From: a gamma proteobacterium symbiont of Stewartia floridana
Lineage (GTDB): Bacteria; Pseudomonadota; Gammaproteobacteria; Chromatiales; Chromatiaceae
Length of the DNA stretch: 64,000 bases
Direction: 5' to 3'
NCBI GenBank assembly: GCA_003676145.1
Contig: NAUB01000028.1
Location: 1 to 64,000, forward strand
The notes under the pieces are model-generated. The model saw only the letters and a program-made list of their open reading frames with translations, was not told where the DNA came from and did no database searches. Positions 1-64,000 of this stretch are shown piece after piece (position 1 is the stretch's first letter; each line of letters begins with the position of its first letter). The position numbers were made by a program, and so were the translations under genes.

Positions 1-258
1 CCCTGTTGTGCCTGAAAAAGCGCCAATCAAGGCGCGAGGAGAGAGGTTTGGTGATTCCAAATGAACGACGAGCAACGCCGAGTGGCGCTTTTTCAGGCAC
101 AACCCCCCATATTGATGTTGAAGAGGGGGCTGGGGCTATTTTTCCGCCAACGGCGTTATCATTCGCTCATGTAGAACAACTACACGTCGCTCATTCTGCC
201 TTGCTGGACGAAAAAATAGCCCCAGCAGGGCCGATTGGATTCGTGTTAACAGGCCCTA
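1..258. repeat. Dispersed inverted-repeat element, long copy, cut by window edge
   Basis: Non-coding repeat. Bases 201-258 match the reverse complement of 24127-24184 at about 56 of 58 positions, including the outer end TTAACAGGCCCTA. The first bases (CCCTGTTGTGCCT) match the inner part of that same element. Between them lies DNA absent from the short copy, with a perfect 20-bp inverted repeat (5-24 against 84-103) and a second one (132-143 against 212-223, GGGGCTATTTTT). I read it as a longer family member whose left terminus is outside the window. It ends 9 bp before the ATG of the next gene, so it forms part of that operon's leader. Confidence 0.75.
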
Positions 259-267
259 AGGAACCGT

Positions 268-1698
268 ATGAGTGATTCAATGAATAAACCACTTGTGGTA
301 GATCTGGATGGAACGCTGATACAGACTGATCTGCTTGCCGAATCAGCGTTTGCCCTGATAAAGCAGAACTTTCTGTTTCTTTTCATGTTTCCAATTTGGC
401 TTTGGCAAGGCAAGGCAGTACTGAAACAGGAGATTGCTTCCAGGGTCGATATCGATGTCACGATTCTCCCTTACCAGCAGGAGTTTCTTGAGTTTCTCAA
501 GGGTGAACATGGGAATGGCCGTCGACTGGTACTTGCGACGGCGTCGAATCGGAAATATGCAGATGCCATCGCCGCCCATCTGGGGATTTTTCAGGATGTT
601 CTGTCGAGCAATGGGGAGGTCAATCTGTCGGGGGACCGCAAACTGCAACACCTGACCGAACTGTTCGGCAACAGCGGTTTCGCCTATGCGGGCAACGGTA
701 TGGTCGATATGAAGGTGTGGGCTGGTGCGGAATCAGCGATCCTGGTGAATCCTGAACGGGGTGTGAAAGATCAGGCACGGAGCCGGCATAAGGTCGATGG
801 GATCTTTGAAAGCAATAGTGACAACCGACTGAAAAACTACATCAAAGCACTTCGTCTGCATCAGTGGCTGAAGAATTTTCTGATATTCGTCCCCTTGTTG
901 ATGGCGCATAAATTCGGCGACATTGGCCTGCTCAAACAGGCGGTGTTGGGGTTTTTTGCCTTTGGTTTTTGCGCTTCCAGCGTCTATCTGCTGAATGATC
1001 TGCTCGATCTTGCGGATGACAGAAAGCACCCAACCAAGCGAAACCGGCCGTTCGCTGCAGGCACGGTCTCACTCATTCATGGCATTCTGCTGATTCCGGT
1101 ACTGCTGGTCACGGCCTTCTTGATTGCCCTGTTTCTGCCGATTGAATTTCTGATTGTGCTTGGATTGTACTATCTGATCACCGTCGCCTACTCCTTCTAT
1201 CTGAAACGTTTTGCGCCGATCGATGTGTTGACTCTGGCGAGTCTCTACACCACCCGTATCATCGCCGGTGCGGCAGCGGTATCGGTGATGCCCTCATTCT
1301 GGTTGCTGGCCTTTTCCATGTTTCTGTTTCTCAGTCTTGCTCTGGTGAAACGCTTTACCGAACTGCTGACCATGCAGCATCAGGCGAAAACCAAAACCCT
1401 TGGTCGTGGTTACATGACCACGGATCTGGAGACGCTTTCCCATTTCGGCAGTGCCAGTGCCTATCTGGCGGTTCTCGTATTGGCCTTGTATATCAACAGT
1501 GAACACGTAACAGGGCTCTACACCCATCCGGAAGTGATCTGGCTGCTCTGCCCGCTGCTGCTCTATCTGGTCACCCGGATCTGGTTGTTGGCTCGCCGGG
1601 GCAAGGTGGATGAAGATCCAGTGGTTTTTGTTATCCGGGACCGACACAGCCAATGGGTAGTCGGTATCGGTGCAATTTTACTCTGGTTGGCGATCTAG
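268..1698 (+). CDS. HAD-domain/UbiA prenyltransferase fusion (decaprenyl-phosphate phosphoribosyltransferase-like)
   Basis: The N-terminal part (residues 1-190) is a HAD phosphatase-like domain with motif I DLDGT (D12, D14). The rest (about 195-476) is a polytopic UbiA prenyltransferase with the Asp-rich motif NDLLDLADD at 243-251. In mycobacteria the UbiA relative Rv3806c attaches phosphoribose to decaprenyl phosphate, and the HAD part could then remove the 5-phosphate. That step order is inference. The next two genes are DprE1- and DprE2-like, which supports a lipid-linked ribose-to-arabinose pathway over ubiquinone synthesis. The ATG has an AAGGA-type ribosome site just after a dispersed repeat. 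Confidence 0.85.
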   Translation: MSDSMNKPLVVDLDGTLIQTDLLAESAFALIKQNFLFLFMFPIWLWQGKAVLKQEIASRVDIDVTILPYQQEFLEFLKGEHGNGRRLVLATASNRKYADAIAAHLGIFQDVLSSNGEVNLSGDRKLQHLTELFGNSGFAYAGNGMVDMKVWAGAESAILVNPERGVKDQARSRHKVDGIFESNSDNRLKNYIKALRLHQWLKNFLIFVPLLMAHKFGDIGLLKQAVLGFFAFGFCASSVYLLNDLLDLADDRKHPTKRNRPFAAGTVSLIHGILLIPVLLVTAFLIALFLPIEFLIVLGLYYLITVAYSFYLKRFAPIDVLTLASLYTTRIIAGAAAVSVMPSFWLLAFSMFLFLSLALVKRFTELLTMQHQAKTKTLGRGYMTTDLETLSHFGSASAYLAVLVLALYINSEHVTGLYTHPEVIWLLCPLLLYLVTRIWLLARRGKVDEDPVVFVIRDRHSQWVVGIGAILLWLAI

Positions 1699-1720
1699 TG
1701 CGGTTTCAATAGGTCCTAAT

Positions 1721-3043
1721 ATGACGAACAGAAGTTATCAATCCTGGGCAGGTTATCCTGTCGTCGAGCATGAAGCCCGTAAGATGAATTGGCAGACCGA
1801 TTCCCTGCCGCTGGAAGGTAGCGACGGCAAGAGCTTTCTACCTTACGGAAACGGCAGAAGTTACGGTGATGTGTGCCTGAATGATGGTGGCATTGTGGTC
1901 GATTGCCGCGGCTTGAATCACTTTATCGAATTCGATTCGGAGAACGGCATACTGCGTTGCGAAGCGGGGGTTACTCTTCAGGAGATCCTTCACTTTACTG
2001 TGCCAAAGGGGTGGTTTCTGTCGGTAACCCCCGGCACTCAGTTTGTCACGGTGGGTGGCGCAATTGCCAATGACGTACATGGTAAGAATCACCACAAAGC
2101 CGGTACCTTCGGTCAGCATGTCAACTGCTTCGAGTTACTGCGATCGGATGGTTCAAGGCGGCTCTGTTCAGCCGAGGAAAACGCCGAGTGGTATCAGGCC
2201 ACCATCGGTGGGTTGGGTTTGACCGGTGTCATAACCTGGGCTGAGATCCGGCTGCGCCCGGTTAAAAGTGCGTTGATCGATCAGGAAGTGATTCGCTACT
2301 CGAATCTTGCAGAGTTTTTCGAAATCGCCAAAGCATCCGACCAGGATTATGAGCATACCGTCGCCTGGATAGACTGCCTGGCGCAAGGGGATCAACTGGG
2401 ACGGGGCCTGTTTATCCGGGGTAACTACTCCGACACAGTGCAGAACCGTGCGGTCAGGCAACCGAAGCTGAATCTCACCGTACCGCTTGAGCCGCCGTTC
2501 ACACTGATCAATTCAATGACCCTGAAAATGTTCAATACGGTCTACTACAACAAACAGAGAAAGGATCAGGTCAAAAGCCAGGTCCACTACAAGCCCTTTT
2601 TCTATCCGCTGGATGCCATCTATCAATGGAACAGAATCTATGGATCGAAAGGCTTCTTCCAATACCAGTGCGCCTTACCGGTCGAGCATATGGAGGATGC
2701 AATGGGTGAGATTTTGCAAAGAATCAGTAAAGCGGGCCTGGGGTCGTTTCTAACGGTGTTGAAACTGTTCGGCGACAAGCCATCCCCAGGGTTGCTCTCA
2801 TTTCCCATGCCCGGGGCAACCCTAGCGCTCGATTTTCCAAACTATGGACAGAAAACATTGGATCTGCTGAATCAGCTTGATGAAGTGACCCGCTCTGTCG
2901 GCGGCCGGGTCAACCCATCCAAGGATGCGCGTATGTCGAGTGAGGATTTTCAGCATCATTTTGCCAACTGGCGGAAGATGGAGGATTATATCGATCCCCG
3001 TATTTCATCGAGTTTTTGGCGAAGGGTAACGGCAGAATCATGA
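1721..3043 (+). CDS. DprE1-like FAD-dependent decaprenylphosphoryl-ribose 2-oxidase
   Basis: A 440-aa flavoprotein of the DprE1/GulLO type. The FAD-binding stretch YGNGRSYGD is at 42-50 and HGKNHH at 120-125; both are hallmark DprE1 strings. The Lys equivalent to M. tuberculosis K418 is conserved (K401, in NPSKDAR). The cysteine hit by covalent DprE1 inhibitors (C387 there) aligns with Ala369 here. DprE1 oxidises the 2-OH of polyprenyl-phosphoryl ribose. An in-frame ATG at 1670 overlaps the upstream gene, but 1721 gives the family's usual N-terminus. The stop overlaps the next ATG (ATGA), so the two are translationally coupled. Confidence 0.88.
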   Translation: MTNRSYQSWAGYPVVEHEARKMNWQTDSLPLEGSDGKSFLPYGNGRSYGDVCLNDGGIVVDCRGLNHFIEFDSENGILRCEAGVTLQEILHFTVPKGWFLSVTPGTQFVTVGGAIANDVHGKNHHKAGTFGQHVNCFELLRSDGSRRLCSAEENAEWYQATIGGLGLTGVITWAEIRLRPVKSALIDQEVIRYSNLAEFFEIAKASDQDYEHTVAWIDCLAQGDQLGRGLFIRGNYSDTVQNRAVRQPKLNLTVPLEPPFTLINSMTLKMFNTVYYNKQRKDQVKSQVHYKPFFYPLDAIYQWNRIYGSKGFFQYQCALPVEHMEDAMGEILQRISKAGLGSFLTVLKLFGDKPSPGLLSFPMPGATLALDFPNYGQKTLDLLNQLDEVTRSVGGRVNPSKDARMSSEDFQHHFANWRKMEDYIDPRISSSFWRRVTAES

Positions 3044-3777
3044 GAAAAACATTGATCATTGGAGCGACCTCCGCGATCGCTCAGGACCTGGCAAAGTTGT
3101 TTGCTGAAGCGGGGGATGCGATCTGTCTTGTCGCACGCAGTGACAACAAGCTGAAGATTTTGGCGGATGACTTGCAGCTCAGGGGAGCCTCGTCAGTCGC
3201 CATGCAAAGCATGGATGTACTCGAGTATGAGCGCCATCAGTCGGTCATCGATAGCGCTGTGGAGGCGCTGGGTGGATTGGACCTGGTGGTCATCGCCCAT
3301 GGCACACTGCCGGATCAAGTAGCCTGTCAGGACTCACCCGATCTGACGAAAAAAGAGTTCGAGGTGAACGCCCTGACGACAATCTCCCTGTTGACGAACC
3401 TGGCAAACTATTTTGAAGCGCAGCAGAGGGGAAGCATCGTGGTGATCTCGTCGGTTGCCGGGGATCGTGGACGACAAAGCAACTATGTGTATGGTGCTGC
3501 GAAGGGTGCCGTGACAATTTTCCTGCAGGGATTACGTAACAGGCTCACTAAATCGGGAGTCAACGTTCTGACGGTCAAACCCGGTTTTGTGGATACGCCG
3601 ATGACGGCGGACTTCCCCAAAGGCGCCCTATGGGCGTCATCGGAGAAAGTCGCGCAGGATATCAATAAGGCGATCGATAGACAGAAGAGTATTGCCTATG
3701 TACCCTGGTTCTGGCGCTACATCATGCTGATCATCAAATCCATACCGGAAATGGTGTTCAAGAAATTGTCGCTGTAA
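3040..3777 (+). CDS. DprE2-like short-chain dehydrogenase
   Basis: A 245-aa SDR with the nucleotide-binding turn GATSAIA at 8-14, N110, S138 and the catalytic YGAAK at 151-155. As partner of a DprE1-like oxidase it would reduce the 2-keto intermediate to polyprenyl-phosphoryl arabinose with NAD(P)H. I chose the ATG that overlaps the dprE1-like stop by four bases. A more upstream start would add eight residues inside the previous gene. The hydrophobic C-terminus (about 220-240) may sit on the membrane. The SDR fold is certain; the substrate rests on gene order. Confidence 0.85.
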   Translation: MRKTLIIGATSAIAQDLAKLFAEAGDAICLVARSDNKLKILADDLQLRGASSVAMQSMDVLEYERHQSVIDSAVEALGGLDLVVIAHGTLPDQVACQDSPDLTKKEFEVNALTTISLLTNLANYFEAQQRGSIVVISSVAGDRGRQSNYVYGAAKGAVTIFLQGLRNRLTKSGVNVLTVKPGFVDTPMTADFPKGALWASSEKVAQDINKAIDRQKSIAYVPWFWRYIMLIIKSIPEMVFKKLSL

Positions 3778-3870
3778 CGGCTCCTGGCGTTTATTCAGTC
3801 TATCCGTTCGATTCTGCAACGCTCAGAGGATTCAACAGCGCCAACGGATTCCTATGACGCCTTGGCTTTT

Positions 3871-5331
3871 TTACAGCGGAAGGTGGTGAAGCCAGATTTC
3901 GTCCATGCCGGTATGTGGTATATGCCAGGAGAGGGCATACAGAATCAGCAGGAATAGGATGCCAAGATAGAGTATCAGACTGCTGAAATTACCTTTTGAT
4001 ATCACCCCATCAATATAACCACCGGCTCTCGCAACAAGCGCTTTGGGGTTCACCTCAGTGGCTGGATTGATCAACAGTATGACCAGCAGGGATACCAGGT
4101 GAATGTGCAGGAATCGACCCCAGTCGATGGCAACGATAAACAGCGGGATGGTGCCCAGGATGCTGCTCAGGATAAGCAGGGAAGCGAGCCAGTTGTGCTT
4201 GATAAACTGAAACCTGTTGAGGATGGGAACAAAGGCCAGCAGTGCGAGTAGCAGACAGGTTGCATACTTTAAAAAGTACCCCTGATTCTGTATGCCGTCA
4301 CGTACTGCGTTCAGACCATACTCAGTCGAGCGCGCCAGCGCCGATATGGCACCTTCCGTCTTGCAGTGATGTACCGCGTGTGGATTGAGTGAGTCGCAAA
4401 TGATCTCGACATGCTGGTTGCTGCCAGCGTGGGTAACGGCGGCATAGAAAGCCGCAATCGAGAAGGCCAGCAGAATCCCTATCAGCAGATCGGGCTTTAG
4501 CGATCGATTCGTGCTGGCCACATAGATCGACAGAAAGTAGGGCAGGAAAACGGCTAACATCTCATGACTCAGGATCAAAACCGGATAGACCAGCATGACC
4601 AGAACCGTGCTGGTTCTGATGGCGAATTGGCTGGTCGTTATGGCTAACCAGCTAAACAGTGGGAGCAGTGCCAGGTAGAGTATCTCTTTCCTGAAGCCCC
4701 CTTGCAGGTCGTGCAGATGAAAGGCGAAGATAAATGGCGAGACGATGAGCAGTAAAAAAGGCAACAGGCTCTCTTGTCTTCGCAGCAACAGCCCCAGAAA
4801 CAGGAAAAAGGCGAAGTAACAGACAATTTGTGTCAGTAATACATAGATCGCCGGTTCTGTTCCTGTGGTCTTCCAGAGCCAGAGATAGGCTTCGCCAAGT
4901 AGCCCCCTTCTTACGAATCCCGCCTGGTAGTTGATCAGCCAGTCGCCAATCCGCCAGTTGTTATTGTCGATATAGCCCTGCATGCCGAGATAGAAAGTGA
5001 TCAGGCAGAGTAAAGAGATATAGATAAAAAGGTAGAGATCGGTCAATCGGAAGGGCTTGATACGATTTTCCACCTTGAAAATCCAGTTCAGAATCGGTGA
5101 GCCCAGTGTCAACAGAATCGCCAGGGTCAATGCCAATCTGATGAACGTATCATAAAGCGCGTAATACTCCTCGAATGTAACGTGTGACTGTCCTTGAATC
5201 AGCCGATTGAAGACAGACGCATTACCGTCATAGATCGCCTTAATTATTTCATGACCAAACAGCCACGCCAGGATCAGGCCGGACCACATGACCAGCAGCA
5301 ATAAATAGTGATTTCTACTCAAATTGAACAT
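3871..5331 (-). CDS. Polytopic membrane protein, GT-C-like, function unknown
   Basis: About 486 residues with ten or more hydrophobic segments. Conserved-looking motifs lie between them: INYQAGFVRRGLLGE near 155, FRKEIL, LSHEML, and DWGRFLHIH near 405. Such architecture is common among uncharacterised envelope-polysaccharide membrane proteins and GT-C glycosyltransferases. I cannot assign a substrate. It converges on the DprE-like operon with about 90 bp between the stops, so it could be the transferase that uses the lipid-linked pentose, but opposite strands make this only suggestive. The ATG at 5331 is preferred to a TTG one codon upstream. Confidence 0.7.
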   Translation of the reverse strand: MFNLSRNHYLLLLVMWSGLILAWLFGHEIIKAIYDGNASVFNRLIQGQSHVTFEEYYALYDTFIRLALTLAILLTLGSPILNWIFKVENRIKPFRLTDLYLFIYISLLCLITFYLGMQGYIDNNNWRIGDWLINYQAGFVRRGLLGEAYLWLWKTTGTEPAIYVLLTQIVCYFAFFLFLGLLLRRQESLLPFLLLIVSPFIFAFHLHDLQGGFRKEILYLALLPLFSWLAITTSQFAIRTSTVLVMLVYPVLILSHEMLAVFLPYFLSIYVASTNRSLKPDLLIGILLAFSIAAFYAAVTHAGSNQHVEIICDSLNPHAVHHCKTEGAISALARSTEYGLNAVRDGIQNQGYFLKYATCLLLALLAFVPILNRFQFIKHNWLASLLILSSILGTIPLFIVAIDWGRFLHIHLVSLLVILLINPATEVNPKALVARAGGYIDGVISKGNFSSLILYLGILFLLILYALSWHIPHTGMDEIWLHHLPL

Positions 5332-6017
5332 CAAACTGCTCTACCCCAAACAGTAAAATACTGATTTAACAGATCCTGTTGTGCTGTTACATATAAACCG
5401 ACTTCCGCTTATTAATCCACTGTTACCTGTATACATTCCATTGACTCGGAAAAAATGCCCTGCTGGAGTCACTGAACGATCTGCCATGAGTGCTGATACC
5501 TGAGGCCATGCAGTTGATAATCCAGAGACACGATCTTCAGCGGGATGATAATCAATTCTGATTCAGAGGTCCCTGCAGCTCATACCCCGAAATGTTACTG
5601 GCATAATGCCTGATGACGATTCGGATTGTACTCTGTTAGCCGATAATCAGAGAACCATTCGTCTCATTTCAACCGATACCTGTATGAATAGCCTCTCTAC
5701 CTGTCTCAAGCCTCGGTCTGGAAATTTCTAGTGTTGCTCTCTGTTCTCTACTGACGCTCTGCGACCATGAAACCTGAGCCAGCCCATGGCTATGGGTCGG
5801 TGGACATTATAAACATCCACATCTGGCCCGGATGTTAAATATTTACGCTCAAGATATCGGACGGATTTGGCTCGATGGGCTCTCAGTAACCATGTCCCCC
5901 ATTAAATGAGATAGGGCCTCCCCAAAGGATTGTGATGAAACTCGTCTGGCATGCTAAATAATAAAAAGCTAATATAAGAAAATACTTACTTTACACATTT
6001 GATCAGGGCGTTCCACC
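5332..6017. other. Intergenic region upstream of soeA
   Basis: A divergent promoter region of about 690 bp between the membrane-protein gene and soeA. I see no convincing ORF, RNA or repeat. The final 100 bases before soeA are AT-rich and probably hold its promoter, but I could not pick a clear -35/-10 pair. Confidence 0.5.
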
Positions 6018-8927
6018 ATGCAGGACCCGACAAAACAGTCAGACAGCGACCTAGGCCGTGTCGAAATCAAAGAGACGACCTGTTACATGTGCGCTTGCCG
6101 TTGCGGCATCCGGGTTACCCTGCGTGATGGGGAAGTGCGTCATATCGAGGGGAATCCCAATCACCCTTTGAACAAAGGGGTAATCTGCGCCAAGGGCTCC
6201 TCCGGAATCATGAAGCAGTACTCCCCGGCCAGACTGACCAAACCTCTGCTGCGCAAACCGGGAGCGGAGCGTGGTGATTCCGATTTTGAGGAGATCTCCT
6301 GGGAAAAGGCCTTCGATCTGATCGAAGAGCGCCTGGGAAAGATACGTGCAGACGATCCCAAGCGGTTTGCCCTGTTCACCGGACGGGATCAGATGCAGGC
6401 CCTGACAGGCCTGTTCGCCAAACAGTTCGGTACCCCCAACTATGCTGCCCATGGGGGCTTCTGCTCGGTGAACATGGCGGCTGGGCTGATCTATACCATC
6501 GGTGGCTCTTTCTGGGAGTTTGGCGGGCCGGATCTGGAGCGCTCAAAACTGTTCATCATGATTGGCACAGCGGAGGATCACCACTCCAATCCGATGAAGA
6601 TCGCCCTGGCGGATTTCAAGCGACGTGGTGGACGATTCATCTCCATCAATCCGATCCGCACCGGTTATTCAGCGATCGCTGATGAGTGGGTGCCGATCAA
6701 GCCGGGTACCGATGGCGCGTTACTGTTGGCCATCATCCGTGAATTGATCCAGCAAGGGCTCTATGATCGTGAGTTTTTGATCAAATACACCAACTCCGCC
6801 GAGTTGGTGGTGGATGATCCTGAGCGGGATGACCATGGCCTGTTTCGTCGCTTCGAAACCCATGTGGAAGAGGGCTGTTTCGATCCGGAGAACAAACTCT
6901 GGTGGGACCGGGAGCTGGATCGGGAGATCTCCACCCATACCCCTGGCACCGACCCACGTCTGCTCGGCAGTTTCACACTGGAGGATGGTACAAAGGTAAA
7001 ACCGGCCTTTCAGTTGCTGAAGGAGCGCGTCGAGGAGTACACCGTCGAATGGGCGGAGGATATCACCGGGATTCCGGCAGAGACCATCAAGCGGCTGGCG
7101 CATGAAATGGGTGTGGTTGCCAGGGACCAGAAGATCGAGTTGCCGATCCAATGGACCGACAGCTGGGGTAATGATCATGAGAGTGTGACCGGTAATCCGG
7201 TCTCGTTTCATGCCATGCGTGGACTGGCGGCGCACTCCAACGGTTTTCAGGCGATTCGCTCCCTGGGCATTCTGATGACCATTCTGGGGACCGTTGACCG
7301 GCCGGGTGGTTTTCGCCATAAAGCGCCTTTTCCGAGGCCCATACCCCCGTGCCCCAAGCCACCCAATTCTCCTGAGGGAGTCCAGCCCAATACCCCGCTG
7401 GATGGCATGCCCCTGGGCTGGCCTTCGAAACCGGACGACCTGTTCGTCGATGAGCAGGGAGAGGCGGTACGGATCGACAAGGCGTTCTCCTGGGAATACC
7501 CCCTGTCGGTGCATGGTCTGATGCACAATGTGATCACCAACGCCTGGCGCGGTGACCCCTATCCCATCGATACCCTGCTGCTGTTCATGGCCAACATGGC
7601 CTGGAACTCCTCCATGAACACGGAAAATGTTCGGGATATGCTGAAGGATAAGGATGACAACGGAGAGTATAAGATTCCGTTCATCATCGTTGCCGACGCG
7701 TTTCAGTCGGAGACCGTGGCCTTTGCCGATCTGGTGTTGCCTGACACCACCTATCTGGAGCGACATGATGCGATGTCGATGCTCGACCGGCCGATATCAG
7801 AATTCGACGGCCCGGTGGACTCGGTACGTATCCCGGTGATGCCCCCGAAAGGGGAGTGTAAGCCTTTTCAGGAGGTGCTGATCGAGCTGGGCAGCCGACT
7901 CGGTCTGCCGGCATTCGTCAAACAGGATGGCAGCCGCAAGTTTCGCGACTATCCGGACTTTATCACCAACTATGAGAGTTCCCCCGGATCCGGGATCGGA
8001 TTTCTCGCCGGTTGGCGGGGGAAGGGTGGAGAGAAGTTCCTCAAAGGGGAGCCCAATCCTCGCCAGTGGGAGATGTACCAGAAGAACGGTTGCGTCTACC
8101 ACCATGAACTGCCGAAATCCTACCAGTACATGCGGAACTGGAATCAGGGCTATCTGGAGTGGGCCAGGGCGCATGGCATGACCCGCTATGTGGAGCCAAT
8201 CACTCTGCACCTCTATTCCGAAGTGCTGCAGCGATTCCGCCTTGCGGCGCAGGGTAAGTCATCCGGTAAGCAACCACCGGAGCGGTTGCGCAAACGGGTC
8301 ATCAGCCATTTTGATCCACTGCCTTTCTATACCGCGCCACTGGAGCACAAACTGATCGACTCGAGACAGTATCAGATCAGCGCTTTGACTCAGCGCCCGA
8401 TGGCCATGTACCACTCCTGGGATTCGCAAAACGCCTGGTTGCGCCAGATTCATACCCACAACTACCTGTTCGTCAATCCCAAGCTGGCGGAGGCCAATGG
8501 CTTTGGCGATGGCGACTGGATCTGGGTCGAATCACCGACCAACAAAGTGCGCTGTATGGCGCGCCTCTCGGAAGCGGTGGAACCCACCACGGTGTGGACC
8601 TGGAATGCCATCGGCAAGGCGGCTGGCGCCTGGGGTTTGAGCGAGAAGGCGAATGAGTCGCAAAAGGGATTTCTGCTCAACCATCTGATCTCCGAGGAGC
8701 TGCCGCCCTGTGATGCCGGGGAGTTTATGTCGAATTCCGACCCTGTTACCGGCCAGGCCGCCTGGTTCGATGTGCGGGTGAAGATCTACCCGGCCGGTGA
8801 GGATGAGCCCAAGGTCACCTCGCCTCAATTCAAGGTGCAGAAAAAAGTGCCGGGCCAGGATCCTCAGCGGGGCCGGTGGCAGGCCTACTTCGCCGGTATG
8901 TTCCGGCGTAAGCACAAACTTGACTGA
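6018..8927 (+). CDS. soeA: Sulfite dehydrogenase (quinone) catalytic subunit SoeA
   Basis: A 969-aa molybdopterin oxidoreductase of the DMSO reductase family. The N-terminal [4Fe-4S] site uses C22, C25, C29 and C57; the bis-MGD binding regions follow, with a C-terminal dinucleotide-binding domain from about 800. No Tat signal is present, as expected for the cytoplasmic Soe enzyme and unlike exported DMSO or polysulfide reductases. The order catalytic subunit, four-cluster ferredoxin subunit and NrfD/DmsC-type anchor matches soeABC of purple sulfur bacteria. It would oxidise sulfite to sulfate and pass electrons to quinone. A reductase role (PsrABC-like) is the alternative. Confidence 0.88.
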   Translation: MQDPTKQSDSDLGRVEIKETTCYMCACRCGIRVTLRDGEVRHIEGNPNHPLNKGVICAKGSSGIMKQYSPARLTKPLLRKPGAERGDSDFEEISWEKAFDLIEERLGKIRADDPKRFALFTGRDQMQALTGLFAKQFGTPNYAAHGGFCSVNMAAGLIYTIGGSFWEFGGPDLERSKLFIMIGTAEDHHSNPMKIALADFKRRGGRFISINPIRTGYSAIADEWVPIKPGTDGALLLAIIRELIQQGLYDREFLIKYTNSAELVVDDPERDDHGLFRRFETHVEEGCFDPENKLWWDRELDREISTHTPGTDPRLLGSFTLEDGTKVKPAFQLLKERVEEYTVEWAEDITGIPAETIKRLAHEMGVVARDQKIELPIQWTDSWGNDHESVTGNPVSFHAMRGLAAHSNGFQAIRSLGILMTILGTVDRPGGFRHKAPFPRPIPPCPKPPNSPEGVQPNTPLDGMPLGWPSKPDDLFVDEQGEAVRIDKAFSWEYPLSVHGLMHNVITNAWRGDPYPIDTLLLFMANMAWNSSMNTENVRDMLKDKDDNGEYKIPFIIVADAFQSETVAFADLVLPDTTYLERHDAMSMLDRPISEFDGPVDSVRIPVMPPKGECKPFQEVLIELGSRLGLPAFVKQDGSRKFRDYPDFITNYESSPGSGIGFLAGWRGKGGEKFLKGEPNPRQWEMYQKNGCVYHHELPKSYQYMRNWNQGYLEWARAHGMTRYVEPITLHLYSEVLQRFRLAAQGKSSGKQPPERLRKRVISHFDPLPFYTAPLEHKLIDSRQYQISALTQRPMAMYHSWDSQNAWLRQIHTHNYLFVNPKLAEANGFGDGDWIWVESPTNKVRCMARLSEAVEPTTVWTWNAIGKAAGAWGLSEKANESQKGFLLNHLISEELPPCDAGEFMSNSDPVTGQAAWFDVRVKIYPAGEDEPKVTSPQFKVQKKVPGQDPQRGRWQAYFAGMFRRKHKLD

Positions 8928-8950
8928 ATGATTTAACGAGTGGTTTTAAC

Positions 8951-9676
8951 ATGACACAACTTGCACTTGTCATCGATCTAAACGTCTGTGTCGGCTGTCA
9001 CGCCTGTGTGACCAGTTGCAAAGAGTGGAACACCTCCGGTTGGGCCGGCCCGATGACCGACCAGCGTCCCTATGGGGAGGACCCAACCGGCACCTTCTTC
9101 AATCGGGTGCAGACCTATGAGGCGGGTGTCTTTCCACATACCGAGACCTATCACTTTCCAAAGTCCTGTCTGCATTGTGAGGATCCGCCCTGCGTACCGG
9201 TCTGCCCCACCGGCGCTTCCTACAAACGGGAAGACAATGGGGTGGTGCTGGTCGACTATGACAAGTGTATCGGTTGCAAGTACTGCTCCTGGGCCTGCCC
9301 CTACGGTGCGCGGGAGATCGATGAAAAGCAGCGGGTGATGAAAAAGTGCACTTTGTGTATCGATCGCATTACCGATATGAGCCTGCCCGAGTCGGAGCGT
9401 AAGCCGGCCTGTGTACTGGCCTGTCCGACAAGTGCGCGGCTGTTCGGTGATGTGCACGATTCGGATTCCGAAGTCTCCGTGGCGATCCGTGAGCAGGGTG
9501 GCTATGCCCTGCAGCCCGAGTGGGGGACAAAGCCTGCCAACCACTATCTGCCACGTCGCAAGACGCGTATTCAGATCCATGAGGATGAGCTGGTTCGGGC
9601 CGACAACCCATTGAAGAAAGAGCAGTTGCCCAGTCTGCCTGAGGGTGGTGAGACGCTGGACGATGTGGCCTGGTAA
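8951..9676 (+). CDS. soeB: Sulfite dehydrogenase iron-sulfur subunit SoeB
   Basis: A 241-aa ferredoxin-type electron-transfer subunit with four cysteine groups. The first is C13, C16, C19, C23. The others are the CLHCEDPPCVPVCP group, the CIGCKYCSWACP group, and a split CTLC ... CVLACP group, enough for four [4Fe-4S] clusters. It lies 23 bp after soeA and has no signal peptide, consistent with a cytoplasmic SoeAB module docked on SoeC. It relays electrons from the molybdenum site to the membrane quinone. Confidence 0.9.
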   Translation: MTQLALVIDLNVCVGCHACVTSCKEWNTSGWAGPMTDQRPYGEDPTGTFFNRVQTYEAGVFPHTETYHFPKSCLHCEDPPCVPVCPTGASYKREDNGVVLVDYDKCIGCKYCSWACPYGAREIDEKQRVMKKCTLCIDRITDMSLPESERKPACVLACPTSARLFGDVHDSDSEVSVAIREQGGYALQPEWGTKPANHYLPRRKTRIQIHEDELVRADNPLKKEQLPSLPEGGETLDDVAW

Positions 9677-9801
9677 TCGGCACTGGTGGGTATTGGATTA
9701 TGTTACTGAAGCAACCCAGGTCAAAGGTCGACAAGCGCAGCGCTGTGAGGTCGTCTTCTGTTGAGTCGCTTCAGGCTATTTGAGTTTTTGGAGAGTTTAT
9801 T

Positions 9802-10779
9802 ATGCACCCAGCCTTTTCAGTCATATTTCTGACCACGCTGATCGGCGTTGGGCAAGGACTGTTTCTGGCCCTGTTTACCGGTCAGCTCTATGCGCTGGCC
9901 AATCTGCTGCCGGCGCAGACCGATCTGTTTTACGCCCAAGGCAGTATGATCGCGCTGATGTTACTGATTGGTGGTCTGGTGGCATCGGTATTTCATTTGG
10001 GGCGTCCGGAACGGGCCTGGCGTGCCGCCACCCAGTGGCGTACCTCCTGGTTGTCCCGTGAGGTGATCGTCTTGCCGGCGGCGATGCTGTTTACCGCTGT
10101 TTACGGTCTGTTGCACTATTTTGGCTGGACCCAGCCCCTGTTTGTCATCTCCCAGACCCTGCCGGTGGATGCCACATTGATCGTCGGGGCATTGGGAACC
10201 CTGGCCACCTTTCTGCTGTTTCTCTGTACGGCGATGATCTATGCCAGTCTGCGTTTCATCAAAGCCTGGCACTCGCCACTGACCGTGGCCAATTTTCTGT
10301 TTCTCGGTATCGCTTCAGGCTTCATGCTGGCAGCTGCTCTGTCGGCCTACAACTCGTCCAGTCTGGTGGTTTTCTATGGGACCTGGGCGGTTGTGGCGAC
10401 CCTGCTGGGAGCGATCACGCGCGGTGCCTCTCTCTATCGCAACAGCGATTTTCGCTGCAAGATCAGTATGCAGTCAGCGATCGGCGTGCACCACGCCAAG
10501 CTGCATCAAAAAGCTCAGGGATTCATGGGTGGCGCGTTCAACACCCGGGAGTTCTTTCATGGCAAAAGCGATGCACTGCTGCAGATGCTGCGTTATGGCT
10601 TTCTGCTGATGGTTTTCATCTTGCCGGTACTGTTGATACTGCTGGCCTATCTGCTTGAATCCTCACGCTTGCCGATTGCTGCATTTCTGATTCAATACGC
10701 CGGCTTGGTGATCGAGCGCTACTACTTTTTTACTGAGGCGAAACATCCACAAAACCTCTACTACCAGAGTATGGCGTAG
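9802..10779 (+). CDS. soeC: Sulfite dehydrogenase membrane anchor SoeC (DmsC-type)
   Basis: A 325-aa integral membrane protein with about eight hydrophobic helices, of the DmsC anchor family. HLGRPERAW near residue 62 resembles a conserved stretch of these anchors. It follows soeB after a 125-bp gap with no ORF; the ATG has a GGAGAG ribosome site. Its role is to fix SoeAB to the inner face of the membrane and deliver electrons to quinone. An 18-base hairpin lies just after the stop (10789-10806). Confidence 0.87.
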   Translation: MHPAFSVIFLTTLIGVGQGLFLALFTGQLYALANLLPAQTDLFYAQGSMIALMLLIGGLVASVFHLGRPERAWRAATQWRTSWLSREVIVLPAAMLFTAVYGLLHYFGWTQPLFVISQTLPVDATLIVGALGTLATFLLFLCTAMIYASLRFIKAWHSPLTVANFLFLGIASGFMLAAALSAYNSSSLVVFYGTWAVVATLLGAITRGASLYRNSDFRCKISMQSAIGVHHAKLHQKAQGFMGGAFNTREFFHGKSDALLQMLRYGFLLMVFILPVLLILLAYLLESSRLPIAAFLIQYAGLVIERYYFFTEAKHPQNLYYQSMA

Positions 10780-10788
10780 TAATTTTTA

Positions 10789-10806
10789 GGCTCTGTTTGC
10801 AGAGCC
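10789..10806 (+). terminator. Hairpin after soeC, possible weak terminator
   Basis: GGCTCTG/CAGAGCC, a 7-bp stem with a 4-base loop, starts 10 bases after the soeC stop. No U-run follows on the plus strand, so it may end or stabilise the soe transcript but is not a classical intrinsic terminator. Confidence 0.35.
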
Positions 10807-10848
10807 CTGTTGATTAGGTTCCGGGTAAACAAAACGGAGGGTTAGATC

Positions 10849-11643
10849 ATGAAATGGTTTACTGCTTTACTGTTTAGTCTGATGGCGTTGTCGGCAAAGG
10901 CCGATGTGGCGGTGCTGGTACATGGTTATCTCGGCAGTGCCGCTTCCTGGGAACGCAGTGGCGTTACCAGTCTTTTGCACCAGGGGGGCTGGCAGGCTGC
11001 CGGTATAGGGACACCTCGAGGTCTACTGCCTCTGTCCGGTGGTGAGGCAGAAAACAAGTTCTATACTGTGGAACTGCCTTCGATCGCGCCGATTGCTACC
11101 CAGGCGAGGATCCTCAGCGGTATGCTGAATGCGATTCTGCAGAAGCACCCTGGCGAGTCACTGGTTTTGGTCGGGCACTCGGCCGGTGGCGTCGTGGCGC
11201 GTATGGCATTGGTGATGGGAGAGGTTCCACAGGCAAAGGCACTGGTCACCATTGCCTCACCTCATTTGGGTACAGGGCGCGCTGTACAGGCGTTGGATGA
11301 GACGGATGATGTTTTCCCCATCAGCATGGTGAAATCGTTCTTTGTCGGGGACATCTATGATGTGGTGCGAGACTCCTGGGGGGTACTGCTCGATCTGACC
11401 CCTGAACATCCCGGCAGTCTGCTGTTTTGGCTCAACCGTCAACCACACCCGGAGGTCGAATATGTGTCGGTAATCCGGCCTGGTCCTGTGGGTATGGGGG
11501 ATGAAGTGGTTCCGGCCTACAGCCAGGATATGAACAATATCCCGGTACTCAAAGGGCGGGTGCAGAGTCGGCACACAACGCTCAGTCACTCACTCCATCC
11601 GGTTGATGGCGAAGTGCTGGCTGATATATTGTCATCACTTTAA
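10849..11643 (+). CDS. Exported alpha/beta-hydrolase (lipase/esterase-like)
   Basis: 264 residues beginning with a signal peptide (MKWFTALLFSLMALSAKA). VLVHGYLGSAASW near 25 is an oxyanion-hole region, and the nucleophile elbow GHSAGG lies near 107. These are typical of triacylglycerol lipase/PGAP1-like hydrolases. Asp and His candidates follow (near 219 and the SRHTTLSH stretch near 245). A good ribosome site (GGAGG) precedes the ATG. It is co-directional with soeABC about 70 bp downstream, but nothing links its substrate to sulfur metabolism. Confidence 0.75.
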   Translation: MKWFTALLFSLMALSAKADVAVLVHGYLGSAASWERSGVTSLLHQGGWQAAGIGTPRGLLPLSGGEAENKFYTVELPSIAPIATQARILSGMLNAILQKHPGESLVLVGHSAGGVVARMALVMGEVPQAKALVTIASPHLGTGRAVQALDETDDVFPISMVKSFFVGDIYDVVRDSWGVLLDLTPEHPGSLLFWLNRQPHPEVEYVSVIRPGPVGMGDEVVPAYSQDMNNIPVLKGRVQSRHTTLSHSLHPVDGEVLADILSSL

Positions 11644-11708
11644 TCAACTGTGAATACTCTGCGGCTGATGATCAGGTAGCAGGCTTAGCCTCTTGAGAGG
11701 TTAATACT

Positions 11709-11746
11709 ATTTGCGTCCATTTGCGGTGATTTGCGTTCCTTCGCGG
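11709..11746 (+). repeat. 10-bp-periodic TTTGCG repeat, single arm
   Basis: Three and a half 10-base units of the form TTGCGTCCAT / TTGCGGTGAT / TTGCGTTCCT / TCGCGG. The same motif forms the terminal arms of the elements at 17686-17905 and 19131-19231. No matching inverted arm was found nearby, so this looks like a solo end. Confidence 0.6.
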
Positions 11747-11777
11747 AAAATTGAACTCACCCAAACCGATCCGTTAT

Positions 11778-12176
11778 TCAGTCGATCGCCATGACTCTGG
11801 TGACCAGATTATCGCGACGTCTGTCCGATTTTCGCCGCTCGCCGGACTGATGCTCATCGCGTTGCATATTTCGTCTGTCGCGATTGGCAAATCTTCTGTG
11901 GTAGCGGTGAGGTCTCAGATAGAGGCCATTGACGGTGCGGCCATCCAGGTTCTCGATAATGGTATCGGTTACGGAAGTCGGATTAACCTGGATGATAGCA
12001 TGATATTCAATACTGTCCTTCTGAAGATCCCGGATACGGATGATTTTTGTCCGTTTGATGCTTGGTTTATTGAATATGGAGAGGGGTGACCAATTGCTAC
12101 GGGCGCCCTTCAGGGTGACGTTCTGGATCTCCTTCAGGGTGACATTCTTCGGAAGGTGCTTATAAAAAATCCACAT
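11778..12176 (-). CDS. Putative RNA-binding (RRM-like) small protein
   Basis: 132 residues. The first 75 read as a beta-alpha-beta domain resembling an RRM: an opening strand WIFYKHLP, a strand KIIRIRDL, a YHAIIQV strand, then a helix and NGLYLRPH. A basic, His/Arg-rich tail with RRKSDRRR follows. Similar conserved hypotheticals occur in gammaproteobacteria, from memory. The ATG at 12176 has a strong GGAGG six bases upstream; a longer reading frame without a ribosome site was rejected. Residues NVTLKEIQ/NVTLKGAR come from an in-frame 24-base tandem duplication. Confidence 0.55.
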   Translation of the reverse strand: MWIFYKHLPKNVTLKEIQNVTLKGARSNWSPLSIFNKPSIKRTKIIRIRDLQKDSIEYHAIIQVNPTSVTDTIIENLDGRTVNGLYLRPHRYHRRFANRDRRNMQRDEHQSGERRKSDRRRDNLVTRVMAID

Positions 12177-12762
12177 GATTGCCTCCAAAAATCTACGCTG
12201 ATCCACAGGCTTCATCCGGTGAACAGTGTTCCAAAATCCTTGGAGAGGTGGTATCACAAAAACCAGTCAGTGCAATGTCCATACCCCTATATTATGGTTT
12301 GTCATTCTGGAATTGAATGGAATGGCCTGTTTTATGCCGATCTTTCCTGAACCTACCCATAATATTTATGCAGAGTTTACTGGTCAGAATTGAGTCGGAT
12401 AATTGCTGGCATCGCCTAATGCAAAGGTGCCTGCATGCGGATCTCAGATCGATTCGTATGCAGTACCAAGAGGCTATGAACTCTGTTTCAATCCTAAATG
12501 TATACCATTACACAGCACATCCATCACTATGTTCCAAATCGATCTTCCCATGGATGCCTAAGTTGTTGCACAAAGCGACTGAGATGAATAGTCAAAGTGT
12601 ATGCAAACAGCAGGTCTGGATGTGTAAACTATTGTAACCAGTCAGATGTTACTTGTATTTCACTATACCCACTGAAACAATAAGGAATAAGAATGGAATC
12701 ATCAGATGCTTTATGTTTCTGTCGGATTGACTACCATTTAAGGTAAACGGAATAGTGCCGTC
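12177..12762. other. Intergenic region before the efflux operon
   Basis: 586 bp between divergent genes. Short open frames here have no ribosome site or recognisable protein. No RNA gene or repeat was seen. It must contain the promoters for the RRM-like gene and the RND operon. Confidence 0.45.
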
Positions 12763-13761
12763 ATGAGATTGCTGTCGATCCTTATATCTCTTCTGTGTCT
12801 AATGCCGGCTTCCAGCCGGACTGTTGCGAATCCTCTGATCGAGGCCCGGGTTGCCGTGCAGAACGAAACCCAATCGGGCTTTACCCGTGCGCACTCACGA
12901 GTGACCCTGTCAGCGGAAGAGTCGGGCCGAGTGGCGAGCGTCAATGGTGACGTGGGAGACCGGGTGGATGCTGAGACACCCTTTGCCTGTCTTGATAACA
13001 CCTATCTGAAACTTGAGCTGAGAACCAATCAGGCGGAGCAGCAGGCGCTGCAGGTGGATATGGCTTACTACCGCAAGGAGGTGGCGCGATACAGTAAACT
13101 GGTGAAAAAGAACAGTTCTTCCGAAAGCCAGCTCGATAGTGCTCAGAGAAACCTGGACAAGACCCGCAATCAGCTCAAAACCTTGTCGATTGCAGAGAAG
13201 ATTCTAAAGGAACGGGAGCAGAGACTCTGTATTTCAGTGCCTCAGGGATGGCAGATAATCAAACGTTTTGTTGAACCTGGGCAATGGGTGAATGGGGGAG
13301 AGCCGGTGGTCGAGGTCGGTGACTACAGCCGCCTGGTTGTACCATTCGCACTCAGTGCCACAGAGTTTCGTGCACTGATGCAGCAGCAGGAGCAAGGTCT
13401 GTCGGTGAATCTACCAGATTATCAGCTGGCTCTTCCCGCTCAATTGATACGCCTCTCACCCGCCTTTGATGAACGCTCACGCAAGATCCATTTTGAGCTG
13501 CAATTGAATGAAGGTCTGCCGACTCATCGGGGAGGCATGCGGGTTGAGCTGAGTTTAAGTATCCCCACCCGCTCCGGCGCTGTAGTGGTACCAAAGCAGG
13601 CACTGCAACAACGCTATGAACAGTATTGGATGCGGCGTCCCGACGGCAGTGAGATTCCTGTAGTCTATCTCGGGCGGGTAAATGGCAGCGATGGGGATTG
13701 GGTCAGGGTAACTTCGCCGCAGATCAAGCCAGGGGATCAATTTCAAATGATCGGTGAGTAG
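12763..13761 (+). CDS. RND efflux periplasmic adaptor (membrane fusion protein)
   Basis: 332 residues with an N-terminal signal (hydrophobic 3-18), a biotinyl-lipoyl half (VTLSAEESGRVASVNGDVGD, about 46-65), an alpha-helical hairpin about 80-150 with coiled-coil character, the second lipoyl half (QGWQIIKRFVEPGQWVNGGE), then beta-barrel and membrane-proximal domains. This is the HlyD/AcrA family order, with a shorter hairpin than AcrA. It lies 8 bp before the RND pump gene and would connect pump to outer-membrane channel. No TolC-like gene is adjacent, so the channel is presumably encoded elsewhere. Confidence 0.9.
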   Translation: MRLLSILISLLCLMPASSRTVANPLIEARVAVQNETQSGFTRAHSRVTLSAEESGRVASVNGDVGDRVDAETPFACLDNTYLKLELRTNQAEQQALQVDMAYYRKEVARYSKLVKKNSSSESQLDSAQRNLDKTRNQLKTLSIAEKILKEREQRLCISVPQGWQIIKRFVEPGQWVNGGEPVVEVGDYSRLVVPFALSATEFRALMQQQEQGLSVNLPDYQLALPAQLIRLSPAFDERSRKIHFELQLNEGLPTHRGGMRVELSLSIPTRSGAVVVPKQALQQRYEQYWMRRPDGSEIPVVYLGRVNGSDGDWVRVTSPQIKPGDQFQMIGE

Positions 13762-13769
13762 ACCAAACC

Positions 13770-16700
13770 ATGCGTGATCTTGTCGCTTTCTCACTGAAAC
13801 AGCGGGTTTTCTATAATCTGATGTTTGTGGTGTTGATCGTGGTGGGGTTTATCACCCTGTTTGCACTGCCGGCCGAACGCTACCCCAACTTCGGCTTTGG
13901 TGAAGTCATCATCTCCACAGTCTACCCAGGTGCCTCCCCGGTGGAGGTGGAGAGCCTGGTAACCCGTAAGATCGAAGATGCGCTGGAGCAGGTCGATGAT
14001 GTGGAGTGGATCAACTCCACCTCGTTCAGTGGGCGCTCCAATATTCGCGTCAAATTCATCGACGATTCCGATTATGACACGCTCTTCAATGAAGTTCGGT
14101 TTGAAGTCCTGAATGTAATCAGTGAGTTGCCGCAAGGTGTCGATCCTCCACAGCTGCTGAATGCAAAAGTTCAGGACTGGTTGCCGGTGATTGCGGTCAA
14201 TCTGCTTGGTGACCAGAGCAATCGTGCGCTGGCTTTGATGGGGGAGGAGATCAAGACCCGAATCCTCAAAGTGCCGGAAGTGCAGCAGGTGGAGTTTTCC
14301 GGCAAACAGACCCAGGAGTTTCACATCTACCTGGATGCGCAGAAGCTGCGTGAACTGGGTGTCACTTTTGATCAGGTGGCGCAGGCACTGATTGGCGCCA
14401 ATCACACCATCCCGGCCGGCAAATACACCAACGACAGCGGTGAGTTCCTGGTCAAGATGGATGAACGCTTCAACAACCTGGAGCAGGTCCAGTCCACCGT
14501 GGTACGGCGGGATGCGGATGGCAGTTTGGTCAAGGTGTCCGATCTGGCCAGTCGAATCGGTATGGACTACCGGGATCCGATTGTCATTGCCTCGGTAAAC
14601 GGCAAGCCCTCATTGGGATTGAAGATCATCAAGTCGGAAAAGGGTAATGCCATGAAGATTCGCGATCAGGTGATCGCGATCGTCGAGGAGTTCCGTCCGA
14701 CCCTGAAGGCACAAGGAGTGGATCTGGTTCTGACCCAGGATTCGACTGTCTATATCAAGGATGGATTGAGTACCCTGGGAATGAACATGCTGGTGGGTAT
14801 CAGCCTGGTCTCGCTGATCATCTGGTACTTTATGGGAGTTCGCAATGCCGGGCTGGTCACTATCGGCATTCCCTTCGCCTTCATGATCACCATGCTGATC
14901 ATGTATCTCACCGGTAACAGCTTGAATGAGATCACCCTGTTCTCGTTCGTCCTGGTGACCGGAATCGTGGTGGATGATGCAATCGTGGTGACCGAGAACA
15001 TCTACCGCCATGTGCAGGAGGGTGATCCCCTGCGCGATGCCATCATCAACGGTACCACGGAGGTGGCATTGCCGGTCATCGCAGCCACCATGACCACGGT
15101 GGCCGCGTTCCTGCCGATGCTGATCATGACCGGTTCAACCGGCCAGTTTTTTGCCCTGGTACCGAAGGCGGTCACCTTTGCCATCGTCGCCTCACTGATC
15201 GAGTGTCTGTTGATTCTGCCGATCCACTATCTCGATTTCGGGCCACGCAGTCAGAATGCCTCCAAGTTGCTGGAGCGGGATAACGCCATGATGCGGGTCG
15301 CCCGCCGCTTTACCGATTGGTTGCTCAATCTGACGATGCGCTTTCGGCTGCTTTCTGTTTTCATCGTGTCGCTGCTGTTTGTTGTCTCAGTGGTGATCAT
15401 CGGGCTCTCGGCCAGCGGCAAGGTTCCGCTGATACGGATTCAGTTCTTTCCCGATGACTACAAAATCTACTATGTGGATGTGGTAGGGCCGAGTAATGTC
15501 TCACTGGATGAGATCGACAGCCGGGTGAAACAGATTGCACAGACGGTGATGGAGGATGGTCCGGGGATGGCCAGTGCCGCATCCGGGTTGGCCGGGATGT
15601 ACTTCAATGAGGATTACGAGCCGATCTACGGTAACAATCACGGTTCCGTGATTGTTACCATGCCAAGCGCCAAAGAGCAGACCTTCGATGATCCTCTGGC
15701 CCATCTGCAGAGGATGCGGGACAAGCTCAAGCCGATCTATGAAAAGGATGGCTATCATCTGCACGTGCATCCGCAGAACGATGGACCGCCCAGTGGCAAG
15801 GATATCAATGTGCGGGTGGTTGGTGCGAATGTCGAAGCGGTATCGGCGCTGTCCGCTGAATTACTGAAATTCATGCAGGCTTCCGACGCGATCGGACCAA
15901 ACCTGATCGATCTGAAGGATGACAGAGGGGTGCCCAAACGGGTGTTTCGTCTGCAGGTGGATCAACAGCTGGTGGCTGAGTATGGCCTCGACAACAGCCA
16001 GGTGGCGCAACTGGCAGCGAGCGTCCTGGATGGTCGTTATCTCGGTAAGTACCGGCATATCGATGAAGAGGTCGATATCAAACTGCGGATCGATCCCGGC
16101 GCCTTGAGAGAGCCGGAAAATGCCCTCTATATCCCGGTGATCGAGGATGCCGGGCGGCCGGTCTATTTAAGCGACCTGGTAGAGGTCAAAGCCTATAACG
16201 AGAGTGGTGAGATCAAGCGCTACCAGGGACAGCGGGCAATCAGTCTGAAGGCCGATATCCGTGAGGGTGCTCCCACTTCAACGCCGGCAGTTGTGGAGGC
16301 AGTGAGACGTCACTATGAGACCATTCGTGAGGAGTATCCCGGTGCTACGGTAACCTTTGGCGGTGAACATGAGGATACCCAACGCTCCTTCCAGTCGCTG
16401 GCCTATGCCTTCATCATTGCCGTACTGGTGATGTATGTGATTCTGGCAACCCAGTTTCAGTCCTATCTGCAGCCGTTGATCATACTCTCTGCGGTGGTCT
16501 TCGCCTTGATCGGCGTGGTGTTCGGCAAGTTAGTCACCCAGTCCCTGTTTACCGTCAACAGTTTTATTGCGGTGATCGGTGTGGCGGGTGTGGTGGTCAA
16601 TGATGCGCTGGTACTGATCGACTTCATCAACAAGAGATATCGAAGTGGTATGACTCGACGCGAAGCGATCACCGAAGGGGTGCATATTCGCCTGCGGCCA

Positions 16701-16931
16701 ATTCTGCTCACCACCCTGACCACCAGCCTGGGACTGCTGCCAATGGCTGTGGGTTTCCCCAGCTATTCACTGGTGTGGGGCACCATGGCATCGACCTTCG
16801 TTACCGGGCTTGCCGCAGCCACGGCTTTGACCCTGTTTATCATTCCGGTGTTGTGGGATCTGTTAATGGGACTGCAGGAGAGAATCGCCAGACGCAGAGA
16901 GAGCAAGGGTCTCTCTTCAGAAAGTTATTAA
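13770..16931 (+). CDS. RND family efflux transporter permease (AcrB/MexB-type)
   Basis: 1053 residues with the full RND layout: one N-terminal helix, a large periplasmic loop, helices 2-7, a second periplasmic loop and helices 8-12. VVDDAIVVTENIYRH near 401 carries the two adjacent Asp residues of the proton relay. The C-terminal half repeats the pattern as VVVNDALVLIDFIN. The family uses proton influx to expel small amphiphiles from the periplasm. Metal-export subfamilies are less likely because the helix-4 motif is of drug-pump type. Substrate cannot be read from sequence. Confidence 0.92.
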   Translation: MRDLVAFSLKQRVFYNLMFVVLIVVGFITLFALPAERYPNFGFGEVIISTVYPGASPVEVESLVTRKIEDALEQVDDVEWINSTSFSGRSNIRVKFIDDSDYDTLFNEVRFEVLNVISELPQGVDPPQLLNAKVQDWLPVIAVNLLGDQSNRALALMGEEIKTRILKVPEVQQVEFSGKQTQEFHIYLDAQKLRELGVTFDQVAQALIGANHTIPAGKYTNDSGEFLVKMDERFNNLEQVQSTVVRRDADGSLVKVSDLASRIGMDYRDPIVIASVNGKPSLGLKIIKSEKGNAMKIRDQVIAIVEEFRPTLKAQGVDLVLTQDSTVYIKDGLSTLGMNMLVGISLVSLIIWYFMGVRNAGLVTIGIPFAFMITMLIMYLTGNSLNEITLFSFVLVTGIVVDDAIVVTENIYRHVQEGDPLRDAIINGTTEVALPVIAATMTTVAAFLPMLIMTGSTGQFFALVPKAVTFAIVASLIECLLILPIHYLDFGPRSQNASKLLERDNAMMRVARRFTDWLLNLTMRFRLLSVFIVSLLFVVSVVIIGLSASGKVPLIRIQFFPDDYKIYYVDVVGPSNVSLDEIDSRVKQIAQTVMEDGPGMASAASGLAGMYFNEDYEPIYGNNHGSVIVTMPSAKEQTFDDPLAHLQRMRDKLKPIYEKDGYHLHVHPQNDGPPSGKDINVRVVGANVEAVSALSAELLKFMQASDAIGPNLIDLKDDRGVPKRVFRLQVDQQLVAEYGLDNSQVAQLAASVLDGRYLGKYRHIDEEVDIKLRIDPGALREPENALYIPVIEDAGRPVYLSDLVEVKAYNESGEIKRYQGQRAISLKADIREGAPTSTPAVVEAVRRHYETIREEYPGATVTFGGEHEDTQRSFQSLAYAFIIAVLVMYVILATQFQSYLQPLIILSAVVFALIGVVFGKLVTQSLFTVNSFIAVIGVAGVVVNDALVLIDFINKRYRSGMTRREAITEGVHIRLRPILLTTLTTSLGLLPMAVGFPSYSLVWGTMASTFVTGLAAATALTLFIIPVLWDLLMGLQERIARRRESKGLSSESY

Positions 16932-17004
16932 CCCTGGGCCTGTTAAGCCTGAGCCAATTGGATTATTGTAGGCAGCTTACAGCAATTTCAGCTTTTCCTG
17001 CTTT

Positions 17005-17685
17005 ATGAAACTACTTGCCATTGAAACCGCGACAGAGGCCTGCTCTGCCGCCCTCCTTATCGATGACCAGATCGAGCTGCGATATGAGATCAAACCGAGA
17101 GGCCACAGTGAGCTGATCCTCGGCATGATGGATGGGTTACTGGCCGAGGCGGAATTGTCTGCCAATCAGCTCGATGCGATGGCGTTCGGCCGTGGCCCAG
17201 GCTCATTCACCGGTGTGCGAATTGCCACCGGGGTGATCCAGGGGGCGGCGTTCGCGGCCGATCTGCCGGTGGTTCCTGTCTCCACCCTGGCGGCGCTGGC
17301 CCAGCGGGCCTATCGGGAAAAGGGCGAGCCAAATCTGCTGACAGCCTTTGATGCCAGAATGGGGGAGCTCTACTGGGCGGGTTATCGGGTCGACAGTAGC
17401 GAGATCGTTCGTCTGGTTATGGACGAACAGGTGGCCAGTGCGCAACAGGTTCATCTGCCGCTGGACGAAGAGTGGTATGGGGTCGGTTCAGGCTGGGGTG
17501 TCTATGGTCCCGAGTTGGGCGAGCGGCTTGGAGAGTCACTGCTCGGTTACAAGGCGGATCTCTACTGCAGCGCGCGGGATGTGGCTACCCTGGCAGCCGC
17601 TGATTTCGAAGCCGGTCTGGCGGTACCTGCCGAACGGGCATTGCCGGTCTATCTGCGTAATGAAGTGGCGCATAAGAAGCGTTAA
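17005..17685 (+). CDS. tsaB: tRNA threonylcarbamoyladenosine biosynthesis protein TsaB
   Basis: 226 residues, the usual length. The ASKHA-fold start MKLLAIETATEACSAAL, HSELIL near 35 and the signature GRGPGSFTGVRIATG near 62-76 are diagnostic. TsaB is the non-catalytic partner that binds TsaD and TsaE to make t6A37 in ANN-decoding tRNAs. It stands alone here, 73 bp after the RND gene, possibly on its own promoter. Its stop codon abuts an inverted-repeat element. Confidence 0.95.
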   Translation: MKLLAIETATEACSAALLIDDQIELRYEIKPRGHSELILGMMDGLLAEAELSANQLDAMAFGRGPGSFTGVRIATGVIQGAAFAADLPVVPVSTLAALAQRAYREKGEPNLLTAFDARMGELYWAGYRVDSSEIVRLVMDEQVASAQQVHLPLDEEWYGVGSGWGVYGPELGERLGESLLGYKADLYCSARDVATLAAADFEAGLAVPAERALPVYLRNEVAHKKR

Positions 17686-17905
17686 GTCCGCGAATGAACG
17701 CGAATAAACGCAAATGAAGTGGTAAAGCGCAGGCTTTACAGTTTACAACACAGCAAACCATGGCCTGATGTGGATGACGCTTTGTTAAGCTCTATCTGGT
17801 GGGGCAAGGCCCCACCAGGACTCAAAACGCGATGAGGGTCTTGGCTCTGGATCAACAATACAACTTGTGACTCTTATTTGCGTTCATTCGCGTTCATTCG
17901 CGGAC
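17686..17905. repeat. 220-bp inverted-repeat (MITE-like) element
   Basis: Begins directly after the tsaB stop and ends on the first base of the convergent Slp stop codon. The terminal arms 17686-17715 and 17876-17905 are 30 bp, inverted, with one mismatch, and built of 10-base units (CGCGAATGAA type). The 160-bp core has no ORF but carries a GGGGC...GCCCC-type hairpin around 17801-17816. The motif recurs at 11709-11746 and 19131-19231. It probably acts as a bidirectional transcript end between convergent genes. Confidence 0.7.
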
Positions 17906-18444
17906 TAAAAACCAAACCCGATGCCAATTCCACCATAGCTGCTGCCGCCACTGCTGGCGCCGAAGCCGAAACGGATGCGGGGCTTGCTCCGGGACTCCCT
18001 CTGTTCCGGCCAGAGGGCGAGTTGCTCACACAGCATCACTGGAAAATCATACGCCGCTTCACCGACCTGACCGGCACGAATCTCTGCTATCCGGCCGGTC
18101 GCGGTGACCAGTCGTCCCGATGGGTAATCCCCGGCTTCCAGATAGCCAGGCTGGCTGGCGATAAAGCGTCCGATGGAGGTCGATTGCCGCATCGGTCGAC
18201 CCTGCTCATCCAGTGGATAGGCAAGGATCTCCACTTCGCTCGATTCAGCGAGGTTGCTGACGGCAATCACAATACCGCCCCACTGTAAATTCTGCTCCGG
18301 TAGTGTTGAGGCTGTGGCGGTCTGTTTTGGGGAGAGAGTGCGGTCTGCCGGGGTGATCACCGGATTGCTGCTGCAGCCGATGAGGTTGAGCAACAAGCCG
18401 ATCAAGCCGACCACCAGGAACTTCTCTCTCAGGGATTCAAGCAT
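17905..18444 (-). CDS. Slp family outer-membrane lipoprotein
   Basis: 179 residues with a lipobox LIGC (Cys24), a Slp core with WGGIVIAVSNLAESSEVEIL near 56-75 and GRFIASQPGYLEAGDY near 90-106, and a Gly/Ser-rich, low-complexity C-terminal tail. Slp proteins are stress or starvation-induced outer-membrane lipoproteins of unclear mechanism. It lies 8 bp downstream of a second slp gene, so the two form an operon of diverged paralogues. Confidence 0.85.
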   Translation of the reverse strand: MLESLREKFLVVGLIGLLLNLIGCSSNPVITPADRTLSPKQTATASTLPEQNLQWGGIVIAVSNLAESSEVEILAYPLDEQGRPMRQSTSIGRFIASQPGYLEAGDYPSGRLVTATGRIAEIRAGQVGEAAYDFPVMLCEQLALWPEQRESRSKPRIRFGFGASSGGSSYGGIGIGFGF

Positions 18445-18452
18445 GTCTCAAG

Positions 18453-18992
18453 CTACCAGTAGATTGGGTGTCTTCGCCAATAGGGGTAGTAGAAGGGGTC
18501 GTAGAAAGGGTCATAGAAGTATCGGTGTTGATAGGCCGGATCGATCTGTTTGGGCCACAAATGGTAGCTCCGGACCTTCACCTGGGGGTAGCTGTAGGGG
18601 TATTCTCCGACAGGTTTTTCGACCACCTCTTGAAGTTGCCCGACCACGGTAATAAGACGCTCTTTGGGAAAATCCTCAGGCTCCATAAAGCCATCCATGC
18701 GGGCGATGAAACGGCCGTAGCTCTTTTTACTGTCCAATGGCTTGCCCGATTTGCTCAGGCGCTGGGAGAGAATCTCGATATGGGTCTCATCGGCGAGATT
18801 TTCCACCGAGATGATCTCACCGCCCCAGCGTACACGGCTGCCGACAAACGGCTCAGCATCCTGCTGCACTTCATCGACCCGGATGTCGCCGTCAACGGGG
18901 GTGCGGATGGCCAGTGGTATCTTTGAGGCACAGCTGCTGATGATCAGGCTGCCGACAACAATGAGAAGGATACGTCTGCTCTGTCTGTTCAT
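18453..18992 (-). CDS. Slp family outer-membrane lipoprotein (paralogue)
   Basis: 179 residues: signal and lipobox (LIISSCASK), then the Slp core with VRWGGEIISVENLADETHIE and GRFIARMDGFMEPEDFPKER, the same positions as in its neighbour. The C-terminus is rich in Tyr, Phe, Asp and Pro (FYDPFYDPFYYPYW), unlike the Gly-rich tail of the other copy. The ATG at 18992 starts the signal peptide; a TTG six codons upstream is less likely. First gene of the two-gene slp operon. Confidence 0.85.
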   Translation of the reverse strand: MNRQSRRILLIVVGSLIISSCASKIPLAIRTPVDGDIRVDEVQQDAEPFVGSRVRWGGEIISVENLADETHIEILSQRLSKSGKPLDSKKSYGRFIARMDGFMEPEDFPKERLITVVGQLQEVVEKPVGEYPYSYPQVKVRSYHLWPKQIDPAYQHRYFYDPFYDPFYYPYWRRHPIYW

Positions 18993-19130
18993 GTTTCCCG
19001 AGGCTTCCAATGCAATTCACAACTGTTGGACTGTCAGGTCTTCGGTAAATTCCCTGAGGCGGGAGTGGCGCTTACTTGATCCATTTACCCCCCAATATTA
19101 CTGGAGAAATTGGGCCACCCTAAAAAGATT

Positions 19131-19231
19131 AACCGCAAATGGACACTAATCACCGCGAATCTACGCAATAGAGGATGCAATGTTAAAAATTATTCGCGCC
19201 ATTTTGCGGTGATTGGCGTTCGTTTGCGGTT
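19131..19231. repeat. 101-bp inverted-repeat element, same family as 17686-17905
   Basis: Outer arms 19131-19153 and 19209-19231 are inverted, matching at about 19 of 23 positions. The inner parts also pair (ACCGCGAATC region with the TATTCGCGCC region). The 10-base rhythm of CGCAAAT/CGCGAAT matches the other family members. It lies upstream of the slp operon and downstream of the ExbD-like gene. Confidence 0.6.
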
Positions 19232-19276
19232 TATCCTCATTCCTCCTGGGCAGGTTTTAGACGAATCATGGGGTCT

Positions 19277-20278
19277 TTACTCCACGATGCGCTCTTTTTT
19301 CGCCTCTTCCTGATAATAGTAGTCGTAATTCCGATGCATATGGTTGGTGAAGCTCCACGCTTCATTGTAGGAGAGACCGCTGTTTTTCGGGATGATGACC
19401 TTCACATAGAGATTGTTATGCTGTTTTTTCAGGCCCGCCAGGTTCTGTTCCAGCTTGCTGCGTGAAATGGACTTGAAGCGGCTGTCCTGCGGCCCCTTAT
19501 ACTCGATTCGGGTCTGCTTGCCCTTTTTGGTATATCGCACTTCGACCAGGGTTTTACCCTTGGCGGTACGGGCCGGACGCAGCAGTTTGTTGTATTGGAT
19601 CTTGAGATCGGAATAGTCCTCTTGCAGGTCGCTCAGCTGTTCGTCCTGCTCCTGATTGAGAGCCAAAGCCTTCAACAGCTCTTCGTCCTTGCTCGTCAGG
19701 GTGATGCGTAGCTGCTCCAGATCCTGCAGGGTTTCAGCCTGACGGTTGTTTGCCCTGTCCAGGTCGGCTGTCAGGTTCTTGATGCTGAGATTCGCTTCGC
19801 TGACCTGATCGCGCAGTCTTTGGCTCTCCTGGCTGAGTCGAGTGATCTGGGTGTTGAGCAGGTTACGCTCGCTGCTGAGGGTGTTGACCCGGCTGTTGAG
19901 CTCATCCCGTTCCCGATTCAACTGGCTGATCTGAAACCGCTGACTGGAGATGGCTGCTTCCTGCTCTTCGGATCGCTCCTGCAGCTGCATCAGTTGCATA
20001 CGCAACATGGTCAGCTCATGCTCCCGTGCGATCAGCCGCTCCTCCAGGGTCTCATTCTCCTCACCGGTGCTTCTGACCAGCTCCATCGCCTGCTGCTCCG
20101 CTTCCATGGTGGCACGAAGCTGAGAGAGCAACTCCATGTTGCGCAGCAGCAGAATCACCATCGCAAGCATGAAGATCATCACGATTACAGTCATGATGTC
20201 GGTGAACGAGGGCCAGAAGCTGTCGTCCCCCTGGGTACCCTGGCTGTTGAGCCGCAGATCGATAAAGCTATCGTCCAT
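19277..20278 (-). CDS. ExbD/MotB-like single-span protein with long coiled coil
   Basis: About 333 residues. A helix near 25-48 is preceded by FWPSFTDIMTV, with the Asp expected for the proton-binding residue of ExbD/TolR/MotB proteins. A very long coiled coil (about 50-225) follows. The C-terminal 100 residues end in LYVKVIIPKNSGLSYNEAW, resembling the periplasmic ExbD/TolR fold. I see no OmpA-type peptidoglycan-binding domain. Partnered with the MotA/ExbB-like gene just upstream. The ATG at 20278 was chosen; a TTG at 20287 overlapping the upstream stop is possible. Biological role unknown. Confidence 0.7.
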   Translation of the reverse strand: MDDSFIDLRLNSQGTQGDDSFWPSFTDIMTVIVMIFMLAMVILLLRNMELLSQLRATMEAEQQAMELVRSTGEENETLEERLIAREHELTMLRMQLMQLQERSEEQEAAISSQRFQISQLNRERDELNSRVNTLSSERNLLNTQITRLSQESQRLRDQVSEANLSIKNLTADLDRANNRQAETLQDLEQLRITLTSKDEELLKALALNQEQDEQLSDLQEDYSDLKIQYNKLLRPARTAKGKTLVEVRYTKKGKQTRIEYKGPQDSRFKSISRSKLEQNLAGLKKQHNNLYVKVIIPKNSGLSYNEAWSFTNHMHRNYDYYYQEEAKKERIVE

Positions 20279-20283
20279 ACGTA

Positions 20284-21294
20284 TCAATCGCCCTCGTGCA
20301 GGCGGAAGCCTTGTTTTAGTACATGCTTGATCTCTGACAGATCATTGTGCAGCGCTTCGTTCTTCTCCTCCACGTTCTCCAGGGAGTCGAGCAGGCGCTT
20401 TTCGATGTTCTCGAACGCCTCCTGGGAGTTACTCATCTGGCCTACCAGCTTCTGCAGTGAGCGGACCAGACCGGTGAACTCATACAGGGCACTGTCGGTC
20501 TGAACCTGAAATCTGGGGATCAGCTCATTTACCGTGACCTGTTCGATGCCACTGATCAGATTGGTCTGCACATCGCTCAGCTTGAGGTGGAAATAACCGA
20601 AAAAGATGAAGCAGACAATCGCGGTAATGGTGGTCGAGAGGGCGGTGGACATGCCATGCACCACCATCCCCATGCCACCCACGTTGATCGAGGTTTCGAG
20701 CAGGTCCGAGGCGCCGATCAAAGCGATCGAGAGGGAGACGATGGTGCCGAAGACGCCGGTCAGGATGAGGATGTTGTTGATAAATTTGGGCAGACTGTTG
20801 CGGGTGCTTTCACTGGCCACCAGGGTTGAGGCGAGGGAGCCGTGATTGATCGGGCAGTTTGCTTTGTGCAATCCCTGCATGGTGCGGAAACGGTTGGCGA
20901 TGATGGCCCGTTTGTGGATCCGCTTCAGTGGATCGCTCTCGCCCTCGCGCAGATTGCGTAGAAACCGCAGCAACGCATTCTCTTCCGAGGCGTAGTGGAG
21001 AAAAATCGTGATCATGCGCAGGATGCCGATGGTGAACAGGCCGACGATGGTGCCATTGATGATCAGACCTGTACTGGTGAGCTGGTCGCGGAAATAGACA
21101 TCATTGATGAACTCGAATTTCCAGACCATCAATGCCGCGATCACGGCGAACAGTAGAATCATCCTGATTAGGATGTTACGGCTGAAGTTTCGGCGTAGCT
21201 GTATGCTTCCCAAAGCAATACTCCCGGCGTGATACTGAATAGATCCTACAGTGTAACTCAGTAGCCGTGTTTCATGGAATAAATCCTGATACAT
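20284..21294 (-). CDS. MotA/TolQ/ExbB-like proton channel protein
   Basis: 336 residues with four hydrophobic helices (about 41-58, 77-99, 181-201, 212-240), a cytoplasmic loop between the second and third, and a C-terminal coiled-coil tail (about 270-330). The GVFGTIVSLSIALIG and GMSTALSTTITAI helices match the MotA_ExbB core. It should form the pentameric stator around the dimer made by the downstream gene. A TTG at about 21213 with a GGGAG ribosome site is an alternative start that would remove 27 poorly conserved-looking residues. No flagellar, Tol or Ton genes are nearby. Confidence 0.75.
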   Translation of the reverse strand: MYQDLFHETRLLSYTVGSIQYHAGSIALGSIQLRRNFSRNILIRMILLFAVIAALMVWKFEFINDVYFRDQLTSTGLIINGTIVGLFTIGILRMITIFLHYASEENALLRFLRNLREGESDPLKRIHKRAIIANRFRTMQGLHKANCPINHGSLASTLVASESTRNSLPKFINNILILTGVFGTIVSLSIALIGASDLLETSINVGGMGMVVHGMSTALSTTITAIVCFIFFGYFHLKLSDVQTNLISGIEQVTVNELIPRFQVQTDSALYEFTGLVRSLQKLVGQMSNSQEAFENIEKRLLDSLENVEEKNEALHNDLSEIKHVLKQGFRLHEGD

Positions 21295-21367
21295 TGCTCT
21301 GCAAATTTATGTAATAGCCGTCAGGGTCAGAGATAGAGCCTGCACCGGCTGAAACTAGGTAGCTTGA

Positions 21368-22624
21368 ATGTTGCAACACACAACGCCAACGGATGCCAGA
21401 GAGGCACTGTTGAGAATCTATCAGAAGGGATTGAGCCGGGTGGAAGGACGGGGCGCCGTTGCCGACTGGTTACAGCGGCAACCCGTCACAACACCGGTGA
21501 GAATGGTTGCCATTGGCAAGGCGGCCCAGTCGATGGCGATGGGGGCCCGGGAGCAGCTGGGCGATGCCATTCAGCAGGGCCTGGTGATCTCGAAATATGC
21601 TCACCTGGATCAACGCTATTGCCGGCAGCAGGGCTGGCACGCGCTGGAATCGGCCCACCCGGTACCGGACGCGGCCAGTTTCGAAGCCGGTGATGCCTTG
21701 CTGGAGTTTCTCGATGAGTCCGCATCGACCCCTCTGCTGGTACTGATCTCAGGGGGTGCCTCGAGTCTGGTCGAAGTGCCGGTCGAGGGGGTGGATCTGG
21801 CGTTTCTGGTGAGGACCAATGAGTGGCTGCTGGGCAGCGGTCTGGATATCGTCTCAATGAACTGGGTACGCAAGGGGCTCTCCCGAATCAAAGGGGGTGG
21901 GTTGTTGAACTGGCTGCATGGCAGGCCAACCACCCTGTTGGCGATCTCGGATGTGCCCGGTGATATCCCCGCAGCGATCGGTTCCGGTCTGCTTACCCCG
22001 GAACCGCAACTTCAACAACGACTTGAGACACTGACGTTGCCTGACTGGCTGAGTGAAAAGCTGACAGCCGGGGCACAACAGCGGGGTATCAGGGTTGCCC
22101 AGGATGAGGTACCGCCGCTGCAGATCGTGGCCAATCTCGATGCGGCGAAATCCGCTGCGGCCGAGGAAGCTGAAGCTTTGGGGTTTTCAGTCAGCGTGAG
22201 TGCTGAGTTTCTTGATGGAGAGGCGGCAGATACCGGGCGTGAACTGGCAGATCAGGTGATCAAAGGCCCTCCGGGCATTACCATCTGGGGCGGTGAGACC
22301 CGGGTCAATCTGCCTGCGCAGCCGGGAAGAGGCGGTCGTAATCAGCATCTGGCGTTGGCCGCCGCGGAAGTGTTATCGGGCGTGGAAGACTGTCTGCTGC
22401 TCTCGGCCGGTACGGATGGTACCGATGGACCGACGGATGACGCCGGTGCACTGGTGGATGGTGCGACCCTGAAGCGGGTCGAGGGACTGGGGTTGAGTGC
22501 CGGGCAATCCCTCAGCGCCGCGGACGCAGGGACGCTGCTGGAGGCGAGTGGTGACCTGATCACTACCGGCCCCACCGGCACCAATGTGATGGATCTGGTG
22601 GTTGGCTTGAAGTATGAATCCTGA
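21368..22624 (+). CDS. Glycerate 2-kinase / MOFRL family (TtuD-like)
   Basis: 418 residues of the DUF4147-MOFRL family. The N-terminal Rossmann-like domain has VAIGKAAQSMA and ISGGASSL; the C-terminal MOFRL domain has GRGGRNQHLALAAA near 319-332 and SAGTDGTDGPTDDAGA near 344-359. These enzymes phosphorylate D-glycerate at C2; older annotations call them hydroxypyruvate reductases. It overlaps the DUF455 gene by 11 bases and starts a three-gene plus-strand operon, divergent from the ion-channel pair. Confidence 0.88.
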   Translation: MLQHTTPTDAREALLRIYQKGLSRVEGRGAVADWLQRQPVTTPVRMVAIGKAAQSMAMGAREQLGDAIQQGLVISKYAHLDQRYCRQQGWHALESAHPVPDAASFEAGDALLEFLDESASTPLLVLISGGASSLVEVPVEGVDLAFLVRTNEWLLGSGLDIVSMNWVRKGLSRIKGGGLLNWLHGRPTTLLAISDVPGDIPAAIGSGLLTPEPQLQQRLETLTLPDWLSEKLTAGAQQRGIRVAQDEVPPLQIVANLDAAKSAAAEEAEALGFSVSVSAEFLDGEAADTGRELADQVIKGPPGITIWGGETRVNLPAQPGRGGRNQHLALAAAEVLSGVEDCLLLSAGTDGTDGPTDDAGALVDGATLKRVEGLGLSAGQSLSAADAGTLLEASGDLITTGPTGTNVMDLVVGLKYES

Positions 22625-23429
22625 GAACTCCCTCTATCAGGCTGCCAGAGCCTGTCTGCTGAGTGATTCAGTGGATGAGAAAATGGCGATGAGTGGAGAG
22701 ATCGCAGAAGCCTGGTCCAGGGGGGAGCTTGCGCTCACCGGCTGGACCGATGCGGCGGAGATCACCCGGGCGGGGCATCCGAAGCAGCCGGTTCTGGTAC
22801 ATCCAAGCAAACTGCCCCGACGCCGGATGGGCAGCGAAGCCGGGCGCCTGGCACTGATTCATGCGATTGCCCATATCGAATTCAATGCAGTCAATCTGGC
22901 CTGGGATGCGGTACAGCGGTTTGCCGGTATGCCCGCAGATTTCTATACCGACTGGATTCAGGTGGCGGTTGAGGAGGTTGAACATTTCCAACTGCTGCAG
23001 GCACGCCTGAATGCGGCCGGGGCGGCCTATGGAGATTTTCCCGCTCACAATGGTCTATGGGAGATGGCACAGCGCACTGCCCATGATCCGTTGGTGCGCA
23101 TGGCATTGGTACCGCGCATGCTGGAAGCCCGGGGACTGGATGTGACGCCGGGTATCATGCAGCGTTTCCGGGAGATCGAGGATCATCAGACCGTAGCGGC
23201 GCTGGAGGTGATCCTGCGTGAGGAGGTGGGGCATGTACAGTTTGGCAGTCGCTGGTTCAACTATCTCTGCCAACAGCGGGGTTTGCCAGCCGAAGAGACC
23301 TATTTCGATCTGTTGGAGAATTTTCTCAACGGTGAGATCCGTTGTCCCCTGCATCATCAGGCTCGGCGTGAGGCGGGATTCAGTCAGTCCGAGCTGGAAC
23401 GATTGGAGGCGCTATGCAAAAGGGTATGA
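22614..23429 (+). CDS. DUF455 family ferritin-like protein
   Basis: 271 residues. HAIAHIEFNAVNLAWDAV near 83-100, VEEVEHF near 121-127, the HDPLVRMALVPRMLEARGLD stretch and REEVGHVQFG near 202-211 supply the Glu and His residues of a four-helix ferritin-like di-metal site. The family is conserved in proteobacteria but its reaction is unknown; a radical or tRNA-hydroxylase-like oxygenase has been speculated. It overlaps both neighbours and is probably co-translated with glycerate kinase. Confidence 0.85.
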   Translation: MNPENSLYQAARACLLSDSVDEKMAMSGEIAEAWSRGELALTGWTDAAEITRAGHPKQPVLVHPSKLPRRRMGSEAGRLALIHAIAHIEFNAVNLAWDAVQRFAGMPADFYTDWIQVAVEEVEHFQLLQARLNAAGAAYGDFPAHNGLWEMAQRTAHDPLVRMALVPRMLEARGLDVTPGIMQRFREIEDHQTVAALEVILREEVGHVQFGSRWFNYLCQQRGLPAEETYFDLLENFLNGEIRCPLHHQARREAGFSQSELERLEALCKRV

Positions 23430-24118
23430 GAGTACCGCTATTACTTCTGGTCTGTCTGCTGCAGAGCACGACTCTGCTGGCGCAGACGCTGCAGGTCCAA
23501 CGGCTGCAATATGAGGTCATGGAAGCGGGCCAGACCCCCTACCTCAGCCGCATGCTGGTGACCGAGCAAATGGTGCGCATTGACCAGGGGAGTGACACGG
23601 CCGATTTCATTCTGTTCGATCGCGCTGAACAGGTGATCTACAGCGTTGACAGTGAAGAGCGCACGGTTCTGGTGATCAATCCCAAACCGCTCAAGCAGCC
23701 GGATACCCGGGTACCCGATATCAAGATTCAGGCAAAGGATGTGGGTGAGGCGCCGTTGGTCGCGGGTCGTAAAGCTCAGCACTGGGCGCTGCTGGTCAAT
23801 GGACAGCCTTGTCAGGAGGCGATGGTATTACCGGAGACGATGGCAATGAGTGTGGCAGCTCAGGGGGAGTATCTGGGACTGCTGGCGAGACAGCATAAAA
23901 TCACCATGTCGGGCATACCCATGGCCTATCGGGATGATTGTGCCGATGCAATCCAGGTCTATGCCCCGGATGCGCTACTGCTGAAAGGATTGCCGTTGCG
24001 TTTGTGGGATATCAATGGAAATCAACAGGCCCTGACCGACTATAGCGAATCGGAAACAGTTGATGCGGATCTGTTTAACCTGCCGGAGTCGTTTACCCGA
24101 AGGCCCATGCCTCAATGA
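23414..24118 (+). CDS. Hypothetical exported protein
   Basis: 234 residues with a signal peptide ending near LLAQ (about residue 23). No cysteine lies at a lipobox. The rest is soluble, beta-rich in appearance (paired strands such as VIYSVDSEERTVLVINP), with two cysteines (about 134 and 176) that could form a disulfide. The ATG has a GGAGG five bases upstream, so it was preferred to a second ATG four codons in, although it overlaps the DUF455 gene by 16 bases. I do not recognise the family. An inverted-repeat element follows 9 bp after the stop. Confidence 0.7.
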   Translation: MQKGMRVPLLLLVCLLQSTTLLAQTLQVQRLQYEVMEAGQTPYLSRMLVTEQMVRIDQGSDTADFILFDRAEQVIYSVDSEERTVLVINPKPLKQPDTRVPDIKIQAKDVGEAPLVAGRKAQHWALLVNGQPCQEAMVLPETMAMSVAAQGEYLGLLARQHKITMSGIPMAYRDDCADAIQVYAPDALLLKGLPLRLWDINGNQQALTDYSESETVDADLFNLPESFTRRPMPQ

Positions 24119-24126
24119 GTGGCATT

Positions 24127-24224
24127 TAGGGCCTGTTAACACTAATCCAATCGGCCCTGCTGGGTCTATTTTTTCGTCCAGCAAGGCACAACAGGGCCGA
24201 TTGGATTAGTGTTAACAGGCCCTA
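24127..24224. repeat. 98-bp dispersed element with 31-bp perfect terminal inverted repeats
   Basis: 24127-24157 and 24194-24224 are perfect reverse complements, beginning TAGGGCCTGTTAAC. The 36-base middle contains CTATTTTTTCGTCCAGC. Its left 58 bases recur, inverted, at 201-258. It sits between the convergent hypothetical gene and lpxH, where the hairpin could terminate both transcripts. Confidence 0.85.
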
Positions 24225-24252
24225 GTCAATCAAATACATCTGGATGTAGATT

Positions 24253-24981
24253 TCAGAGAGTGATGGTCTCGCGTGTGACCCCATCTTCTGTTGCGCACAG
24301 GATCTCCGCATGATCCCCATGCCACTCACCCAGCACATGACGGCTGACGCTGCGATTGTCGAGGGTAAAACGATGGTCTGCCGGTCTGTGGGTATGGCCA
24401 TGGATCAACCTTTGCGCCTGATGCTGTTGCAGGGCGAGCTCCACGGCTTGCTGATTCACATCCATGATATTGTCGGACTTTTGAGCATTCGCCTCACCGC
24501 TTTTGGCCCGGTACTCGTGGGCAACAGCGATACGCTGGTCGATGCTTAGTGAGAGAAAATGGTTGGCGAATTCAGCCGATCGGATCTGTTTGCGAAACGC
24601 CTGATACTCCTGGTCATCGGTACATAGCAGATCCCCATGCATCAGCAGGGTGGGCGTACCGTAAAGGTCGATCAGACTGGGATCGGAGATCAGTTGCGCG
24701 CCGCTGGCTTGGCAGAAATCCTCGCCGAGCAGAAAATCCCGGTTGCCGTGCATTATCTTCAGTTGGGTACCGCTCTGGTTGAGCGCTTGCAGTGCCTGTC
24801 TGACTTCCACGGCGATCGATTGCCGGTCATCGTCACCCAGCCAGGCATCGAACAGGTCACCAAGAATATAGAGTGTCTGGGCTTTGGTTGCCCGAAATCT
24901 CAGAAAGTCCAGAAACAGCTGCAACCTGTCTGCCCCTTCGGCAGACAGGTGCAGATCCGAGATGAAAAGCTGTTGGGTCAC
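24253..24981 (-). CDS. lpxH: UDP-2,3-diacylglucosamine diphosphatase LpxH
   Basis: 242 residues of the calcineurin-like phosphoesterase family. Metal-binding motifs appear in order: FISDLHLS (6-13), [12 protein letters not shown] (about 40-51), [10 protein letters not shown] (about 79-88), MHGDLLC (about 114) and IHGHTHRP (about 194). LpxH hydrolyses UDP-2,3-diacylglucosamine to lipid X in lipid A synthesis at the inner membrane. The start is GTG and overlaps the ppiB stop by four bases, indicating coupling to ppiB as in other gammaproteobacteria. Confidence 0.95.
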
Positions 24982-25466
24982 TCGGTGACTTCGGCCTTTT
25001 CGATGATGATGTCATCCACCGGTACATCCTGATGTCCGGATTGGGTGGTGGTATCCACCCCTTTGATCTGATTCACCAGATCCATGCCGGCCACGACTTT
25101 ACCGAAGACACAATAGCCCCAGCCATCCTGTCCCGGGTAGTCGAGAAACTTGTTGTTTGCCACGTTGATAAAGAACTGCGCAGTTGCCGAATGAGGCTCC
25201 ATGGTTCTCGCCATGGCGATGGTGCCCACTTCATTCGACAGGCCGTTTTTCGCCTCGTTCTCAATCGGATCCCGGGTATCCTTTTGCACCATGCCCGGCA
25301 GAAAGCCACCACCCTGAATCATGAAGTTATCGATGACCCGATGAAAGATGGTGCCGTCGAAGAAGCCATCCTGTACATATTGTTTGAAATTTTCACAGGT
25401 TTTCGGCGCTTTCTCCTCATCGAGCTCGATCTGGATGGGGCCTAGGTTGGTTGTCATTGTAATCAT
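24978..25466 (-). CDS. ppiB: Cytoplasmic peptidyl-prolyl isomerase B (cyclophilin)
   Basis: 162 residues, a full cyclophilin domain without signal peptide. [13 protein letters not shown] (about 40-52) holds the catalytic Arg, with ATAQFFINV (about 93) and GYCVFGKVV (about 120) lining the proline pocket. It accelerates cis-trans proline isomerisation during folding. First gene of a pair with lpxH and downstream of a paralogous exported copy on the same strand. Confidence 0.95.
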
Positions 25467-25531
25467 CAGTTTTCCTATCAGTTTCTTTTGTTTTGGCGTG
25501 ATATCAGGCTCTGGAATAGCGGTGCATCGAT

Positions 25532-26101
25532 CTATTCGACAATGCTGACCTTGTCGATGGTGATGGTGCTGCGGGGTACGTCACGCATACCGTTACTGAC
25601 CCCGGTAGGCTGTTCTGCAATGGCGTTAACCACATCCATCCCCTGGGTGACCTCACCGAACACCGCATATCCCCAGCCGTCGCGACTGGGGTAGTCGAGG
25701 AAGCTGTTGTCCTTGTGGTTGATGAAGAACTGGGCGGTGGCGGAATGGGGTGCCGATGTACGCGCCATGGCGATGCTGCCTTTTTTGTTTTTGAGGCCGT
25801 TTTTTGCCTCGTTTTCAACCGGCGCACGGGTCGCTTTCTTTTTCATGTCGGCTGTAAAACCACCACCCTGAATCATGAAGTCCTTGATGACGCGATGATA
25901 AATGGTCCCGTCATAGAAGCCATCCCGCACGTATTGCAGAAAATTCTCCACCGTTTTGGGTGCTTTTTCCTGATCGAGTGAGAGTGTGATGTCTCCCATC
26001 GAGGTCTTCATCAGCACCTTCACCGGGTCGGCCAGAAGCTCTGCTGAGAAGGCGAACAGCAGGCTAAAAGAGAGTAACAGGGATTTATGGATTCTTTTCA
26101 T
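25532..26101 (-). CDS. ppiA: Periplasmic peptidyl-prolyl isomerase A (cyclophilin)
   Basis: 189 residues with a signal peptide (hydrophobic 8-20, cleavage near LLADP). The cyclophilin domain carries [15 protein letters not shown] and the same SATAQFFIN pocket motif as ppiB. It is therefore the periplasmic form. The 65-bp gap to ppiB suggests a possible three-gene transcript ppiA-ppiB-lpxH. The two cyclophilins are similar enough over the core to suggest an old duplication. Confidence 0.93.
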
Positions 26102-26321
26102 ATCATCCTCGTGGCATTGGTATGAGACACTACACTGGCGTGTTGCGTCAGCTTCCGTTTGATTGATCAGGGAGCATGATAGCGGTTAAAAACTATCATC
26201 ACAAAGTGGTCAGTGGGGGATTTGGGGGCGTTCGGACCATTCTACTTCCAGAACGAATTGCTCGGTACCATACCCAGCAACGATCCGATTTTAGATGATT
26301 GGCCCTAACTTATTGATGACA

Positions 26322-26362
26322 ATAAAAAATCCGTAGTCCATGGAAGGCATGAGCTACGGATT
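26322..26362 (-). terminator. Intrinsic terminator for the cytochrome lipoprotein gene
   Basis: Read on the minus strand, a 9-bp stem AATCCGTAG/CTACGGATT (26354-26362 and 26328-26336) is followed directly by TTTTTTATT. It lies about 35 bp past the stop of the 26398-26778 gene. Confidence 0.75.
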
Positions 26363-26397
26363 CTTAGACTTGTCTGCTTCAGTATCTGATGGCTGAC

Positions 26398-26778
26398 TCA
26401 GTTGTTTTTCGCACCCTGGGTTATCCAATGCTCAATTTTTGTGATTTCGGCCTCAGACAGAGCCTCTTTGCCGTGTGGCATGCGGATGGATGGATCTACT
26501 TTGCCAGCCACCAGGCGATAGAAAGAGCTCGACAAAGGATCCCCGGCAACCACGACAGGACCAAATTTTGTGCCCTTCATGATCGCATCGTAGTCCTGAG
26601 TGATGAAGCCACTGGCTTCAGCGCCTGTGCCACCTGCCAGATGGCACTCTGTGCAATATTTGTCGATGATCGGTTTGATTTCAGATTTATAACTGACCGG
26701 TGCCGGCCCGGCACTACAACCCGCCAACAATGCGGTTGAAAGGGTTGCTAATAAAATCAATGTGTTAGGCCTGAACAT
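26398..26778 (-). CDS. c-type cytochrome lipoprotein
   Basis: 126 residues with a lipoprotein signal (lipobox LLAGC, Cys21) and one haem-c motif CTECH near 42-46. The mature domain resembles the short cytochromes found fused in planctomycete-type proteins (KYCTECH ... PHGKEALSEAEITKIEHWI). A Met in RMPHG near 99 is a candidate sixth ligand. It should be membrane-tethered and periplasmic. Next to another small cytochrome on the same strand, 163 bp away, and ending at a good terminator. Confidence 0.82.
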   Translation of the reverse strand: MFRPNTLILLATLSTALLAGCSAGPAPVSYKSEIKPIIDKYCTECHLAGGTGAEASGFITQDYDAIMKGTKFGPVVVAGDPLSSSFYRLVAGKVDPSIRMPHGKEALSEAEITKIEHWITQGAKNN

Positions 26779-26941
26779 AGAGTGCTCCTGAATAATTATG
26801 CTTATTTATTGTCTGGGCGAAGTGCTGCACACCCCGCCTGACTATCTCAATTTAGCCAACCATAGCATTAGGTGATTTTGCCCTTATCCAATGGGCAAAC
26901 CTGTCTCCTGGGAAAAATGATATCCAATCGTACTACTCCTC

Positions 26942-27259
26942 CTATTTTAATGTCATGATCCACTCGATAACACCTTTAATGTTCTCTTCGCTTGCTGGAC
27001 TGGCTGGCATCATGGCGCCACCCCAAACCAATGGTTCCCCCGGTTTGCTCCCCGATTTTACCTTACTGGTCAGGCGGTCGATCTGCGCCGCATCTCCCGC
27101 ATATTTGGCTGCAATATCCTTGAATGCCGGGCCAACCAGCTTGACATCGGTTTTATGGCAGCCAAGACACCCGGACTGCATGGCCAGGGCTTCACTGGCC
27201 TGAGCGGCTGGTGCTGATATTAAGGCGGCGAGCATGAGAGCGGAAGCGAATTTTCCCAT
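26942..27259 (-). CDS. Periplasmic class I cytochrome c (c551/c552-like)
   Basis: 105 residues with a Sec signal (cleavage after PAAQA, about 21), a single haem motif CLGCH near 31-35 and the sixth-ligand region WGGAMMPAS near 79-87, typical of c8/c551 cytochromes. It would shuttle electrons in the periplasm, for example to a terminal oxidase. It diverges from the haem-motif chemoreceptor gene. Confidence 0.9.
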   Translation of the reverse strand: MGKFASALMLAALISAPAAQASEALAMQSGCLGCHKTDVKLVGPAFKDIAAKYAGDAAQIDRLTSKVKSGSKPGEPLVWGGAMMPASPASEENIKGVIEWIMTLK

Positions 27260-27589
27260 TGGATAACTCCGAATCGATGAAATAGTCAGGCAATTTCCCT
27301 GAGGAATGTGCCAAGGAGGCTGGTCAACACCATAGCCAACCAGACTTCCCGTCTTGTTAAGTACACTCTATTTGTCGGGAGAAATTGGAGATTCTTTAGC
27401 CTTTCTCATGCTTTATACCGTTAATTTTTGCTGGCAAGAGCGGCCTGTTCTTAATTTATATCCGATCATTTTTGCCGCTTAGCCGATCAGCTTGTTTTTA
27501 AATAACACCGATAAATATTCAAGAGATGCAGTTGTTTGCCGAAATAGTCAATAGCTGTATCAATCATTCCAAGAATACCGAGTTGAGCG
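27260..27589. other. Divergent promoter region, cytochrome c / chemoreceptor
   Basis: 330 bp without an ORF. At 27507-27514, ACCGATAA resembles the -10 element of flagellar sigma-28 promoters, but I find no -35 TAAA at the usual distance. Nothing else is recognised. Confidence 0.4.
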
Positions 27590-29197
27590 ATGGGTAAATA
27601 TATCTCTGTCCAATGGAAGATTGTCGCGCCGATGGCGCTGATTTTCATCCTCATAATGTCAGTCGTAACAATTTATTCAGCACAGCAGCAAAAGGACAGG
27701 CTCTTAAGGTTAACGGAACACCAAATATTTGATGTGCTGCATGGATATCTCGATAGCATGAACGCCATGATGTTCACCGGAACCATGGGTAATCGGGAGA
27801 TGCTACGGGAAAAGATCTCCGCGCGAGATGGTGTATTGGAGGTACGCATGTTGCGTGCGGAGGCGATCAATAAGACCTTCGGCGCCGGCTTCGATCACGA
27901 AAAGCCTCTGGATGATCTTGATCGCCGGGCCTTGACTGGTGAGCAGATTATCGAAGTGAAAGAGGTGAAGGGTGAGCGAATCCTGACCATCATTGAACCC
28001 TTTCCCGCGGTTGCCGACCGCAATGGCACCAACTGTCTGACCTGTCATCAGGTCCCTGAAGGGACTGTATTGGGTGCCGGACGGCTGACCTTCTCCATGG
28101 GTTCACGGGACAAAGCGATCGATCATGAGTTGTTGACCAGTGCCGGAATCAATTTTCTGGTGCTTCTGGCAGGGCTGTTTGTCATCGCCATGATCGTCAG
28201 AAAGGTAGTGATCAAACCGCTTTACTGCCTGAAGGATACAATGGATCAGGTCGGGGCAAACTCCGATCTGCGGCCGAGGGTACCGTTGACTGGCAACGAC
28301 GAGTTCCGCGAAGTCGGTCAGGCGGTGAACAGTATGCTGGACCAGTTTCAGCCTACGATCAATGACTTGGCGAACACGATGGATGGCTTGGCAAACTCTG
28401 CCGAGCGTCTGGCTCAGGTAACCAAGGTAACCCGGGACGGCGTGGATGAGCAGGAGAAAGAGACCGGACAGTTGACGGTGGCGATTGGTGAGTTGACCGT
28501 GGCCGCAGAACGGGTGGCGGAAAACGCCGCTGGAGCGGAACAGGCCGCCGTCGAGGCGAAGACCAATGCCAGTGCCGGCGGTGAAGTGGTCAGTCAGGTC
28601 TCCGATTCGATTGTCAGTCTGGCGAAACGGATTGATGATGCGTCCGATGTGGTGAAACGCCTGGCGGAGGGAACCCAGAACATCGGTCAAGTCTCAGAAT
28701 CGATCACAGCCATTGCGGAACAGACCAATCTGCTGGCGCTTAACGCGGCGATTGAAGCCGCCCGTGCCGGCGAACAGGGACGCGGTTTCGCGGTTGTTGC
28801 GGATGAGGTAAGAAACCTCGCACAGCGGACCCAGGAAGCGACTCATGAGATCCAGGAAATTATCGAACAGTTGATCTCTTCCTCGGAACAGGCAGTGAAA
28901 GTGATGGGCACCAGTAAGCAGGAGGCTGATCAGAGCGTTGCTGACTCGAGTCGTGCCGGTGAAGCACTGCAACAGATCTCGGGTGCGGTGGAGATGATCA
29001 GTGAGATGAACGCTCAGATCTCGACGGCGGCACAGGAGCAGACCAGCGTGGCCAGTGAGATCAACAAGAACATCATTGCGATCAACGAGGTCTCCCATCA
29101 GACCGCAGAAGGAACCTGCAGGACCCTCAAAGAGAGTGAGGAAGTGGCACAGATCTCCCAGAGACTGGACAATATGGTCAACCAGTTCAAGGTCTGA
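27590..29197 (+). CDS. Methyl-accepting chemotaxis protein with haem-c binding motif
   Basis: 535 residues. Helix one is at about 10-28, a periplasmic sensor at 30-180, helix two at about 184-204, HAMP at about 205-260, then the signalling hairpin with the invariant tip [19 protein letters not shown] near 374. The sensor contains [10 protein letters not shown] near 149-158, a covalent haem-attachment motif placed just before the second helix, as in known haem-containing bacterial chemoreceptors and sensor kinases. It should bias swimming by redox state, oxygen or NO. No C-terminal receptor-docking pentapeptide was seen. Two cytochrome c genes lie directly upstream, divergent. Confidence 0.9.
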
Positions 29198-29446
29198 TCA
29201 CCAGATTTCACCCGGCTGCAACACAGGAGCCCGGGTGAATCGGGAATGCTTGGTGGCTAAGCAGCCCGGCCGTACACCTGAGTGTCGGTCGGGTTTCTGG
29301 TTTCAGGGCCACGATTAACACTGCCTGGATATCTGCTGAATAAAAAATCACACTTTCTGATCCGCCCTCAAATCAATTGGCTATGAAGCCAACGACCTTT
29401 TGGTTAAGATGCCCAGGTTTAATCTCAGTAGGATAGGCCTGGAGCA

Positions 29447-30832
29447 ATGCTGACAATCTATAACGATCTCACCAACCAGAAAGAGACCTTCCAGCCACTG
29501 CAGGCAGGTAAGGTCAGCATGTACGTTTGTGGCATGACAGTATACGACCTGTGTCACCTGGGACATGCCCGTGTGATGGTGGTGTTCGATGTGGTCTACC
29601 GGTATCTGCAGGCCAATGGTTATGACGTCAGCTATATCCGCAATATCACCGATGTGGATGACAAGATCATCAATCGGGCCAACGAAAGAGGCATCCCCTT
29701 TACCGAGCTGACCGAAGAGTTCATTCAGGCGATGCACGAGGATGCGGACGCGTTAGGGGTATTGAGACCCACCGATGAGCCCAAGGCGACCCAGCATATG
29801 GATCAGATTCTGTCGATGATCGAGCGGCTGATCGAGAATGGTCACGCCTACCCGGCGGATAATGGCGATGTCTACTACGATGTGCGTAGCTTTCCCAGTT
29901 ACGGCAAGCTGTCCGGAAAATCGATCGAGGATCTGCAGGCCGGGGCCCGGGTGGAGCCTGGTGACGCCAAGCGTGATCCCCTCGATTTCGCGCTCTGGAA
30001 GTCGGCCAAGCCCGAAGAACCCGCCTGGGACTCCCCCTGGGGCAGGGGACGACCCGGCTGGCACATCGAATGTTCAGCCATGTCGACCAATGCTTTGGGT
30101 AACAGCTTCGATATCCATGGCGGCGGTGCGGACCTGACCTTTCCCCATCATGAGAATGAGATTGCCCAGTCCGAAGGGGCAACCGGGCATCCCTTCGTCA
30201 AATACTGGATGCACAACGGTTTTGTCCGCATCAATGATGAAAAAATGTCCAAATCCCTGGGTAATTTCTTTACCGTCCGGGAGATACTCGAGCGTTACCA
30301 GGCGGAAGAGGTGCGCTATTTCATACTCACCAGTCACTACCGCTCTCCACTCAATTACGATACCGAGCACCTGGACAATGCCCGGGGAGCACTCACCCGT
30401 TTCTATACCGCACTGAGGGGGCTGCCCGAGGGAGAGTCTGCTGGCGGGGAGAGTTTCAAGAGCCGCTTCCATGAGGCCATGGACGATGACTTCAACACCC
30501 CGGAGGCGCTCGCCGTGTTGTTCGATCTGGCACGGGAGATCAATCGCATCAAGGAGACAAATGTTGAAGATGCGGCCTCGCTCGGCGCTCTGCTCAGAGA
30601 GTTGGGTGGCATGCTGGGGCTGCTGCAAAGCGACCCGGAGAGCTACCTGAAGGGTGGTGCATCCGCCGATGACGGGCTTTCCGACGATAAGATCGATGCC
30701 ATGATCCAGGCCCGTATCGATGCCAGAGCCGCCAAGGATTGGGGAGAGGCTGACCGGATTCGAGACGAGCTGCAGGAAGCAGGCATCCTGCTTGAGGATG
30801 GTCCAGAAGGAACAACCTGGCGCCGAGGTTGA
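29447..30832 (+). CDS. cysS: Cysteinyl-tRNA synthetase
   Basis: 461 residues, full length. The class I HIGH-type motif is HLGHAR near 37-42, the zinc site uses C28 (CGMTVYD) and WHIECSAM near 205, and the KMSKS loop is [10 protein letters not shown] near 266. It charges tRNA-Cys in the cytoplasm. In enterobacteria cysS adjoins ppiB-lpxH; here two cytochromes and a chemoreceptor lie between, so the old grouping seems to have been opened by insertion. A REP pair begins 8 bp past the stop. Confidence 0.97.
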
Positions 30833-30839
30833 AAGTATC

Positions 30840-30898
30840 GGTGCGGCAAGCCGCACCCTACGAACCTAGTTAGCGTGTAGGGTGCGGCTTGCCGCACC
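30840..30898. repeat. REP palindrome pair (BIME-like), left of the RAYT gene
   Basis: Two 18-base palindromes GGTGCGGCAAGCCGCACC (30840-30857) and GGTGCGGCTTGCCGCACC (30881-30898) face each other around a 23-base spacer. The whole 59-bp unit recurs in inverted orientation at 31532-31590 with about one spacer mismatch. It may also end cysS transcription. Confidence 0.88.
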
Positions 30899-30976
30899 GA
30901 TGGCCTGTAATGAAATCACCTAACTTTGCAATGAAGCACCGCAGCACCATTTTCGCAATTGCCAGGGAGGGCAATA

Positions 30977-31528
30977 ATGCCGAATTATCGAAGAGCACTC
31001 ATTCAAGGTGGCAGCTACTTTTTTACAGTCGTAACGCACAAACGCAAGCCTCTGTTTTCTGATGATTCTGCGCGCCTGTTTCTACGAGATGCGATCTCCA
31101 ATGTGCGTATCAATTACCCATTTGAAATCGATGCTCTATGTCTACTTCCAGATCATCTACATACGATCTGGACTCTGCCAGATGGCGATATGAACTATTC
31201 AAAACGTTGGAGGGCTATTAAAGGCAATTTCTCTAGAGGTTACAGAAAACAAACCAGCAGAAAGATAGCGCCAACCATCTCCAGGCAGAATCGAGGGGAG
31301 GTGACCTTCTGGCAGCGATGCTTTTGGGAGCATCTCATTCGAGATGAGAGGGACTATAGGCGCCATTTCGATTACATTCACTTCAATCCGGTTAAGCATG
31401 GATATACAGAATCTGTTTCAGATTGGCCCTGGTCTACATTTCATCGGTATGTTCAAAAAGGTATCTACCCAATAGATTGGGGTGGTGTGGCTGAAGAGAA
31501 GATAGACCTCGAATCTGTGGGTGAGTGA
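30977..31528 (+). CDS. REP-associated tyrosine transposase (RAYT, Y1/IS200-like)
   Basis: 183 residues of the TnpA_REP family. The N-terminus MPNYRRALIQGGSYFFTVVT is typical. LPDHLHTIW near 61-69 holds the HUH metal-binding histidines, and RDYRRHFDYIHFNPVKHGY near 134 contains the catalytic-Tyr helix. RAYTs nick and mobilise REP palindromes as single-stranded DNA. The flanking REP pairs fit exactly. The start at 30977 has a GGGAGG ribosome site; an ATG six codons earlier does not. The frame is intact. Confidence 0.93.
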   Translation: MPNYRRALIQGGSYFFTVVTHKRKPLFSDDSARLFLRDAISNVRINYPFEIDALCLLPDHLHTIWTLPDGDMNYSKRWRAIKGNFSRGYRKQTSRKIAPTISRQNRGEVTFWQRCFWEHLIRDERDYRRHFDYIHFNPVKHGYTESVSDWPWSTFHRYVQKGIYPIDWGGVAEEKIDLESVGE

Positions 31529-31531
31529 TTC

Positions 31532-31590
31532 GGTGCGGCAAGCCGCACCCTACACGCTAGCTAGGTTCGTAGGGTGCGGCTTGCCGCACC
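31532..31590. repeat. REP palindrome pair (BIME-like), right of the RAYT gene
   Basis: Mirror copy of 30840-30898: palindromes at 31532-31549 and 31573-31590, with spacer TACACGCTAGCTAGGTTCG, the reverse complement of the left spacer apart from one base. It starts 4 bp after the RAYT stop and lies 50 bp from the folD stop. Confidence 0.88.
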
Positions 31591-31640
31591 ATTGATCTGG
31601 AGGGGGCGCATTTTCATTGAAGTCCAATCAAAACAAGCTG

Positions 31641-32498
31641 CTACTTTGCACTATGCAGCTCGGCGGCCTGCAGGGTGTTCTCAAGCAGCGTGGCAATGGT
31701 CATCGGGCCGACACCGCCAGGTACCGGGGTGATCCAAGAGGCGCGCTCCTTGGCCGCTTCGAAAGCCACATCACCAACCAGTTTACCCTCGTCGGTTCGA
31801 TTGATGCCCACATCGATCACGATCGCCCCCTCTTTTACCCAATCACCGGGCACGAACTCCGGGCGACCCACCGCGGCCACCAGAATATCCGCATTGCGCG
31901 CTTTCTCAGCCAGATCCTTGGTGCGGCTGTGACAGACAGTGATGGTACAGCGGGCTGCCAGCAGTTCCAGTGCCATTGGACGGCCGACGATGTTCGATTG
32001 GCCGATGATGACCGCATCGAGCCCTTCCAGTTTCTGACCGGTGTGCTGCAGCATGGTCATGATGCCGCGCGGGGTGCAGGGACGCAGGATCGGCATCCGC
32101 AGTGCCAGGCGACCGACATTGTAAGGGTGGAAGCCATCCACATCCTTGGTCGGCAGGATGCGTTCAATGACTGATTCCTCGTCGATCTGCTGTGGCAGTG
32201 GAAGCTGTACCAGAATGCCATCGATGTTTTCGTCCTGATTCAGCTGGTCAATCACTTGCAATAGATCGTCCTGAGAAGTATTTTCAGGTAAATCAAAGGA
32301 TTGGGAGTGAAATCCGACCTCGTCGCAGGATTTTCGCTTGTTCCGTACATAGACTTGCGAAGCCGGATTCTCACCCACCAGCACCACGGCCAGGCCGGGT
32401 CGACGCTCTCCGGCCGCGACACGACGCTCAACGCCAGCCTTGATTTCTGCTCTTAATTCAGCAGCAATCGCCTTGCCATCCAAAATCTCTGCACTCAT
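31641..32498 (-). CDS. folD: Bifunctional methylenetetrahydrofolate dehydrogenase/cyclohydrolase
   Basis: 285 residues. Signatures are [13 protein letters not shown] near 50-62 (with the catalytic Lys), VQLPLPQQ near 97-104, the Rossmann segment [16 protein letters not shown] near 163-178, and the C-terminal [19 protein letters not shown] near 260. FolD interconverts methylene-, methenyl- and 10-formyl-tetrahydrofolate using NADP. It diverges from the tRNA operon with 194 bp between. Confidence 0.97.
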
Positions 32499-32611
32499 GG
32501 AAATTCCATCGGTCTAAAAAGAGCAGCATGATACCGAAAGCGGGGCAAACTGTCAGCGCATCAGGGGCAGCGGATGAGAAGTAAAAACGGTGAAATACGG
32601 CTTGTTTGGCA

Positions 32612-32640
32612 TTGACCTAGGCGGTTAACGACAGTATGAT
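32612..32640 (+). promoter_or_regulatory. Sigma-70 promoter of the tRNA operon
   Basis: TTGACC and TATGAT separated by 17 bp, followed by a pyrimidine- and C-rich discriminator (TCCCTCCCTTCGCC), typical of stable-RNA promoters under stringent control. It lies 52 bp before tRNA-Pro. Confidence 0.7.
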
Positions 32641-32692
32641 TCCCTCCCTTCGCCTTTCCAGGTTGAACAGGTTGTCGCCTGAGGCGGTATTT

Positions 32693-32769
32693 CGGGGTAT
32701 AGCGCAGTCTGGTAGCGCGCCTGCTTTGGGAGCAGGATGTCGGGAGTTCGAATCTCTCTACCCCGACCA
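32693..32769 (+). tRNA. tRNA-Pro(TGG)
   Basis: 77 nt including encoded CCA. The acceptor CGGGGTA pairs with TACCCCG; the anticodon stem CCTGC/GCAGG closes loop TTTGGGA with anticodon TGG at 32727-32729; the T-arm GGGAG/CTCTC is followed by the acceptor strand. First gene of the tRNA operon. Confidence 0.97.
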
Positions 32770-32777
32770 ATTTTTCT

Positions 32778-33079
32778 GCGCCCGTAGCTCATCTGGATAG
32801 AGCATCGGCCTTTAAGTGAGCACAGTGAGTGTGCCAAATAGGAGCCTTTATGGGGAAACAGAACCCATAAAGTGGATCGCACTGTATCGGGGAAACCTTA
32901 ACAGGTAGCGCTGATGGCAATCCCGAGGAAACCCGCCAGGGGATCCGTAGAGACTATACGTGCGACGCCTGAGACGGTGAAGAGATAGTCCAGACCACAA
33001 ACTCCGTTTGGGGGCGTCGAAAGGCGTAGTTGGTAAGCTAAGCCGAGGGTAGCAGGTTCGAATCCTGCCGGGCGTGCCA
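32778..33079 (+). tRNA. tRNA-Arg(TCT) interrupted by a group I intron
   Basis: Exons 32778-32812 and 33038-33079 join into a normal 77-nt tRNA with encoded CCA. The acceptor GCGCCCG pairs with CGGGCGT, the D-stem is GCTC/GAGC, the anticodon stem TCGGC/GCCGA closes loop CTTCTAA, and the T-arm is GCAGG/CCTGC. The anticodon is U34-C35-U36, and the 225-nt intron lies between U34 and C35. Without splicing the gene cannot give a functional tRNA. Standard tRNA searches may miss it or call two fragments. Confidence 0.93.
32813..33037 (+). ncRNA. Group I self-splicing intron in tRNA-Arg(TCT), IC3-like
   Basis: 225 nt, no ORF. The 5' exon ends in U and the intron ends in G, as group I chemistry requires. 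CUU at the 5' site can pair with GAG at 32842-32844 (P1, with a U-G wobble at the cleavage site); the intervening GCACA...TGTGC is a P1 extension. P2 is CCTTTATGGG with CCCATAAAG. The core strings GGGGAAACC, TGGCAATCCCGAG and AAGAGATAGTCC match the P4-P6 and P7 regions of cyanobacterial tRNA-Leu and Azoarcus tRNA-Ile introns as I remember them. P7 is GACTAT (32952-32957) with ATAGTC (32985-32990). Confidence 0.93.
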
Positions 33080-33126
33080 AGTCTGCAGGAGTGGCTGACT
33101 CGTTGCAGCCAGGCAAACAGTTAATG

Positions 33127-33202
33127 GTGGACGTAGCTCAGTTGGTAGAGCTCCGGATTGTGATTCCGGCGGTCGTGGGTTCGAGACCCATCGTCCACCC
33201 CA
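33127..33202 (+). tRNA. tRNA-His(GTG)
   Basis: 76 nt with encoded CCA. The acceptor GTGGACG pairs with CGTCCAC. Base 33126 is the extra G(-1) opposite discriminator C73, the hallmark of tRNA-His. The anticodon loop is TTGTGAT. Confidence 0.97.
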
Positions 33203-33212
33203 TCTTCAGAAC

Positions 33213-33288
33213 GGGCCATTAGCTCAGCTGGTAGAGCAGTGGACTCTTAATCCATTGGTCGAAGGTTCGAATCCTTCATGGCCCACCA
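33213..33288 (+). tRNA. tRNA-Lys(CTT)
   Basis: 76 nt with encoded CCA. The acceptor GGGCCAT pairs with ATGGCCC; the anticodon stem GTGGA/TCCAT closes loop CTCTTAA, so the anticodon is CTT. It is the last gene of the operon. Its 3' end is duplicated downstream at 33445 and partly at 35446. Confidence 0.95.
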
Positions 33289-33296
33289 AAATTTCT

Positions 33297-33329
33297 AAAA
33301 AAACCGAGCCCTAGTGTTCGGTTTTTTTT
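33297..33329 (+). terminator. Intrinsic terminator of the tRNA operon
   Basis: Stem AAACCGA/TCGGTTT with an A-tract before and an eight-T run after, starting 9 bases past tRNA-Lys. Confidence 0.85.
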
Positions 33330-33754
33330 CTACAGGGGAGATTCGAACCTTCGACTTCAAACAAGCCTGGTTCGACAGCGGAGCGGAGCGAGGCTGATCG
33401 TAGGCGTCTTCGCCTACGACCCGCAGGGCGAGGCGCAGCCGAGTAATCCTTCATGGCCCACCAAAATTTCTAGGGTGCTTACCGGGCACATAGGTAAAAC
33501 CTTATTCCGGAGACATCGTTAACACTTTCTCCGGGGCGAAAGGATCAGGAGCCGCTGCCCATCCTGATCAACTCACAGTTGGAACGTTCTGTCGGATATA
33601 AAATAGGGAGCACGTTCAGGCATGCTGGAGAAATTGTTCAAGTCAAAATTGCTGTCTATTACACTTCAAATAACCATGCTCCACCCGGTGCTCGAAATGT
33701 TCACCGGATGAAACATTGCAATCCAATCAAAGACTCTCTGACCTTATTCATCTT
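33330..33754. other. Intergenic region with repeat fragments
   Basis: No supported gene. It holds a strong hairpin (CGTAGGCG/CGCCTACG around 33400-33418), a segment CAAACAAGCCTGGTTCGACA (33358-33377) resembling 35417-35436, and the 28-bp copy of the tRNA-Lys end at 33445-33472. The rest is featureless. Confidence 0.5.
33445..33472 (+). repeat. Duplicated 3' end of tRNA-Lys (att-like direct repeat)
   Basis: Identical over 28 bases to 33270-33297, covering the T-arm end, acceptor strand, CCA and eight or nine bases beyond. A tRNA 3' end repeated directly downstream is the classic mark of integration at a tRNA gene, but only 150 bp lies between the two copies and no integrase is present. Confidence 0.75.
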
Positions 33755-33928
33755 TCAATAGTAAGGTTCCACTTCTTTTAGTACATCGGCCCATTCGTAC
33801 TCATGTTCATCGCCTTCCGCGTCTGCAGGTGAGGGCATTTCCCGATCGTTATGATCGGCATTTAGCATTACCGGTTCGTAATACATTGCTGGTGTCTGAA
33901 TCTGATCTTGGTGAATACTCACAGTCAT
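33755..33928 (-). CDS. Small acidic protein, unknown
   Basis: 57 codons from ATG at 33928 to TGA, rich in Asp and Glu, ending WADVLKEVEPYY, with no cysteine or membrane helix. An AGGA lies about seven bases before the ATG. It is divergent from the CarH-like regulator and shares a 160-bp control region with it that carries two operator-like palindromes. No family is recognised. It could be a regulated small protein or a chance ORF; purposeful-looking composition and position favour the first. Confidence 0.45.
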   Translation of the reverse strand: MTVSIHQDQIQTPAMYYEPVMLNADHNDREMPSPADAEGDEHEYEWADVLKEVEPYY

Positions 33929-34008
33929 TCTCCTATCCTAATTTTCCGGGTTAGTGTGCCGGTGGTTTGCAGCCGGCATGATTTTAAAATTAGCATCGAA
34001 ATTTATTT

Positions 34009-34072
34009 TGTCTAGGACAAATAAAACTTATAATCTATGATATATTTTAGATATTAGAAAATGTCTTAGACA
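34009..34072. promoter_or_regulatory. Paired operator-like palindromes in a divergent promoter
   Basis: TGTCTAGGACA (34009-34019) and TGTCTTAGACA (34062-34072) are near-identical palindromes with centres 53 bp apart, about five helical turns. AT-rich DNA with TATAAT (34029-34034) lies between. TTGTCT overlaps each box and could serve as the -35 of an outward promoter. I infer binding sites for the adjacent MerR-type regulator. Confidence 0.5.
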
Positions 34073-34087
34073 ATATTGGGTAGAAAG

Positions 34088-34942
34088 ATGTTTGCAATTG
34101 GTACTGTGGAGCGTGACACCGGCATTAGTCGGGATACCCTGCGAATATGGGAAAGACGCTACGGTTTCCCGACGCCTGGGCGTAACAATAAGGGCGAGCG
34201 CGTCTACAGCGCTGAGCAAATTCAACGCCTGCAACGGATCCGGCGTTTGTTGGATCAGGGATTCCGGCCCGGTAAAGTGGTGCCACTCGAGGATGAGGCC
34301 CTCAACAAGCTTGCAAACACACTGCACGATCTCTTATTGAGTCCAACGGACATGGATCCCACCCATATCCGACTGATCGATTTGGCATCTTCCGGCGATA
34401 TCCCGGCACTTAATGCAGCACTGGAGCAGCTCCTTGCCCAGGAGGGGCTAAGCTCATTCGTGCTCGATACCTTCGCACCTTTGACCAAAGCAGTCGGAGA
34501 GCTCTGGGCTGCTGGGCGTCTGCAAATTTTCGAGGAGCACATACTCACCAGACACCTGGTGCGCTTCCTCGACGTAGCCATGAGCCGCGTCGGACACCCC
34601 CCTGGGAATCCTGAGGTACTGCTGGGTACTCTTCCCGGCGAGCCGCACGCTTTGGGATTGCTGATGGCCGAGGCCCTGCTGATAAACTCAGGCAGGGCCA
34701 CCCTGAATCTGGGGACGGATGTCCCGCTTGATGAGATAGTGACTGCGGCGGAACGGTCGGGGGTATCGACAGTGGCACTCTCTTTCAGTGGGTGCTATAC
34801 CAGGAACACGATCAGAGACGATCTTGAAGAACTGGCAGAACGCCTCCCACGAGCGGTTCGTATCTGGATCGGCGGGGACGGCGTAAGGCGATTGAGGCGG
34901 TTACCACCCTCAGTTGAGATTATGTCGCTGGAGTCGATTTGA
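34088..34942 (+). CDS. MerR family regulator with B12-binding domain (CarH/LitR-like)
   Basis: 284 residues. The MerR winged helix is residues 1-70 (IGTVERDTGISRDTLRIWER). A helical cap carries W-x9-EH (W near 139, EH near 149), and a Rossmann B12 domain has EPHALG near 184, the E-x-H-x2-G cobalamin-ligand motif. This pattern matches AdoCbl-dependent photoreceptor repressors CarH/LitR. The residue after the Trp is Ala; T. thermophilus CarH has His132 there (from memory), which matters for its light response. The ATG at 34088 was preferred to a TTG at 34076. Probably represses its own divergent promoter region in the dark. Confidence 0.85.
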   Translation: MFAIGTVERDTGISRDTLRIWERRYGFPTPGRNNKGERVYSAEQIQRLQRIRRLLDQGFRPGKVVPLEDEALNKLANTLHDLLLSPTDMDPTHIRLIDLASSGDIPALNAALEQLLAQEGLSSFVLDTFAPLTKAVGELWAAGRLQIFEEHILTRHLVRFLDVAMSRVGHPPGNPEVLLGTLPGEPHALGLLMAEALLINSGRATLNLGTDVPLDEIVTAAERSGVSTVALSFSGCYTRNTIRDDLEELAERLPRAVRIWIGGDGVRRLRRLPPSVEIMSLESI

Positions 34943-35056
34943 CAGCAGAGTACCAATACTCTCTTCTGGCTTGGCAACTGTAGAAATGCAACAGGTATTG
35001 GGTTGCTTGGTATGTTACCGCGTTGCCATCGGCCCTCAACCCTCAACCAGGGCATA
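34943..35056. other. Intergenic spacer
   Basis: Short region after the regulator with no recognised signal; it leads into degraded transposase sequence. Together with 35057-35631 it makes nearly 700 bp without an intact gene. Confidence 0.4.
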
Positions 35057-35388
35057 ACGTGAACATGCAGACCGTCCCCGCCTGGCAAGAAGATGAATGC
35101 TTCGCCCTGCTGCCGAAACCGAGAGTGAACCTGACCCGGCTCCATAGCGTAATTGCCTCCAGCAGCTAACATCGTGTTGGCGTGACACTGGGCAAGCGTG
35201 GTAAGGGCGGTGCCAATCAACAGGATAAATAAAAAATCCGCAATAGCGCCACCAAACTATGACCTGAGTACAGCGACTGAAACGGATATTCAACATTGAT
35301 GTGTCGACCTGACCGCAGTCTGGCGGTGAAACCAAGGTGATCGCCAGCATTGAGGCTCAGCCGGTCATCGACAAGATACTCGCTTAAC
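35057..35388 (+). pseudogene. Degraded IS91-family transposase fragment
   Basis: Translated pieces match IS91/IS801-type transposase C-terminal strings as I remember them: VNMQTVPAWQEDE, then LPKPRVNLTRLHSV, HRVGVTLGKRGKGG in the next block, RLKRIFNID, and KVIASIEAQPVIDKILA. Several stop codons, frame changes and at least one internal deletion separate them, and the N-terminal HUH region is missing. It is a dead remnant. It lies between the CarH-like gene and a third copy of the tRNA-Lys end. Confidence 0.72.
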
Positions 35389-35445
35389 TCATAAAGAAAG
35401 GCGCATTAGCGCCTCCACAAACAGACCTGGTCCGACAGCCGGATC

Positions 35446-35460
35446 ATCCTTCATGGCCCA
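35446..35460 (+). repeat. Partial third copy of the tRNA-Lys 3' end
   Basis: ATCCTTCATGGCCCA, identical to 15 bases of the tRNA-Lys acceptor region. The bases before it (35417-35438) resemble 33358-33379, which also precede the second copy, so the two downstream copies appear to share an origin. Confidence 0.6.
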
Positions 35461-35631
35461 ACAGGTCCTATGCCAAGAAAATTGCACCGCAATGACCCCA
35501 AAGATCTATGGGTATATGAGGTAATCCACGATTTCATCAGCGTTTTATGATTGATAAATGGCAGCTTTTACCCTTGGGCACGAATTCGCTTTGGTTTAAA
35601 CTCAGATGCCAGTCAACGTGGAGAAATCAAC

Positions 35632-36204
35632 ATGACGCTGCTATTGATCGGGCTGACCCTGTGGGCCGGCGTCCACCTCTTCCCATCCTTGTTACCGCAG
35701 GTGCGTGATGACCTGATCAAGCGGATCGGTGATGGTCCGTACCAGGGTCTGTTTGCATTGTTGATTCTCACGGGAGTGGTTCTGATCGTTTTTGGCTGGC
35801 GTGGCACCGTGCCGACCCAGGTCTATGCGCCACCGGCCGGCTTGCGTCATGCGGCCATGCTTTTGGTCGTGATCGGATTCATATTGATGGCTGCGGCCAG
35901 TTTTCCGCGTACTCGTGTCAAGCGCCTGATTCGTCACCCGCAACTGACAGGCGTATTACTCTGGGCACTGGCCCACCTCCTGGCCAATGGTGACAGCCGC
36001 TCACTCTTACTCTTCTCGGTGATGGCAATCTGGACTGTTGTCTCTATGTTGTTAATCAATCGCCGTGACGGCGCTTGGGTCAAACCCGAGACAACCATGG
36101 CTTGGTATGGCGAACTCTTGGTAGTGGTAGTGGGTGTTGGCATCGCCGCACTGGTGGTGCGCTTTCACGTATATCTTGCCGGTGTGCCTCTGATTGGGGG
36201 GTGA
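35632..36204 (+). CDS. NnrU family membrane protein
   Basis: 190 residues with five to six hydrophobic helices. Family hallmarks include HLFPSLLPQVRDDLIKRIGD near 17-36, GLRHAAML near 74, and IRHPQLTGVLLWALAHLLAN near 101-120. NnrU was named from denitrification loci and is related to plant zeta-carotene isomerase, which is haem-dependent; its bacterial role is unsettled. The ATG at 35632 has GGAG eight bases upstream; a longer frame from 35551 lacks one. Confidence 0.85.
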   Translation: MTLLLIGLTLWAGVHLFPSLLPQVRDDLIKRIGDGPYQGLFALLILTGVVLIVFGWRGTVPTQVYAPPAGLRHAAMLLVVIGFILMAAASFPRTRVKRLIRHPQLTGVLLWALAHLLANGDSRSLLLFSVMAIWTVVSMLLINRRDGAWVKPETTMAWYGELLVVVVGVGIAALVVRFHVYLAGVPLIGG

Positions 36205-36284
36205 TTCAGGTAGCTTTTAATGATTGGGCCGGTCTCAATAGCTGATCAGACCCAACAGGTAAGTCCCGTTAGGTAAGCACCCAA

Positions 36285-36420
36285 TCAGTCGGTCACTATC
36301 TGTCCCAAGCCTTTGAGTATAAGGCGTGTGTGATTCAGGTACTCAGTGATATCCGGATCGCCTTTGAAAATATTTATCGCCGCAATCATCGTGTTGAAGT
36401 CTTAGCTCGTAACGACGACC
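36285..36420 (-). pseudogene. Aminotransferase fragment (decayed partial copy)
   Basis: The minus strand reads IFKGDPDITEYL and LILKGLGQIVTD, which align with AFEGGPDITDYL and IFKGLGQTLTS of the intact aminotransferase at 37878-39191. DNA similarity over about 110 bases (compare 38230-38330) is obvious. A stop codon lies inside the matching stretch and nothing of the remaining domains was found, so this is a relic of a duplicated or recombined gene. Confidence 0.65.
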
Positions 36421-36509
36421 ATCAATTCAATTACGATGGCCTTGCTCAGCTTCTCGACCATTTTATGAGCATTTGTTTCAACGACTTTGAAGCGATCGGT
36501 ATGTTCTTC

Positions 36510-36537
36510 AGCCCAACCGGAGTGCAGGGCTTTTTTT
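36510..36537 (+). terminator. Possible intrinsic terminator
   Basis: Stem AGCCC/GGGCT with a 12-base loop followed by seven T. The stem is short. It may end the nnrU transcript before the convergent PDZ gene. Confidence 0.4.
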
Positions 36538-36547
36538 CATCTAACCA

Positions 36548-37396
36548 TCAGAGATCTGGATTGATTCGCGTGTTGGTCAATCGCACCCCCATTGGTCCGC
36601 GTGGTATCCACAGCATCATCTGCTCTCCGTCACGTTCGACGGTGACGCTGACATACTCATCGCGGGTGCCCTGGGTGGTCGCCTGCTGTAAGTCGGTATA
36701 GTCGAACAGTCGTTGCTCGTCGTAGTCCATGATCATGTCGCCCGGTTTGAAGCCGGCCTGCTCGGCAGCGGAGCTCATCATCACCGAGTCGATGCGAATC
36801 CGGTTGGATTGTCCGTTGTTATATAGAAAGCGGTCGTAGACGTCGTCACCAAATTCCTCGCGTATTGAGATATCCTGTGCCAACAGTTCGTTGAGCTCAT
36901 CCCGGTAACGTTCCGTGTCTATGTAGCCACCGCGGATGGCGGTATCGCGCAGTTCCAGTCTTTTCAGGTCGAGCTCGTTTCTGCGTCGAACGATCTCCTC
37001 CACCGTTACTGAATCGACACCAGCGCTCAGCAAGTTCTCGGTAAAGGCGTTTGTATTGTCGCTGGCCGGCGTTTCAGCACTGTTTGACGTCGCTTCATCG
37101 TTATCAAGCGTAGCTGACGGCTCCGATACGTCCATTTCTTGCAATGACTGCTCCAGTTGCTCAACCCGCGAGATTAATTGATCGAAACGGTTTTGTAACG
37201 ATTCAATGTCGTTGGCCTGCAAGGCGTCGGGTGCTGCGGTGGCAACTGAAGTCATCGCAGGCTCGGGTAGCTGTGTGGGTGTGGCAGCCATTGCTGGTGC
37301 GATGGGCTCATCGTCCTGTTGCGACAGCATCATGAAGATGCCGGTGAGTATACCGAGAGCAAACAGGCCGGGAATAAAAATGATCTGTTTATTCAT
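36548..37396 (-). CDS. Membrane-anchored PDZ-domain protein
   Basis: 282 residues. One N-terminal helix (5-23) would anchor it with the rest in the periplasm. An Ala/Pro-rich linker precedes a coiled coil near 60-90 (SLQNRFDQLISRVEQLEQSL), then an acidic linker, a helical segment at 120-180 and a PDZ domain at about 190-275 (MSSAAEQAGFKPGDMIMDYD and IPRGPMGVRL). The layout resembles GspC-like or protease-accessory scaffolds, but there is no protease domain. It stands alone on the minus strand. Confidence 0.8.
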   Translation of the reverse strand: MNKQIIFIPGLFALGILTGIFMMLSQQDDEPIAPAMAATPTQLPEPAMTSVATAAPDALQANDIESLQNRFDQLISRVEQLEQSLQEMDVSEPSATLDNDEATSNSAETPASDNTNAFTENLLSAGVDSVTVEEIVRRRNELDLKRLELRDTAIRGGYIDTERYRDELNELLAQDISIREEFGDDVYDRFLYNNGQSNRIRIDSVMMSSAAEQAGFKPGDMIMDYDEQRLFDYTDLQQATTQGTRDEYVSVTVERDGEQMMLWIPRGPMGVRLTNTRINPDL

Positions 37397-37877
37397 CTAT
37401 TTCTGGCAGCTAAGGTGGTTAGAGACGAATCCACGGGAAGCTGGTAATTGATGGTGAATGTTGAATTATTGACAGCGTAACTGTCGTGTAATTCCCTTTA
37501 GGGCGAACTCAATAGAGATGCTCGATGGCATATAACTGTCGCAGCTGGCAACGTCTATCGTTGGGGTGTTTAAGCTAATACACGCTTTGACAGGATTACC
37601 TAAAAGTAGAGTGGTATTTGTCGACGTGTTCGGGGCGCATATGCGAATACTTTTTAACTCTATAGAGCACCAGCCTCAATAGTCGGTAAACCGGATGGTT
37701 GTTCAGGATAACTTCTGTTGTAGAAGCTACCTGCAGCATTACAAGTTTGTGGTAGAGATGGATTTCGATTGCATTCGAAACCACTCCCTTCGCCATAGGA
37801 ATGCAGAGAGGCATATGAATAGGCTGCGTCAGTACGCACTGCACTGTTCTTAAGGAATTCTGGTTACGCTACAGGCA
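37397..37877. other. Intergenic region, nothing recognised
   Basis: 481 bp between two minus-strand genes. A short frame at 37596-37844 lacks a ribosome site and family resemblance. No RNA or repeat seen. Confidence 0.4.
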
Positions 37878-39191
37878 CTACGATCTCTTCAGCCACATCT
37901 CGATCCGCTCCATCGCGTTGATCAGGTTCGGGCAGTATTCGTTCAGAAACGCCTCGTCGATCTCTGTTTCAGGATCCGCCGCAGTCAGGGCCCGTTCGCC
38001 ATCGAAGTCGACATAGGCCATGCGTACGGTGAATTCGGTGGCCGGCCTACCGAAGTCGGTGCCGGGCAGACAGGCTACTCCCGCATCGTCGAGCAGTTGC
38101 TTGCACAGATCGCGGGAAGTCTTGATCCCGCAAGCGGCAAAGTGTTCACGATGCAAGCTGAAGTCTGGGAACAGATAGAAACCGCCTTCAGGGTCTGCCA
38201 ACTCACAGCCCATATGCCGCAGTCGGCTGGTCAGCGTCTGCCCCAAGCCCTTGAATATGCGGCGTGAGCGACTCAGATAATCGGTGATGTCCGGGCCGCC
38301 TTCGAAGGCACGAATCGCGGCGTACTGGATGGGTGCACTCACCGTGGTGAAGGTTTCGCTTGCGACGACGGCCATCGCGTCGAGTAACCAGCGAAGACCT
38401 TCCGGAAACAGGAAGGTACCGAGGCGCCAGCCACCAGCGCCGGCCCATTTGCTCAAGCCACTGCTGATGATGGTGCCTTGCGGGTAGTGCCGTGCGATGG
38501 AGTGATGTTCGCCCTCGTAATGCAGTTCGCTGTATATCTCGTCTGATAGAACCAGCATGCCGTAGCGTTCCGCGACCTGTGCGATCGCCTTCAGCTCTGC
38601 ATCGCTGTAGGTGATGCCGACGGGGTTATTCGGGTAGTTCAGGATCAGCAGGCGAGGTCGGCCAGGGTCCTCGAGACAAATGGCTTCGAGTTCCTCGGAT
38701 TGGATGCGCCAACCGTTCTCTGCCAGTGTATTGACGCGTCGGATCTGGCGTCCGATGATCGAGGCCTGCGGCGAATAGGAGACCCAGCTGGGAGCCGGGA
38801 TCACCAGGTCGCCATAGAACACCAACTGTAATATGAACATCAGCTCCTTCGAGCCGGGGCCGATCAATACATCATCCGCTGTGCGTTCGATGCCATTGAC
38901 CCGGGTGTGGAAATCCGCCACGGCAGAGCGCAATGCCTGCAGGCCACGTACCGGCAGGTAATCTTTCTGATGTGCATTATTCTGCAACGCAGCGACGACA
39001 CTGTCGGGTACCGGGAACGGTGATTGACCGAGTCCCAGTCGATAGATCGTTTTCCCGGCCCGCTGCAGGGCAGTGCTCTCTTCATTGATCGCCAGTGTGG
39101 CCGATGTATCCAGTCCCCGCACATTCAGGTTAAGGTGTACGCAGGGTGACGCCGAGCCACGTCTTGCACGATTCAGATTGACGACATTCAT
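37878..39191 (-). CDS. Class I/II pyridoxal-phosphate aminotransferase
   Basis: 437 residues of fold type I. LNYPNNPVGITYS near 193-205 and LSDEIYSELHYEGE near 229-242 (PLP-ring Asp and Tyr) are present, with the Schiff-base lysine in SSGLSKWAGAGGWRLG near 258-273. Aspartate- and aromatic-type enzymes share these motifs, so the substrate is open. A 20-30 residue N-terminal extension precedes the core. A decayed fragment of a related gene lies at 36285-36420. Confidence 0.88.
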   Translation of the reverse strand: MNVVNLNRARRGSASPCVHLNLNVRGLDTSATLAINEESTALQRAGKTIYRLGLGQSPFPVPDSVVAALQNNAHQKDYLPVRGLQALRSAVADFHTRVNGIERTADDVLIGPGSKELMFILQLVFYGDLVIPAPSWVSYSPQASIIGRQIRRVNTLAENGWRIQSEELEAICLEDPGRPRLLILNYPNNPVGITYSDAELKAIAQVAERYGMLVLSDEIYSELHYEGEHHSIARHYPQGTIISSGLSKWAGAGGWRLGTFLFPEGLRWLLDAMAVVASETFTTVSAPIQYAAIRAFEGGPDITDYLSRSRRIFKGLGQTLTSRLRHMGCELADPEGGFYLFPDFSLHREHFAACGIKTSRDLCKQLLDDAGVACLPGTDFGRPATEFTVRMAYVDFDGERALTAADPETEIDEAFLNEYCPNLINAMERIEMWLKRS

Positions 39192-39622
39192 GACAACCCC
39201 CGGAAATCAATATCAGTTGATAGTAATATTGCAACAGCTGTACCAGTTGGGCGAAATCGTGATAAGTAATTGATATTAAAATTTAAAATCTGGTGTGCAA
39301 CGAGTTTTGCCAGACTGTTCGCACCAACTCAGTGCGAGAAATGACGTCTGTTTTGCCGAGCTGGTGCAGCGGCCCGTAAGCTTGGCACTGTTTTTCGTCA
39401 CCCAGTTGATCCAGCTTTGGTGGGTATCAAAGCCTTAGTGACTCGGGTAGTTCGAGTGATTGTCGGTTCATCCCTTGCCGTCGATTTTGCTCGGTTATCT
39501 TGGTATGAAAAAGTGCAGGGACGAGTGAAGAGTGGGGGCTATGGTCTGCCTCCCCTGGACCATGAGTGTTTCTGTGGTGACAATGGGATTCTATTGAGTG
39601 TGAATTGAGAAGCGAGGAATCG
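39192..39622. other. Intergenic region
   Basis: 431 bp upstream of both the aminotransferase and a small membrane-protein gene. It includes AT-rich DNA with the short palindrome CAATAT...ATATTG around 39209-39232, a possible operator. Otherwise nothing is recognised. Confidence 0.4.
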
Positions 39623-39817
39623 ATGATTGAAATCGTAGTGATTACAGGTGTTGCCGCTCTATTTGGGATCCTCTGGGGCTTTAGGAAGCCTGCGGGTTAC
39701 TGCAGGATGAGCAGTGTTGAGCAGCAGGGATTGAGCAACCGCATATGGAGTGGTTTGATCAATGGTGCTGTCCTGGGGGGTATCGCACTGGTGGTTACAA
39801 CCATACTGCTCGGCTAG
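39623..39817 (+). CDS. Small two-helix membrane protein, unknown
   Basis: 64 residues: helix IEIVVITGVAALFGILWGF (2-20), a short polar loop, and helix WSGLINGAVLGGIALVVTTI (43-62). A GAGG lies about eight bases before the ATG. An in-frame TTG at 39605 is less likely. No family is recognised; the clean hairpin topology and ribosome site support a real gene. Confidence 0.5.
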   Translation: MIEIVVITGVAALFGILWGFRKPAGYCRMSSVEQQGLSNRIWSGLINGAVLGGIALVVTTILLG

Positions 39818-40225
39818 AAACAGACATCGATTGATTTTTACCTTAGGGACAGTAAACAGGTCATCTTTAGTCTGGAGTAGAGTGCGGCCTAGTTTTTTTA
39901 ATGCTGGCGATCTTAATCCTTCAGAACCTCTTATTAGATCGGGGAAACTACACGGGTTACTGTTCCTTAATATAACCACTGGGTTAGCATGGTTAAGTGA
40001 ATGGTCGGGGAGAAGCCATTGGAAATGCAATCTTAAATCAGCCAGCTTTCTATTGCTGGGAACGGAAATGGTCAGTTGTTTAGGCTCTTGCTCTGATTGG
40101 AATGACTGGCATCAATGCAACAGCTAGTGGATCTGCCATACTTGATACTTGGGGCTATTTCTCGCGCTCAATAGCCCTGATGTGACTGAGTGAGTCCCTC
40201 CTGTTTCCCGGTGGAAGAGAACAAC
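39818..40225. other. Intergenic region, nothing recognised
   Basis: 408 bp before the large sensor gene. Overlapping open frames are not convincing. No RNA, repeat or clear promoter was identified. Confidence 0.4.
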
Positions 40226-43200
40226 ATGCCTAAAGGCTGGCTCTCAATCTCTATTCTTTTTTGGCTGTGGAATTTTCTGGTACCTGTGCATGGCCAAGTA
40301 ACCCCTCAAGATGCAGCGATAGCAAGTGATCGGCACGAGTCGCAATATCAGCTTATCGAACTCACCCCTCAAGAACGTAGATACCTTGAGGCAAATCCTG
40401 TCATTACTGTAGCGCTTGCCGATACCAATCCGCCGCGAGCATTTCGAGATGGACAGGGAAATTTACAAGGTATTAATGTCGATATTCTTGCTCTGATCGA
40501 GGAACGGCTTGGGGTAAAGATTGAGTTGCTGCCTTCAGACTGGAAAAGTGCGCTTGAAAGTGTACGACATAGAGAAGTCGACGCGATCATGAATGCTTCC
40601 AAGAACAAGAGTCGCGAGTCATTTCTCGATTTCACTTCTGTCTATGTTGCGACACCACAAGCAATCATTGCCAGAGGGGATGAGCAGAAGATTAATGATT
40701 TAAGTGCCCTTTGCGGCAGAACAGTCGCTGTTGTCGCCAGTACAAGTCGTGAGCGGTTTCTAAAAGAGAGTTTTCCTTGTATAAAACGTGTCAGTGTCAG
40801 CAGTAACCCTGACATCATCAATGCAATCATTACAGACCAGGCAGATGCGGGATTCGCCAATTACGATCAAATCGTACAAAACTTGCGCTCTATGCTGGTT
40901 TCCAACCTGAATGTCATCTACTCGAAGTACCTTCCTCCTATCGGCTTTGGCAGAATCGGTGTACGCAAAGACAAGCCAGAATTGACTTCCATTCTGAATA
41001 AGGCTGTCGTATCTCTAAGGCAGATCGAGATCAACGCAATTACTCAAAAGTGGGTAGGCGTTAACTTTTCTCCGTTTGAACTGACTGTAGAAGAGTTTAA
41101 CTGGATCAGGGAAAACCCAATTGTCAATTTCACGGGTGATCCGAATTGGCTTCCCTACGAAGCATTTGATCCCGATGGGCAGTATATTGGCATAGTCGCC
41201 GATCATTTGGCGCTGATTGAAGAAACTACCGGGCTGACTTTTAACGCGTTACCCGTAAAAACCTGGACAGAATCATTGCAGTTAGCGATGGGTGGGGAGG
41301 TATCTGTCATATCAGGCGACGCAGCGGATACAATCCTCAATAAGAGTTTTCGTCCAGTAGATCCTTACAGTAGAAATCCAATCGTCATCGTTATGGACCA
41401 CCAGGTATCATTCGTCAACGATCTGGACGAGATATCAGACAAGCGCATAGCTATTATCAAGGATTACGGTTACACCGCTGACATTTACAGAATCTATCCT
41501 GATATTGAGTTTATTGAGGTAGAAAACATTCAGGAAGGGTTGTCTGGTGTATCCCAGGGGCGATTAGATGCCATGCTCGTGACGATGGCACTGGCCAGCT
41601 ACCATATGGCCGAGATGGGATTGCACAACTTGAGTATCGTGGGTAAAACGCCGATCGTTATGAATCTCACCCTTTTCGTTGATAAAGAGCTGCCTTTACT
41701 CCACTCACTCATTGCGAAGGCATTGCATGCGATCGAGCCGCCGATAAAACAAGGCATCTACCATAAGTGGATCCGCTCTCAATATGTTGAAAAAGTCGAT
41801 TACACCATCACGGTGATTGTGGCGTTCTCCCTGTTGACCATCATTGGTTTAATCATCTATTCAAACAGCAATCTACAGCGTGAGGTACGGCGACGTCTGG
41901 AGTTTGAGAAAAAATTAACGGATGCTCAGAAATCGCTTACTGAAGCCCAGCGAATCGCTCAGATGGGCAGTTGGGTACATGATGTAAAAACCGGTGAACT
42001 TCACTGGTCCGACGAGGTATATCGGATCTTTGAACTTGATGCAGGTAATTTTTCACCGACATACGATGCGTTTCTCAATGCAATTCACCCGCAAGATCGT
42101 GAGAGGGTACAACTCGCCTATGAGGATTCTCTGGTAAATAAGACCCCCTACAAGATAACGCATCGCCTGCTGATGAATGACGGGCGCATTAAATATGTCG
42201 ATGAGCGATGCAATACAACTTACGATGACGAGGGAGGGCCTCTCATATCGACCGGTACTGTCCATGATGTGACTTTACAGCAAGAGCAGGAACAAAAATT
42301 TCTGCTTCAGGCGCATTATGATGATCTGACTAAATTGCCCAACCGTATATTACTGACTGATCGCCTCAACCAAGCTATGCTTCACTCGAAGCGGCATAAT
42401 ACGCAAATCGCTATCGGGTTTCTGGACCTTGACGGTTTCAAACAGGTCAATGATCGTTATGGACATGGGGTTGGCGATAGACTACTTGATGTATTAGCAC
42501 AACGTATGCAGACTGCATTGCGAGACGAGGATACGATTGCGCGTATCGGTGGGGATGAGTTTGTTATTCTTATTCCCAATCTTGATGAAATTTCCTCCTG
42601 CACATCCTTGCTAAATCGACTCCTGCATACTACCTCACAATTGATCGACTTGGATGAAGTAACTGTTCAGGTATCATCGAGTATCGGCGTTACCTTTTTT
42701 CCGCAAAAAGAAGAGTCCATCGTGGCAGAGCAATTAATACGGCAGGCCGATCAGGCTATGTACCAGGCAAAATTGTCCGGAAAGAACTGTTTCCATCTGT
42801 TCGACACGGAACGAGACGACCAAGTACGTAGTGACTACGAAAATATCCAAAGTGTTATAAAAGGTATTGATAACTCGGAGTTCAATCTCCACTATCAGCC
42901 TAAAGTCAATATGCATAGCGGCCAAGTAGTCGGCTTGGAGGCCCTTCTACAATGGAATGATCCGCAACAAGGTATACTGTCACCCAAGAAATTTTTACCT
43001 GCCGTTGAAAAGCACCCTGTCATGATTCAGCTTGGTGAATTAGTACTGGAGACGGCATTAAATCAACTTGTTGAGTTGCGTGAATCAGGCATCGAACTGC
43101 CGATCAGTATCAATATTAGTGCGCTGCAGTTTGAACAAGAAAATTTTATTCAGGATCTAGCCGATAAGATACGTTCGCGTGGACTCGACTTTGAAATGCT

Positions 43201-44014
43201 GGAGTTGGAGATTCTTGAATCCAGTGCCCTGCAAGATGTCAAACAGACATCGCTCGTCATCTCAGAGTGCAGGAGACTGGGCATCCGGATTGCAATAGAT
43301 GATTTTGGTACTGGTTACTCTTCTTTGCAGTATCTGAAACACCTACCTACGAATCAACTTAAGATTGACCAAGGTTTCGTCCGTGATATGCACGATGACC
43401 CGGAAGACCTTGCGATTCTGGATGGGATTATAGGGCTGGCCAAAGCGTTTAACCGGGAAGTTCTCGCTGAAGGCGTAGAGACTGTTGATCACGGAATACT
43501 GTTACTCCAATTTGGGTGCCAGCTTGGTCAAGGATATGCTATTGCCAGGCCAATGCCAGTAGGTGAACTATCAGGTTGGTTGGAGAGTTGGATATGTCCA
43601 GCCGAGTGGAGAGCGCAGCAACCTCTTAACCAGGAGTTTCGACAGGTACTGTATGCTGTTACGGAACATCGCGCTTGGGTCAAAGAACTTGAGGCATTTG
43701 TTCGTAGTAGGCTGAAGTATCCACCTGCTCTTGACGAAGGTCAGTGCAACTTCGGTAAATGGTTGAATTTGGAAGCAAAGAAGCAGTACTCAAATCATCC
43801 AAAGCTAATTTCTATAGACAAAATACACAGAGAAATTCATGAATTTGCTGCCTCCTTGATCGATCTGTGTTCGACGGGGAAAAATGAAACTGCAATAGAC
43901 AATCTGAAACAACTCTACATTTTACGTGACCGTTTGGCGTCCGGACTAATGGAGTTGATTGATGCAAACACAAGTCAAGCAGGATCCGATGCGAGGGATA
44001 TGGCTGATCCATGA
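40226..44014 (+). CDS. Dual solute-binding/PAS/GGDEF/EAL protein with C-terminal CZB domain
   Basis: 1262 residues. After a signal peptide come two SBP_bac_3-type periplasmic domains (about 40-270 and 285-515), a helix at about 525-545, a short coiled coil, PAS (about 585-690), GGDEF with intact GGDEF near 775 and an inhibitory RxxD site (RDED) five residues before it, then EAL (GLEALL near 904, DDFGTG, KID). From about 1147 a chemoreceptor zinc-binding domain follows: H-x2-W, C-x-F-G-x-W, H-x3-H. It should make or degrade c-di-GMP in response to an amino-acid-like ligand and perhaps zinc. The ATG at 40226 was preferred to a GTG at 40190. Confidence 0.9.
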   Translation: MPKGWLSISILFWLWNFLVPVHGQVTPQDAAIASDRHESQYQLIELTPQERRYLEANPVITVALADTNPPRAFRDGQGNLQGINVDILALIEERLGVKIELLPSDWKSALESVRHREVDAIMNASKNKSRESFLDFTSVYVATPQAIIARGDEQKINDLSALCGRTVAVVASTSRERFLKESFPCIKRVSVSSNPDIINAIITDQADAGFANYDQIVQNLRSMLVSNLNVIYSKYLPPIGFGRIGVRKDKPELTSILNKAVVSLRQIEINAITQKWVGVNFSPFELTVEEFNWIRENPIVNFTGDPNWLPYEAFDPDGQYIGIVADHLALIEETTGLTFNALPVKTWTESLQLAMGGEVSVISGDAADTILNKSFRPVDPYSRNPIVIVMDHQVSFVNDLDEISDKRIAIIKDYGYTADIYRIYPDIEFIEVENIQEGLSGVSQGRLDAMLVTMALASYHMAEMGLHNLSIVGKTPIVMNLTLFVDKELPLLHSLIAKALHAIEPPIKQGIYHKWIRSQYVEKVDYTITVIVAFSLLTIIGLIIYSNSNLQREVRRRLEFEKKLTDAQKSLTEAQRIAQMGSWVHDVKTGELHWSDEVYRIFELDAGNFSPTYDAFLNAIHPQDRERVQLAYEDSLVNKTPYKITHRLLMNDGRIKYVDERCNTTYDDEGGPLISTGTVHDVTLQQEQEQKFLLQAHYDDLTKLPNRILLTDRLNQAMLHSKRHNTQIAIGFLDLDGFKQVNDRYGHGVGDRLLDVLAQRMQTALRDEDTIARIGGDEFVILIPNLDEISSCTSLLNRLLHTTSQLIDLDEVTVQVSSSIGVTFFPQKEESIVAEQLIRQADQAMYQAKLSGKNCFHLFDTERDDQVRSDYENIQSVIKGIDNSEFNLHYQPKVNMHSGQVVGLEALLQWNDPQQGILSPKKFLPAVEKHPVMIQLGELVLETALNQLVELRESGIELPISINISALQFEQENFIQDLADKIRSRGLDFEMLELEILESSALQDVKQTSLVISECRRLGIRIAIDDFGTGYSSLQYLKHLPTNQLKIDQGFVRDMHDDPEDLAILDGIIGLAKAFNREVLAEGVETVDHGILLLQFGCQLGQGYAIARPMPVGELSGWLESWICPAEWRAQQPLNQEFRQVLYAVTEHRAWVKELEAFVRSRLKYPPALDEGQCNFGKWLNLEAKKQYSNHPKLISIDKIHREIHEFAASLIDLCSTGKNETAIDNLKQLYILRDRLASGLMELIDANTSQAGSDARDMADP

Positions 44015-44564
44015 TCGGCTTTCAGTAACGCTGTCAATAACCAGATGGGTTTTTACAAATGTGGGTTTAATCAGCTTGTAAATTCGTGCAGGATTCAGAT
44101 AGAGCGATTCACAAATTAGGCCCCAACCTGCGTGCTGCAGTGTAATGTGGTATCAGTACGACTCCACAATCAGTGCTGCTCTGTCCCAATAGTTCTGAAA
44201 ATGGGTAGTTTATAGCCTGTTAACTATCTAAAAAATAAAGCAATTTGACTGTTTCTTCCCTTATTCGATCCTTTGGGAGTCGATTCAAAGCCTGAAAAGA
44301 TGCGCTAGAGCGGAGGATATCAGTAATGTTCAGTTCGGTATGGTTGTCTCTACCGTGAATATTTGAGCGATTACCTGCAAACTGACCTGATTCGGCTTCC
44401 GAGTCTCCTCAATGGTCAGCAAAGCCAGATCAGACGTAGTTTGAATACTGTCTGCAAGATGAGAGTGAAATGCCTTGTTTCAAATCAAGGTGATGTGGGG
44501 TTAAAATAGTATATAAATGATTCATATGATCACTATTCTAATTATATAAGTATCAGGCTGTTTC
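44015..44564. other. Intergenic region, nothing recognised
   Basis: 550 bp between two plus-strand genes. No ORF, RNA gene or repeat was found. The AT-rich 60 bases before 44565 probably contain a promoter. Confidence 0.4.
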
Positions 44565-45335
44565 ATGCACTTCTCCACCCTTTTAATCGAACCTCCGGGT
44601 ATTGATTCTCAACTGCTTCAATTGATGCTGGGCCCGGAAAAGTTCCGCGTAAGAACTTCAGAATGCGGCCTGAAAGCCTGGAATACGATTCTAACTGACG
44701 ATGTTCCGGACCTGGTCGTTATGGATGCGGATCTGCCTCAACAGGGTGAACTACAGATCACAGCTCTCCAGCTCTTGGAAATGATGAACAATCAGGCTCA
44801 GTGGAGTAACATCCCAAAGATCATACTGGCCTCAAACAGCAACCCCTCGATCTTGAAAATCTCCAGTGTTGCCAGTGTGAATGCAATCATACTCAAGCCC
44901 TATGACCCGCGGCGTTTTATCCAGGAGGTCTATACGAGTCTGAAGCAACACATCGAGAGCCATATCGCTGAAGTGAATCGACAGCATATTCAGTTGGGTA
45001 CAGCTTTCCAGGAACTGATCCAACTTAGCGATCAAAGTAGGTTTAATGACCTGAAAAGCTTTTTTACTCAACTGTCACATATGATTGAAAAGCACTTCGA
45101 TTTTGAAGAACACTTTATGGCTCGGCACAACTATCCAGACTTTATTGACCATCATGATAACCATAAAAAGTTGCTTACCATGGTAGAGAGCATGAAAGTC
45201 GAAATGGCCAAATCAGACAAAGCGATTACGGCAGAAAGAATTGTTAAATTGAGAACTGACCTGTTTGAAGATGTTAATGATGATAAACAATACATCAAGT
45301 TTCTTTCGAGTTTGCGATCATCTCTGGTTGGTTAG
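44565..45335 (+). CDS. Receiver-hemerythrin two-domain protein
   Basis: 256 residues. The first 125 form a response-regulator receiver with D54 (VVMDADLP) and K111 (LKPYDP) as expected for phosphorylation. Residues 133-250 form a hemerythrin-like helical bundle: H141, H177-x3-E181, H196-x3-H200 and D240 match the diiron ligands, but the histidine normally five residues before that Asp is Glu235. It may sense oxygen or redox and be gated by phosphorylation. No kinase is adjacent; it lies between c-di-GMP genes and converges on one. Confidence 0.85.
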   Translation: MHFSTLLIEPPGIDSQLLQLMLGPEKFRVRTSECGLKAWNTILTDDVPDLVVMDADLPQQGELQITALQLLEMMNNQAQWSNIPKIILASNSNPSILKISSVASVNAIILKPYDPRRFIQEVYTSLKQHIESHIAEVNRQHIQLGTAFQELIQLSDQSRFNDLKSFFTQLSHMIEKHFDFEEHFMARHNYPDFIDHHDNHKKLLTMVESMKVEMAKSDKAITAERIVKLRTDLFEDVNDDKQYIKFLSSLRSSLVG

Positions 45336-45413
45336 CACAATTAAGTAAGTGGTTATTTTGATGAGGATCAGCTTTGCTGTTGTATAGTATTGCGGTTAGG
45401 TTTTAAGCTTTGA

Positions 45414-48400
45414 TCAAGCGTCTACTAACTTTGTCAAATATTTGGTTTCGAACTCCTCAGCAGAGACAGGATGCCCAAACAGAAAGCCTTGCAGTAGATC
45501 ACACTCATGCTGTAACAAGAAATCGACCTGTTCCTGGGTTTCAACCCCTTCGGCTACCACAGTCAGTGCCAGGGATTTTCCAAGCGCTATAGCCGCCTTG
45601 GCGATCTCTGCATCGTGTCGATGTTGATTGACATCATGGATAAACTCTTTGTCTATCTTTAGTTTGTCAACTTTGAATCTATGGAGATAGCTCAAGGAGG
45701 AGAAACCTGTCCCAAAGTCATCGATTGCAAAATGAATTCCAAGATTGGACAGATGGCGAATGCTCTGTTTCGTATCGTCCGTGGCTTCCATGAAAACAGT
45801 CTCAGTAAACTCAAGTTCGAGTAGGGTGGCAGGTAAACCGGTGATGTAGAGCAAGTTCTCTATACTCTGCTGAAACAATGTATCATTGACCTGCTTTGCA
45901 CAGAGGTTTATTGCGATACGACCAAAGCGATAGTGTCGATCGGTCCATAATTTAGCCTGTTTACAGGCTTCATATAAAACCCAATCGGATATCTGTTTTA
46001 TCATCCCGCGTTTTTCTGCAATCCGTATAAAATCGATAGGTTTCAGAACACCCCGTTTTGGGTGGTTCCATCTAACGAGTGCCTCGATGCCACAGAGTTC
46101 TTGACTGACTGCATCAAATTGCGGTTGATATTGAAGGAAGAACTCCTCCTGCTTGAGGGCAACAATAAGATCATGGGAGAGGCTCAACTCATTATGCATC
46201 TGGAGAGACATTTCATCACCAAAGAAGGTGAACATGCCTCTACCGGCCTCTTTGGCCTTATACAGCGCCAAGTCCGCCTTACTCAGAACATCTTCCTGTT
46301 TGATTGTTTTCGTCTCTGGTACGTAGATGCCAATACTGGTATCGATATAGATCGTATTGTCATCGATTAAAAATTCCTCATTGACAACATCGAGAATTTT
46401 TGATGCCAGATAGGATGCATCCGAGACGGACTCTAGGTTTCTTTGAATTAAAGCAAATTCATCACCTCCCAATCGAGATAGGACGTCAGTCTCCCGAATG
46501 GCTTCCAATAACCGCTGAGCGACTTGTTTCAGCAACTTATCACCCATTGGGTGACCGAGCCGGTCATTAACCTCCTTAAAGTGGTCCAGGTCCAGCAGAT
46601 GTACAGCAAATAGTTCATCGCGACGGCGAAATTGCGCCAATACCTGCTTTAGTTCCATGTTAAACATAACCCGGTTTGGCAGGCCAGTCATCAGGTCATG
46701 ATAGGCAAGATGCTGCATGTTCTGTTCAGAACGTTTCCGTTCGGAAATATCGTGAAAGGAGACTACTGAACCAATAACCTTCCCACTGCCCCATATCGGT
46801 GCCGACCAGTATTCAACCGGGAAGGGTTCTCCGTTCTTCTTCCACAAAACTTCGTCCTCTACATGATACTCATTACCGTCCTTGATGGGACGCATCATGC
46901 AGCACTCTTCTTCCTGTATTGCTGTTCCATCTGGCATTGAATGGTGGATCAAGTGATGATTGTTAGATCCGACGATCTCATCAGCTTTATAGCCGAGCAT
47001 CTCGGACGCTGCTTGGTTGATAAATGTGGTCACACCATTTTCATCGAAGCCAAAAATCCCCTCGGTGGTATGTTCCAGTAGTAACCTGTACCTGGTCTCA
47101 CTTTCAGCAAGAGCATCCATCAACTGTTTCTGTTGGGTAACATCCAGTATTATACCGTTCAGTGTTTTGTTGCTATCAATCAAATACTCGATTGCTCGTC
47201 CTTGCTCAAATACCCAGCGAACTTCGCCATCTCTCTTTATGATTCTATATTCGAGTGTAAACGGTCTACCCTGTTGCACCGCTTTGTTAACATTATTCTC
47301 AACCTCTCTCCTATCGTCTGGATGGATTATCTCTGAATAACTGATGTCTCTGTTGTTTAGTACTTCACTCGTATCATAACCAGTTAGACTACAGAATTCG
47401 TCACTAAGATATTCCATCGTCCAATTTGAATCGTTTTGACAGCTATAAACGATACCCGGTACATTATTTACAAGGGCCTGATAACTGGCTTGGCTAACCT
47501 GGAGTTCTGCATAGGACTTGGCTAACTTTTTGCTCATTTCATTCAGGGCATTCTCTATGATTTTCCATTCGTCGTCCCGGCCGAGAATGATTGTCTTGTC
47601 TAAGTGATCCGCTCCGATATCGGATACCACGCCTGTTAGTGTTTTGAGAGGTTTTTCGATATGCAGTCGTAGCATGTAATACATAGTGCCAATAATCATA
47701 AGTACCATGATCAACATGAACATGCCCATGCGAGTTAAAACATTGATAAACAGCAGGTCAATTTCATCTTTGATCAGTTCTGCAGATAATGCTGCCTCCC
47801 TCTCACTCTGGGAAACCAGTTGATGAAGAGACGATTCGCTATCAGCCAATTGCTGAAGTACGCTTAGAAGAGACGTCAACTCCTCTTTCAAGGCTTTAAC
47901 ATGATTCTTATACTGTTGTACATATTGAGCTAATTTGCGGCCATGTACCGCGACCTCTGGCATCGATGCAGTGATGGTCTGTAACCGTAGGTGAAGCGAA
48001 TAGAGCTCATTATATAGATCACTTCGTTCATAGTTATTGGGATCCGAAACAGTAATGTACTCAGTTGTTTTCTTATCTATGATCAGAAAACTTTCTCGAT
48101 ATCCAGTAATCAGGCTCAGCAGTTGATCGTAGTAATCGATATCAGTACCCTGCAGTGCCGATTCGATCATCCAACTGCTGATTAAGTTCTCCAGTAATGT
48201 GATTTCTTCCTCTGCTGAAGTAAACAATAGTTGAAAATCACCTTGCAGCTGACGAAGATTTTTTGCGTAAATCAAGAAGCGGTCAAATGCACTGGAATAA
48301 CTTTCAAGCACTTCAGATAGTAACTGATTGTCAATATCCTTCGTTATAAGAGAAAGATCTTGAGATATTTGTCTACCTTCCTCGTCAAGCGAGTTGCTTA

Positions 48401-48638
48401 TCGAGTATGTTCGTGTGAGACGATTGATACCGGATGAGATTGCTGCCAGCTGTCTGGTTTTTTTTGAGGTGGCCGTCAATTCGTTGAGTCGGGTATCCGC
48501 AACCTCTTTTACAAGTTCATACGTCGTGTGTAGAGTCTTTTGCAGTACGATCAAGGAGAGTGAGATAATTACAATAAATATGACAATAAAGATCCATATT
48601 TTGGATATGATCTTCAATCTGCCATATCTGTTGTTCAT
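45414..48638 (-). CDS. Membrane HAMP-PAS-PAS-GGDEF-EAL protein
   Basis: 1074 residues. Helices at about 14-35 and 300-325 flank a periplasmic, mostly helical sensor. Then come HAMP (about 325-380), two PAS domains (about 390-500 and 515-630), GGDEF near 725 with the RxxD inhibitory site (RETD), and EAL (GIEALVRW near 850, DDFGTG, KID). Both catalytic motifs look complete. The gene starts about 36 bp after an orphan periplasmic substrate-binding protein, its likely ligand-presenting partner. The ATG at 48638 was chosen over a TTG four codons earlier. Confidence 0.9.
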   Translation of the reverse strand: MNNRYGRLKIISKIWIFIVIFIVIISLSLIVLQKTLHTTYELVKEVADTRLNELTATSKKTRQLAAISSGINRLTRTYSISNSLDEEGRQISQDLSLITKDIDNQLLSEVLESYSSAFDRFLIYAKNLRQLQGDFQLLFTSAEEEITLLENLISSWMIESALQGTDIDYYDQLLSLITGYRESFLIIDKKTTEYITVSDPNNYERSDLYNELYSLHLRLQTITASMPEVAVHGRKLAQYVQQYKNHVKALKEELTSLLSVLQQLADSESSLHQLVSQSEREAALSAELIKDEIDLLFINVLTRMGMFMLIMVLMIIGTMYYMLRLHIEKPLKTLTGVVSDIGADHLDKTIILGRDDEWKIIENALNEMSKKLAKSYAELQVSQASYQALVNNVPGIVYSCQNDSNWTMEYLSDEFCSLTGYDTSEVLNNRDISYSEIIHPDDRREVENNVNKAVQQGRPFTLEYRIIKRDGEVRWVFEQGRAIEYLIDSNKTLNGIILDVTQQKQLMDALAESETRYRLLLEHTTEGIFGFDENGVTTFINQAASEMLGYKADEIVGSNNHHLIHHSMPDGTAIQEEECCMMRPIKDGNEYHVEDEVLWKKNGEPFPVEYWSAPIWGSGKVIGSVVSFHDISERKRSEQNMQHLAYHDLMTGLPNRVMFNMELKQVLAQFRRRDELFAVHLLDLDHFKEVNDRLGHPMGDKLLKQVAQRLLEAIRETDVLSRLGGDEFALIQRNLESVSDASYLASKILDVVNEEFLIDDNTIYIDTSIGIYVPETKTIKQEDVLSKADLALYKAKEAGRGMFTFFGDEMSLQMHNELSLSHDLIVALKQEEFFLQYQPQFDAVSQELCGIEALVRWNHPKRGVLKPIDFIRIAEKRGMIKQISDWVLYEACKQAKLWTDRHYRFGRIAINLCAKQVNDTLFQQSIENLLYITGLPATLLELEFTETVFMEATDDTKQSIRHLSNLGIHFAIDDFGTGFSSLSYLHRFKVDKLKIDKEFIHDVNQHRHDAEIAKAAIALGKSLALTVVAEGVETQEQVDFLLQHECDLLQGFLFGHPVSAEEFETKYLTKLVDA

Positions 48639-48674
48639 GGTGATCGACAAGCCTCTGTATAAAACAGACTCATG

Positions 48675-49670
48675 TTATTGAGGGGTGGTAACCAGAGTTG
48701 CGCCCCTGAGTATTATTGGGCGTGGCTGTATGCCAAGTTCTTTAATACTGTTTACATTGATGTAACGACGGCCTTTATAGTTGCGCGTAACCGGAAGTTT
48801 CTCCATCGGAGTGCCATTCAATGACTCAAGTAACATACTTGCAGCAATTTCACCCTGTTCCTGGCCGGTCTTGGCTACTGCGCTGACTGCGCCGTCTTCC
48901 ACGTGATAGCTGTTACCACCAATTACTGGTCCTTTGTAAATATTTTTAAGGTGCTCTATCACTTGTCGGTTTACCATTGGTTTGCCACTTTCGTCGATGA
49001 TACCTTCGAGACTATCAATGTAGATGGAATCGCAGTGGTTACCATGGATTTCGATAAACTTATTAATCTGATTGGAATCTGTTACCAGAAGAAACTGTTC
49101 GATCGGTACGATATAGGTGGTTTGTTCGCTCTCCACCTGTTTCCTAAGGGCAAGACCTGATGGGCTGGATCGAGTTAGAAAGCAGGTGTTTTCCAAATCC
49201 GGAAGAAGTTGTTTGAGAAAGGCGATGGATTCGCGAATATGACCGCGCTCCAATGTCCCTGAAATATGATGATTTGGATAACCGTATGCCGAAGCATCAT
49301 TGTTCACACCACAAAAAAAGATAGGAGTGGTGACTCTACCCATCAAATAGGGCACGACAAACATGGATTGCGCATTATCGTCGACCGTGATTACACCATC
49401 CGGATTCAGATCTTGGTATAGCTCGTGAGCCATTCTGGCTTTTTCTTGACCTCCCTGTAGATTGACTTTGGTATCCATATAGAAGTAGGTGATCTCTGCA
49501 TGATCACCCAGAATCCGGTCGATACCCTGTTTAATCTCCTTACACCAGGGATTGTTTTGCTCATAGCTCATGACGACTAAAATACGCTGGTCAGCTGACC
49601 ATAGGTTTGATGAGGCAATTAACAGAATAATCAAGCAGCAGTGTGTAAAGAGAGAATTCGATGTGCGCAT
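48675..49670 (-). CDS. ABC-type substrate-binding protein (orphan, TrpX-like family)
   Basis: 331 residues with a signal peptide (hydrophobic 9-22, cleavage near LWSADQ) and a periplasmic-binding fold of the ABC_sub_bind type: ILVVMSYEQNNPWCKEIKQG at the start, PDGVITVDDNAQ near 94, and FFCGVNN near 119. No ABC permease or ATPase lies next to it; the following gene is a membrane GGDEF-EAL protein. A signalling role rather than transport is inferred. The ATG at 49670 begins the signal peptide; one 12 codons upstream is less likely. Confidence 0.82.
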   Translation of the reverse strand: MRTSNSLFTHCCLIILLIASSNLWSADQRILVVMSYEQNNPWCKEIKQGIDRILGDHAEITYFYMDTKVNLQGGQEKARMAHELYQDLNPDGVITVDDNAQSMFVVPYLMGRVTTPIFFCGVNNDASAYGYPNHHISGTLERGHIRESIAFLKQLLPDLENTCFLTRSSPSGLALRKQVESEQTTYIVPIEQFLLVTDSNQINKFIEIHGNHCDSIYIDSLEGIIDESGKPMVNRQVIEHLKNIYKGPVIGGNSYHVEDGAVSAVAKTGQEQGEIAASMLLESLNGTPMEKLPVTRNYKGRRYINVNSIKELGIQPRPIILRGATLVTTPQ

Positions 49671-50442
49671 AGTCGTTACCTGCTCGCAATGTCGAATCCC
49701 ATCCATAGGAGAGAATTAAGGAATTTTACTGAATGATAATGTCCTTATATTGGAATTATGACAATGACCTGTCACAACAAAACTGTAACTAAGTCAGTCT
49801 AAACGAAATTAAGTAATTTCAATCACCTGTCCAGATCAACAAGTAAAGTAACTCCTATTTGAGGGTATATACACAGACACTGCATTGAAAGTTACCAGTC
49901 ATGATAGATAATTTCAATCGATCAGGTTAAGTGATTAGTATTTGATTATACAACTAATGGCTCTTCGTCAATTGCAGCATATTGTTTGCCAATGCATTCA
50001 CTTCAAACAGAGTGTTCGGAGGGTAGTTACTCTGGATTGCCTCTTGCGCTGTTAATTTTGGGCCAGTTTACACTCTGTCAGTCACTTTACTAGCAAAAGA
50101 GCCGGTGCCGATAAACACGATTTATTACCCGCCGTATATATCATAAAGAAAATCTTTAGCTCTCATAAAATGCTATATTTTGAGCTTTTCATGGTTGCTT
50201 GGTGGCAGGTACGTATTCTAGTCCTGGGATAGAGCCTGTCACTGGACTTGACTCAGTCCTCAAGCTCTACTACCGCAGGACCGGTCACACAGCTTAGATA
50301 TGGATGTTCTACACCAGGCGAGAGAGAGTAAAGGGGGAGGGTGCAGGAACAACTTCGTTGAGTGGTATCAACTGTCATGTATTATAATAACGAGGGGTAG
50401 TGCCGAAGTCTTAGATTAGCCATAACAAAAAGAAGGGCTTGT
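49671..50442. other. Intergenic region, nothing recognised
   Basis: About 770 bp between divergent genes, AT-rich in its first half. No ORF with a ribosome site, no RNA gene and no repeat were found. Confidence 0.4.
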
Positions 50443-52185
50443 ATGTTAGATAAATCTTTGCCCAATGGGGTCATGTTCAACGCATACCCTGACAGTATTG
50501 GGTTGAAACTGAGTGATACGGTTACACTGCTGCAACGTCCTGAGTTGCATGATGTCTTTTCCCTCTTCTATATATTGCCTACTTTTTTCCAAAGTGATCT
50601 GGATCGAGGGTTTTCCATAAACCGCTACGAACTCAATGATGAATTGGTCTCAGAAGAGGATCTTCTATCGCTCAAAGAGATGAACATTGTTCTCAAGTTC
50701 GATCTGGTGCTGAACCACCTTTCGGTACGTTCACCTCAGTTCCTCGACATACTGGAAAAGGGTTTCCACTCTCGCTATCGAGACTTTTTTATTGATTGGA
50801 ATAGCTTCTGGGAAGGCGAAGGGGAGATGGGAGAGGATGGTTACATTATTCCGAATGAAGCTCACCTCAACAAACTCTTTATGCGTAAACCTGAGCTGCC
50901 GATTCTATTGGTACGCTTTCCTGATGGCTCGGAGCGTCCCTACTGGAATACCTTTTATCAACAGATACATTATCGTACTCTGGAATCCGATGATATCAAC
51001 CATTTCCGGATGGTGCCGCCTGAGGGTATACAAACGATTCTAGCGAAGGTCAATGCTAGAATTTCCGCGGGAAAACCTTTTCATGATATCGATTTGGGCC
51101 CCTACCAGGACTATCTTGAACAGGTGATCAGCATAGTCGAATCCAAACGACGCTATTTGGGCCAGATGGATTTGAATGCTGAATCGGAAGTGGTCTGGGA
51201 GTTTTATGACGAGACGCTGCAAAGACTTGCAGAATTTGGCGGCAAGTTGATACGTTTGGATGCTTTTGCTTATTTGCATAAAAAACCGGGTTTGACCAAT
51301 TTTTTCAACGTACCAGGTACTTGGGAGTATCTGGATCGTCTCAATGCCATAGCCCAGGATAATCAACTAACCCTGTTGCCGGAAATCCACGCGCAATATG
51401 GTAAACATCTGCACTCGGCTGTTGCAGAGGCAGGTTACCCAATTTACGATTTTTTCCTACCCGGTCTGCTTCTGGATGCCTTGGATCAAGGGCGAAACAT
51501 CCATCTTTTGCGATGGATCGGTGAGATTCAGACGCAGGGTATAGAAACAGTCAACATGCTTGGTTGTCACGATGGAATTCCAGTTCTCGATCTGGATGGT
51601 TTTGAAACAGATTCCCGCTACCAGGCAGGGCTGCTGGAGAAAGCCGATATTGAAGCGATTATTGAAAGGGTACTTGAACGAGGTGGCAGGGTTAAAAATC
51701 TGTTTGGACCTGATGGCAAAAAGATCGCCTATTATCAGGTCAATGCCACCTACTTCAGTGCTTTGGGGGAGGATGAACAGAAGCTGAAGTTGGCACGTGC
51801 CATCCAGCTCTTCATGCCAGGTATTCCCCAGGTTTGGTATCTGGATCTTTTTGCTGGTAGAAATGACTATGCTGCCGCAGATCGGGGAGGACCAGCTGGC
51901 CACAAGGAGATCAATCGAACAACATTAACCAGCGAAATGGTAGAAATAGGTCTAAAAAGTAGTGTGGTGTTGGATCAACTGGAAATGATGCGTCTTCGAA
52001 ATCGGGCGGCAGCGTTCAACGGTATATTAAAAATTGCCGATACACCACCTGAAGAATTGGAGCTATCCTGGATAAATGAAGGTGATACGGCCACCTTAAA
52101 GGCCAATCTTGAAAACCATGAATTCACCATTACTCACGTCTCGGATGAGGGTGGCAGTCAACTCTATAATTACAGCAAATCCTAA
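50443..52185 (+). CDS. GH13_18-type sucrose/glucosylglycerate phosphorylase-like enzyme
   Basis: 580 residues of the alpha-amylase clan with the sucrose-phosphorylase subfamily layout: the early LKFDLVLNHLS region near 86, the nucleophile Asp in LIRLDAFAYL near 272, the acid/base Glu in LLPEIHAQYG near 313, and the transition-state Asp in GCHDGI near 377. GH13_18 enzymes phosphorolyse sucrose, sucrose 6-phosphate, glucosylglycerol or glucosylglycerate; I cannot choose from sequence. A sucrose-phosphatase-like HAD gene follows 13 bp later, suggesting turnover of a sugar-phosphate or compatible solute. Confidence 0.88.
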   Translation: MLDKSLPNGVMFNAYPDSIGLKLSDTVTLLQRPELHDVFSLFYILPTFFQSDLDRGFSINRYELNDELVSEEDLLSLKEMNIVLKFDLVLNHLSVRSPQFLDILEKGFHSRYRDFFIDWNSFWEGEGEMGEDGYIIPNEAHLNKLFMRKPELPILLVRFPDGSERPYWNTFYQQIHYRTLESDDINHFRMVPPEGIQTILAKVNARISAGKPFHDIDLGPYQDYLEQVISIVESKRRYLGQMDLNAESEVVWEFYDETLQRLAEFGGKLIRLDAFAYLHKKPGLTNFFNVPGTWEYLDRLNAIAQDNQLTLLPEIHAQYGKHLHSAVAEAGYPIYDFFLPGLLLDALDQGRNIHLLRWIGEIQTQGIETVNMLGCHDGIPVLDLDGFETDSRYQAGLLEKADIEAIIERVLERGGRVKNLFGPDGKKIAYYQVNATYFSALGEDEQKLKLARAIQLFMPGIPQVWYLDLFAGRNDYAAADRGGPAGHKEINRTTLTSEMVEIGLKSSVVLDQLEMMRLRNRAAAFNGILKIADTPPEELELSWINEGDTATLKANLENHEFTITHVSDEGGSQLYNYSKS

Positions 52186-52198
52186 AGCATAATAAATC

Positions 52199-53035
52199 AT
52201 GAAAATACTCGCCACAGACCTCGATCGTACTCTGTTACCTAACGGTTCATGGCCGGTGGATGAATACGCTATCGAGCTGTTTAATGAATGGACTGCCAAG
52301 CAGGGCGTGTTGGTAGTCTATGTAACTGGCCGAAACCTTGATCTGACAGAAAAGGCCATAGATGAGTTCGGTGTACGCTTTCCTGACATCCTTTGTGGCG
52401 ACGTAGGGACCACCATCCGACATTATGAGAATAACGCCTGGTCGAAGGATCTCGGTTGGGTGGAGCATGTGCATCACATGAGTCCAGGCTGGAATAACTC
52501 AGCAATCCGAAGTGCATTGGAAGGGGTCGAAGGTCTGCGTGAACAGGAGTCTGAACATCAGAATGAATTCAAGCAGAGTTACTATGTAGACCATCAAAAT
52601 CACGAAACCATAATGAGAAAAGTCGAAAGTTTGGTCGGCGGTAGTTTTGATGAAGTGTTGGTCTACAGTTTTGACTCCAGTAATGGCAATGGGCTATTGG
52701 ATGTGCTTCCGGCAAGCGCTACCAAACAGACCTCTCTCGAGTATGTGGCTAAAGTTTACGACGCGGGTAAAGATGTCGTCTTTTGTGGCGATAGCGGTAA
52801 TGATGTATTCCCCCTCACGGCGGGTTTTTTAGGGGTCATGGTGCGCAACGCGGATGAGCAGTTGGTCAAGCAGGTTATGACAGCCAAGCTGAATAATGAT
52901 GCACTGAAGATTTATCACGCCAAAGGAAATTTTAAAGGACTTAATGGTTATTATGTGAGTGGTGTGCTTGAAGGCGCCTATCACTATGGCGTGTTGGATG
53001 ACTCAGTGGAACTTACCACATTTCCGATAAAATGA
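52199..53035 (+). CDS. HAD-IIB hydrolase, sucrose-phosphate-phosphatase-like
   Basis: 278 residues. Motif I is ATDLDRTLLP (residues 5-14; D7 and D9), motif II is VYVTGRN near 40-46, a C2-type cap follows, and motif IV FCGDSGNDVFPL lies near 197-208, as in sucrose-6-phosphate phosphatases. The TDLDRTL variant with Arg is typical of that group. It is coupled to the GH13_18 gene and probably dephosphorylates the sugar product or precursor of that enzyme. Confidence 0.85.
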   Translation: MKILATDLDRTLLPNGSWPVDEYAIELFNEWTAKQGVLVVYVTGRNLDLTEKAIDEFGVRFPDILCGDVGTTIRHYENNAWSKDLGWVEHVHHMSPGWNNSAIRSALEGVEGLREQESEHQNEFKQSYYVDHQNHETIMRKVESLVGGSFDEVLVYSFDSSNGNGLLDVLPASATKQTSLEYVAKVYDAGKDVVFCGDSGNDVFPLTAGFLGVMVRNADEQLVKQVMTAKLNNDALKIYHAKGNFKGLNGYYVSGVLEGAYHYGVLDDSVELTTFPIK

Positions 53036-53200
53036 GACAAGTGCTTCATCGTGTCTGAGTCATCGCTCCCAACAGAGCTACTATTACTTGGAATAAAAAT
53101 TACACGCCTTTATTGTACTAGGCTCATGAAAAGTAACCTGGTTTCTGATGCTTATTAGAATGAGGGCTGTATATTGTTAGGCTTTACGCGGTTCAATAAT

Positions 53201-55741
53201 CTAACTGACATGTAAGTTTCTGTTTTTGTGATGATTAAGCAGCGTATCGACCTGATCAAGTGGGAACGGTCGGTTGATCCAATATCCTTGAAAGCGTTTG
53301 CAACCACAGCTTTTCAGGAGTTCGAATTGTTGTTCGTTAGCTACTCCCTCGGCAACTACCTCCAGGCCAAGATTTCTACCCATTTCGATAATGGTTTTGA
53401 CCATAGTGAGGTCGCCTTCATCCACCAGGATGTCATTAATGAAAGATCTGTCAATTTTTAATTGTGACACATTGAAGCGTTTCAGGTAACTCAATGAGGA
53501 ATAGCCGGTACCAAAATCATCAAGTGAGGTATTGATGCCCATGCTATTGAGTTTTTCAATTTTTTCTTTGGTACTGGATAAATTCGTTATGAGAGTGCTT
53601 TCGGTCAACTCAAGATAGAGTTGATTGCAATCAATCGGGTATTTGTCGATGATCTTGGCAAGATTGCTGATAAAATCTGGCCTTTTAAATTGTAATGCAC
53701 TGATGTTGATTGACAGTGTAAGGGAACGTGTTTCGCTGTTCTGTTGCCAGTGATGCAACTGACGAATGCTCTCCTGTATTACCCATTCACCTATCGGAAT
53801 GATCATGCCATTCAGTTCAATCAATGGAAAGAGTTGGTCAGGGCCGACCACTCCTTTATCTGGATGCTGCCATCTAAGTAATACTTCCGCACCGACTACA
53901 TCACGATTTTGATCAATGATCATTTGATAAAACAGCTGAAACTGTTTATGCGTTATTGCAGTTGTCAGTTCCTGTTCAAGTTGGAGTCTGCTTTTAAGTT
54001 CCTTCTGCATCTCAGGATTAAAAAAGTGTATCGCATTGCGCCCAGACTTTTTTGCTTCATACATGGCAGTATCTGCACGCTTAAGAATATCTTCAGCCCG
54101 CTGGTACTCATCCATGAACAAACAGACACCGATGCTGCAGGTACTGGAGTAGGTGATATTATTGAGTTTCGTTTCGGTGGCAACCGTTTCGAGAATTTTC
54201 TCACAAATGGTCACTACACTGTTATTGATATCCGTACTCTCTTTGCCAATATTTTCGAGGATTACGACGAACTCATCACCGCCAAGGCGAGCCACCAGGT
54301 CATCTTCACGCAGACAGGATGTGATCCGCGATGCCACATCAATAATCAGCAGATCACCAATATCGTGTCCATAGCTGTCATTGAGGTTTTTAAAGTGATC
54401 AAGGTCGATGAAGAGGAGGGCAGAATAACTCTGTTGATGTCGACTTTGGAGAATGACCTGTTTCAAGCGGTTCATAAACAGGCGACGATTGGGTAAACGG
54501 GTCAGAGCATCGTAGAAGGCCAGCTTTTCGACTTCCTTTTCGATCTGCTTACGATGGGTGATGTCATCCTTTACTGCGATGTAGTTGGTTATGTTTCCCT
54601 CTGCATTCATTACCGGAGTAATGGTCATGTGTTCATCGTAGAGGCTTTCATCTTTCTTGCGATTAATCAAATCGCCATGCCAGACCTGTCCTGAACTGAT
54701 GGTCTGCCACATATCAGCATAGAACTCATACTCCTGTTGACCTGAAAAGATCAATTGTTTTGGATTTTTGCCGACTACCTCATCCATTCTGTAGCCAGTC
54801 ATTTTGAGAAAAGCCTGGTTCGCCCATTCAATAATGCCATCCGGGTCAGAGATAAAAATGGCATTGGCAGCCGCTTCAAGCGCCAGATTCTGCTTGAGCA
54901 TCTTCAATTCAGTTTGTTTGCGTTCCGTGACGTCGACATGGGTTCCAACCAGGCGCTTTGGTGACAAGGGTTGATTGTTGTCATCACAGGCGAGCGACGC
55001 CCTGGATAAGATATTCACCCAATGGCCAGCCTTATGTCGCATGCGGAATTCAACTTCAAACTTGTCGATTATACCGGAAAGATATTGATTGACTTGTTCG
55101 AGTGTGTGTTCTCTTTCATCAGGATCGACTAAATTCGCCCAGACTGACAGATCATTCTGCTGTAGTTCTTCATCCCTGTATCCCAACATGCTTTTCCAGC
55201 GGGGAGAGTAGTAAACCTCGTCGGTTTCCAGATTCCAGTCCCAATAACCGTCGTTGGCGCCTTGTAACGCAAGGAACAGACGCTCCCGATTGAGATTGAG
55301 CTCGTGCAGCATCTCCTTATGTTCGGTCACATCGATTATGGTACCTATGATGCCCGTGATATCGTTGATTTCAACCTGAGGGTTGAGGGACATCTCGACC
55401 GGTATCTCTCTATCGCCTTCACCGATCAATAAGGAATCAAAGGAAAATACCTGGCCGTTATTGCTTAATATTTGCTCTATGAGGTCATTGAATTCACGTC
55501 GATCCGCTTCAAGCAGGAAGTGCGAAAGTTGTTGATCGCGCGCTGAATCGACTGGCATGCCGGTAATCTCTTCCCAGGCCTGATTGAGAAAGACGAAACG
55601 GCCATCTCGGTCCAACTGGAATACAATCTGATTGAGATTGCTGACAAGTTCCCGGTAACGACGTTCAGAGGCACGCAGGCGCTCAAGCAACTTCAGGTTT
55701 AGTTGGGCCTGTAATTCGTCGCTTGTTATCTGTTTATTCAC
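53201..55741 (-). CDS. Cytoplasmic PAS-PAS-PAS-GGDEF-EAL protein
   Basis: 846 residues without membrane helices. Three PAS/PAC units (about 25-135, 145-265, 285-395) precede GGDEF near 490, with an RxxD inhibitory site (REDD), and an EAL domain whose signature reads EVL (GAEVLLRW near 617), a tolerated variant; DDFGTG and KID motifs are intact. The start appears to be GTG. It is the third GGDEF-EAL protein within about 15 kb. Confidence 0.88.
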   Translation of the reverse strand: MNKQITSDELQAQLNLKLLERLRASERRYRELVSNLNQIVFQLDRDGRFVFLNQAWEEITGMPVDSARDQQLSHFLLEADRREFNDLIEQILSNNGQVFSFDSLLIGEGDREIPVEMSLNPQVEINDITGIIGTIIDVTEHKEMLHELNLNRERLFLALQGANDGYWDWNLETDEVYYSPRWKSMLGYRDEELQQNDLSVWANLVDPDEREHTLEQVNQYLSGIIDKFEVEFRMRHKAGHWVNILSRASLACDDNNQPLSPKRLVGTHVDVTERKQTELKMLKQNLALEAAANAIFISDPDGIIEWANQAFLKMTGYRMDEVVGKNPKQLIFSGQQEYEFYADMWQTISSGQVWHGDLINRKKDESLYDEHMTITPVMNAEGNITNYIAVKDDITHRKQIEKEVEKLAFYDALTRLPNRRLFMNRLKQVILQSRHQQSYSALLFIDLDHFKNLNDSYGHDIGDLLIIDVASRITSCLREDDLVARLGGDEFVVILENIGKESTDINNSVVTICEKILETVATETKLNNITYSSTCSIGVCLFMDEYQRAEDILKRADTAMYEAKKSGRNAIHFFNPEMQKELKSRLQLEQELTTAITHKQFQLFYQMIIDQNRDVVGAEVLLRWQHPDKGVVGPDQLFPLIELNGMIIPIGEWVIQESIRQLHHWQQNSETRSLTLSINISALQFKRPDFISNLAKIIDKYPIDCNQLYLELTESTLITNLSSTKEKIEKLNSMGINTSLDDFGTGYSSLSYLKRFNVSQLKIDRSFINDILVDEGDLTMVKTIIEMGRNLGLEVVAEGVANEQQFELLKSCGCKRFQGYWINRPFPLDQVDTLLNHHKNRNLHVS

Positions 55742-55763
55742 TGTGGATAGAGAATAAAAGTTG

Positions 55764-56351
55764 TCAGTTTAGCTGTGATGAGTTGATAACTTCTGCATAG
55801 AGTGGGAATATTTCCTCGCAATAGAACTCCTGCTCGAAGCTGCTGCGCCCAGTGGTACAGTCTCTCAAGATTGTGACTGAATAACCTTTATCGAGTGCGG
55901 TACGGGCAGTGGTATCTATACAGATCGATGTGACAGCTCCGGCGAATACAACATCGGTGATATGGTGTGATTGCAATAACTCATTCAACGATGTATTGGA
56001 AAATGCGTTCAGTCCACGTTTACCTGGAACAGTAACGACTCTGTCGCTAAAAGCTCTGATCTCGTCAACCGTCTCACACCCTGTAGTGCCTTGTTTAAAG
56101 GCTTCTATCTCCTTGATAGTCTTTAAGATACCGACTGGCTGGGTGATCTCGGAATAATCAGCGGTGAATACAATCGGGGTATTGATCAGCAGGACTGGGG
56201 ACTCTTTCAGGCGATTTAAAAGATTGACTGTGTTGTTGAGAGCCTGGCCTGCGGCGGTTGAACTTTCGAGTGCTTCATGCAATGCCCCGTCCTTGAGAAA
56301 ATAGTCATTCTGAAATCCAATCAGAATGATGGCGGTTTGATTGAGGTTCAT
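55764..56351 (-). CDS. Isochorismatase-like cysteine hydrolase
   Basis: 195 residues of the isochorismatase fold. The nucleophile Cys is C144 (AGAVTSICIDTTAR) and the catalytic Lys is K111 (GKRGLNAFSNTSL). The usual catalytic Asp in strand one is Gly12 (LIGFQNDY, normally L-x-D-x-Q-N-D). From memory a subfamily shares this IGFQNDYF string, so the change may be functional. It lies 22 bp upstream of the triple-PAS GGDEF-EAL gene on the same strand, so both are probably co-transcribed. Confidence 0.8.
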   Translation of the reverse strand: MNLNQTAIILIGFQNDYFLKDGALHEALESSTAAGQALNNTVNLLNRLKESPVLLINTPIVFTADYSEITQPVGILKTIKEIEAFKQGTTGCETVDEIRAFSDRVVTVPGKRGLNAFSNTSLNELLQSHHITDVVFAGAVTSICIDTTARTALDKGYSVTILRDCTTGRSSFEQEFYCEEIFPLYAEVINSSQLN

Positions 56352-56789
56352 GGGCCCATCGAGTAGATAAGTGGTCTTATTACGCCTATTTTAGCACAGT
56401 AAGGAGGGGTATTTTGTCAAAATGTATTTCGCTTGCAGGTGTGCTCTATGAGGACTTGAGATAGAAAAGGTACCTATGAAATAGACCTATAAGGAAGAGA
56501 TTGAGAGTGGTGCTGCGGCTAAGTCGGTCAGGTCAGGAGAGGAATTAAATTAGTATTCCCTGATCAACGGTGCGATCAATTTTACAAGAGTTTATTTCCA
56601 TATGGATGGGTTAAGCAGATTGGAGAATGACGATGCTGCTCACAGGATTAATCTGTCATCTGACATTGGGCGCAAAATTCTGACAGCGGTACACTATCTG
56701 CGGCTTACATGATGAGTAATCCGGAATTATTGTTGTCAGATTAGGGCAATAGTCAAATATCCCAAATGACGGTGTAGGCTCAGCTTAAT
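56352..56789. other. Intergenic region, nothing recognised
   Basis: 438 bp between the isochorismatase gene and the end of a broken membrane-protein gene. No ORF, RNA or repeat was recognised. Confidence 0.4.
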
Positions 56790-57982
56790 TTATGGACTTC
56801 GAGTTGAATCGAGAATAACAGACCAGTTGTTCTTTTTGTTTTGGGGGAAAATCAATACCTGAATTGGTGATCTGCCATCCCACGCGTCGAGTTGGGATCT
56901 CCAGCTAGGCCACTGTTCATCATAAAACCTGGATGTTTGAAAATAACCAGGTAGATGAAGTAACAGAACCAGAATCGGTAGTACTGGCCAGAATTATTCA
57001 GAGTGATATCTCTTACAGAGAAGAACCAAAGCAGAATATACAGCAATTGTGACGGGAAATGCGTATCGCTCTCCTCCTGTCATGCGAATTGATAGGGTTA
57101 AGGTTACAATCAAATATAAGATTAGCGGAAATAGCACATAGATGAATAGCTCCCTTCTCTCCTTCAGGAAATAGGTTGTCAGTGTTGAAATAAAAACCAA
57201 AAATAAAACAATATCTAAATATTTATTAACACTGATCTGCAGGTGGGTAAAGTCAAAGGTAACGGTTAGTGATTCAACCAATGAATAGAATATATTGGTT
57301 ACATGATCAAGGTTTAATCTGTTATTGTCACCGCTGCTGAGATAATCGATGAAAGCAAGAAGATGGATGAAAAAGGCTATTGTGCCCATGCAGAAAACGA
57401 TCAAGTAACTTCTATCTCTTTCTCTTGAGTATCGTATTAAAAAAAATGGCGCGAATAACAAGCTGGGAATTCCAGTCAAGAATGCCATAGCCAAGTAAAT
57501 CAGATGAATGGTTTGAAGTGACTTGCCATTCAACAGAAAAAAGCTCCTGTGGCTAACCAAAATTGCATATTGATTGTGGTTAGCCAAATCTCAGGGGTCC
57601 CAAGAATAATCAGTGCAATCCCAACTAGAAAGCGTTCCTCAAATGTCGCTAGCAACTTGCTGGGTGTGAGCACAATCAACAGGAATGTGGCAAGTTGTAT
57701 AAATAAGCTAGAGTAGGTTGTTACGTAAGCTGCATACTTTATGGGGAAGAACTCAACCGCTATAAAAGCAATAAAACTATTGAAAAATGAGTAGTATCCG
57801 AGATTGAATGAGAACAATGCGCTAACTGGTTCCTCTGCTAAAGCGCGTGATAAGTAAATTCTACCTTCTTCAGCCCAGATCCTTGGTTCCAGAAGAAAAA
57901 GAGGTTCGCGTATAAATATTAAACAAGCTGCTAACGATAACAGGATTATTAAAATGTTTTTCTTGACAAAGAGAGTGTCCAT
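56790..57982 (-). pseudogene. Broken polytopic membrane protein gene (GT-like), frameshift plus internal stop
   Basis: Three colinear pieces read as one membrane protein of about 400 residues. Piece one (from ATG 57982) ends FWLATGAFFC. A run of six A on the plus strand (57537-57542) is one short; a seventh restores ATGAFFLLNGKSLQT and joins piece two, which runs to a TAA at 56994-56996. The same frame continues past this stop for 66 codons, including FWPVLPILVLLL and a hydrophilic end YDEQWPSWRSQLDAWDG, before TAA at 56790-56792. It resembles GtrII-type membrane transferases in layout. It is upstream of the acyltransferase pair on the same strand. Confidence 0.72.
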
Positions 57983-58155
57983 CAAATGCAATCCCTGCGT
58001 TTATAAGGCTACATGAATCCGTTTCTGATACGTGTGAGTGGATTGGCAATACAGTGCCAATCCAAACGACTGTTTGCTGTGTGGAAATCCTTTAAATTAA
58101 ACTCATACTGTAATTTTCATCGATCGATCAATGCATACTAGGCATTTATATGCCT

Positions 58156-59334
58156 TTAATTGGTATTGTTCTCTATGGAATTAAGTATCTCTTTTTTGAG
58201 TTCAGGGTTATTTTCTCTCCACTCCTGGAGTAGTGATTTCTGTCGCTCGAAATCCATATCCAAATCGATCTCTTTTAAATTGGCGACCAGTTGTGTTCTT
58301 TCAAAATCTTCGTCAAATATGTTAGAGAGAAGAATGTTACCAAATGCCAGATTATAGTGTGATGATTCGTACCAATAGGTTCGTTCCTCAATATCTGAGT
58401 AGCTCAATGGCTCCAATGTGAAGGCGTTCAACCTTAGAAAATCGTACCCTTCGAATAGATATTGATTCTCTTCAGCGATATTTTTCAGCTTCTCCTGGAT
58501 CAGCTTCTTAGGGTAGTGTATATAGCTGGAGAGTCCGTCAAAGTATGCATATATTTCCCAGTATCTCGCATTTACCGGATTCAAAAAGAAGCTGACTTTG
58601 ATATTGTTTTCAATAGTTGAATTGATGATAAAATCCAAATTAGAGGTTTTGCACTGCTTTTTATAATCTGCATAACTTGTGGCTTTAATGCTGTTTGTTC
58701 TATTGACTCTTTGAAATATATTTCTGGATTCTCTCTCAATTAATGCATTACCTGGGCCTTTCCTCAGGTAGTTGTATTCATTGAATTTGACTGCTCGCCC
58801 ATCACTGGACATGTAATTGTCTTTTGGCTTCCTTATGTTTCTGTACGAAGTATAACTGGCGTCAAGGCTTAGATAGAAGAGTACTTTATTTACCAATGTC
58901 CTTATCTGAGGGTTGTCATCAGAGATCAAGACCCGATCATCGAGACTGTTGCTTATTGATCGAATGGTCAGTGGATCGCAGAATGAATCCAGGGTGATGA
59001 TCAACTCCTCAATAGCGATCTCAGCCTTCAAAATATGCTCGTAAAGAGCGCGTATCTGGGCAATGCCGATTCCGGGAAACGACAGATTGTAGGTGCTGTT
59101 CTTTCCGGTATGTTCGGGGGAGAATGAGTAATAGTTGCGTGAATTACCGATAATTACTGTGGAGGGATCTTTGTCAATTACATCATACGGTTTGAAAATT
59201 TTGACTGCCTTGCTGTCAATGTGTTTTAACTTGCCATTAAACCCATACGGGTCGAAATAGTAATTGACGATCAACTGAACACAAAATATCAGGAACGCAA
59301 AAATAAAAAATGTGCTGATAAACTTTTTGTACAT
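58156..59334 (-). CDS. SGNH/AlgX-like accessory protein of an O-acyltransferase system
   Basis: 392 residues with one N-terminal helix (5-25) and a periplasmic domain. VIIGNSRNYYSFSPEH near 60-75 looks like the GxSR block of SGNH-like accessory proteins, and ITLDSFCDP near 113 follows. The late WYESSHYNLAFGN near 322-334 may supply the Asp/His-type catalytic region, with the His in SSHYN. It begins one base after the MBOAT stop, and such pairs acetylate exported polysaccharides. I do not know the polymer. Confidence 0.72.
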   Translation of the reverse strand: MYKKFISTFFIFAFLIFCVQLIVNYYFDPYGFNGKLKHIDSKAVKIFKPYDVIDKDPSTVIIGNSRNYYSFSPEHTGKNSTYNLSFPGIGIAQIRALYEHILKAEIAIEELIITLDSFCDPLTIRSISNSLDDRVLISDDNPQIRTLVNKVLFYLSLDASYTSYRNIRKPKDNYMSSDGRAVKFNEYNYLRKGPGNALIERESRNIFQRVNRTNSIKATSYADYKKQCKTSNLDFIINSTIENNIKVSFFLNPVNARYWEIYAYFDGLSSYIHYPKKLIQEKLKNIAEENQYLFEGYDFLRLNAFTLEPLSYSDIEERTYWYESSHYNLAFGNILLSNIFDEDFERTQLVANLKEIDLDMDFERQKSLLQEWRENNPELKKEILNSIENNTN

Positions 59335-59335
59335 G

Positions 59336-60874
59336 TTAAAAGTTGAAATATAAAAATTCAGACACTCTCATCAGGCTGGAAATACCCAGGATGAAAAGGA
59401 CTGAAACGTACAAAGAGAATGTATAAACATAATAAGCCGGAATTTTGTGCTCGAGTGTCTCTTCCACCTTTCGGATGATTTCAATGGAGTTTGGTGCCAG
59501 AAAGCTGATCATGGCTAAAGCGGTAATCCAAAGCAGACTGCCTTCCAGCTCTGCAAAGTAGTGGGGGAATATCCCTTCGAAGGTGAAATAGCCACCGGCA
59601 CCGAGTGTGGATACCAGTTCCGGGTAGTTTTCAAGGGACTTCAGCAGGGAGATGCCATTGCCCCCAACCATCGTATAGAGCATGCTGTTGGCGCCTTCAA
59701 GATTAATTGCGCGAAAATAGACCCAGCCCACGACAACGGCGAGAAAGGTTATTAATCCGGCAGCCAGTGTTTCGGCTTTGGAGTAGTGGTTACCCCATTT
59801 CAGAACGGACGATCTGAACTTACGCCAGGCGTGGTTTACCATCAGGTAGAAACCGTGCAGCATCCCCCAGAAAACAAAGGTCCAGCCAGCGCCGTGCCAG
59901 ATACCACCTAACAGCATGGTGATGAACAGATTGGCGTAGCGCCTGACAAGCCCCATCTTGTTCCCGCCAAGTGTGAAATAGAGATAGTCTCTGAGAAATC
60001 TCGATAAGGTGATGTGCCATCTTCGCCAAAAATCGATGATTGACGTCGCTTTATAGGGTGAGTTGAAGTTGATCGGTAGCTTGATACCAAACATATAGGC
60101 CAGCCCAATCGCCATATCCGAGTATCCGGAAAAATCGAAATAGAGCTGAAATGTGTAGGCCAGGGCGCCGACCCAGGCTTCAAAGAAAGAGAGTGGCTCG
60201 CCGTTTTCAGCCGCACTGAAGATCAGGTTGGCGTAGACGGCGACGTTGTCTGCAAGTACGACTTTCTTGAATAGGCCGATAGAAAAGATTGTTAGTCCAA
60301 GCGCCAGATAGTGATTGTTGATCTTGTAGATCGAGTCCTGATCGAACTGGGGCAACATCTCCTTGTGATGAACAATCGGCCCGGCGATCAATTGAGGGAA
60401 AAAAGTCACGAACAAACAGTATTTGAGGAAATTGTATTCGTTGGTCTCTTTTCTGTAGGCGTCAACCAGATAGGCGATCTGCTGAAAGGTGAAGAAAGAG
60501 ATCGCCAGCGGCAGGACAATTCTTTCTATATTGAACTCAGTGCCAGCGACGATATTGATCTGGTCGACAAGAAAGTTTGTGTATTTGAAATAGCCGAGTA
60601 AGGATAAGTTGACTGCTACGCCTATGATAAGAAGCGTTTTTTTATAGATACCGTTGCTGTCGCTGCTCAACATGATCCCAAAGGAATAGTTGAAGAGCAT
60701 GGAGAAGAGAATCAGTCCAAGATAGGCCGGATCCCACCAGCCGTAGAAAAACAGGGAGCAGAGAATAAGCCAGGAGATTGCTACTCTATGATGATTTCTT
60801 TTGCCAATAAAAAAAAATACGAAGAAGGTTATTGGTAGAAATAAAAAAATAAATTCAAATGAGTTGAATAGCAT
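59336..60874 (-). CDS. MBOAT family membrane O-acyltransferase (AlgI/PatA-like)
   Basis: 512 residues with ten or more helices. RRWHITLSRFLRDYLYF near 280-296 and the catalytic-His motif GGIWHGAGWTFVFWGMLHG near 319-337 are diagnostic of AlgI-type MBOAT proteins. QLYFDFSGYSDMAIG near 243 is also conserved. It transfers acetyl groups from a cytoplasmic donor across the membrane to an SGNH partner, here the next gene. Other alginate genes are absent, so the target is probably another exopolysaccharide. Confidence 0.92.
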   Translation of the reverse strand: MLFNSFEFIFLFLPITFFVFFFIGKRNHHRVAISWLILCSLFFYGWWDPAYLGLILFSMLFNYSFGIMLSSDSNGIYKKTLLIIGVAVNLSLLGYFKYTNFLVDQINIVAGTEFNIERIVLPLAISFFTFQQIAYLVDAYRKETNEYNFLKYCLFVTFFPQLIAGPIVHHKEMLPQFDQDSIYKINNHYLALGLTIFSIGLFKKVVLADNVAVYANLIFSAAENGEPLSFFEAWVGALAYTFQLYFDFSGYSDMAIGLAYMFGIKLPINFNSPYKATSIIDFWRRWHITLSRFLRDYLYFTLGGNKMGLVRRYANLFITMLLGGIWHGAGWTFVFWGMLHGFYLMVNHAWRKFRSSVLKWGNHYSKAETLAAGLITFLAVVVGWVYFRAINLEGANSMLYTMVGGNGISLLKSLENYPELVSTLGAGGYFTFEGIFPHYFAELEGSLLWITALAMISFLAPNSIEIIRKVEETLEHKIPAYYVYTFSLYVSVLFILGISSLMRVSEFLYFNF

Positions 60875-61529
60875 TTATACGAATATCCTGCAGGCGCGTG
60901 CCCTCATCTCCTGAATTGATGCTGATTTATTGTGATTTACGGCTGGCTTGAGACTGCAATACTACTATATATGGTAAACTAAAAGAAAGGGTCTTAGTTG
61001 TTGAATAATCGGTAATATTTAACAAAAAGTATCCTTTCTGAATGGGTATTCTATGAGATTGATGGGAAGCAAACTCCCTATTGAAAATTTTTCGCCATGG
61101 GTCTAAATGGGCAACCATAAGCATGTCGATCGAACGCGCGGGAGCGTGGCGGAAACCGGTGGAGTACAACGCAAAATACAGGAAAAAATGAGCCCAATAA
61201 CCCACACCAGCACAGCTTGTAGTCACTCATATCCTGGATCAGACGGAAACTCTTTGATCTTCAACGCACTGTTCTGCTGCAAAACTGTACATCTTCACTT
61301 CTATATGAAGAGAGAATCATCCATTACGTAATCACATCGAATCGGTCCATTCCGTGCGCTTGACGTCCCTAACTGGCAGTCTTAGTTCAATAATGTTTGC
61401 CTGATAGAGCCATTCCGGTAGAGTAGTTGACGCATCAAGTTCAAATGAGCTGCCATCGGCTAATCCGGGTTTATGGCGGAGATCGCGGCAGATGGTCAAT
61501 AACAAAAGCCAGAATATTGAGAAAGATCC
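60875..61529. other. Intergenic region, nothing recognised
   Basis: 655 bp between divergent genes. Short frames on both strands lack ribosome sites and family resemblance. No repeat or RNA gene was seen. Confidence 0.4.
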
Positions 61530-62192
61530 ATGGGACAAGAGATTGAGCTGACGACTGAACAGGGTGAGCGATTCCAGGCTTATCTAAGCGGCAACGATGA
61601 GTGCAGGGGCGGAATCCTGATCCTGCATGAGTGGTGGGGAGTGAAGCCCCATAACCGCCAGTGGGCAGATCAATTTGCGGATGCCGGTTATCAATCGTTG
61701 GTGGTCGATCTGTATGACGGACGTGTGACAGACGATCCTGAGCAGGCTGCCCTGTGGATGCGGGAGATCGACCAGCAAGCGGCGGATCGTAAACTGATTG
61801 CTGCCATTGAATACCTCGCTCGGGATGATCGTAAAATTGCTGTCTACGGCTGCTCCTTTGGCGGTAAACAGGCTATGCAGGCCAGTCTGCTGAAACCGGA
61901 GTTGGTGGATGCCACCGTTACAGCCTATTGCCGGATGGAGACAGACCCCTCCAAGCTGGCTCATTTACAGGGTCCTGTATTGGCAATCTATGCAGAGCAG
62001 GAGCGAAATTGGCCAGATAAACAGCATGACTTTGAGCAGGCGATGCGTGAGGCCGGCAAACATACCGAATCTGTGAGTTATGATGCGGCCCACGGTTTCA
62101 CCAATCCAACCAGCCCCCGCTATGATGAAGCCGCAGATAAAGCGGCCTGGCAGGTTGTTATCGATTTTCTCCAGCAGGAGATAGCTGGATAG
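61530..62192 (+). CDS. Dienelactone hydrolase family protein
   Basis: 220 residues of the alpha/beta-hydrolase DLH family. HEWWGV near 33-38 has the conserved Glu, the nucleophile elbow GCSFGG at 107-112 puts Ser109 where classical dienelactone hydrolases have Cys, and AHGF near 192 supplies the His. No signal peptide, so cytoplasmic. Many bacterial DLH relatives hydrolyse unknown esters; no catabolic cluster is adjacent. Confidence 0.88.
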   Translation: MGQEIELTTEQGERFQAYLSGNDECRGGILILHEWWGVKPHNRQWADQFADAGYQSLVVDLYDGRVTDDPEQAALWMREIDQQAADRKLIAAIEYLARDDRKIAVYGCSFGGKQAMQASLLKPELVDATVTAYCRMETDPSKLAHLQGPVLAIYAEQERNWPDKQHDFEQAMREAGKHTESVSYDAAHGFTNPTSPRYDEAADKAAWQVVIDFLQQEIAG

Positions 62193-62415
62193 TGTTTCTT
62201 CAAATTTAAGCGAAGATTTCCAAGATTGATTGTGCCTGAGAATAATAGATAGAGAATATGGGACAACAATCAATAGGCGAAATAAAATCCTAAGCCGGGT
62301 GGCTATAAGAAGAAAAAGCCGACTTTTTGAGAAAATGTAAAAAATCCACCAAGGTCACAGATTGTTCTTGAGTAAGTGGTAAATTAATCCCAATTACCAC
62401 TCGAAGGTGAACTTG

Positions 62416-64000
62416 ATGAAACCGATCTCAACCTTGCTATCCCCTATAGCGCTGGCACTATGGCTGACATTTGCACTGATCTCCTGCGGTGGCGGTGGCA
62501 GCAGCGACAGCAGCGCCACATCAGACGATACGAACTCCAGCACGACCCAAAGCACCGGTACGGTTGGCATTTTGCTGACGGACAAACCGGCAGACCCGGA
62601 CATTTTCCTTTCCATCAATGCAACCATTGAGCAGGTCGAGCTGCTTGGGCCTGATGGGGAGGAGTCGGTCGTGCTCTATGCCGATGCACCACAGACGGTT
62701 GATCTGCTGAGATTGAGAAACGAATCCATTCCGTTCACCTTTCGGGATGATGTGCCAGTAGGCCGTTACTGCAAGATACGTTTGACACTCAGCGATCTAG
62801 AGCTGGTGCTGGTCGATGATACTCCGGATGATCTGACGGACAATGAAACCTACCATCCCAATCTGCCGGGTAACGGTAATCTGGATCTCCTTGTACGTGG
62901 TTGTTTTACGGTTGATGAAGGCAATGTGATCACTGTGCAGGTTGACATGGATGCCGGGAATTCAATCCATATTGTGGAGAACAATCGTGGATATAACTTC
63001 AGACCGGTTGTCTTCGTCGATGTGCTCGAAGAGGGTTTTGAGAGCAAACTGGTACGCTTGCGTGGTGAGATCGGAGAGGTCATGCCGGAAGAGAATGCAC
63101 TGCTGCTCTGCGATGCTCTACCAGTACAAGAGTCGAACAACATGGAGTGTGTTGAGGTGCGTTTGGGAGATGACAGCGCCTTTTTCGATAACCTGAACTA
63201 TACCGGAACACCCAGACCGCTTTCGGAGCTCCTGGTTGAAACCATGGTGGGTCAACAGATCACGGTAATCGGAAAGCCGGACCACCATGTGGCGTCGTCA
63301 ACCTCTGTGCGTATTCCTCCGGGGCACTTGCCATCTCCAGGCGAATGTCGGCTGTGGGAGGAGGGTGTGCCTCCAGGTCGGCAGTCGGCTCCTGGAGATT
63401 GCGAGGAGCTGGAGGATGATGTGACCGATGATACTGTGCTGGTTGATCATGAAGGGGTTGTGGGCGAGCGATATCATCCGCTCATGGAAGTGGATGCGCT
63501 GGTTGTTGAGCTGGGCGAGTTCCTTCAGTTGGAGGGGAGTGTAAACCGGGATTCCGATACCTCAGGATTTGCCATGACGGTTTCTGTGGGCGATGTATTT
63601 GTCGCCGATACCCTGCTTGAAGTTGTCCATCAAATGGGGGAATCAGGGGTTAACGGTACCCGGGTGGTCTCCAAATCGGGTGACCTGCTGACCCCGCTCG
63701 ATATCCTGGTGCCTCGTCAGGTACAGGTCGATGGTGTTGTGGATTCATCCGCAGCAGTAGAGACGCTTAATGCAGCGCTGGTCATCATCGATACGGAGTC
63801 CGATGATGAGGGTTCCGACGAGAGCGGTCAGATCACGGGTAGTGTCGTTTCGGCAGGTACCAATGGTTTTGTGCTTGCACCCACGACAGATACGGTATGT
63901 GGCGTGACAACCACCGACCTGCAGGTCACCCTTGCAGAGGATGTTTCAATTATCACGGTTGTGATTACCGATAGCGTCAGTGAGATTACCCAGGGTGGCA
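62416..64000 (+). CDS. DUF4382-like lipoprotein, truncated by window end
   Basis: Open for 528 codons to the window edge. A lipoprotein signal ends in LISCGGGG. A Ser/Thr-rich linker follows, then a DUF4382-like domain (VGILLTDKPADPD near 52-64, then VGRYCKIRLTL near 115). Later come VRIPPGHLPSPGECRLW and PPGRQSAPGDC, a proline-rich motif found in other exported proteins as I recall, and several beta-rich repeats of DUF5666-like look (LVELGEFLQLEGSV, QITGSVVSAGTNGF). Probably an exposed outer-membrane lipoprotein; function unknown. The ATG has GAAGGTG about eight bases upstream. Confidence 0.75.
   Translation, partial: MKPISTLLSPIALALWLTFALISCGGGGSSDSSATSDDTNSSTTQSTGTVGILLTDKPADPDIFLSINATIEQVELLGPDGEESVVLYADAPQTVDLLRLRNESIPFTFRDDVPVGRYCKIRLTLSDLELVLVDDTPDDLTDNETYHPNLPGNGNLDLLVRGCFTVDEGNVITVQVDMDAGNSIHIVENNRGYNFRPVVFVDVLEEGFESKLVRLRGEIGEVMPEENALLLCDALPVQESNNMECVEVRLGDDSAFFDNLNYTGTPRPLSELLVETMVGQQITVIGKPDHHVASSTSVRIPPGHLPSPGECRLWEEGVPPGRQSAPGDCEELEDDVTDDTVLVDHEGVVGERYHPLMEVDALVVELGEFLQLEGSVNRDSDTSGFAMTVSVGDVFVADTLLEVVHQMGESGVNGTRVVSKSGDLLTPLDILVPRQVQVDGVVDSSAAVETLNAALVIIDTESDDEGSDESGQITGSVVSAGTNGFVLAPTTDTVCGVTTTDLQVTLAEDVSIITVVITDSVSEITQGG

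Follow-up and report, generated by a model that had tools for sequence, protein, structure and literature searches.

A putative group I intron, very likely a trimmed member of a mobile lineage, lies within the anticodon of the sole tRNA-Arg(UCU) gene identified in a Thiodiazotropha-type symbiont

Introduction

The DNA analyzed here, which we call the window, is a stretch of 64,000 nucleotides (positions 1 to 64,000 of contig NAUB01000028.1, assembly GCA_003676145.1) from a gammaproteobacterial symbiont of Stewartia floridana. In this window a tRNA-Arg gene is interrupted by 225 nt that lie inside the anticodon. This raises the question of what the insert is, whether the gene can still provide a tRNA, and how the insert came to occupy this position. 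We approached these questions by reading the exons and the tRNA set of the genome, by comparing the insert with its relatives, and by following the state of the same site in other genomes.

Results

The two exons join into a complete tRNA-Arg(UCU)

With introns allowed, ARAGORN reads the locus as a tRNA-Arg gene whose insertion point lies between U34 and C35. The joined exons give a 77-nt tRNA-Arg(TCT) cloverleaf with a UCU anticodon and an encoded CCA. The join is unique since any shift of the exon boundary spoils the CUUCUAA loop. These results confirm a first-pass annotation of the sequence, which had described two exons that join into a 77-nt tRNA-Arg(TCT), a 225-nt insert in the locus at 32778-33079, a 5' exon ending in U and an intron ending in G. 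In a run without introns ARAGORN missed the split gene, and the only tRNAs called in the window were tRNA-Pro, tRNA-His and tRNA-Lys. Together the four genes form a Pro-Arg-His-Lys cluster, which is flanked by folD and a MerR/B12-binding regulator (both by Pfam). The features of this region are as follows.

31641-32498, minus strand: folD (Pfam)
32693..32769, plus strand: tRNA-Pro(TGG), cluster neighbour (ARAGORN without introns)
32778..32812, plus strand: 5' exon of tRNA-Arg(UCU), ending C32 U33 U34 (ARAGORN, introns allowed)
32813..33037, plus strand: predicted group I intron, 225 nt, last base G (ARAGORN, RF00028, covariation)
33038..33079, plus strand: 3' exon of tRNA-Arg(UCU), starting C35 U36, with CCA (ARAGORN, introns allowed)
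33127-33202, plus strand: tRNA-His(GTG), cluster neighbour (ARAGORN without introns)
33213-33288, plus strand: tRNA-Lys(CTT), cluster neighbour (ARAGORN without introns)
34076-34942: MerR/B12-binding regulator (Pfam)

Some repeats were noted in the same part of the window. The 3' end of tRNA-Lys is part of an exact 28-nt repeat (33270-33297 and 33445-33472), and an RtT-like match to RF00391 at 33321-33463, which scores 42.4 bits where the cut-off is 45, overlaps this repeat. An IS200-like Y1 transposase ORF (PF01797) occupies 30959-31528; a 60-nt stretch of locus L126 matches the window on either side of it, at 31530-31589 and, inverted, at 30841-30901. Such an arrangement is as would be expected for a REP-associated transposase.

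AGA decoding appears to depend on splicing

A search of the genome gave 42 matches to the tRNA model, and reading their anticodons gave 42 distinct tRNA sequences. The tRNA-Arg anticodons among them are ACG, CCG and CCT; TCT occurs in the interrupted gene only. AGA accounts for 142 of 16,717 codons and is present in 38 of 43 mechanically chosen ORFs of the window (≥150 aa). Under ordinary decoding rules AGA requires a UCU anticodon, and because UCU was found in the split gene alone the reading of AGA should depend on splicing. The first-pass annotation had reasoned that AGA decoding rests on splicing if this is the sole TCT-reading tRNA, and had named a genome search for a second gene as a check. 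This appears to be the case, as no second tRNA-Arg(TCT) was present among the anticodons read in the 97%-complete assembly. tRNA-Trp is likewise absent among the tRNAs read, for which a gap is the likely cause; contig C11 of the genome ends about 170 bases past tRNA-Thr.

The insert has the anatomy of a group I intron

The Rfam model RF00028 matches positions 32823-33012 with 39.5 bits (E = 5e-8 for 2.3 kb searched; E = 2.4e-8 for the whole genome). The check with the Rfam group I model, which had been proposed at the outset, thus gave a significant match that is nevertheless under the curated cut-off of 50 bits. We regard this shortfall as a sensitivity limit of the model and not as a defining biological feature. 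Among 11 related sources RF00028 finds a match at E 0.001 in only 5, two of these being the same gene, and the best score, 50.2 bits, belongs to a tRNA-Leu intron. The genome contains other RF00028 matches, one on contig C32 (18.5 bits, E 0.0455) and a third with 11 bits (E 8). The single-sequence fold is weakly unusual (z -2.71; 1 of 100 shuffles was as good). The minimum-energy fold, which pairs the splice-site U with an A, was dropped because it ignores the pseudoknotted core.

Comparative pairing provides what we consider stronger evidence for a group I intron than the RF00028 score. Introns were extracted from relatives by the motifs CGGCCTT before the intron and AAGCTAA at its end, a rule that fixes the exon-U and intron-G ends in these relatives. 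The 52 distinct cores were reduced to 51, one being identical to another, and from these 26 tRNA-Arg(UCU) intron cores were hand-picked for variety. For 51 proposed pairs in 26 introns, 98.5% of the 1326 cells hold standard pairs; the corresponding values are 90.1% in shuffles and 34.6-44.7% with the partners slid. Both-sided changes occur in 18 of the 51 pairs, a number which none of 500 shuffles reached. The covariation and the RF00028 match agree with the initial reading of the insert as a group I intron with P1, P2 and core strings. Its predicted elements, all on the plus strand, are the following.

32807..32812, plus strand: exon side of P1, GG-C-CUU, with the inner C bulged and CUU as the core; pairs with 32842-32846 in 26/26 aligned relatives
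32820..32834, plus strand: small hairpin in loop L1 (GCACA/UGUGC), from sequence reading; variable or absent in relatives
32842..32846, plus strand: internal guide sequence GAGCC, forming U.G with the exon end; GAGCC in 25/26 rows, GGGCC in one
32847..32871, plus strand: P2 hairpin; both-sided changes in 7/8 pairs
32877..32882 with 32960-32965, plus strand: 5' and 3' strands of P3; both-sided changes in 3/6 pairs
32887..32926, plus strand: P4 (32887-32891 with 32922-32926) around P5; both-sided changes in 1/5 P4 pairs
32896-32904 with 32911-32917, plus strand: P5; invariant in 26 rows, hence uninformative
32927..32946, plus strand: P6, with a 6-nt stub at 32934-32939; pairs hardly vary; site of the endonuclease ORF in relatives
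32952..32956 with 32986-32990, plus strand: 5' and 3' strands of P7; five standard pairs in 26/26 rows, invariant, hence no covariation signal
32966..32979, plus strand: P8 hairpin; both-sided changes in 2/4 pairs
33002-33013, plus strand: P9; both-sided changes in 1/2 pairs
33015-33026, plus strand: GAAA-capped hairpin beside P9; both-sided changes in 4/4 pairs

The variation in P3 illustrates the pattern: UCGCAC/GUGCGA of the window is replaced by CCGCAC/GUGCGG or by CUGCAC/GUGCAG in other introns. By analogy P7 would be the guanosine-binding helix. The resemblance to tRNA-Leu introns and the GAAA hairpin loop may point to subgroup IC3.

At the 5' splice site the guide precedes P2 in 26/26 rows and the U at the end of the 5' exon is paired with it as U.G in all 26, these rows having been selected for CGGCCTT before the intron. 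CUU/GAG may be the working P1 helix because the two outermost P1 pairs would form at the expense of the anticodon stem. The GAG at 32818-32820, which would leave a 5-nt loop, was rejected as the guide; this stretch is variable or missing in relatives, while the GGAGCC before P2 is kept. P10, between the guide region and the 3' exon, is weak, with its three pairs forming in 26, 23 and 11 of 26 rows.

The intron is kept within the genus and recurs in other Gammaproteobacteria

A query with the intron DNA matched 23 of 56 genomes, namely 20 of 22 in the genus (own genome included), 1 of 13 other members of the family and 2 of 21 outside it. In each of the 20 genus members that matched, the intron lies in tRNA-Arg(TCT) at the same point; the cluster is Pro-Arg-His-Lys in 18 of them and Pro-Arg-His in two. 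The two congeners with no intron match, G008 and G012, show no match to tRNA-Arg(TCT) either. Their best matches (83% and 81%, full length) are taken to be other tRNA-Arg genes, and these genomes were ruled out as intronless congeners on the same ground. Among the stretches found in genomes of named species, the nearest to the window is from Candidatus Thiodiazotropha sp. 'RUGA' (L184), with 96.4% identity over 5.8 kb, and the introns of several surveyed genomes have exact counterparts in named Thiodiazotropha records. On the basis of these identical or nearly identical records we take the window to come from a Thiodiazotropha-type symbiont.

The matches in other families reside in other tRNAs, in tRNA-Leu(TAA) in G035 and in a tRNA read as CAU in G041; both introns have P4, P5 and P7-P9 strings in common with the window intron. 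ARAGORN calls the G041 tRNA Ser(TGA). At 1342-1667 of L055, a tRNA read as CAU and called Ser(TGA) by ARAGORN has its intron between U33 and C34.

An 18-nt pattern from the core found 74 stretches in genomes of named species. At least 46 of the 74 contain a complete tRNA-Arg(UCU) intron by the CGGCCTT/AAGCTAA rule, and the others are cut off, in other tRNAs, unrelated or unrecognised. Holders of the pattern include Sedimenticola, the symbionts of Solemya velesiana and Escarpia, Woeseiaceae, Thioalkalivibrio and Methylophaga. When the class was sampled evenly, the pattern was found with at most one mismatch in 12 of 370 genomes (reversed control, 0): two belong to the genus, eight others have the intron in tRNA-Arg(TCT), one has it in tRNA-Leu, and the last is G425.

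Several individual cases deserve mention. In G425 (L211) the intron is present and the 5' exon of tRNA-Arg is missing, so that the intron loop joins the T arm of tRNA-Pro; elsewhere in that genome the search gave no full tRNA-Arg(TCT)-like match beyond one of 82%. This state reflects either a deletion or a misassembly. G333 has two copies of tRNA-Arg(TCT) (L208, L212), each with a 250-nt intron. Nine Clostridia records (L140, L153, L166, L167, L169, L178, L180, L182 and L183) have the same 18-nt core in a 219-233-nt insert in tRNA-Tyr(GTA), placed after U35 by ARAGORN; three more (L120, L185, L187) are cut off.

Viral contigs (IMG/VR) contain eight stretches with the core pattern, and none of these eight shows a tRNA-Arg(UCU) intron of this lineage. 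Viral loci L219, L221, L222, L224 and L218 comprise four tRNA-Leu(TAA) genes with introns of 203, 254, 689 and 221 nt and one ARAGORN call of tRNA-Asn with 586 nt; the split tRNA-Leu(TAA) of L219 lies within a tRNA array. One viral contig has an ARAGORN call of Arg(tct) with a 194-nt insert, away from its core-pattern stretch. According to the accessible portion of a 2014 paper (PMC3984707), in which UCU does not occur, the phage introns then known were in protein-coding genes.

Empty and filled sites coexist in the family

The spliced tRNA was compared with 96 genomes of the family and the best 30 matches were read; all 30 are uninterrupted tRNA-Arg(TCT) genes. Split tRNA-Arg(TCT) genes occur in at least eight genomes of the family (G000, G009, G016, G031, G077, G107, G117 and G126). 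Three pairs of filled and empty genes, G117/G070, G107/G057 and G077/G120, share one genus code each. An identical 20-base junction is present in 19 of the 30 empty sites and in 42 of 52 distinct filled genes.

P6 of related introns contains an endonuclease ORF in different states

We surveyed P6 in 52 distinct introns from 70 loci. Insertions of at least 400 nt are present in 17 introns, 15 of which have an intact ORF of 136-144 aa. Nine introns have insertions of 110-302 nt and no ORF longer than 63 codons; the remaining 26, with the window intron among them, have 6-77 nt. The window intron has no endonuclease ORF, its longest ATG ORF being 24 codons. The earlier remark that the intron lacks a homing-endonuclease ORF hence stands for the window copy and does not extend to its relatives, many of which have one in P6. 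Within the family, the introns of G117 (663 nt) and G126 (658 nt) both have the ORF in P6; the frame is broken in G107 (621 nt), most of the endonuclease is gone in G077 (386 nt), and the ORF of G031 runs off the contig.

The G031 piece matches PF11645 with 3.7e-33 and two intact enzymes match it with 2e-38 and 5.9e-39. The same piece aligns with PDB 2ost (residues 4-106, E = 2.8e-4), including the motif residues D, Q and K. We take 2ost to be I-Ssp6803I, a PD-(D/E)XK homing endonuclease from the tRNA-fMet intron of a cyanobacterium. The UAG of the conserved intron core serves as stop codon in 15/15 intact ORFs. The median dN/dS of the intact enzymes is 0.13 (29 of 105 pairs, dS <1.5), and the enzymes are judged to be under purifying selection.

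For the full-length state, a tree built from 51 cores implies 11 changes, and 19 of 500 shuffles were as low. The three P6 states require 15 changes compared with 21.8 in shuffles, none of 200 being as low. The endonuclease states are clustered yet mixed on this tree, in which the cores of the genus cluster, 10 of 48 branches are starred, and gain and loss are indistinguishable. For a test of whether the short insertions are remnants, 15 stubs of 44-77 nt out of the 26 short ones were compared with endonuclease-bearing introns; the 6-nt stub of the window is too short for this comparison. Similarity to the endonuclease-bearing introns exceeded that of all 200 shuffles for the 5' flank of 12 of 15 stubs and for the 3' flank of 4 of 15. 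A P6 that was shared before the enzyme arrived would equally explain the 5' match. These comparisons give only partial backing to the view that the stubs are endonuclease remnants.

Discussion

The reading that best accounts for these data is that a group I ribozyme splits the only tRNA-Arg(UCU) gene found in this genome and that the copy in the window is a trimmed member of a mobile lineage; we consider this very likely. That the tRNA-Arg(UCU) gene of the window contains a functional group I intron is, judging by the sequence comparisons, highly probable, and given a functional intron the lineage probably moves, or has moved, by homing. Once the tRNA cluster is transcribed, the intron would fold, and the exon CUU would pair with the guide GAG so that a U.G pair marks the 5' splice site. 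This site would be cut by a guanosine docked in P7; the freed exon end would then attack after the last G of the intron and join U34 to C35. The product would be a tRNA for AGA and AGG. Following the general homing cycle, the PD-(D/E)XK enzyme (PF11645) in P6 of the relatives would spread the intron to tRNA-Arg(UCU) genes that lack it and would degenerate after the site has been occupied. The ancestors of the window copy may formerly have had this enzyme.

It is conceivable that the insert killed the gene, which would then be a tRNA pseudogene with a dead intron, and that another tRNA reads AGA. Another tRNA-Arg(TCT) gene might lie in the missing part of the 97%-complete assembly, in which tRNA-Trp was not found either, and splicing is here deduced from sequence. 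But the joined exons give a well-formed tRNA, the intron core shows covariation among the relatives, intron and exons are kept in 20/20 matching genomes of the genus, and AGA codons are in regular use; this makes a dead gene extremely improbable. The retention in these 20 genomes, together with the position in the sole AGA reader found, could also suit a fixed intron that works as a switch, with a splicing rate set by GTP or Mg2+ limiting the supply of the AGA-reading tRNA. However, the same retention is expected of an intron that is removable only by exact deletion, and the idea rests on no direct evidence; we regard it as very unlikely.

A different history would be descent from an old ancestor with repeated precise loss and little or no homing, the endonuclease having entered some copies later. 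The same site and the same cluster in most of the loci read, as well as the grouping of the genus cores, are in keeping with such a history, and the tree cannot separate loss from gain. Nonetheless it requires very many precise losses, with filled and empty genes sharing single genus codes; only 12 of 370 genomes of the class match the core pattern, and the enzymes seem to be under purifying selection. Descent with loss is therefore unlikely in our opinion.

Our preferred reading remains that of a mobile lineage with a trimmed copy in the window. In its widest version, towards which we lean, one intron lineage with a PF11645 enzyme would long have used the anticodon of tRNA-Arg(UCU) as its homing site throughout the Gammaproteobacteria. 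Present genomes would then show every stage of the cycle, from empty genes through armed and decaying introns to trimmed and fixed ones, and the trimmed intron would have become fixed in the sole AGA-reading tRNA of Thiodiazotropha, a state that is hard to undo. At a single site, in a probably essential gene, members of the lineage have the endonuclease, a decayed form of it or none, and with such a natural series the homing cycle becomes testable in bacteria with short, easily made parts. This series is the most interesting part of the finding.

Group I introns are known from tRNA-Leu(UAA), tRNA-Ile(CAU) and tRNA-Arg(CCU) of other bacteria. The window intron is like other bacterial tRNA introns in being small and located in the anticodon loop; it differs from them in its host tRNA and in its guide and P2 sequences. 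The enzymes of its relatives resemble I-Ssp6803I in that they belong to the PF11645 family and that the G031 piece aligns with 2ost, presumably the structure of that enzyme. In contrast to I-Ssp6803I they are located in tRNA-Arg(UCU) introns and use the UAG of the core as stop codon; the window itself is without the gene. The available text of PMC8450103 describes group I introns in tRNA-fMet and tRNA-Ile2 of bacteria. In the literature covered, with most subscription journals outside its scope so that earlier reports may exist, we found no paper on an intron in Thiodiazotropha and none on a PDDEXK homing endonuclease in a tRNA group I intron. An interrupted tRNA-Arg-TCT is already in print for Candidatus Thiomargarita nelsonii Bud S10 and the orange Guaymas Basin Beggiatoa (PMC4853749). 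As far as the accessible text of that paper goes, these genes, of which the one in Thiomargarita spans 324 bases, are like that of the window in the tRNA, in a putative group I intron and in their sulfur-oxidising gammaproteobacterial hosts; the likeness is one of description, and by that paper's own account it did not determine intron structure and type. To that report the present analysis adds the structure of the intron, its relatives and the states of its endonuclease.
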